DNA of 33,545 nucleotides from Draconibacterium sp. Lineage in GTDB: Bacteria > Bacteroidota > Bacteroidia > Bacteroidales > Prolixibacteraceae. The position numbers and the translations under genes were made by a program. The stretch is taken from positions 1 to 33,545 of the forward strand of contig JAKIST010000003.1 in assembly GCA_021648495.1 (NCBI GenBank). The letters run 5' to 3'. Below the pieces are notes generated by a model, which saw nothing but the letters and a program-made list of their open reading frames with translations, was not told the origin of the DNA and did no database searches. Positions 1 through 33,545 of the stretch are shown piece by piece. Each line of letters begins with the position of its first letter. Positions within the stretch are counted from its first letter, which is position 1.

Positions 1-1081
1 ATGGATTTCGGTCTTCTAACTCACTAAATCCCATAGGGGTAGCCTGGTTTCCACCGAAAACTAACATTCCGCGCCATGAGCAAAAATCGGGGATTACACG
101 CAAATGGCTCGAAATCGGTTTAATGGCCCATAATTGGTTTCCATAAGTATGCATTCCAATTTCATAAAACAGGCCGTGACAATCCATCAATGCACGCTCG
201 GTTTCAATTTCGCGGATACGCATCCATTCCGTGCAACTGGTCTGATCCCATGTGCGGCTTGCTTTAGGTATCCGGTAACGTTTCCACTCGCCGTTAACAA
301 ATACACGCATTATTGCCGATATCCTGTCCCATCCTGTTGCAATAATGGGTTGACCAAACGAACCAGCAGCCCAAACTTCGGTAAAAGCTGTCTTCTCCAA
401 AATTTTCCAACCACTTTTTCCATCCCACTCTGCAAGGCGACCTGCATTCCATTCGCCGTTAAAATCTTTTGTATTGTAACTATTATTGCATACCACCACT
501 TTTCCATGAGCAGTAAATCCACTTTTAAAATGAGGTTTCGAACCTTTGGGTTCTTTTAACTCATCCATTAGCTGAAAGAGCTGTTTTACTTCAAGGGTGT
601 GAACATCCACTTCAAAAAACTCGCCTTCCATTGCCAAATAATACAATTTGTTTTGCGGATCGGTCAAATGAGTCATGGTGGCGGCCAAACGATGTTCTGT
701 AAATTCTTTTATGAATCGAACATTTCCGAGTGTGTCAATCAAATAAGGACCGATTGCCAATTGCATGCTTGGTTTGTGGATTAACCGATTGGCATAAGTT
801 CCAACCACACTTGCCGGATGTTTTTTAAGTTGAAGGTCATTGCTGATTTCATACAAACCTGTCCCACTGCCTGTTCCTTCCTTGTGTGCAACGTAAGTCA
901 TCACCCAAAGCCGGTTTGCCCAAGGCATTAATGCGCCCGTTCCTGCTTCAGTTCTTGGAAGGTGGTCAGCGGTCATTGTAAGTGAAGGAATTACGCCGCT
1001 TATATTTTGTTGCTGTTGACCCTTTATCTGAGTAATGGCAATTGCACAAATTGTAATTATAATTAAAATCCTGATTTTCAT
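1..1081 (-). CDS. Secreted hypothetical protein (possible beta-propeller), partial, runs off left edge
   Basis: Manual minus-strand translation from ATG at 1081 is open to position 1: MKIRILIIITICAIAITQIKGQQQQNISGVIPSLTMTADHLPRTEAGTGALMPWANRLWVMTYVAHK...; signal peptide; ATG lies 3 nt after the sulfatase stop. Absent from the ORF track because it lacks a stop in the window. Confidence 0.8.
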   Translation of the reverse strand, partial: MKIRILIIITICAIAITQIKGQQQQNISGVIPSLTMTADHLPRTEAGTGALMPWANRLWVMTYVAHKEGTGSGTGLYEISNDLQLKKHPASVVGTYANRLIHKPSMQLAIGPYLIDTLGNVRFIKEFTEHRLAATMTHLTDPQNKLYYLAMEGEFFEVDVHTLEVKQLFQLMDELKEPKGSKPHFKSGFTAHGKVVVCNNSYNTKDFNGEWNAGRLAEWDGKSGWKILEKTAFTEVWAAGSFGQPIIATGWDRISAIMRVFVNGEWKRYRIPKASRTWDQTSCTEWMRIREIETERALMDCHGLFYEIGMHTYGNQLWAIKPISSHLRVIPDFCSWRGMLVFGGNQATPMGFSELEDRNP

Positions 1082-1084
1082 AAC

Positions 1085-2518
1085 TTAGATAACCCCGTCT
1101 TTTTTAAGCTGTTTTTCAATTTTGATATAACTTTTTAGCCGCTCTTTTCGGAACGATTCTTTTTGCTTTGTCCTGTAATCAATAAAATGATACTGTATTT
1201 CAGGTGAATCGGGATAGAATCCCTTGTCGTCTATTTCTTTGATCCAGCCTGTTAAAATGGTTTCATATTTTTCCCGCACATCCTGAAATTCTTTTTTGTA
1301 GGCCAAGTTATTTATTTCGTATGGATCGTTTTCCAAATCATACAACTCTTCTAAAGGGAGTGGTGTTACCAGTGTTTTTTGAACTTCGTTTAATTTGTTG
1401 TAATTATCCAAAATACTGATAGTGTTGTAATGGGGCAACCTTGCCTTCCGATATTCGGTTGAACGTTCCAAAACAGATAACCCGTTGTTAAAATTTTTTA
1501 TGTATTTATATTTTGTTGAACGCACTGCACGTGTTTTAAAATACACACCACCAATTCTATCAAGTGATGCAAAAATATATTCACGTTCACGTTCGGTCTG
1601 TTCGCCAAGAAAAACTTTACCCTGAAAGTATTCCGGTACCTTCACACCAGCCAAAGCCAAAGTTGTTGCAGAAATATCAATAGAAGAAAGCATTTGTTTG
1701 CTCACTGTTCCGGGATAAAAATTCTTTGGTATTTTCATACTTTTTGGAACATGAACAATAAACGGTATCTTAATTCCGCTATCGTACATCCAGTATTTTC
1801 CTTTTAACATTGGTCGTCCATGATCCGACAAAAAGAAAATAATGGTATTTTCAAGTAGTCCCCGTTTTTCAAAATCATCCAAAATATTTTTCACCTCGTT
1901 ATCGAGCAACTGAATATTCTCCAAATAAGCCGCCCAATCTTCCCGAATCGGCTGCACATCGGGATAATATGGTGGGAGAGTTACTTTATTTCTGTCGATT
2001 GGATTTACCTTGTCTTTTTCAAAAATACGATGCGTATAATGCGAATTGACTTTGGCAAAAAAAGGAATCCCTTTTTCAAGTTCATCAATTTTTTTGTATT
2101 GAAAAGAAGGTTTGTCAAGACTAAACATGTAATCGTCTTTTCCAATCCCTAAACTTTGGTAACCATTATCTTGCAGAATGTGGGCAACGGTTTTGACCTC
2201 CACGGGAAGTGGTTTTTTTAACTCATCTGAATAGCGCATGTGCATGGCACCTATTGAGTTTTGGTACATACCAACTGCAAGTGCCGTTCTTGATGGAGAA
2301 CACACGCCGGCAGTTGTAAACATATTGTTGAAACGCATTCCTTCATTAGCCAAATGGTCTAAAGTTGGCGTTTTAACCAGTGGGTTTCCATAACATGCCA
2401 GGTCTTGTGACATGTCTTCGCAAACTATCCAAAGAATATTGGGGGAAGTATTTCTTTCTGAAAATACTGAAGGAGACAAAATAAAGAAAAATAAAAATAT
2501 AAAAACTGTTTTATTCAT
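1085..2518 (-). CDS. Secreted sulfatase, S1 (formylglycine-dependent) family
   Basis: N-terminal signal peptide; NILWIVCEDMSQDLACYGN metal-binding start; C-S-P-S-R sulfatase signature (GVCSPSRTALAVGMYQ); SDHGRPMLKGKYWMYDSGIKIPFIV. Confidence 0.93.
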   Translation of the reverse strand: MNKTVFIFLFFFILSPSVFSERNTSPNILWIVCEDMSQDLACYGNPLVKTPTLDHLANEGMRFNNMFTTAGVCSPSRTALAVGMYQNSIGAMHMRYSDELKKPLPVEVKTVAHILQDNGYQSLGIGKDDYMFSLDKPSFQYKKIDELEKGIPFFAKVNSHYTHRIFEKDKVNPIDRNKVTLPPYYPDVQPIREDWAAYLENIQLLDNEVKNILDDFEKRGLLENTIIFFLSDHGRPMLKGKYWMYDSGIKIPFIVHVPKSMKIPKNFYPGTVSKQMLSSIDISATTLALAGVKVPEYFQGKVFLGEQTEREREYIFASLDRIGGVYFKTRAVRSTKYKYIKNFNNGLSVLERSTEYRKARLPHYNTISILDNYNKLNEVQKTLVTPLPLEELYDLENDPYEINNLAYKKEFQDVREKYETILTGWIKEIDDKGFYPDSPEIQYHFIDYRTKQKESFRKERLKSYIKIEKQLKKDGVI

Positions 2519-2547
2519 CTTTTAAAATTTAATAAAAAATAGGCTGC

Positions 2548-4227
2548 TTATTCTTCAAATTGCACATACCTTAACCAATCATCTGGAATGGTTAAAATCT
2601 GATTATTTTTGACCAATTCGCTTTTAAGCTGATAATAATCCACATCCTGAACCTTGATTTTGTTTTCGGCAGCAATTGCTGCTGCACAACCGGCACTTTG
2701 CCCTAATACCATAAAGGTGGGCAGAATTCTAATTGCCCCATAAGCAACATAGCTGGACGAGGGGCATGTTGGAGTTATAAGATTCGTACATTCTTCAGTT
2801 CGTGGGATCAATGCTCTCCATGAAATTCCAAAAGGTTTCCAGTTGTTTCCACCAAAAACGAAACCTTCGTTGTATGCATATCCATTTTTTACAATTCGTC
2901 TGGCATGATGTGTATCCGGTGGCCACCAAGCTATGGCTACAGGATCTATTATGGTCTTAGTATTTCCCCTTTTCGTTTGATGTTCGGTAATAATATAGTC
3001 AGAAATCATCCTTCGTGCACTTCGGATGTATAACCTTCTTGGCCAGCCTTCGTTATCCGTAAATTCATCCTTACATAAGCCCCATCCACTCCAGTTTTTC
3101 CTGGTTTCAACATTAACTTTCGGATCATTTTGTAAAAACCATATTAATCCCTGAATGAAATTTTTGTGATATTGAACAACACTATCCTGCAAGGCATAAT
3201 TGCCTTTTGGATACATCCAGTTTTCACCATATAAATTTGCCGATAAATCATGCCAGCTACCTAAGTCAGTTTTGCCATTTTCACGATTTACGAAGGGCTT
3301 AAAAAGTTTTCCTCCTGCTTCGAGATATCTCGCATAAATTTCATAAGTAGCAGCATTATAATTGTATGGTTTTGTTATTGGAATTATGTTGCTAATATTT
3401 TTTGTTAAACACAACCGAAAACAAAAGCCCTGAATGTATTTACTCGGTGTACCAAATTCTCCAACTTCACCGGATTGGATGGTTGCAATTAATCCACTTT
3501 TTGGGTCTCCGGAAACAATATAGGGATCAACTTTCACTTTAAACTGTTTATAGTGATTTTCAACCTGGATACCGTTTTTGGTTTCCCCATATTTTTGATT
3601 GCCCTCGCGTATTGTTTCTGTTGTAACTCCTGCGAAATGCAATAAATGTCCTTCAATTGAGGCATCGATATAAACTTGAGAAAAAATCGAAATTCCATTT
3701 TCCAGCAGAATACTTTTTATTACAGAACCATTCATTTGTACTCCGCCATTTTCTTTAATTCTTGTTTTTCTGATAATCCGAATGTTATTCTCCTTTGCTA
3801 AAAATTCTTCGATAATTTTCTCTGCAATTTTAGGTTCGTATCGTGAATACCATCCCTTTTCTCCAAACCTTGGATTACGACCGTAGTACCCTTCAATGGC
3901 GGTATAAATCTCCGCAGCAATTCCACCAATAACAACCGAACTTCCAAACCGAATGTCCTTAACAATTCCCTCAACCATCATCCCTCCCAGATGCCCCGTT
4001 GGTTCAATCAATACAACACTTTTTCCCATACGTGCAGCTTGAATGGCTGCTGTAAAAGCTGCTTCACTCCCACCCAAAATACATACATCAGATTTTATTG
4101 AATTTTTATTACAAAGCCCTTGAAATGAAGAGAACAATAATAATACAATTATTGAATGGAAAATAATGTTTCTTCTTTTATGCGTGATCTTATTCATTAA
4201 CTTGTCAAACTTTAAAATAAAGCCCAC
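2548..4227 (-). CDS. Secreted FAD-dependent oxidoreductase (FAD_oxidored, PF12831-like)
   Basis: SDVCILGGSEAAFTAAIQAARMGKSVVLIEPTGHLGGMMVEG dinucleotide-binding motif; C-terminal GQSAGCAAAIAAENKIKVQDVDYYQLKSEL typical of the family. Confidence 0.88.
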   Translation of the reverse strand: MGFILKFDKLMNKITHKRRNIIFHSIIVLLLFSSFQGLCNKNSIKSDVCILGGSEAAFTAAIQAARMGKSVVLIEPTGHLGGMMVEGIVKDIRFGSSVVIGGIAAEIYTAIEGYYGRNPRFGEKGWYSRYEPKIAEKIIEEFLAKENNIRIIRKTRIKENGGVQMNGSVIKSILLENGISIFSQVYIDASIEGHLLHFAGVTTETIREGNQKYGETKNGIQVENHYKQFKVKVDPYIVSGDPKSGLIATIQSGEVGEFGTPSKYIQGFCFRLCLTKNISNIIPITKPYNYNAATYEIYARYLEAGGKLFKPFVNRENGKTDLGSWHDLSANLYGENWMYPKGNYALQDSVVQYHKNFIQGLIWFLQNDPKVNVETRKNWSGWGLCKDEFTDNEGWPRRLYIRSARRMISDYIITEHQTKRGNTKTIIDPVAIAWWPPDTHHARRIVKNGYAYNEGFVFGGNNWKPFGISWRALIPRTEECTNLITPTCPSSSYVAYGAIRILPTFMVLGQSAGCAAAIAAENKIKVQDVDYYQLKSELVKNNQILTIPDDWLRYVQFEE

Positions 4228-4265
4228 CCCTAAAGGCAGGCATTAAAATCTATTAAACTAAACTA

Positions 4266-5951
4266 TCAATAACCTGGATTTTGTACCAAATTATCGTTGA
4301 TTAAAATCTCTTTAGTTGGTATCGGCCATAAATATTGGCGACTAGCGTCAAATTGTCTAATTCCTAATAATTTAATGTAACCATCATTGTACATCGGGTC
4401 GAAATCAGCAACACCATCTTCATCAATTTGAGGTGTTTCTGCAAAAAACCAAAGTCCAGAATCTACAACTTTTGCCTTTAAATCAATTGGATCTAGCATT
4501 CCATAAATATTCGTATTTAATACTTTTTCAGCCAAACCCCAACGAATGATATCCATATAACGCAATCCTTCATATGCAAATTCCATACGTCTTTCCATAC
4601 GAACAATCTTACGTAATTCAGCCTGATCGGTAGAAACAATTGCAGGATAAGAATTAGTATCTTCTTTATCAACACCATAAGCTCTTGCACGAACCATATT
4701 TATTGCATCTAAAACAGTTTGATCAATTTGCCCTAATTCAATACTTGCTTCAGCATACATTAAAAGAACATCGGCATAACGCATTAGAATTCTATCGAAT
4801 TCTGCTTTTCTATCCAGCCAGTCTTCATCAACTTTTTTTCTCCAGACCATCGCATTGTACGAAGCATACTGTTTATTGCTACGTGTATCATTATTATACT
4901 GATATTTGCCCGAATTGAAATTCCAAACCTTTAAAGAATCTGGGTGCGGTTGATATATAAATCCGAGGAAACGACTTTGGAATTCAACAATACTCATTGT
5001 ACAACGAGGATCGCGATTTTTGAAAGGCTCCCTTGGATTAAACAGTGGCGATTCATCAATCGGTAAACCATCGGTACATAAATAGGAACACCACAATTCC
5101 CACGAAGGATTGGATGCACACCATCCACCAGCATTCCTTGTAATTACCATCTTAGTACTACCAGTAAAATACATATTAAGCTCCGCACTTTGGGGTATTG
5201 AAAAAATGGCTTCCTTTGGATTTTTGGTTTTTGATTGGAATAATTCTTCAAAATTTGGATACAATGTATAAATTTCCAAATCCATACAGTCTTCTGCAGC
5301 TTTTCTAGCAATTGAATAATCACCCATATATAAAGCAATTCGTGCTTTCATTGCCAAGGCAGCACCTTTGGTGGCACGTTTTAGTTCGCTACTTCCATAG
5401 CTATCAGGCAAATTGGCTACTGCAAAGTTATAGTCTTCGTAAACTGCTTCTTTTATCGTATTCTTGTTGGTTCTTGAAAGAGTAAAAGACTCATCCAGAT
5501 CCAGCACCTTTGTATAATAGATTACATCGCCCCAATGCGAAATCAAGTAAGCATATTGATATGCCCGAACAAATCTGGCTTCTGCTTCAAAAGCATTATA
5601 AATAGAGGGTGGAAGTTCATCCTTTACTTTTTCGATATTAGCTAAAATTATATTAGCACGAGAAATTACTTTGTAAGTATTTTTCCACAAGGCAGTTAAC
5701 TTACCCCACTCACCGTTTATAGTCCCTCCACTTATTGGAGTTGTATTGTTTCTCTCGGTCCAGTCATCAGTCCAATCATCGCCATCCTGAGGCCAGAAAA
5801 TACCGCGATATAAATCGTTCAATGCCATATTAATTTCACTTTCGTTGGAATACCAAGTAGAACTGGATCCTTCAGAAAGTGGGTTCAAATCCAAATCATT
5901 ACATGCAGTAAAAAATGCAACTGTTGCTATTAGTATGATAATTTTTTTCAT
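4266..5951 (-). CDS. SusD/RagB family nutrient-binding outer membrane lipoprotein
   Basis: Lipoprotein signal (ATVAFFTAC), RanIILANIEKV, EARFVRAYQYAYLISHWGDVIYYT, RMEFAYEGLRYMDIIRWG, C-terminal LWPIPTKEILINDNLVQNPGY. Confidence 0.97.
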   Translation of the reverse strand: MKKIIILIATVAFFTACNDLDLNPLSEGSSSTWYSNESEINMALNDLYRGIFWPQDGDDWTDDWTERNNTTPISGGTINGEWGKLTALWKNTYKVISRANIILANIEKVKDELPPSIYNAFEAEARFVRAYQYAYLISHWGDVIYYTKVLDLDESFTLSRTNKNTIKEAVYEDYNFAVANLPDSYGSSELKRATKGAALAMKARIALYMGDYSIARKAAEDCMDLEIYTLYPNFEELFQSKTKNPKEAIFSIPQSAELNMYFTGSTKMVITRNAGGWCASNPSWELWCSYLCTDGLPIDESPLFNPREPFKNRDPRCTMSIVEFQSRFLGFIYQPHPDSLKVWNFNSGKYQYNNDTRSNKQYASYNAMVWRKKVDEDWLDRKAEFDRILMRYADVLLMYAEASIELGQIDQTVLDAINMVRARAYGVDKEDTNSYPAIVSTDQAELRKIVRMERRMEFAYEGLRYMDIIRWGLAEKVLNTNIYGMLDPIDLKAKVVDSGLWFFAETPQIDEDGVADFDPMYNDGYIKLLGIRQFDASRQYLWPIPTKEILINDNLVQNPGY

Positions 5952-5963
5952 CGTATTTATTTT

Positions 5964-8900
5964 TTAAAAGTTAACAGATACACCAAAAATATATGAAGTC
6001 GTGATAGGATAGCCAGAACTGGAAACTTCGGGATCCCACCCTTTGGGATAATTATTAATGGTAAACAGATCAGAAATACTTGTATAAACCCTTACTCCAT
6101 TCATCCTTATCTTTTGGGTTATATTTGAAGGTATTTTATAGCCTATTGTTATATTCTTCATTCTGAAATAACCGCCACGAAATAACCAATAATCGGACAT
6201 TGCATAGTTGTTCCCAGCTGCGCTGTAGCTTAGACGCGGATAAATGGCACGTAAGTTTTGTTCAGGCGTACTATAGTGGCTCCAATAATTCCCATCTACA
6301 ATTGCCTGCGCATTCATCCAGTTTTGATTTAATGGCCTTATCATTGTACCCTCTAATTTATCATTCACTTTTCCAACCCCCTGAATTACCATTGAGAAAT
6401 CAAAGCCTTTATAATCTAAACGAATATTCCCTCCGTACAAATATCTTGGAAGTGAGCCTCCAAGTAAGGTGCGGTCATATTCAGGAGAAATCTTCCCATC
6501 AGGGACTCCATCTGGCCCACTAATATCGATATATTTTACATCACCTGGTTTAACTGTATTATTCGGTACAGGCGAGTTGTTTACTTCTTCTTGGGTTTGG
6601 AATATACCAGCAGATTGGTAACCATACCATTCGTTAAATTCACTTCCTTCTATTTTAATTTGGTTTCCTAAAAATTCGGTGCCGCCTAAATATCCCATTA
6701 TCGATTTAAAATCGGAGATATTAAACGAAATAGAATATTTTAAGTCTCCTGCATTATCATTCCAGTTTATCTCAGCCTCCCAACCTCTGGTTTCCATTCT
6801 CCCTGTATTTTGGTCAGGATTGTCAAATCCCATGTAATCTGGTATTTCAAGTGGTAAAAGCATATCCATGGTTGTTTTGATAAAATAATCTCCAACAAAC
6901 CTGAACCTATTATTAAAGAAACCGGCATCAACACCAAAACCAAATGATTCAGTAGTTTCCCACGTTATATCTTCAATAGCATATTTGATTTGTGCAGCAG
7001 TTTGTTCAGAAACAATATCTACTCCCTGATAGAAAAGTGCATTGGAGAAAGCAATTGTTGCCTGATAAGGATAAAAACCAATTCTTTCGTTTCCTAACTT
7101 ACCCCAGGATCCTCTTAACTTTAGGAAGGAGAAACTATTAACATCCTGCATAAATGATTCTTCTGAGATTACCCAACCAGCAGAGAATGACGGAAAAGAT
7201 CCCCATCGATAATTGGAATGGAAACGAGATGAACCATCGTACCTCAAATTTCCTTGGAAGAAATATTTATTATTATAGTTGTATAAAATTCGTCCGAACC
7301 ACGAACGGTACGCATTTTCATAAGCACTACCACTGTTGTCCCTAAATTTTAAAGGACCAATATTAAGATATGGAAAAGATGTCAATTGATATTCATCACG
7401 CGATGCACCTAATCTTTCATAAAAAGCATAATAATTTTCGTATCCAGCCAATACATTAATATTATGACCTCCAAATAGTTTCAGATAATTTGCCAAAAAT
7501 TGTGTAGTTATCTGGTAATTATCGTTTCTATTCTCTGTAAGTTTGGTAGTAGTAGCCCACTGCAAAGTACCCATATAAACAGTTGGATCATCGGCTGCAT
7601 AGTATGGGACTGCTTTTATAAATTTTTTACCTTTGTTAAAACCAAAACTAGGTGCAATTACTGCTGAGAGTTTTAACCCATCTAAGGGTGTAAGATTCAA
7701 CGAAGCTTTTCCCCCAATTATATTATCCAAGTTATCGTTGAATCCACCATATTTAAGCTGTCCATATATATTTGCTCCTTGCTTTCCTCCGGCTACACGC
7801 CCATCAGACCATTCTGCTGGATAAATTGGTGACGACATCAGTCCAAAATACATAGGGTCTTTACTTGGTTGATTGGAGATTGATCTTTTAAAGAAGAAAT
7901 CAAGAGAAGTCGAAAGCATATCATTTATAGTGACATCGTTATTAAAGCGGGCTGTGATTCGCTCGTATGATAGCCCATCGTACAGTGCATCAATTTTATC
8001 ATAAGCAATTGAAGCTTTTGTTTTAATGGCCTTTGTACCTGCAGAAATACTAATTATATGTGATTGCTTAGGAGCGTATGGCTTCAAAATCAAACCCATC
8101 CAATCGGTATTTGGGTACATATCCGGGTTTTCTGCATTTAATGAATAGTAGTTATCAACTATATCTTTTGAAAAAGTTGCATATTCTGTACCTTTATTCC
8201 CATTGTCATTCCAACGCATTTCGTTATCAAACTCCATAAAACGAACAACATCTACCATTTCTGGTAGAGTGGTTGCAGTTTCCAGACCAAACTCAGCATT
8301 GTAGGTTAAGTTTAATTCGCCTGCTTTTGCACGTTTTGTGGTTACTATAATCACGCCAGATGCTGCCCTTGCCCCATATATTGCTGCCGATGCTGCATCT
8401 TTCAGAACCGAAATGTCCTGAATATCATTTGGATTTATATCATTTATACTTCCGACCGGAACGCCGTCAACAATAACCAAAGGTCCTTTATCATCAATTG
8501 AAGTAATACCACGAATACGGATTTGCGCAGTTGAGCCCGGTGCATTGTTACCACGTGTTACCATTACACCAGCTATAGCACCTTGTAAAGCTTGTGAAAC
8601 ATTAGTCGTACTTCTTCTAGAAATTTCATTGCCCTGCACTGAACCAACAGCACCTGTTAAGTCTGATTTTTTTACAGTACCATAGCCAATAGTAACAATC
8701 TCTTCAATACCATACGACTCTGTAACTAATATTATATTAAAAGCCGTTTGGGTACCAATCTCTACTTCCTGAGTTTTCATCCCTATAAAAGAGAAAACCA
8801 GTATTTCCGCATTGCTAGGGATGTCGAGAAAGAAGCTTCCGTCAGCATCGGAAACAGTCCCAATAGTGGTTTCTTTTACAAGAACCGTAACACCCGGAAG

Positions 8901-9380
8901 CGGCTGCCCTGATTCGTCAATAATCGTTCCCGTTATTTTTTTATTCTGCTGGGTTATTTTCCCCGAATCATCAATCCTCATCCCTTTGGGACTAAGAATA
9001 ATCTGACGATCCATAACGGCATACACCACGTCCTCTCCTTCGAAGACCTGATTAAGTATTTCATCAACCTTTTTGTTGGTCATTTTGATGCTTACCTTCC
9101 GATCGGCATCAATCAGTTTATTGCTGTAAACGAAATAGAACTCGCTGTTGTCTTCTATCTCTAGCAATACATTTTTTACGGTCTCGTTTTGCAGATCGAG
9201 CGACAAACGTGTTGCCTGCGAATAAGATTTTACCGCAAACACCTGGGCCACTGCAATAAAAAGCAAAAAAGTAGTTAGTTTCATAACTCTAATTAATTTT
9301 GTTAATACCGGTTGAAAACCTCCCGGATCAACAGTTTCTTGTTTTTTTTTCATAATTTTGTAATGATTTAAATTTGACAA
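5964..9380 (-). CDS. SusC/RagA family TonB-dependent receptor with N-terminal STN domain (start possibly MKKKQ at 9353)
   Basis: STN-like domain, carboxypeptidase-regulatory-like repeat (ITGTIIDESGQPLPGVTVLVKETTIGTVSDADGSF), plug (IVTIGYGTVKKSDLTGAVGSV), C-terminal FGVSVNF. Confidence 0.97.
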   Translation of the reverse strand: MSNLNHYKIMKKKQETVDPGGFQPVLTKLIRVMKLTTFLLFIAVAQVFAVKSYSQATRLSLDLQNETVKNVLLEIEDNSEFYFVYSNKLIDADRKVSIKMTNKKVDEILNQVFEGEDVVYAVMDRQIILSPKGMRIDDSGKITQQNKKITGTIIDESGQPLPGVTVLVKETTIGTVSDADGSFFLDIPSNAEILVFSFIGMKTQEVEIGTQTAFNIILVTESYGIEEIVTIGYGTVKKSDLTGAVGSVQGNEISRRSTTNVSQALQGAIAGVMVTRGNNAPGSTAQIRIRGITSIDDKGPLVIVDGVPVGSINDINPNDIQDISVLKDAASAAIYGARAASGVIIVTTKRAKAGELNLTYNAEFGLETATTLPEMVDVVRFMEFDNEMRWNDNGNKGTEYATFSKDIVDNYYSLNAENPDMYPNTDWMGLILKPYAPKQSHIISISAGTKAIKTKASIAYDKIDALYDGLSYERITARFNNDVTINDMLSTSLDFFFKRSISNQPSKDPMYFGLMSSPIYPAEWSDGRVAGGKQGANIYGQLKYGGFNDNLDNIIGGKASLNLTPLDGLKLSAVIAPSFGFNKGKKFIKAVPYYAADDPTVYMGTLQWATTTKLTENRNDNYQITTQFLANYLKLFGGHNINVLAGYENYYAFYERLGASRDEYQLTSFPYLNIGPLKFRDNSGSAYENAYRSWFGRILYNYNNKYFFQGNLRYDGSSRFHSNYRWGSFPSFSAGWVISEESFMQDVNSFSFLKLRGSWGKLGNERIGFYPYQATIAFSNALFYQGVDIVSEQTAAQIKYAIEDITWETTESFGFGVDAGFFNNRFRFVGDYFIKTTMDMLLPLEIPDYMGFDNPDQNTGRMETRGWEAEINWNDNAGDLKYSISFNISDFKSIMGYLGGTEFLGNQIKIEGSEFNEWYGYQSAGIFQTQEEVNNSPVPNNTVKPGDVKYIDISGPDGVPDGKISPEYDRTLLGGSLPRYLYGGNIRLDYKGFDFSMVIQGVGKVNDKLEGTMIRPLNQNWMNAQAIVDGNYWSHYSTPEQNLRAIYPRLSYSAAGNNYAMSDYWLFRGGYFRMKNITIGYKIPSNITQKIRMNGVRVYTSISDLFTINNYPKGWDPEVSSSGYPITTSYIFGVSVNF

Positions 9381-9517
9381 ATATTAATTAAAAACGTAAG
9401 TGTTGAATTGAATCTGAGATGGGAAGTGGTGGAGCACTTTCCATTTCGTTTTTTGTGTAGTTAGGTCTCTTTCATAGGCAGTTTATTCTATTTATTGTTA
9501 GTTTCGTTTTATTATAA

Positions 9518-9592
9518 CTGTCATTTCAAGGAGGAACGACTGAGAAATCTGTCTTTCAAGAGATTTCTCCTCCTACGTTGTCGAAATGACAG
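9518..9592. repeat. CTGTCATTTC...GAAATGACAG imperfect hairpin repeat
   Basis: CTGTCATTTCaaggagg...GAGAAATCTgt..AGATTTCTCctcc...GAAATGACAG; related copy at 21982-22075. Confidence 0.75.
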
Positions 9593-9631
9593 ATTTGTGT
9601 ATAATGCTGATTATCAGCGACTATTTTAAAG

Positions 9632-9745
9632 ACCCTGAAACAAGTTCAGGGTGACGTTCTAATAGACAATGCCCGTTAGTACGTCATGCTGAATTTAGTT
9701 CAGCATCTTACTGTCATTTACTCATTATGCCCAATAATTTTAGGT
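9632..9745. repeat. Mosaic of intergenic palindromic modules
   Basis: ACCCTGAAacaagTTCAGGGT (9632-9652), gacgttctaat, catGCTGAAtttagTTCAGCatc, tcatttactcattatgcccaat; modules recur at 14670-15345. Confidence 0.75.
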
Positions 9746-9770
9746 GAACCCTCGAAATGACAAGTACAAA

Positions 9771-10853
9771 TTATCTTGCACTAATCGTATATCTTATTTT
9801 TTCAATTCCTTTTTCGCCATCCACATCAATGAATTCTGTTTTGTACATTAAAGGGGCAGCCTGGCACAAATAATCCAGCACCAATGGTAGCGTTTCATTC
9901 TCTATGGTAAAAGTAAACGGGTGGGTTAACAAATCCTCTGTATCTCTTGATATCGTAATCTCTGCATTATATCTACGTGATAAGGATTTACACACCTCCT
10001 GAAGAGCTTCATTTCGATAAATTACTTTTCCATCTTTCCAGGCAAGGTCATCCAAGACATCTTCTCTGGAGATTACCACTTTACTGGTATTTAAATTTAA
10101 TATTGCTTTATCTCCGGGTTGTAATTCAATACTTTGTCCCGATTTATCACCAATCCTGCTCAATTCTATTTTACCTTCAACCAAAACCATTTCTACACTT
10201 TCTTCGTCTTCGTAACTTTTTACATTGAATTTTGTTCCAATTACTTTAATATTTGCACCATTTGCAATTACGTGTAACGGAATATCTTCATTTCTGCTTA
10301 CTTCAAAATAGGCCTCGCCCGTTAAATAAATAGTACGTTCTTTCGAATTATACTGGTTTGAATATTTTATTTTTGTTTCGGAATTTACCCATACTTTCGT
10401 ACCATCGGGAAGTGTGAGTTTACTCTGTTTTGCTGAAGGCACATAAACTTCGAAATATTCGGGACTATTGTTTTTATTGACAATAAAATTGTGCAAAACC
10501 GAATAAAACAAAACCGAAAAAACCAATACTGCTGCAACGGAAGAACTCCTCAAAAACAATTTGGAAACCCTTAACATTACGGTTTTAGACTTTTCCCCTT
10601 TATATTTTTCCCACGTTTCTTCAAACTGGCTGTGAAGTTTCGCTTCATTTATCTCTTTTTGCAAAGTTCGGTCTTTCATTGTAACCAACCCAAGAATAAT
10701 TTTCCTTGCTTGTTCTGCAGCATACTTTGTATCAGGGTTCTTCTCTAAGTAAGCTTCCCATTTCTTTTTTTGCCGAATACAACCTGAAAGTACGTATTCA
10801 TTATAATTTTCGCTGAAAAGAAAATCGTCGATATATATATACTGTTTTTGCAT
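9771..10853 (-). CDS. FecR-family anti-sigma factor
   Basis: FecR domain (KLTLPDGTKVWVNSETKIKYSNQYNSKERTIYLTGEAYFEVSRN) and C-terminal DUF4974-like domain. Track ORF starts at 11060, overlapping the sigma gene; MQKQYIYIDDF at 10853 is the likelier start. Confidence 0.93.
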   Translation of the reverse strand: MQKQYIYIDDFLFSENYNEYVLSGCIRQKKKWEAYLEKNPDTKYAAEQARKIILGLVTMKDRTLQKEINEAKLHSQFEETWEKYKGEKSKTVMLRVSKLFLRSSSVAAVLVFSVLFYSVLHNFIVNKNNSPEYFEVYVPSAKQSKLTLPDGTKVWVNSETKIKYSNQYNSKERTIYLTGEAYFEVSRNEDIPLHVIANGANIKVIGTKFNVKSYEDEESVEMVLVEGKIELSRIGDKSGQSIELQPGDKAILNLNTSKVVISREDVLDDLAWKDGKVIYRNEALQEVCKSLSRRYNAEITISRDTEDLLTHPFTFTIENETLPLVLDYLCQAAPLMYKTEFIDVDGEKGIEKIRYTISAR

Positions 10854-10908
10854 TAACTCAATTTCTACTGCTGAAATGCAATAATTTTTAAAATGTACTA
10901 ATGAGTTT

Positions 10909-11532
10909 TTAATTATTACTGTTATATTTTTTGAAAAGTTGAAACAACACCACCATTTTCCCTTTTGGCAAATCTTTTTCAAAGTCGATACGAATATTGC
11001 GCAAGGCATTACACAAAGTGTTTCTAACAGTTTGGTATGATATTCCAAGCACCTCTGCAATTTCTTTGTTGTTTAATCCAGAGAAATATTTCATGTAAAC
11101 AATCTCTTTTTGCCTCGCACCTAAATTATTTACTGACATGAATAATGCTTTTAGTGTTTTATTTTGTTCTTCCTTTTCTCCGTAATTGGGGTCAACACCA
11201 TCGTCGAAATGAAATGCAGGATTTGTCGGATCAAAAAGATAGGTAACTTTATATTCTTTTGCGTTTAATGCCTTAAACAAACTTCTACGAATAGAACTGA
11301 ACAGATACAAACGAATATTATCTGTGTCACTTAAACGGTCTTTGCGAACTAAAATATTTATAAAAAGATCTTGAATAAGGTCTTCAACCAAACAAGTGTC
11401 AGTAGTAAATTTTCGGCAATAATTGTACAAAAATCGGTAATGGCCGAAATATATTTCCTGAAAAGCAGCTTTGTTCCCTTTCCGAAAACTTTGCCAAATT
11501 CTCAGGTCGCTTTTTTTCTTCGCCTGTCCCAT
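10909..11532 (-). CDS. RNA polymerase sigma-70 factor, ECF subfamily (Bacteroidetes PUL type)
   Basis: Region 2 (YRFLYNYCRKFTTDTCLVEDLIQDLFINI) and region 4 HTH (YFSGLNNKEIAEVLGISYQTVRNTLCNALRNIR). Confidence 0.95.
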   Translation of the reverse strand: MGQAKKKSDLRIWQSFRKGNKAAFQEIYFGHYRFLYNYCRKFTTDTCLVEDLIQDLFINILVRKDRLSDTDNIRLYLFSSIRRSLFKALNAKEYKVTYLFDPTNPAFHFDDGVDPNYGEKEEQNKTLKALFMSVNNLGARQKEIVYMKYFSGLNNKEIAEVLGISYQTVRNTLCNALRNIRIDFEKDLPKGKMVVLFQLFKKYNSNN

Positions 11533-11640
11533 TAGTTAGATTTATTTACATAGAATGCAATAGATTTGATTTTGTACCATCCAAAAAAAAAAATAAAATA
11601 GTTGAATAGTAAATATCTGCAAAATGTTATTGCCGATATT

Positions 11641-11724
11641 GAACCCTTATGAGGGTTCTTTTTATTTGTATCACATTTCCGTATGTTGCACATACGGCTA
11701 TTATTGTTTCACCCTTTCAGGGTG
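11641..11724. repeat. Array of three short-loop palindromes between rhamnosidase and sigma gene
   Basis: GAACCCT-TATG-AGGGTTC (11641-11658); CCGTATGT-TGC-ACATACGG (11679-11697); CACCCT-TTC-AGGGTG (11710-11724). Confidence 0.7.
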
Positions 11725-11747
11725 TGTGAATCTGTAGTAATAATTCG

Positions 11748-14489
11748 TTACTCCACCTCAAACAAATACTTACCACTGCCCACACTAAATATTTTATAGC
11801 CATCTGCTTTGCCGACATCTTTTATAAATCCTGAACCTGATGCAGGTTTTCCACTTTCAAAAACTTTCTGGTTTTGTTTTGCAGGAACATAAACCGTTGC
11901 GCGGCTTCCAACAGGGATTGTAACTTCCATCGAAAACTTGTTGTTCTCGTTTTTCCAATAAATTCCTGCTTCGCCATACGAAGTGTTGTTGTGGTATTTT
12001 ACAAACGAAATATCGTCAACGGGTTGTGGGCGGAAAATAATATGACGATATCCCGGCTCTTCAAAATCGGTATCCATGCCGGCCAGTTTACGGTAATACC
12101 AAACTAGCCCGCCGCCAAACATGGGATGGTTGTGCGAACCTTCGGTGTCCCATCTTTCCCATGTTGTAGTTGCACCCAATTCTAACCAGCGACCATAACC
12201 CGGCTCATCTTTTTTGTTCATAGCTTCGTAGGCCAAATTGTGCATCCCATTTTCGGATAATACTTCAAAGAAAAACTGGGTACCAAAAATTCCGGTATCT
12301 AAATGTCCGCCGTTGGCTTTTATATTCTCTTTTAAAGCCTTAACAACCTTTTTATATTGATTTTTTGGAACACCCATTTTAAGGGCAAAAATATTACTTC
12401 CGGCAACTCCGTAACTTCCTTTATCAGCATTGTAGAACCTTTTTTGGAATGCCTTTTTTGTTGATTCTGCCAGTTCCACATATTTTGCGGCTTCATTAGT
12501 TTTACCCAAAGCGATTGCCGATTTTGCAGTTAAATCGGCACATCGCCAAAAATAGAAAGTGTGTACCAGATTGTCGGCAGGCAGTTCTCCGGGAGTAACC
12601 CACTCGCCCAAATTAAACCATTTTAAAATTTTGCCATCTTCGCCTCTGCGTTTCGAAAACATAACCCCATCGTCGTCAACCCAGGTTTGCATGTACCGAA
12701 TATAATCTTTCATTGCAGCGTACGAATCTTCCAGAATATCTACCGCACCGTATTGCCGGTAAAACTCCCAGGGAATGATACAAATGGCCGCTCCCCAAGC
12801 AACTCCACCGCCGCTGCCCGGTTGCCACGGTGCTGCATTCGGAACATATCCGGTTTCAATATTTTGTGCCCCGATGATATCGTGAATCCATTTATGATAA
12901 AAACTTTGTGCATCGAAATTGTGCATAACGGTAACACACGCAACCTGCCCATCACCAGTGTAAGGTGAGCGTTCGCGGTGCGGGCAATCACTGGCAATTC
13001 CACCGTGCATATTGTCGGTTTGGCTCCGTTTCCAAATTTTATTTATCTGGTTAAAAAGTGGGTTTGAAGTTTCAAAAGTGGCCGATTCTTCCACATACGT
13101 ATTTACTACTTCAGCGGTAATTTGCTCAGGCTTCAATTCGCCAGGCCAATTTACAATTTCAACTTCCCTGAAAACAAACCAGTTAAAACGTGCGGCATAA
13201 CTTTCTTTTCCTTTCCCGTTAAAAATATAAGAATTGTCGCCCGAAAAATTGTTGCTCAAATATTTAATTTCAATTTTATGACCTTTCGGACCTTCAATAT
13301 TGCTCAGTTTTACCCAGCCTGAAACTTCAATTCCAAAATCGACCTTATAATTTCCGTTGTACATTTTTTCAATCCGGATGGGTTTTAACCGTTCTACCAC
13401 TTTATCGGGATTTGCTGTTTGCGCGACCAATTTTCCTTCGGGAGCTTTTCTGATTGCTACTTTTTCCCAGACCGAATCATTAAATCCCGCAGTGCACCAA
13501 CCAGGTTGTTCCAAACGTGCATCGTAATGTTCGCCGTAATAAACCATATCAAATAATATCGGGCTTTTCGAGGCTTTCCAGGTTTGATCGCTGACAATTA
13601 CATCCTCTGTTCCATCGGAATAAGTAATATGGATTTGTGCCAGGAATCGAGGTGTTCCATAACCCAAATCCCAATGTTTTGCCGGATTGTAAAAGCCATT
13701 CCCCAAAATACTTCCGATTACATTTTTACCTTTTTGTAATTTTTCTTTTAAATTGTATGCAAGGTACATCACTCTATATTCGCGAAAATTATCGGGAAGA
13801 GGAATACCTTGTTCTATCAAACCCGGGCGTTTCCCGTAATTTGTTTGATTGGGCACCAAAACATCGTCGCCTACTTTTTCACCATTCAAATACAATTCAA
13901 AATATCCCAACCCAGTAACAAAGGCCACGGCAGATTTAATTTCTTTTTCAACTTTAAATTCTTTTCTAAACATTGGTGATGGAGGTGGCAGTTCTTTAGG
14001 TAATCCGGTATTTGGGTTTATTTGTTTCGAAAGCGTTTCCTCTCCTTGCCAGGGCGCACCAATCCAGGTTGCTTTCCAATCAACTTCTTCGAGTAATCCC
14101 ATTCGCCAAAAAGCGGGTTCGCTCCATTCCGAAACCTCTCCATTTATATCCCAAACCCGAACCTGCCACCAACATTCCTGCCTGGAATTTAATTTTATAC
14201 CATCGTATTTTACACGAGTTGATTGATTGCTCTCAACCTTTTCACTGTCCCACAAATCAGGTTTTTCCAGTTGTTCTTTTGAACTCGCCACACGAACTTG
14301 CCAGGCGGTTTGTGCTTGACCGCGTTCGTTTTTTTCTGCAATATTAATCCAAGCCAAACGCGGGTGAAGTACATCGACTACGGAAGGATTTTGTAAATAC
14401 TCGCAGCTTAATTGCGTGGGTTTTATTTTCGCAGCTGAATAATTGAAAAAGGTAAATACCAAAAAAGAAAATAGAAATAATTGTTTCAT
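11748..14489 (-). CDS. Alpha-L-rhamnosidase, GH78-like
   Basis: Signal peptide; LRCEYLQNPSVVD-type N-terminus (LSCEYLQNPSVVDVLHPRLAW); catalytic-domain motif DCPHRERSPYTGDGQ; TTTWERWD. Confidence 0.92.
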   Translation of the reverse strand: MKQLFLFSFLVFTFFNYSAAKIKPTQLSCEYLQNPSVVDVLHPRLAWINIAEKNERGQAQTAWQVRVASSKEQLEKPDLWDSEKVESNQSTRVKYDGIKLNSRQECWWQVRVWDINGEVSEWSEPAFWRMGLLEEVDWKATWIGAPWQGEETLSKQINPNTGLPKELPPPSPMFRKEFKVEKEIKSAVAFVTGLGYFELYLNGEKVGDDVLVPNQTNYGKRPGLIEQGIPLPDNFREYRVMYLAYNLKEKLQKGKNVIGSILGNGFYNPAKHWDLGYGTPRFLAQIHITYSDGTEDVIVSDQTWKASKSPILFDMVYYGEHYDARLEQPGWCTAGFNDSVWEKVAIRKAPEGKLVAQTANPDKVVERLKPIRIEKMYNGNYKVDFGIEVSGWVKLSNIEGPKGHKIEIKYLSNNFSGDNSYIFNGKGKESYAARFNWFVFREVEIVNWPGELKPEQITAEVVNTYVEESATFETSNPLFNQINKIWKRSQTDNMHGGIASDCPHRERSPYTGDGQVACVTVMHNFDAQSFYHKWIHDIIGAQNIETGYVPNAAPWQPGSGGGVAWGAAICIIPWEFYRQYGAVDILEDSYAAMKDYIRYMQTWVDDDGVMFSKRRGEDGKILKWFNLGEWVTPGELPADNLVHTFYFWRCADLTAKSAIALGKTNEAAKYVELAESTKKAFQKRFYNADKGSYGVAGSNIFALKMGVPKNQYKKVVKALKENIKANGGHLDTGIFGTQFFFEVLSENGMHNLAYEAMNKKDEPGYGRWLELGATTTWERWDTEGSHNHPMFGGGLVWYYRKLAGMDTDFEEPGYRHIIFRPQPVDDISFVKYHNNTSYGEAGIYWKNENNKFSMEVTIPVGSRATVYVPAKQNQKVFESGKPASGSGFIKDVGKADGYKIFSVGSGKYLFEVE

Positions 14490-14669
14490 TTTTAAAAGAT
14501 TAGCGAACTGATTAAATAACTACATTCAAAAGTACTAAAATTGCGTGGTAAACTAAATGAATATATTTTTCTGTTCATTGTTGTCCGGTAAAGATGAGAA
14601 TATTGAAACAGATTGCTTCACTGCATCCGTAATTACTTAAAACTAAAGTTTTTATGATTTGAGACGCCC

Positions 14670-14757
14670 GTCATTGCGAGAGTTTACCCAATTTTTATTG
14701 GGCATAATGAGTAAATGACAGGGAGATGCCGAAATGAATTCGGTATGACGTTCTAAT
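14670..14757. repeat. Intergenic palindromic repeat, copy 1 of a tandem pair
   Basis: gtcattgcgagagtttacCCAATttttATTGGgcataatgagtaaatgacagggaGATGCCGAAatgaaTTCGGtATgacgttctaa; similar to 14868-14953. Confidence 0.85.
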
Positions 14758-14867
14758 AAATATTTTGTATAGAACGTCATCCCCCGCATTGCGATCCCTT
14801 TGGGAGAACTCGTTTCGGGAACTTTAAATAATAATATACTGTATAAATCAACATGTTACGTAAATCT

Positions 14868-14953
14868 GTCATTGCGAGGATTCACTCAATTTTATTGAGC
14901 ATAATGAGGAGATGACAGAAAGATGCCGAAATGAATTCGGCATGACGTTCTAA
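14868..14953. repeat. Intergenic palindromic repeat, copy 2
   Basis: gtcattgcgaggattcactCAATtttATTGagcataatgaggagatgacagaaaGATGCCGAAatgaaTTCGGCATgacgttctaa; 14953 end is interrupted by the MITE-like element. Confidence 0.85.
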
Positions 14954-15214
14954 CGGAACTTACTTGGGACTTTCCTTATTTTACAGGCATTCGCGCCGAA
15001 AAAGTTACTTTTGTAGCAACAGAAAAAATAAGCACAACATACTGATTGACTGACCATTAGCACTTTTGTTGCAAATTAGACTATTTTTTTGAAATAAAAT
15101 TTGTAACATTGTTAAAAGTCATAAAACCAACTATTTGCAATTTGTAGCAACAGATTGCTAAATTTTTATTGAGCTAACCCCTGATAACATTCATTTTCTT
15201 CAAGTAAGTTCCGT
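14953..15214. mobile_element. MITE-like non-coding insertion, 262 bp, 14-bp perfect TIR (ACGGAACTTACTTG), 4-bp TSD TCTA (14949-14952 / 15215-15218)
   Basis: Left TIR 14953-14966 ACGGAACTTACTTG and right TIR 15201-15214 CAAGTAAGTTCCGT are exact reverse complements; flanked on both sides by TCTA; interrupts a repeat that is present uninterrupted (other orientation) at about 9630-9695; no ORF inside. Confidence 0.75.
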
Positions 15215-15435
15215 TCTAAGGGAGATTGTCAATTAGAACGTCACCCTGAACTTGTTTCAGGGTCTTTGAGAAAATTGCAGATAATCAAAGTGTTACAAAA
15301 ATCTGTCATTGCAAGTGTAACGAAGCAATCTCAAAACTTTTACCGGAAACTAATGATTTCTATTCCTTCCCGTAGTACCTGAATTTGGGAACAAACTTAT
15401 AACAACCGAACTTATGACTTTCTATTATTACTTCT

Positions 15436-15443
15436 TACATTTG
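15436..15443 (+). promoter_or_regulatory. Bacteroidetes-type -7 box (TAnnTTTG) upstream of kdsA
   Basis: TACATTTG, 21 nt before the kdsA ATG; -33 element is weak. Confidence 0.4.
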
Positions 15444-15464
15444 TTTGAAATTTAAAATTCAGGA

Positions 15465-16283
15465 ATGATTCCACAAATTGATAAATTAAAATATAAAGAT
15501 TCAGGAAACTTTTTTCTGTTGGCAGGACCGTGTGCAATAGAGGGTGAAAAAATGGCGATGGAAATTGCTGAAAAGATTGTTGCGATTTCTGAACGATTAA
15601 AAATCCCGTATATTTTTAAAGGTTCGTATCGAAAAGCCAATCGCTCGCGATTAGATTCGTTTACAGGAATTGGTGATGAAAAGGCTTTGAAAATTTTACG
15701 AAAAGTTGGGGAAGCTTTTAACATTCCAACGGTTACTGATATTCATACGGCGGAGGAAGCCGCAATTGCTGCAGAGTTTGTAGATGTTTTGCAAATACCC
15801 GCATTCTTGTGTCGACAGACCGATATTTTAGTTGCGGCTGCTAAAACCGGGAAAATGGTGAACATTAAAAAAGGTCAATTCCTTTCTGCACAGGCCATGC
15901 AATTTGCAGTATCAAAAGTGAAAGAAAGTGGCAACTTAAATGTAATGCTGACCGAACGCGGAACCACATTTGGATATCAGGATTTGGTAATTGATTATCG
16001 CGGAATACCGGAAATGCAAAAGATGGAAGTACCGGTAATTTTAGATATCACACATTCGTTGCAGCAACCTAACCAAGCGAGCGGTGTTACGGGCGGCAAA
16101 CCCGAATTAATTGAAACCGTTGCCCGTGCGGGAATTGCTGTTGCTGTGGATGGCATTTTTATTGAAACGCATCCAAATCCGGCAATCGCAAAATCGGATG
16201 GGGCAAATATGTTGCGCTTGGATATACTGGAAGAATTATTGGAGAAACTTGTTCAAATTAGACAAGCGATAAATAAATTTTAG
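15465..16283 (+). CDS. kdsA: 3-deoxy-8-phosphooctulonate (KDO-8-P) synthase
   Basis: FFLLAGPCAIEGEKMAMEIAEKI, FKGSYRKANRSRLDSFTGIGDEKAL, QIPAFLCRQTDILVAAAKTGKMVNIKKGQFLS, ERGTTFGYQDLVIDYRGIPEM. Confidence 0.97.
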   Translation: MIPQIDKLKYKDSGNFFLLAGPCAIEGEKMAMEIAEKIVAISERLKIPYIFKGSYRKANRSRLDSFTGIGDEKALKILRKVGEAFNIPTVTDIHTAEEAAIAAEFVDVLQIPAFLCRQTDILVAAAKTGKMVNIKKGQFLSAQAMQFAVSKVKESGNLNVMLTERGTTFGYQDLVIDYRGIPEMQKMEVPVILDITHSLQQPNQASGVTGGKPELIETVARAGIAVAVDGIFIETHPNPAIAKSDGANMLRLDILEELLEKLVQIRQAINKF

Positions 16284-16349
16284 AAATAGTAATTAGTAAA
16301 ATGAAACCAGAGGTTTCGCATATTTATAGAAATTAATTGAGTTAATAAT

Positions 16350-16376
16350 ATTCGACACCGGCTATAGTCGAATTTT
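16350..16376 (+). terminator. Possible weak intrinsic terminator downstream of kdsA
   Basis: ATTCGAC accggctata GTCGAAT followed by TTT. Confidence 0.35.
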
Positions 16377-16397
16377 ATGATAATTATATCTATCTAT

Positions 16398-16570
16398 CCT
16401 GATTAATTCATAAGTTTTCGTTATGAAAAGGCAAAATGCAAAGAGTAAAGGTGAGCGCAAATTTCCGACTCGCAGGAATAGCCTTAGCTATTTCGAGAAT
16501 CGGAAAATGAGCATCGCCTTTAATCACAGTAGTTTGGCTTTGCAATAGAATAATTCATGAATTATTCAGG
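16398..16570. repeat. Hairpin-rich non-coding element with imperfect 14-bp terminal inverted repeats
   Basis: CCTGATTAATTCAT (16398-16411) versus ATGAATTATTCAGG (16557-16570), one mismatch; central imperfect hairpin tttccga...aatagcCTTagctatt...tcggaaa (16462-16506); perfect 20-bp palindrome GAATAATTCATGAATTATTC (16548-16567). Confidence 0.65.
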
Positions 16571-17072
16571 TTATAACCCGAACATAATTTTTATACCAAA
16601 TCGAAGATACGAACCGTTGCTAACTGTGTATTTTAATTCAGGGGGCAATAGTCAAACTCTCTCCAGCAGGAATGGATAGTCCAAGCCCCAAATTTACACC
16701 TGCATTTGAGCCTGTTGCCGAACTGCTAAAATCACCATATTCTCCAAAATCTGCATCAATTTTAACTTTGTAAAAAGTCATGTTTAAACCTCCGATGGCG
16801 TACAAGCCACCAATGTTTTCAATTTCGGTAAGTTGGTAATTGGCATCTAAATCCAAGGCCGACCAGTTTACATAATTCTTTTTAAGGAAATAGGTAAATG
16901 CGGGGGCAGCACTCCATTTTTCATTAATTTCGTACTTGCCGTTTACACTAAAACCTACGTTGCTAATGTTGGTTCCATAAACAACACCACCGCCGGCACT
17001 CATTTGTGCACTTGCTTCGGTTACTGCAAAAAAGAGAATAGCTACAAAAAGTGTTTTAAATAAATTTTTCAT
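16571..17072 (-). pseudogene. Outer-membrane beta-barrel protein with apparent frameshift at C5 run (intact ORF part 16638..17072)
   Basis: Signal peptide MKNLFKTLFVAILFFAVTEASAQ and beta-barrel pattern; ORF stops at TIAP*, but removing one C of CCCCC (16641-16645) continues APELKYTVSNGSYLRFGIKIMFGL* to 16571. Confidence 0.75.
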
Positions 17073-17200
17073 AATGAAATTTTAAATTATTAATTAATAT
17101 TCGAGATTATTTGTTTTTTATTTTTGTGCGTATAAAAAATCAAAGTTTAATTTTTTGTCAAAAAATTAAAGTGTTTTAAAAATTAGTTTTCAACCATTTG

Positions 17201-18406
17201 TTATTGGTAATTTATTTCGGATAAGGAGAATATTATAAAATGCCCAAAGCTACCAGATTTATCTCTTACTACTTTTGCCAAAATTCCGGGTTTATCTTTT
17301 ATCATCCAAATTTTTAAGTTTTCATCATAATCACCAATTGCTTCAATTACTACGCAGTTAAATGTGCCAGCCTGCGTTGTAATTTCTTCTTCACCTACAA
17401 TTCTGTACGTATCACTTTCAAAAGGGAAAAGTCTATTACTGAAACTAAATTCTGAAATTGGCATTTCGGTATCATCGGGTGTGCTTTCTTTGTCGAACCC
17501 GACAAAAATATTGTCGAAACTCATTGTTTCGTCATCTGCACTTGTTACTATATTTGCAGTAAGTTTCTTTGTTTCGAATGTTTCTGTTCCATCAATTAAA
17601 GTTGAAAAATTGTAAATCAGTTGTTTTACCTTCTCCATATTTGTAAGAATCTTATAATAGTCTTGCCAAGGTAATTTCCCCTCTTCATCGTAATATTTGT
17701 AGTCACCATTTTCGTTGAAAAAATCTCCTTCCGAAAATGATAGTCTTTCAATTGCAATATTTGATTTTTCTAATTTCAAAACTTTTATGGCATTTCCTTT
17801 GTTTTCTAAATCAAGCTCCTTGTCGGTTTGTTTAACAACTTTATTAAGTCCTCTCAAATCCTTGTCGTTAGCCATTATTAGCAGCGATTTGTCAGAAGAA
17901 TTATAAATCCATGTTCCACCACCGGAAGAACTTGCGCCTCCTAAATCTTCTTTTATCGAGAGTAAATCAGGTAGCTCGAATATTAATATTTTAAATCCAC
18001 TTTCAGTAGTTATCTTCCAGCTTCCTTCGAGTCCCGAGTTTTTATTATCTTCTTCAATTTTGGCTTTGTCTAATTTTATAAAAGATAGTTTCGACCCTGA
18101 TTTTGTTAATACTAACTCGCCATTTTTAAATTTCGTAACTTCCCACTCGGCAGCAAACTCTTTTATCATTTCCGATTCTATGGTAATAGTTTTTGCTTTT
18201 TTGTTGTATTCCCATTTGCCAAAAACGCTACCTTCCCATTCGGCGTAACCATCACTCTTAAATTCTACTTCAGAATATACCTCTTCTGTTTTTTCTTTCG
18301 TTTCTACTTTTGTTAAAAGCCATTTGCCAGCAATAGGTGTCTCTTTTGCTGAAATACTTACTGATACCATCAGCAATGCAATAAAAAATAAAGTAATTTT
18401 TTTCAT
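17201..18406 (-). CDS. Secreted hypothetical protein with lipocalin-like N-terminal repeats
   Basis: Signal peptide; two IAGKWLLTKVE / LEGSWKITTESG lipocalin-like segments; C-terminal domain ...ITTQAGTFNCVVIEAIGDYDENLKIWMIKDKPGILAKVVR. Confidence 0.75.
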   Translation of the reverse strand: MKKITLFFIALLMVSVSISAKETPIAGKWLLTKVETKEKTEEVYSEVEFKSDGYAEWEGSVFGKWEYNKKAKTITIESEMIKEFAAEWEVTKFKNGELVLTKSGSKLSFIKLDKAKIEEDNKNSGLEGSWKITTESGFKILIFELPDLLSIKEDLGGASSSGGGTWIYNSSDKSLLIMANDKDLRGLNKVVKQTDKELDLENKGNAIKVLKLEKSNIAIERLSFSEGDFFNENGDYKYYDEEGKLPWQDYYKILTNMEKVKQLIYNFSTLIDGTETFETKKLTANIVTSADDETMSFDNIFVGFDKESTPDDTEMPISEFSFSNRLFPFESDTYRIVGEEEITTQAGTFNCVVIEAIGDYDENLKIWMIKDKPGILAKVVRDKSGSFGHFIIFSLSEINYQ

Positions 18407-18443
18407 AATAAATTGTATTGTTTTATATTCTGTTATTCTATAT

Positions 18444-19529
18444 TTACCATCCTAAAACAAAACATTTTGCTTCGTTTTTCGGAGTAATTATTAGTTTGAA
18501 ATTACTTTCATTAGAAGCAATTGTAAAATCATTTTCCAGTAAATTATCTCCTTTATTGGAGTGTGTTTTAATTGTTCTGCCAGAATTAAAAACCACATAT
18601 CTTATTTTGTAACCATCTTTGTTGATCTGTTCTATTTGCATTTTCCCAAAATCACCACTGTTTGTTTCAAAAATTAATGTGCTCGATTGTGGCAATTCTG
18701 TTTTGCTTGTGGAAAGAATTTCTTGTTGCGACTTTATTATCAGGTAATCAATTTTGTTATAATCGTTTACACCTTCAGAAATAATTTTATCGCCATTTTC
18801 AGAGAAGTAAACAAAATTATCGCATCCTTCTAAATCACTCGAATTGAATGAGATTTTTATTGATTTATCATCTGTTTCAGGTTTTGTTTCAACCTCATCA
18901 AAATTTAGTTCTAACCCCGAAAATCCCTGATATGTGTCTGATGAAATGTATTTTATACCTTGTGGAATTTCAAATTTACTTTCCTGAATATCAACATCAA
19001 CATCAATTTTTGTGGCAACTTCAATCATCATTGTCATAAAATTGATTTCCGATTTTAGCATTATTCCGTTCCATGTAAATTGTGTTGCTTTGCGAGCTTT
19101 CCAAACTTTGCACTCTTTCCCGAGAAACTCTTTAGTACCATCGAGTTTGTACCCGTTGGCACTTTTTAATAGTGCATCCGAAACATCGGTGCATTTTCTG
19201 TTTTGGTTTAACAGGTAGTAATTGTAAGTCGAATTTCGTCCAATTGCAACTGTGTTTTCCTGATGATTTATTGTGTACGCCTTACTTCCAATCAGAATAA
19301 TTGTTTCGTATTCTTTGTCGTTGTTGCCGCCAAAGTTTAACTCTCTTTTAATGTAGTCTGCCTGTTTGTATCCCCAATCGTCGATATATTTTATATGAGT
19401 TCCTTTAAACGATGCTTCGTATTTATATTCGATTATTGCCGATTTGAATCGGAATAATTTTAAATGCTTTTCTTGCGCAAATATATTCGTTGATAAAACA
19501 ATTAAAGCAAGAAGTAATATATTTTTCAT
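18444..19529 (-). CDS. Secreted hypothetical protein
   Basis: Signal peptide MKNILLLALIVLSTNIFAQ; FKSAIIEYKYEAS...KEFLGKECKVWKARKATQFTWNGIMLKSEI. Confidence 0.75.
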   Translation of the reverse strand: MKNILLLALIVLSTNIFAQEKHLKLFRFKSAIIEYKYEASFKGTHIKYIDDWGYKQADYIKRELNFGGNNDKEYETIILIGSKAYTINHQENTVAIGRNSTYNYYLLNQNRKCTDVSDALLKSANGYKLDGTKEFLGKECKVWKARKATQFTWNGIMLKSEINFMTMMIEVATKIDVDVDIQESKFEIPQGIKYISSDTYQGFSGLELNFDEVETKPETDDKSIKISFNSSDLEGCDNFVYFSENGDKIISEGVNDYNKIDYLIIKSQQEILSTSKTELPQSSTLIFETNSGDFGKMQIEQINKDGYKIRYVVFNSGRTIKTHSNKGDNLLENDFTIASNESNFKLIITPKNEAKCFVLGW

Positions 19530-19549
19530 ATTGTGTTTTCTTGCTGGTA

Positions 19550-20026
19550 TTAATTATAATACTTCTTATATTTTGCATCAATTTCATCCATTCGAGCACT
19601 AAATTTTAATGCCACCTGCTCAAGTGCTTTTAGTTGTGCATCGTTAATAATTCCTTGCGATTCTTTACTTTTTACGTAAGTGTCAAATTTGTCGAGAGTA
19701 GTGGCCATTTGTGTGCTGTTAGAGATAAATTCCACAGCCATTTTAGCCATTTTCATCTGGTCGAACAGAGTTAAATCTTCATCGTTTTTATTTAAAATGT
19801 CTTTACCGTCAACCGCAATTTGCTCAATATTATCAGAGAATTCATTAATTGCTTTTTCTGCTGATTCAACAATATCAACCAACTCTTTATCTCCTTTTAT
19901 TTCGTCCGGAATTTCAATTTTTACCGGTGGCAAAAAATCGGAATTTCTTTTACGGCCACTGGTACACGAGCTAATTAAAAGAGTGATAAAAAGCACAGCA
20001 AATAGTGTTGTTGCAACTTGTTTCAT
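19550..20026 (-). CDS. Hypothetical lipoprotein
   Basis: MKQVATTLFAVLFITLLISSC lipobox; helical remainder; minus-strand run with neighbours. Confidence 0.75.
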   Translation of the reverse strand: MKQVATTLFAVLFITLLISSCTSGRKRNSDFLPPVKIEIPDEIKGDKELVDIVESAEKAINEFSDNIEQIAVDGKDILNKNDEDLTLFDQMKMAKMAVEFISNSTQMATTLDKFDTYVKSKESQGIINDAQLKALEQVALKFSARMDEIDAKYKKYYN

Positions 20027-20114
20027 TTTTCGTAATTTTAAAGTTTTAAAAATAATTCTCTTATTACACTCAAAAGTGCATCAAAAAATAGTTGTAATAT
20101 GTTAATCGTAAAAT

Positions 20115-21386
20115 CTAGAATTTTACAAATTCTACGCGTCTGTTATTTGCTTTTCCTTCGGCAGTTCCGTTATCGGCAAGAGGTTTGCTTTCTCCCCAGC
20201 CAGTTGATTTTAGGCGATTGGCAGCAATTCCCAAACTTATTAAACGTTCCATAACTGCTTTTCCTCTGGCTTTCGAAAGATCCATATTTTTTGCTTCGTC
20301 GCCATCGCTGTCGGTGTGGCCTTCAACGCTGAAATTAAGCTCTGGCTGTTTTTGCATCAAGCTAAATATTTTGTTGATTGCCCCGTTACTTTCGGGTTTT
20401 ATGGTGGCTTTGTTTACATCGAAACGAATTCCGTTTACAATAATTTTTCCGTCGGACAAAACGCGGTCGTAATATTTTACACCTCCTTTGGCGATGCGGA
20501 AGTTTTTTAAATACATATCAGCTTTTCCGGCTTCAATAGTAATTCCTGAAGGGTTTACCTCTAAATGAGGAATATTTATTAAACGTGTGTCACCCATATA
20601 AGCTTTAAATTTACCTCTGGTGTAAGCGATAGAAATATGATGCCACACATCTTTTCTTTCTGCTGTCCAACCAATATTCTCAGTTCCGGGATAATCTTTT
20701 TCGGAATCTAAAAACTCCAAACTATGTGGCATTATTGTTAAATTGGTATGCGTTGCATCACTTTGATTATTGTTTTTTTGATCTCCTAAATAAATAAAAA
20801 ACCTATTTGCTGTAGTGCTGCTCTTTCCAAACCATACATCCATTTCTATGGTAAAAACTTCGGGCAAATAGTCTTCTTTTGGATTTTTTAAATAAGGGAC
20901 TATATAACTTCCATCAGCTAAAAACATAATTACCGGTTCACCATTTAATTCTCCAATTTCTACAGATCCCTTATGCAAATCCCACCTACTTGGAAATTCA
21001 CCATTTTCTTCATCGGCACTTGGCCCGTCTTCAAAAATTACTTCATCGCCGGGCACAAAATCGAACTTCGTCCATTTAACTTCTGGTTGAGCCAGTTTTG
21101 CCTGTTCCTCTTTAACCAAATTAGAGGGGTGTTCAATTGTATTGTTTTGTTGAATTTGTTCTTCTGCTTGCTGGTTGCCGTTTTTATTCTTCTTTTTCTT
21201 CTTTTTGAAAAGCTTGCCAATTCCTTCTTCAAGTTTGTCCAACCCTTTGTCAATTGCTTGGTCTGTTCTGGAATTTGCGCGTTGGTTTACTTTTCTTTCA
21301 ACTTTATTTTCCACATCCACCTTAATTTGTGCCTGTAATGTAATTCCAGCAAATAAAATCAGCATAAAGATTATAACAGTTTTCAT
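20115..21386 (-). CDS. OmpA-family protein with LamG/laminin-G-like middle region
   Basis: Signal peptide; C-terminal OmpA peptidoglycan-binding domain (LNFSVEGHTDSDGDEAKNMDLSKARGKAVMERLISLGIAANRLKSTGWGESKPLADNGTAEGKANNRRVEFVKF). Confidence 0.92.
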   Translation of the reverse strand: MKTVIIFMLILFAGITLQAQIKVDVENKVERKVNQRANSRTDQAIDKGLDKLEEGIGKLFKKKKKKNKNGNQQAEEQIQQNNTIEHPSNLVKEEQAKLAQPEVKWTKFDFVPGDEVIFEDGPSADEENGEFPSRWDLHKGSVEIGELNGEPVIMFLADGSYIVPYLKNPKEDYLPEVFTIEMDVWFGKSSTTANRFFIYLGDQKNNNQSDATHTNLTIMPHSLEFLDSEKDYPGTENIGWTAERKDVWHHISIAYTRGKFKAYMGDTRLINIPHLEVNPSGITIEAGKADMYLKNFRIAKGGVKYYDRVLSDGKIIVNGIRFDVNKATIKPESNGAINKIFSLMQKQPELNFSVEGHTDSDGDEAKNMDLSKARGKAVMERLISLGIAANRLKSTGWGESKPLADNGTAEGKANNRRVEFVKF

Positions 21387-21483
21387 CTTGTTAATTTTTT
21401 GGTTTTTAAATAAAGTAAATGTAGTATCCCTTTTTGTGCATTTTTTTGTGAATTTGAGAACGATACTTTTCGTCTTGAATTTG

Positions 21484-21819
21484 CTATTTGTCTAACAGTA
21501 TTTGCGTGATTTCTTTTCTTTTTCGGATTGAAGTTGGAATACGTGAATTATCGGAAAGGATAATTGAATAATTATTTGTTTTGTTCACTTCAACAATGTG
21601 ACTGATGTTAACCAAATAAGATTGGTGCGACCTGAGAAAATTCGATTCACTCAATTGTTTTTCAATCTCTTTTATACTCCTCGAAACCATTATCGGTTCG
21701 TGATTAGTGAGGTAAAAAGTTGTGGAACTATTGTCGCATTTGCAATACAAAATATCTTGCACCTGAACAAGGTGAATGGCGTCGATGGTATTTAATGAAA
21801 TTCGTTGAACAGAAGACAT
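21484..21819 (-). CDS. Orphan LytTR-type DNA-binding protein without receiver domain (track ORF extends to 21936)
   Basis: IHLVQVQDILYCKCDNSSTTFYLTNHEPIMVSRSIKEIEKQLSESNFLRSHQSYLVNISHIVEVNKTNNYSIILSDNSRIPTSIRKR; LytTR motif. Start at 21819 or 21936 uncertain. Confidence 0.85.
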   Translation of the reverse strand: MSSVQRISLNTIDAIHLVQVQDILYCKCDNSSTTFYLTNHEPIMVSRSIKEIEKQLSESNFLRSHQSYLVNISHIVEVNKTNNYSIILSDNSRIPTSIRKRKEITQILLDK

Positions 21820-21981
21820 TCTATTTTTTCTACAAAGGTAATAGCCGTATTCTTTATAGACTGAATGAATTTGAATTCGCCTGTTTTGGGCTTGAAATTG
21901 CGAGGTTTTGTGGAGAAAGTTAATTGTGACGGCCACAGACTGAAAGGATTTTAAGAAATTATCAAAGACTGATCCGTTTTA

Positions 21982-22075
21982 CTGTCATCTCGACGATAGG
22001 AGAAATCTGTTCAATTCGAGAGATTTTTCCTCGCACACTCGTCTGCCAAAGGCATCGCTTTACGGGAAATGACAG
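21982..22075. repeat. CTGTCATCTC...GAAATGACAG hairpin repeat, related to 9518-9592
   Basis: CTGTCATCTCGACGATAGGAGAAATCTGT...GAGAGATTTTTCCTC...GGGAAATGACAG. Confidence 0.75.
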
Positions 22076-22639
22076 CAAAATTGAGTGAACTGTCATTACC
22101 TCATTGTCCCAATAATTTTGGATATACACTCGAAATGACAGCACATTTTGAGCGACCTATCATAGTCTAATTATGCAAAATAATTTTAGTTAAACTTTTG
22201 AAAATGCTTAAATAACAGAAACTGAAACAAGTTCAGTTTGACGTGCCAACTGACATTAATTTTCCAAAATAAATCTATGTTTATCTTCGTAATCTGTGAT
22301 GAACTTTTCGTGCCCAGCTACCAAACGGATTCCATCTTTTTCTTTCAGAAGGAATCCTTAAATCCATTCTACACCCAAAGATTCCATCTCCTGTTTTCCA
22401 GTATATAAAGATGGAATCCATTCGTTCCTTGTGATAGGATAAATTGGCAATATCCAAACAGATTCCATTTGTTTGTTGACTAATGGAACCTGTTCCTTCA
22501 AATAAAAACCAAACGATATAATCGTTTAATTTTATTTGTTTTTAGGTGTTATTTTGAAAGAAAATTAACGGCTAAAGCCTTTGCTTTTTTTACTGCTTAC
22601 TCGCCAAGCTAAAGCATGGCGCAAAAAAGAAGGGACTCA

Positions 22640-23389
22640 CTACAACTTCTCCAGCAACCCAACCAGGTTTTTCATTTGGCGCAGTGAGACCGGAATCTCT
22701 TTTTTGTTTTTCATGATAATAAAACCGCCGTCGGATTTATCTACTTTTTTAATGTGGTTCAGGTTGACCAAAAAAGATTGGTGGACCCGGTAAAAACCGT
22801 ATTCAGTAAGCAACCCTTCGTAATTTTTCAGGCTTTTCGAAACGATAATTTTTTCGTTTTCTTTAAAGTAAAAGGTAGTGTAACTATTGTCGCTTTTACA
22901 GAAACAAATATCTCTAACATCGATAATGTGAAGCGATTCAGAAGTTCGTAAAACTAACTTTTTTGTTTGCATCTCCCGTTTAAACGAATCCATTAACACG
23001 TCAACTTGAGGTTGGGTGCTTTCCTTTTTTGCAATCAATTCAACAGCGCGTTGAATGGCTTGCTGGAATTCGGTTTCGTTAACAGGTTTTAAGATATAAT
23101 CGAGTGCACTGAACTTTATGGCTCTTATTGCAAACGAATCGAAGCCGGTGATAAAAACAACCTTAAAATTGTAGGGTTGCAGTTTCTGTAAAAGCTGAAA
23201 ACCGGTGCCATCGGCCAATTCAATGTCGAGCAAAACCAAATCGGGATTTTGGGCGCCAATCAAATCTATTCCGCTTTGAATTGAGTTGGCTGTTCCAACC
23301 AGTTTGATATCCGGGAAATATTCTGCAAGCAAACAACTGTTTACCTCTTGCATGGCCGGTTCGTCGTCTATAATTACTGCTTTAATCAT
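22640..23389 (-). CDS. LytR/AlgR (LytTR) family response regulator
   Basis: REC domain MIKAVIIDDEPAMQEV...PDLVLLDIELADGTGFQLLQKL...KPVNETEF plus LytTR domain. Confidence 0.96.
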   Translation of the reverse strand: MIKAVIIDDEPAMQEVNSCLLAEYFPDIKLVGTANSIQSGIDLIGAQNPDLVLLDIELADGTGFQLLQKLQPYNFKVVFITGFDSFAIRAIKFSALDYILKPVNETEFQQAIQRAVELIAKKESTQPQVDVLMDSFKREMQTKKLVLRTSESLHIIDVRDICFCKSDNSYTTFYFKENEKIIVSKSLKNYEGLLTEYGFYRVHQSFLVNLNHIKKVDKSDGGFIIMKNKKEIPVSLRQMKNLVGLLEKL

Positions 23390-25340
23390 TGTTTAATACC
23401 GGAATATTTATCGTAATCCTTACTCCGGTCAGTTTTGGGTTTGTATCCTTCAAATTCAGAATTTCAAATTTAAAATCTTTTTTGTGTTTTTGCTGAATGA
23501 GTTTCCGTCTTTTTTCAAATATTTTTAATGCCATCGACTGGTGTTTTTTCATTAAACCATCTTTTTCCTGTATGCCAATCCCATTATCTTCAATTATAAA
23601 TTCAATACATTCGGTTTTGTCTGAAATGTGCAAACTTAAAAATCCTGCACGGCCTAAATTTTTAAAACCGTGTTTAATCGAATTTTCAATAAAAGGTTGA
23701 ACGAGCATCGGCGGGATCTGGATAAAATCAAGTTCTAAGCCTTCATCAAAATTTATACTGAAATCAAATTTATTTGGCGAGCGCATTTTTTCCAGTTCAA
23801 TATAATTTGTCAACATGTTAATTTCGTCGGCGAGAGAAATGGTTTCGGCAACCGAATTATTTAGCGTGGCACGCGTTAACGATGCAAATTGTGAAAGAAA
23901 TTTCGAAGCTTTTCTGTTGTCGTTTTGCAGCATGAAATTTTGGATTGATCCCAAAACATTAAATATAAAATGCGGGTTCATTTGCGCACGGAGAACCTGC
24001 TGTTGTAGATCGTTTTGCACAAGTGCCGCTTGTTTTTTACGGATAGCCAGAATGTAAATAATCAATATAATAATAATCAGCAGAACGGCTACAATGCCAA
24101 TCCCAGCCTTAATCCGTTGGTTTTTCAGTTCGTTTTCGGTTGTCAGCAATTCAATTTGGTGCTCTTTTTTTTCGGTTTGGTATTTGGTTTCCAGCTCCTC
24201 CATTGATTGTCGGATATCTTCATCCCGTAATATTTTTTCGGTGTTTCGCAACGAGTCGTTCCAGAAAAATGCTTCATCGTAATTCAATAATTTGAAATTC
24301 AATTCGTACAGCAATTGTAAACATTTTAATTTCTCAGTTGAATAATTGTCAATCTCCTCAATGTTAATGTTTTTGCGTGCTAATTCCAGTGCTTTCTTAT
24401 TCTGCCCCAATTGTTGATAGAGTTCAGCTTTAAAATTATTGCCGAAAATAGTATCGTATGGATTATCACCAAAATACTTTTCCGATTCAATTGCTAATGT
24501 TAAGGCTTTTTGAGGATTGTCGAATTGTTTATAAACACCAGCACTATTGGTTAAAGCAGTATTGATTCCCTGGTCGTAATTAGCCTCTTTGCATAAAACC
24601 ATAAGCGAATCATAGTAAAGCAAGGCTTTTTCGAATTCTTCTTTTTGAACTGCAATTCCGCCCAAACTATTGTATATTTTAGCAATGTCACTAAAAGAAG
24701 CACACCCTTCTACATCTTTCATTTTATAAGCTTTCCGCACATATTCTTCCCACTTTGTAGTATTGTTGTTTTCCCTGAAAATATTGCCCATTGCAATGTA
24801 GTGGTAGCAAATCCGTTCCAGATTATTGGTGGTTTCCTTTATTTTGAGGGCATAAAGTCCATGTTTTATTGCTTTGTCGTACTCGGCTGTGAAATTGTAA
24901 TTACTGGCAAGGTTCATACTAATTTTTGCAATCTCTCCACTATCCTGTGTTTTCTCGGCAGCTTCCAAAGCTATTTTATACGCGTCGTTTGAGGCATTAA
25001 AATCGGCCTTAACAGCGTACATATTTGCTAAATAATTGCCTGCGCTTGTCACTTTCACATTGTCATCTATCTTTCTTGCAATTCGCAGTGCTATTTTAAA
25101 TTGTTCGATTGATGCTTCTACATTTCCCTCCTCATTGAAATATTCGCCATATTCATAATGGGTATTTATTAGTTTTAGGCTATCGTCGGCTGCTTCGGTA
25201 ATTTTTTTCTGAAATTTAATTTGTGTTGAATCCGTAGCGTCCATCGATACCTCTAATTGCAGCGCAACTGAATTTGGAGGGAAAAAATAAAATAGCCATA
25301 AAAAGATGATTGTTAAGTACTTGGTAGTAAATTTGTCCAT
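23382..25340 (-). CDS. TPR-containing sensor histidine kinase, LytS/YehU-type (His_kinase)
   Basis: TPR repeats, one TM helix, His_kinase motif LRAQMNPHFIFNVLGSIQNFMLQND and N box PPMLVQPFIENSIKHGF...IEDNGIG; overlaps the RR start by 8 nt. Confidence 0.95.
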   Translation of the reverse strand: MDKFTTKYLTIIFLWLFYFFPPNSVALQLEVSMDATDSTQIKFQKKITEAADDSLKLINTHYEYGEYFNEEGNVEASIEQFKIALRIARKIDDNVKVTSAGNYLANMYAVKADFNASNDAYKIALEAAEKTQDSGEIAKISMNLASNYNFTAEYDKAIKHGLYALKIKETTNNLERICYHYIAMGNIFRENNNTTKWEEYVRKAYKMKDVEGCASFSDIAKIYNSLGGIAVQKEEFEKALLYYDSLMVLCKEANYDQGINTALTNSAGVYKQFDNPQKALTLAIESEKYFGDNPYDTIFGNNFKAELYQQLGQNKKALELARKNINIEEIDNYSTEKLKCLQLLYELNFKLLNYDEAFFWNDSLRNTEKILRDEDIRQSMEELETKYQTEKKEHQIELLTTENELKNQRIKAGIGIVAVLLIIIILIIYILAIRKKQAALVQNDLQQQVLRAQMNPHFIFNVLGSIQNFMLQNDNRKASKFLSQFASLTRATLNNSVAETISLADEINMLTNYIELEKMRSPNKFDFSINFDEGLELDFIQIPPMLVQPFIENSIKHGFKNLGRAGFLSLHISDKTECIEFIIEDNGIGIQEKDGLMKKHQSMALKIFEKRRKLIQQKHKKDFKFEILNLKDTNPKLTGVRITINIPVLNND

Positions 25341-25651
25341 TTTGGTGTGTTGTCCAACTTAATGCGATGAATGTAACCAAAATATATTATTTAATACGAA
25401 CAAAAGTTTCATTAATATGAGAGATTATTTTGAATTTATCCATTTACCTTATCCATCTTTTTCATTTATTACGTGTTGGATTTTCCTTAAATAGCTGGTG
25501 CTATTCTCGATAAAACCAGCTTGGCTAAAATTAAATCAATCATAATAATTAATGAAAACAAAACCAAAGCAGTCTCTCAATTCAAGGTTTTAAAAAAGTA
25601 TTCCGGGTTTCAACTTTTCGAACATTAAAAATGGAGTAATTTTTAACAGAA

Positions 25652-26353
25652 CTAATAACTCACTTTTCCGTACCCAATTATTTTTGGACCAAAATCAAGA
25701 GTAAGAGATGTTAGACCGATCGGGGTCATTCCAACAACAAATGGTTTGCCGCGGTACCTAAAATAGAACATAGCGTAACCGTGTTCGTAAAAAACTAAAT
25801 CTCCTACTTCTACCGAAGAATCTATTTTTGGCAAAACCTCCCTTAACTTGTAGCGGTTGCTATTGTCGATTTTTGTTACAGCAAATTTGTTTATCATATA
25901 AGTTGCAAAGCTGGGCGAGTCGAAACCTTTTTCAGGCGAATTTCCTCCCAAAAGCCACTTAAGCTTTTCATCGTCTATCATTTCGCGCATTGCGGTTAAC
26001 AATTGCGTTTGTTTGGGGTAAACCGAAAACAACTCTTTGTCGATTGAAAAATTAAATGAATACCGTTTGTCTTTGTAATTAATGGCCATTTCCATTACTT
26101 TTCTCATCTCTGCAAGACTGTCGGTTTTTAAACGCATTAAATTGTTGAGTTCGTTGATGGTAACTTCAAGGTTTTGTTTTTGGGTCTCAAGATTTTGTAC
26201 TTGTTTATTGGCATTGTCAACCGATAAATATGAAATTACGATTAGAACGATTGTTAAAATTATGGGTATTGAAGAATAAAGTAACATCCGCTTTTTCGAT
26301 TTTTTTTCTTCGGCCTGGAACTTGCTCAATATTTTTTCATTTTGATTTTCCAT
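25652..26353 (-). CDS. Membrane-anchored coiled-coil protein with degenerate NlpC/P60-like C-terminal domain
   Basis: One TM (MLLYSSIPIILTIVLIVISYL), coiled coil, then GFDSPSFATYMINKFAV...EVGDLVFYEHGYAMFYFRYRGKPFVVGMTP resembling FDCSGF...GDLVFF...HVGIY. Confidence 0.6.
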   Translation of the reverse strand: MENQNEKILSKFQAEEKKSKKRMLLYSSIPIILTIVLIVISYLSVDNANKQVQNLETQKQNLEVTINELNNLMRLKTDSLAEMRKVMEMAINYKDKRYSFNFSIDKELFSVYPKQTQLLTAMREMIDDEKLKWLLGGNSPEKGFDSPSFATYMINKFAVTKIDNSNRYKLREVLPKIDSSVEVGDLVFYEHGYAMFYFRYRGKPFVVGMTPIGLTSLTLDFGPKIIGYGKVSY

Positions 26354-26355
26354 AA

Positions 26356-26700
26356 TTATCCAAGTACGTTTTTTTCAATAAATTTCCAGATTAATTCTTC
26401 CAGCTTTTTTTTATCGGCACCTTTTGAATGTTTGTGTTGTTCGGACAACTCGCTAATTAATTTAATCCTGTTTTTACGGTCAACAATTTCTTTAATAGGA
26501 AAAGCACAAACGGAAGAAACCAGCGTTCCTGAAACGCCAAGCAAACTTTTTAGTCCCTCGGGGAAATGAACAATTTCGAATGAGCTAAGCAAGATGATTA
26601 ATAAACCAATGAAAACAATAAGTACAGCAAATCCAATTCTAAATCGAATCGATGATTTATAAGTTTGAATTATTTGGTCTATGTACAAATCGACATCCAT
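26356..26700 (-). CDS. Small two-TM membrane protein of unknown function
   Basis: Two predicted TM helices (IGFAVLIVFIGLLIILLSSF; LGVSGTLVSSVCAFPI) and charged C-terminal helix; 2 nt from the downstream gene. Confidence 0.7.
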   Translation of the reverse strand: MDVDLYIDQIIQTYKSSIRFRIGFAVLIVFIGLLIILLSSFEIVHFPEGLKSLLGVSGTLVSSVCAFPIKEIVDRKNRIKLISELSEQHKHSKGADKKKLEELIWKFIEKNVLG

Positions 26701-26858
26701 TTCAGTAAGATTGCGTGAAACAATTTACAACAAATAAAAAGGATTAACAAGTATTTTATTGGGTTGAACGATTTTAAACGATGAATTAGTCATTAATTAG
26801 AGCCTGTCAATAAAGTTGTCCATTTTTAAAAGAAGCATCTCCGAAGGGATCTTATGGA

Positions 26859-26960
26859 CAAATAACAAAACTCAAATCACAAATATCAATGTTCAAACCA
26901 GTTTTAAATATTGATATTTCGGTTATTGTGATTTATTTGTATTTTGGTGCTTGTCATTTG
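26859..26960. repeat. Long imperfect inverted repeat in intergenic region
   Basis: Left caaataacaa..aaatcacaa..atatcaatgtt matches reverse complement of right arm caaatgacaa..aatcacaa..aatatcaatatt. Confidence 0.6.
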
Positions 26961-27139
26961 AGATTTTTATTATGTCTTGAATTCAGACTTTACGAGACAA
27001 GAACTAATTCAGCTTGTATCAGTGTGAAACACAAACGATTTAAGTAAATATTCTAATAAATTCGATTTAATAACTCATTTCACCGATAAAAGATTCTAAA
27101 TGATTTTATTACTTTAGCTTCAAATTTAATCACAGCCAA

Positions 27140-27577
27140 GTGGATAGTATTAGCGAACGGCAGAATTTTGCGAAGGAGAATATTACATACAGCAATAATC
27201 GAATTGATCTTCTTTTGATTTCAATTAGTGGTGGCGGAATTTATGTTTGTCTGGAAACCATAAAGTATTTATCAGACAATTGCCGTGATCCTCATTGGTT
27301 GATTTGGGTTTCAGGTGTTGCTTTTCTGTTTACTGTTATAGTAAATTTTATTGGACAGTTTGTGGGCAAAAGAGTTAACGAATTGGATTATATTATGTGC
27401 CAGGAAACAATTGATGCTGGTGACAATCCTACTGCACAACAAGAAGCAGACATAAAGGAAACAGACGAAAAGGCCGACAAAGTTGAAAAATGGATTAACC
27501 CAATTAATTACATATGCACCGGTCTTATGATTACAGGACTTTCCTCAATATTATTCTATTTTATATTAATATTTTAA
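27140..27577 (+). CDS. Small membrane protein of unknown function (GTG start)
   Basis: Two or three hydrophobic segments (LLLISISGGGIYVCL, LIWVSGVAFLFTVIVNFIGQFV, ICTGLMITGLSSILFYFILIF) with charged middle loop. Confidence 0.65.
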   Translation: MDSISERQNFAKENITYSNNRIDLLLISISGGGIYVCLETIKYLSDNCRDPHWLIWVSGVAFLFTVIVNFIGQFVGKRVNELDYIMCQETIDAGDNPTAQQEADIKETDEKADKVEKWINPINYICTGLMITGLSSILFYFILIF

Positions 27578-27711
27578 GTTTTTTTAGGTGGTCTGCCGGA
27601 TACTGTGGAAGGAGAAGGAGATTCCCTTTTTAGCGGTACACCTTTAGGGGTGTATATTGTTGGTCTTGTTTTTGGTGTGGTTACCGGTCTTGATGGTGAT
27701 TTATTAGCCAT
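27574..27711 (-). CDS. Basic micro-protein P1 (45 aa)
   Basis: MANKSPSRPVTTPKTRPTIYTPKGVPLKRESPSPSTVSGRPPKKT*; too short for ORF track; stop overlaps stop of the convergent 27140..27577 gene. Confidence 0.6.
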   Translation of the reverse strand: MANKSPSRPVTTPKTRPTIYTPKGVPLKRESPSPSTVSGRPPKKT

Positions 27712-27725
27712 GATGTTTATTTTTA

Positions 27726-27893
27726 TTATTTTTTAGTTTTAGGTTTTGGTGGTCGTCAGGAAATAAAAACATCTGGGTTCTTATCAAAAGCAGATTCTTT
27801 TGCTAAGCCTTTACTTTGTTCAGCTTTTTTAATTCTCGAATTATCTTTAATTTTTTGAGTACTAATCGGTTTTGATGTTGATTTTTTTGCCAT
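27726..27893 (-). CDS. Basic micro-protein P2 with in-frame TGA at 27756-27758 (conserved tail beyond)
   Basis: MAKKSTSKPISTQKIKDNSRIKKAEQSKGLAKESAFDKNPDVFIS[TGA]RPPKPKTKK**; tail aligns to P1 SGRPPKKT. Confidence 0.5.
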
Positions 27894-27898
27894 AATTT

Positions 27899-28060
27899 TT
27901 ATTTTTTTGGTGGACGGATAGATACACTTCCTTTAACAAATCATCCCGTTTTTGCATCTCTGAGACGAAATTTTCCGGGAGAAGTTTCTTCTCTTTTCCC
28001 TTGCTTTTGTTCTTTAGAAGCAGTTTCACGAGAAGCCGTTCTTTTGGTAGGTTTAGCCAT
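27899..28060 (-). CDS. Basic micro-protein P3 with in-frame TGA at 27941-27943 (conserved tail beyond)
   Basis: MAKPTKRTASRETASKEQKQGKREETSPGKFRLRDAKTG[TGA]FVKGSVSIRPPKK*; distal stop is 5 nt before the P2 ATG. Confidence 0.5.
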
Positions 28061-28079
28061 AATATATTTTATATTGTAC

Positions 28080-28087
28080 CAAATATA
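28080..28087 (-). promoter_or_regulatory. Candidate Bacteroidetes -7 box upstream of the micro-ORF cassette
   Basis: Minus-strand TATATTTG fits TAnnTTTG, about 20 nt before the P3 ATG; -33 box not clear. Confidence 0.35.
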
Positions 28088-28238
28088 GTATGAAAAAGCC
28101 TATTTCGAACTTTGAATCAGTTTTTTTTATTAACCCTGTTGTAAACAGTGAGTTGATAATTAAACCCAGTGTTCATCCATGGGATTAAACTCTGACAAAT
28201 AATACCAACCTGAATAGTGTCGCATATTCAACAACTCG

Positions 28239-28441
28239 CTAAGCGGTTCGAAACCGCTTAGTGATTAGCATTTTCAATTTAGGTTAAGCGGCAAGTTAAA
28301 ATCAAATTGTATAACTAAGGTTTTTGGTGAACTTAAACTACCCCTCGTTTGCAACGAGGGGTAAGCTGAATGTCGTTTTCAACGACAAATATGTGAGTTG
28401 AAAACTTAGAAACATCTAACCCCTCGTTCGGAAACGAGGGG
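28239..28441. repeat. REP-like array of four short-loop palindromes
   Basis: CTAAGCGGTT-CGA-AACCGCTTAG (28239-28261); ACCCCTCGTT-TGC-AACGAGGGGT (28340-28362); TGTCGTT-TTC-AACGACA (28371-28387); CCCCTCGTT-CGGA-AACGAGGGG (28420-28441). Confidence 0.8.
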
Positions 28442-28450
28442 CAGGGGCAG

Positions 28451-28489
28451 AAAAAAACCACCCTCCGACAACTGTCGAAAAGTGGTTCT
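28451..28489 (-). terminator. Intrinsic terminator of the nqr operon
   Basis: Minus strand AACCACttttCGACAgtTGTCGgaggGTGGTTTTTTT, downstream of nqrF. Confidence 0.75.
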
Positions 28490-28521
28490 AATATTTTCTT
28501 TACTAACTACTCAATACTTAT

Positions 28522-29784
28522 TTAGCTCCCGAAATCGTCATACAAAACGTTTTCGTCTGGTACACCCAAATTGTAAAGCATTTTCTGAACGGCATCGTTC
28601 ATCATTGGTGGCCCGCACATGTAGAAATCAATTTCTTCCGGTTCTTCATGTTGGCTCAGGTAGTTGTCGTAAATTACCTGGTGGATAAATCCAACTGGCC
28701 CTTCCCACTTGTCTTCGGGTTGTGGTTCCGAAAGTGCCAAATGAAATTTGAAGTTGGGGAAGTTTTTTTCAATCGCACGGAATTGGTCGTAATAGAAAAC
28801 TTCTTTCCACGAGCGTGCACCGTACCAAAAGGTTATATTTTTCTTTGTTTCTTTTAAGGTATGAAAGAGGTGGAACAAATGCGAACGCATCGGCGCCATT
28901 CCGGCACCACCTCCAATAAACATCATTTCGTTGTCGTTATCTTTCAAAAAGAACTCACCGTACGGACCTGAAATGTTTACTTTGTCGCCTGGTTTAAGAT
29001 TAAAAATATAAGAAGAACAAATACCCGGATTAACTTTCTTAAATCCATTGTTTGCGCGATCCCACGGTGGAGTAGCAATACGAATATTGAGCATTACAAT
29101 ATTTCCCTCGGCAGGATGGTTGGCCATTGAATAAGCACGGAATGTAGGTTCCGGGTTTTTCATGACCAAATCGAACATTCCAAATTTTTTCCACTCCTCG
29201 CGGTACTCCTCTGCAATGTCCATGTCTTTAAAATCAACGTCGATTTTAGGCACATCAATTTGAATGTACCCCCCCGATTTGAAATCCAATATTTCGCCTT
29301 CGGGCAGCCTGACAACAAATTCTTTAATAAAGGTTGCCAGGTTATTATTTGACACTACTTCACATTCCCATTTTTTAACGCCAAGCACTTCTTGGGGGAT
29401 TTTTATTCCCATGTCTTCTTTTACCTTCACCTGACAAGCTAAACGCCAGTTGTTGTTTTGTTCTTTGCGCGTAAAAAACCCAGTTTCGGTAGGCAGTATC
29501 GAACCGCCACCCGATTCAACCTGGCAACGGCACATGCCACAGGTACCACCACCACCACAAGCAGAAGGAAGTAATATTTTATTGTTCCCAAGGGTAGTTA
29601 AAAGTGTTTCGCCGGGTTCAGTTTCTTTTTCTATATCACCGTCGTTGATACTTATTTTTACGATTCCAGAAGGCATTAATTTTTTCTTGGCAAAAAGTAA
29701 AATGGCAACCAATAAAATGGTTATGCCAAGAAATACCAGCACACTGGTAATAATAATTGTTGATTGTGTTGATAACAATATCAT
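28522..29784 (-). CDS. nqrF: Na+-translocating NADH:quinone reductase subunit F
   Basis: N-terminal TM, 2Fe-2S motif CGGGGTCGMCRCQV, FAD RAYSMANHP, NAD GGGAGMAPMRSHLFH, C-terminal MCGPPMMNDAVQKMLYNLGVPDENVLYDDFG. Confidence 0.97.
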   Translation of the reverse strand: MILLSTQSTIIITSVLVFLGITILLVAILLFAKKKLMPSGIVKISINDGDIEKETEPGETLLTTLGNNKILLPSACGGGGTCGMCRCQVESGGGSILPTETGFFTRKEQNNNWRLACQVKVKEDMGIKIPQEVLGVKKWECEVVSNNNLATFIKEFVVRLPEGEILDFKSGGYIQIDVPKIDVDFKDMDIAEEYREEWKKFGMFDLVMKNPEPTFRAYSMANHPAEGNIVMLNIRIATPPWDRANNGFKKVNPGICSSYIFNLKPGDKVNISGPYGEFFLKDNDNEMMFIGGGAGMAPMRSHLFHLFHTLKETKKNITFWYGARSWKEVFYYDQFRAIEKNFPNFKFHLALSEPQPEDKWEGPVGFIHQVIYDNYLSQHEEPEEIDFYMCGPPMMNDAVQKMLYNLGVPDENVLYDDFGS

Positions 29785-29968
29785 TTGCTAACTGATTTAG
29801 TGAGACTGTATTGAATTCATTCTCTCATAATATTATTCGTCTTTTTCCTTTAAACTGCGTGAAATTTCCTTAAATAGCTGTTGCTATTTTCGTCAATTCC
29901 GCCTTGTATAAACAAAAAATAATTCATAATAATTTCAAAATAATAAACTCAAAAACGGTCTCTTTTTT

Positions 29969-30586
29969 TTATAATTTAATTCCCATAAAACCCATAAAAG
30001 CCAAACCCATTAAACCAGTTACAATAAATGTAATTCCCAGTCCGCGTAATGGCGCAGGTACATTTGAATATTGAATTTTTTCCCGAATAGCTGCTACACC
30101 AATAATTGCCAGGAACCATCCAACTCCTGAGCCTATTCCATAAGTTGTAGCTTCGGCAACATTTAAAAATGCTTTTTGCTGCATAAATAACGACCCTCCA
30201 AGAATAGCACAATTTACTGCAATTAGAGGCAGGAAAATTCCCAATTGATTATACAAAACCGGAGCATATTTTTCAACGATCATCTCTACCAATTGTACCA
30301 TCGATGCAATTACTGCAATAAACATGATGAAAGACAAGAAACTGAGATCGACACTTGCAAAGGATGGATTCAACCATGCTAACGCTCCTTCTTTTAGGAC
30401 ATAGTTTTCGAGTAAGTAATCGACAGGAACTGTGATTCCCAAAACAAAAACTACTGCAATCCCCAAACCAGCAGCTGTTTTTACCGACTTAGAAACTGCA
30501 AGATAAGAACACATGCCCAGAAAATAGGCGAAAACCATGTTCTCAGTAAAAATTGACTTAACGAATATATTAATTAGATTTTCCAT
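29969..30586 (-). CDS. nqrE: Na+-translocating NADH:quinone reductase subunit E
   Basis: [35 protein letters not shown]; six TM; gene order. Confidence 0.97.
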
Positions 30587-30601
30587 AATTTATACCTTTG
30601 T

Positions 30602-31246
30602 TTAGTTTTCGATTAATCCTTTGTTACGGTTGCGTTGTACCCAAATAATAATACCGATGGTAATTAATGCCATTGGTGGCAGTATCATCATTCCGTTATT
30701 CGAATAAAAACCACCTTGCGCAATGTACCAACTGTTGGGAATAATTCGAAAGCCGAGCAACGATCCCGAACCCAGTAGTTCGCGAAAAAACCCAACAATA
30801 ATAAGTATTACACCATATCCTGCTGCATTTCCAATTCCGTCGAGGAAAGAAGGCCACGGACGGTTGCCGAGGGCAAAAGCTTCCAAACGCCCCATTAGGA
30901 TGCAGTTGGTGATTATTAACCCAACAAATACAGAAAGTTGCTTACTAATTTCATATACAAAAGCTTTTAATACCTGGTCTACCAATATTACTAATGCTGC
31001 AATAATAACTAATTGTACAATTATCCTGATCCGGTTTGGGATTGTATTCCGTAAAAGTGAAACGATTACGTTTGCCAAAGCTAACACGGCCATAACGGAA
31101 ATTGCCATTACAATAGCTGGTTTTAACTGTGCGGTAACTGCCAGTGCCGAGCAAATTCCCAGTACCTGAACGGTAATCGGATTACTGCCGTTTATTGGAT
31201 CCGACAGCAGTTTTAAGTTTTTCTTTGAAAATAATGGATCGCTCAT
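30602..31246 (-). CDS. nqrD: Na+-translocating NADH:quinone reductase subunit D
   Basis: [71 protein letters not shown]. Confidence 0.97.
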
Positions 31247-31249
31247 TGC

Positions 31250-31948
31250 TTATGATTTTTTCTTGATTAAGAATTCTTTATAGCTGGAAAAGTCATCGAG
31301 AAGCATTTTCTGAAGGCCTTTACTTGTAATTGTACCTCCCGAAATTCCATCTACTTTATGCTCTTCGGGTGCTACTTGTCCGACTTTGGCAACAAAAATT
31401 GAAACTAATTTTCCTGCCTCATCAAATATTTTCTTTCCTGAAAATTGTGCTTGAAAAGCAGGGGTTGCAATTTCGGCACCCAGCCCGGGAGTTTCTCCTT
31501 CGTGGTCGAAATTGGCACCATAAATTGTATTCATGTCTTCGTTCAAAGAAACAAATCCCCAGATTGGTCCCCATAATCCTGTTCCTCTCAGCGGGAGAAT
31601 ATATTTTAACCCGTTTTTGGTTTTACATTCAAACACGGGAAGAATCATATCTTTCGGTGCTTTTGCCCTTTCTTTTTTGAGGTCGGTATTAAACGCATCG
31701 CCTTTCACCAGTTCACCTTTTACATTAACCACATATTCGTTTACAATATTTTTGGCGTACAATTCTTCTGCATTGGCAACCGTGCTTTCAATATTTACTG
31801 AAGCCAGAATGTTCTGTTTTTTTTCAATTTCAAAATTCCTTGTCTGCCTCGGTTTTAAAGCCAACGACACTGATGCGAGAACTGCGGCGACAAGAATAAC
31901 CATAATTGCCGCATATAAAAATGTGTAAGTATTACCGTTTCTGTTCAT
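31250..31948 (-). CDS. nqrC: Na+-translocating NADH:quinone reductase subunit C (FMN-binding)
   Basis: TM N-terminus; GANFDHEGETPGLGAEIATPAFQAQFSGKKI; VDGISGGTITSKGLQKML FMN attachment region. Confidence 0.96.
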   Translation of the reverse strand: MNRNGNTYTFLYAAIMVILVAAVLASVSLALKPRQTRNFEIEKKQNILASVNIESTVANAEELYAKNIVNEYVVNVKGELVKGDAFNTDLKKERAKAPKDMILPVFECKTKNGLKYILPLRGTGLWGPIWGFVSLNEDMNTIYGANFDHEGETPGLGAEIATPAFQAQFSGKKIFDEAGKLVSIFVAKVGQVAPEEHKVDGISGGTITSKGLQKMLLDDFSSYKEFLIKKKS

Positions 31949-31975
31949 GATCTATATTTTTCAGTTAGCAATCCA

Positions 31976-33130
31976 TCAACTGACGGAAGCTCTTTTCAAT
32001 CGTTTTTTAATGTTTCCATTTACAACGTAATGGTCGATAAGTGGTGCAAATGTATTCATCAGCAAAATTGCCATCATCATTCCTTCGGGGTAAGCAGGAT
32101 TAATAACACGGATTAAAATAGCAAGAATTCCTATCAGGAATCCATAAATGTATTTTCCTTTATCTGTTTGTGCAGCCGAAACTGGGTCGGTGGCCATAAA
32201 AATGGCACCAAAGGCAAATCCTCCAATAAACAAATGCTGCCAGAAAGGCAATTCCATAAAAGGGTTCACTGCAAAAATATTAAGGATTATTCCCATTACT
32301 AAACCACCGGCTACGGTAGATAACATAATTTTCCAGCTTCCTATTCCGGTTACAATTAATATTACTGCCCCAAGTAATATTGCGAGTGTCGAAGTTTCTC
32401 CAATGGAACCCGGGATAAACCCGAAGAATGCATCGGCAATACTAAAGTTGATATGTCCGGCAGCCGCTTGGGCCAGTGGCGTTGCTCCGGAAAATCCGTC
32501 AACCAATTTGTCAGAATCTTTTAATGCTACCCAAACCGACTCTCCCGACATTTGAGCAGGGTAAGCAAAAAACAGGAACGCACGGGCAACCAAAGCTGGG
32601 TTCCAAATGTTCATTCCGGTTCCGCCAAAAACTTCTTTTCCAATAATAACTGCAAATGCGGTTGCAACTGCAATCATCCAAAGCGGGGTTTCAATGGGCA
32701 TTACCAATGGAATTAAAATACCCGAAACCAAAAATCCCTCATGGATTCCGTGACCGCGCTTTTGTGCAAATACAAATTCAATTCCCAGGCCAACAATGTA
32801 CGAAACAGCAATTATAGGAATTACTTTAAGTAACCCGTATATAAATATTTCAAAAAATCCTGTGGAAGTTAGCTCTCCAATTGCCTTGAAATGTTGAAAA
32901 CCCGTGTTGTACATGCCAAATAAAATGGCAGGGACAAGTGCCAGCACAACAATTCCCATGGTTCGTTTCAAATCTGTAAAATCGTGAATGTGAGTTCCCG
33001 ATTTTGAAGTATCCTTTTGAACAAAGAATAGAGTAAAGAATCCTTCGTGAGTAGAATGTAACCAATGATATTTGGCTCCTTTCTGTACAAGAGGTTCTGT
33101 TTTTTCAAAAAAGTTTTTTATGAATTGCAT
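31976..33130 (-). CDS. nqrB: Na+-translocating NADH:quinone reductase subunit B (start at MQFIKNFFEK, 33130)
   Basis: KRTMGIVVLALVPAILFGMYNTGFQ; GGTGMNIWNPALVARAFLFFAYPAQMSGESVW; FSGATPLAQ. Track start 33241 lies in low-complexity spacer. Confidence 0.96.
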   Translation of the reverse strand: MQFIKNFFEKTEPLVQKGAKYHWLHSTHEGFFTLFFVQKDTSKSGTHIHDFTDLKRTMGIVVLALVPAILFGMYNTGFQHFKAIGELTSTGFFEIFIYGLLKVIPIIAVSYIVGLGIEFVFAQKRGHGIHEGFLVSGILIPLVMPIETPLWMIAVATAFAVIIGKEVFGGTGMNIWNPALVARAFLFFAYPAQMSGESVWVALKDSDKLVDGFSGATPLAQAAAGHINFSIADAFFGFIPGSIGETSTLAILLGAVILIVTGIGSWKIMLSTVAGGLVMGIILNIFAVNPFMELPFWQHLFIGGFAFGAIFMATDPVSAAQTDKGKYIYGFLIGILAILIRVINPAYPEGMMMAILLMNTFAPLIDHYVVNGNIKKRLKRASVS

Positions 33131-33303
33131 TTTTAAGAAATTAGTTGGAAGACCCAAGACCGAAGATTGAAGAAAGGCTGGAAGATTGAAGTTGGAAGTT
33201 GGAAGAACAACCTTCAACCTGTAACTTGTACCTTGCAACAATAATCAATTCTCTAATCATCCCCTTTTATGTTTTATAAATTCATGAATTATTATTCCTA
33301 AGA

Positions 33304-33545
33304 TTATCCAAGTTCTTTAATCATTGTATTAATTCCGGTGCGTACAATGTCTTGTACTTTAATTTTCGAAGTACAAGCATATTCGCAAAGTGCCAAATCT
33401 TCTTCAATAACCTCATAAATCCCAAGCTGTTCCATTTTGTCGATATCGTTCACCAAAATGGCTTTTAACAAATGTACCGGAAGAATGTCCATGGGAACTA
33501 ATTTTTCGTATTGCCCCGAAAGGACAAAAGCACGTTCGCCACCAT
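33304..33545 (-). CDS. nqrA: Na+-translocating NADH:quinone reductase subunit A, C-terminal part (start outside window)
   Basis: Open to window edge; ..LSGQYEKLVPMDILPVHLLKAILVNDIDKMEQLGIYEVIEEDLALCEYACTSKIKVQDIVRTGINTMIKELG* is typical NqrA C-terminus. Confidence 0.95.
   Translation of the reverse strand, partial: GGERAFVLSGQYEKLVPMDILPVHLLKAILVNDIDKMEQLGIYEVIEEDLALCEYACTSKIKVQDIVRTGINTMIKELG

What the first reader, a model, noticed from the sequence alone, without database searches (positions are those of the whole stretch)
27574..28060. Tandem cassette of three basic micro-ORFs; two carry an in-frame TGA followed by a conserved RPPK tail
Seen: three unlisted minus-strand ORFs in series, starts MANKSPSRP / MAKKSTSKP / MAKPTKRTAS. 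C-termini: P1 STVSGRPPKKT*, P2 DVFIS[TGA]RPPKPKTKK**, P3 KTG[TGA]FVKGSVSIRPPKK*. The RPPK tail of P2 and P3 is in frame but beyond a TGA. If the distal stops are the true ends, P3-P2 spacing is 5 nt and P2-P1 spacing is 14 nt (operon-like); if the TGAs are ends, spacing is 47 and 44 nt. In P2 the TGA occupies the position of G (P1) or I (P3) before RPP. Inference: either leaky/recoded UGA yielding short and long forms, or two recent nonsense mutations (GGA/CGA to TGA). GRPPKK-like tails are weakly AT-hook-like, so nucleic-acid binding is a guess. TGA does serve as an ordinary stop elsewhere here (susD, nqrB), so a genome-wide code change is not supported.
Basis: partly seen in the sequence, partly recalled or inferred. 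Interest (0 to 1): 0.72.

Follow-up and report, generated by a model that had tools for sequence, protein, structure and literature searches.

The report
Micro-protein array beside a membrane-protein gene
Three tiny genes next to a membrane-protein gene turn out to be partners in an unlisted two-gene module carried by phages and defence-rich regions of Bacteroidota, but two of the three copies carry a stop signal just before the conserved tail and are probably decaying spares, although read-through is not excluded.

Summary
In detail: three tandem minus-strand micro-ORFs (P3, P2, P1), of which P2 and P3 have one in-frame TGA before an RPPK tail. The tails are not chance. A profile built only from relatives' tails ranks exactly these three sites first among 26,980 in the window.

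P1–P3 have no direct sequence hits, but the overlooked convergent gene at 27140–27577(+), a three-helix membrane protein, does. In 29 other loci its homologues sit beside a micro-ORF. Most of these micro-ORFs end in an RP-type tail. They lie either in tandem, or convergent with overlapping 3' ends as in the window. Prolixibacter has three copies and two Flavobacterium genomes have two. Neighbours include restriction-modification, Septu and SEFIR genes, and several loci are phages. No library tested names the module.

None of the relatives' tails lies behind a stop. TGA ends ordinary genes here, no tRNA-Sec or altered tRNA-Trp was seen in congeners, and no structure follows the TGAs. I therefore favour an intact P1 plus two recently truncated paralogues. 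Programmed UGA read-through remains possible (about 15%). The DNA-binding guess is not supported. A tail-docked membrane effector module for defence or exclusion is my inferred function; nothing here tests it.

The parts
27140..27577 (+). Membrane-protein gene, 145 aa from a GTG start (start tentative); three hydrophobic helices; convergent partner of the micro-ORF array
   Evidence: Homologues in 29 loci beside micro-ORFs; AlphaFold2 pLDDT 90.7, all-helical; hydropathy peaks near residues 22-42, 50-77, 122-145
27574..27711 (-). P1, intact micro-ORF, 45 aa, tail STVSGRPPKKT; 3' end overlaps the membrane gene's stop by 4 nt, the canonical position in this clade
   Evidence: (top of 26,980 sites with the full tail profile)
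27726..27893 (-). P2, micro-ORF frame of 45 aa + TGA + RPPKPKTKK to the distal TAA
   Evidence: tandem duplicate of P1
27756..27758 (-). In-frame TGA of P2 (context TCC TGA CGA); the paralogue P1 has GGC here
27729..27755 (-). P2 tail beyond the TGA (RPPKPKTKK)
   Evidence: Third-best tail-core site in the window
27899..28060 (-). P3, micro-ORF frame of 39 aa + TGA + FVKGSVSIRPPKK to the distal TAA
27941..27943 (-). In-frame TGA of P3 (context GGA TGA TTT)
27902..27940 (-). P3 tail beyond the TGA (FVKGSVSIRPPKK); compare KGSGSGNRP of phage locus L145
   Evidence: Joint-best tail-core site in the window
28080..28087 (-). Candidate Bacteroidota -7 promoter element TATATTTG, 19 nt upstream of the P3 start codon
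   Evidence: Read from sequence; the consensus TAnnTTTG is from general knowledge; not tested

Best explanation
The three ORFs are an array of micro-protein genes belonging to a two-gene module of Bacteroidota and their phages. One gene encodes a membrane protein of about 150 aa with three hydrophobic helices. The other encodes a charged micro-protein of 28-93 aa, probably disordered, whose conserved part is a C-terminal tail around RP. In the window's clade the micro-gene is convergent with, and overlaps, the membrane gene; P1 holds that canonical place and is intact. P2 and P3 are extra tandem copies. Their native ends are the distal stops, so each carries one TGA that acts as an ordinary stop and removes the family tail: relatively recent nonsense changes (each one step from CGA or GGA) in spare copies. 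For the working of the intact module I infer that the tail docks on the cytoplasmic side of the membrane protein and sets its state (oligomerisation or opening), while the variable front part senses or tethers. The module would then be a membrane-acting defence or superinfection-exclusion device. Homology, gene pairing, tail conservation and the positions of the TGAs are shown; truncation in vivo, docking and defence are inferred.
For: Membrane gene plus adjacent micro-ORF in all 29 other loci with enough DNA. Convergent 3' overlap in the window's clade (L123, L125, L126, L128, L131, L132, L139, L140). Arrays of three in Prolixibacter (L126) and two in Flavobacterium (L117, L122). Prolixibacter tail codons differ 20 times synonymously and 4 times as K/R only, so the protein tail is under selection. 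The relatives' tail profile picks out exactly P3, P1 and P2. Distal-stop spacings (5 and 14 nt) fit relatives' arrays (about 3-28 nt from the coordinates); the TGA spacings (47 and 44 nt) do not. TGA terminates 4266-5951, 16638-17072 and nqrB. The tRNA-Sec hits tested are tRNA-Ser. tRNA-Trp of four congeners is canonical. No structure 3' of the TGAs. Neighbours include type IIG and type I restriction-modification, DNA methyltransferases, SEFIR, Septu and KAP genes; phage contigs.
Against: Two of three copies hit independently, both by TGA, with nothing else damaged and both tails still perfect, is somewhat suspicious for plain decay. The UGA-C context of P2 is a leaky one (general knowledge). 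The N-termini of P1-P3 have no direct homologues anywhere. P1/P2 front parts show 2 synonymous and 6 nonsynonymous codon differences, so constraint on the front part is not shown. L130 and L142 have variant tails without RP. The defence role rests on neighbourhood only; no enrichment statistic was computed.
Confidence: 0.62

Rival explanations
1. Programmed or leaky UGA read-through: P2 and P3 are made mainly as tail-less short forms with a minor tailed form. This gives a ratio of tailed to tail-less micro-proteins that tunes the membrane protein.
For: Both tails are intact and in frame after the TGA. Operon spacing fits the distal stops. No frameshift or other stop is present. P2 has the UGA-C context. 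UGA read-through by tRNA-Trp variants is real in bacteria (PMC13092985).
Against: No other member of the family has a tail behind a stop. P3 has UGA-U. No stimulatory structure downstream (z +0.96 and +1.29). No tRNA-Sec, and canonical tRNA-Trp in four congeners. The window's own tRNA-Trp is not in the MAG.
Confidence: 0.15
2. The cassette came from a genome that reads UGA as an amino acid (Gly in Gracilibacteria/SR1, Trp in mycoplasmas) and has not been adapted.
For: The cassette is absent from the other genomes of the genus at this site.
Against: Relatives are Bacteroidota and their phages, with standard codons at these places. The phage collection and viral contigs gave no P1-P3 homologue. 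No other in-frame TGA was seen in the cassette or its partner gene.
Confidence: 0.05
3. The TGAs are assembly errors or minority variants in this metagenome-assembled genome.
For: The genome is fragmented and incomplete (218 contigs, 73.6% complete); reads were not available.
Against: Two single-base differences of the same kind in 190 bp, with all frames otherwise clean, is an unusual error pattern.
Confidence: 0.1
4. The module is a phage lysis (holin-like) or toxin-antitoxin pair rather than a defence device.
For: Small membrane protein with three hydrophobic helices; phage loci, one with a muramidase-like ORF nearby (L131).
Against: Also found far from phage genes, next to restriction-modification and Septu genes. 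Membrane protein and micro-protein are always paired, also outside prophages.
Confidence: 0.25

Closest known systems
SLATT-domain membrane effectors (NCBIfam NF033634, SLATT_1)
   Same: Small membrane protein in conflict-system neighbourhoods; three of 25 members give weak hits (best E 9.7e-5).
   Different: Scores are far below the curated cut-off (for example 19.1 against 41 bits) and two members match different parts of the model. No RP-tailed micro-protein is part of the SLATT definition as I know it.
Pycsar PycTM effectors (PADLOC PDLC02364)
   Same: Small multi-helix membrane protein; one of 25 members hits at E 0.0024.
   Different: No nucleotide cyclase was identified among the neighbours examined; the hit is weak and single.
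AT-hook micro-proteins
   Same: GRPPKK of P1 superficially resembles a GRP core.
   Different: The tail in half of the family is GRPxDERPxKDD with an acidic end; the partner is a membrane protein.
Bacterial selenoprotein or UGA-recoded genes
   Same: In-frame UGA followed by conserved sequence.
   Different: No SECIS-like structure, no tRNA-Sec found, no conserved UGA in relatives.

Membership tests
Two-gene module found here (membrane protein + RP-tailed micro-protein) | Membrane protein with signature Y(S/A)xxR(I/F)D(L/I/V)L(I/L)IS(I/L)S | tested here: met
   Window: YSNNRIDLLLISIS
Two-gene module found here (membrane protein + RP-tailed micro-protein) | Micro-ORF adjacent, tandem or convergent with 3' overlap | tested here: met
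   P1 overlaps the membrane gene's stop by 4 nt; relatives about 8-23 nt
Two-gene module found here (membrane protein + RP-tailed micro-protein) | Intact RP-type C-terminal tail | tested here: inconclusive
   P1 met. P2 and P3 have the tail only beyond a TGA
SLATT_1 (NF033634) | Score above the curated cut-off of 41 bits | tested here: not met
   Window protein no hit; members scored individually reach 19.1 and 17.1 bits
Pfam, PHROGs and PDB families | Significant profile or fold match | tested here: not met
   Foldseek has no match at E <= 0.001
Anti-phage defence system | Protects cells from phage when expressed | not testable with these tools
   Only neighbourhood evidence
Selenoprotein | tRNA-Sec in the lineage and SECIS element after UGA | tested here: not met
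   The five over-cut-off tRNA-Sec hits in the genus are tRNA-Ser(UGA); no structure 3' of the TGAs. The MAG itself is incomplete.
UGA-reassigned genetic code | UGA not used as stop | tested here: not met
   TGA terminates three genes in the window, including nqrB
UGA read-through by altered tRNA-Trp | 4-bp anticodon stem, A9C or G24A tRNA-Trp | tested here: inconclusive
   Four congeners have identical canonical tRNA-Trp; the window's own gene is not in the MAG

The most novel reading that the evidence does not exclude
A new two-gene membrane module in which copy number and UGA read-through of tail-bearing micro-proteins set the ratio of tailed to tail-less partners. This would be regulated termination used as a dosage switch in a Bacteroidota conflict system.
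Probability: 0.12. Interest if true: 0.85.

Novelty: new variant of a known kind. Interest (0 to 1): 0.55.

Why it matters
The finding led to a conserved, widely spread gene pair whose small member is easily missed by gene callers and which none of the protein, defence or phage family libraries tested here lists. It sits beside restriction-modification, Septu and SEFIR genes and on phage contigs, so it is a concrete candidate for a new membrane-acting defence or exclusion module. It offers a clear anatomical rule (RP tail, tandem or convergent overlap, occasional arrays) for finding more. The window copy is also a natural test of whether the tail is essential, because two of its three copies would lose it.

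Tried and rejected
Direct homologues of P1-P3: none in the genomes sampled from family, order and phylum, viral contigs, species genomes, phages or plasmids. Apparent hits such as LRDAKTGRF in phage proteins (L026, L027) and the weak family hits are chance motifs. Orthologous site after nqrF in congeners: no cassette. Selenocysteine: rejected. Genome-wide recoding: rejected. AT-hook reading: rejected. Fold comparison of the membrane protein: nothing significant. Literature searches found no description of the pair in the held library.

Full report
WHAT IS THERE. The three minus-strand micro-ORFs are exactly as described. P3 is MAKPTKRTASRETASKEQKQGKREETSPGKFRLRDAKTG[TGA]FVKGSVSIRPPKK. P2 is MAKKSTSKPISTQKIKDNSRIKKAEQSKGLAKESAFDKNPDVFIS[TGA]RPPKPKTKK. 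P1 is MANKSPSRPVTTPKTRPTIYTPKGVPLKRESPSPSTVSGRPPKKT. P1 and P2 share a 56-nt stretch (79% identity) around their starts at a spacing of 182 nt, so the cassette grew by tandem duplication.

THE TAILS ARE NOT CHANCE. Among 3,396 six-frame stops in the window only the two TGAs of P2 and P3 are followed by a short open stretch containing RPP[KR]. Shuffles give 2.8e-4 and 7e-5. The RPPK codons differ only synonymously between the three copies (AGA/CGA/CGT, CCT/CCA).

FINDING THE FAMILY. P1-P3 themselves gave no homologue in any collection, and the site after nqrF holds other genes in congeners. The convergent membrane protein was the way in. Its homologue in G112 (Prolixibacter bellariivorans ATCC BAA-1284, identified) faces three convergent micro-ORFs ending GSPNDSGSRPKK, GSPNDSGSRPRK and GSPNDSGSRPKR. 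Its homologue in G044 (Maribellus sediminis, same genus as the window) is followed by a micro-ORF ending GRPTDERPTKDD. Profile searches brought the total to 29 other loci with enough flanking DNA, and every one has a micro-ORF beside the membrane gene. Three more loci (L114, L121, L127) end too soon to tell.

TWO ARCHITECTURES. Clade A (FDILIISLS): micro-ORF on the same strand, mostly within 13 nt downstream, tail GRPxDERPxKDD or KGxGSGxRPKRD. Clade B (RIDLLIISISGAG, the window's clade): micro-ORF convergent, 3' ends overlapping by about 8-23 nt, tail GVxRPPKK, GGGRPPAKK or similar. Arrays occur in the window (three), Prolixibacter (three) and two Flavobacterium genomes (two each). Exceptions: L130 has no RP, L142 has a DP variant, L115 is cut by the contig end, and the end of the L124 micro-ORF was not resolved. 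In Prolixibacter the three tails differ by 20 synonymous and 4 K/R codon differences, which shows selection on the protein tail.

AN INDEPENDENT TEST. A tail-core profile built from relatives only, without the window, was scanned over 26,980 six-frame sites near stops. The three best are the P3, P1 and P2 tails (15.2, 15.2, 14.5); the next is 9.9. With all 11 columns P1 is first and P3 thirteenth; P2 is not among the listed sites, so upstream similarity of P2 and P3 to the relatives is weak.

WHAT THE TGAS ARE. The distal stops look like the native ends: spacings of 5 and 14 nt resemble relatives' arrays, those from the TGAs (47 and 44 nt) do not. No relative has a tail behind a stop, although looked for tails irrespective of preceding stops. 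TGA ends 4266-5951, 16638-17072 and nqrB. The five over-threshold tRNA-Sec hits in the genus are tRNA-Ser. tRNA-Trp of four congeners has a canonical 5-bp anticodon stem with A9 and G24, unlike the read-through variants discussed in PMC13092985. No stable structure follows the TGAs. Both TGAs are one step from CGA (Arg) or GGA (Gly). I therefore favour recent truncation of spare copies with P1 left intact. Two hits by the same stop with perfect tails, and the UGA-C context in P2, keep read-through alive at about 15%. The MAG is 73.6% complete with only 10 tRNAs found, so a local suppressor tRNA cannot be excluded.

HOW IT MAY WORK. The membrane protein is predicted with confidence as an all-helical protein (pLDDT 90.7; helices 2-20, 24-46, 53-93, 99-144) with three hydrophobic stretches. 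It has no Pfam, PHROG or PDB relative and no significant fold match; weak, sub-threshold resemblance to SLATT_1 and PycTM exists. Neighbours include type IIG restriction-modification directly upstream (L110, L118, L120), type I restriction-modification (L111), cytosine methyltransferases (L108, L125), SEFIR proteins (L122), PtuA/PtuB of Septu (L107) and a KAP NTPase (L110). Five loci are viral-collection contigs. I infer a membrane-acting defence or exclusion module in which the micro-protein tail docks on the membrane protein. Holin-like or toxin-antitoxin readings remain open, and no enrichment statistic was computed.

VERDICT. Observation confirmed; interpretation partly supported; the larger result is an unlisted two-gene module.

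Noticed in passing
28211-28316: Dispersed intergenic element: 96% identical over 107 nt to a contig of congener G048 and found at 77-93% in several other contigs of the same MAG (L074-L076); it contains an AAGCGGTTTCGAACCGCTT palindrome that is missing from one copy.
   Followed up: partly
28338-28444: Paired inverted repeats CCCCTCGTT...AACGAGGGG, present as many intergenic-type copies across the genus; REP-like.
   Followed up: partly
26700-28521: The region downstream of nqrF is occupied by different genes in nearly every congener, so it looks like a variable cargo site.
   Followed up: partly
L131:2520-4490: On a phage contig the membrane protein/micro-ORF pair lies about 900 nt downstream of a muramidase-like ORF, which bears on a lysis-related reading.
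   Followed up: no
L125:4461-4646: The micro-protein of Bacteroidetes bacterium UKL13-3 has a (KPTP)n repeat front part, showing how freely the front part varies while the tail stays.
   Followed up: no
27941-28060: The P3 front part carries LRDAKTG, a motif that also turns up in unrelated phage proteins (L026, L027), where the next residue is Arg.
   Followed up: partly
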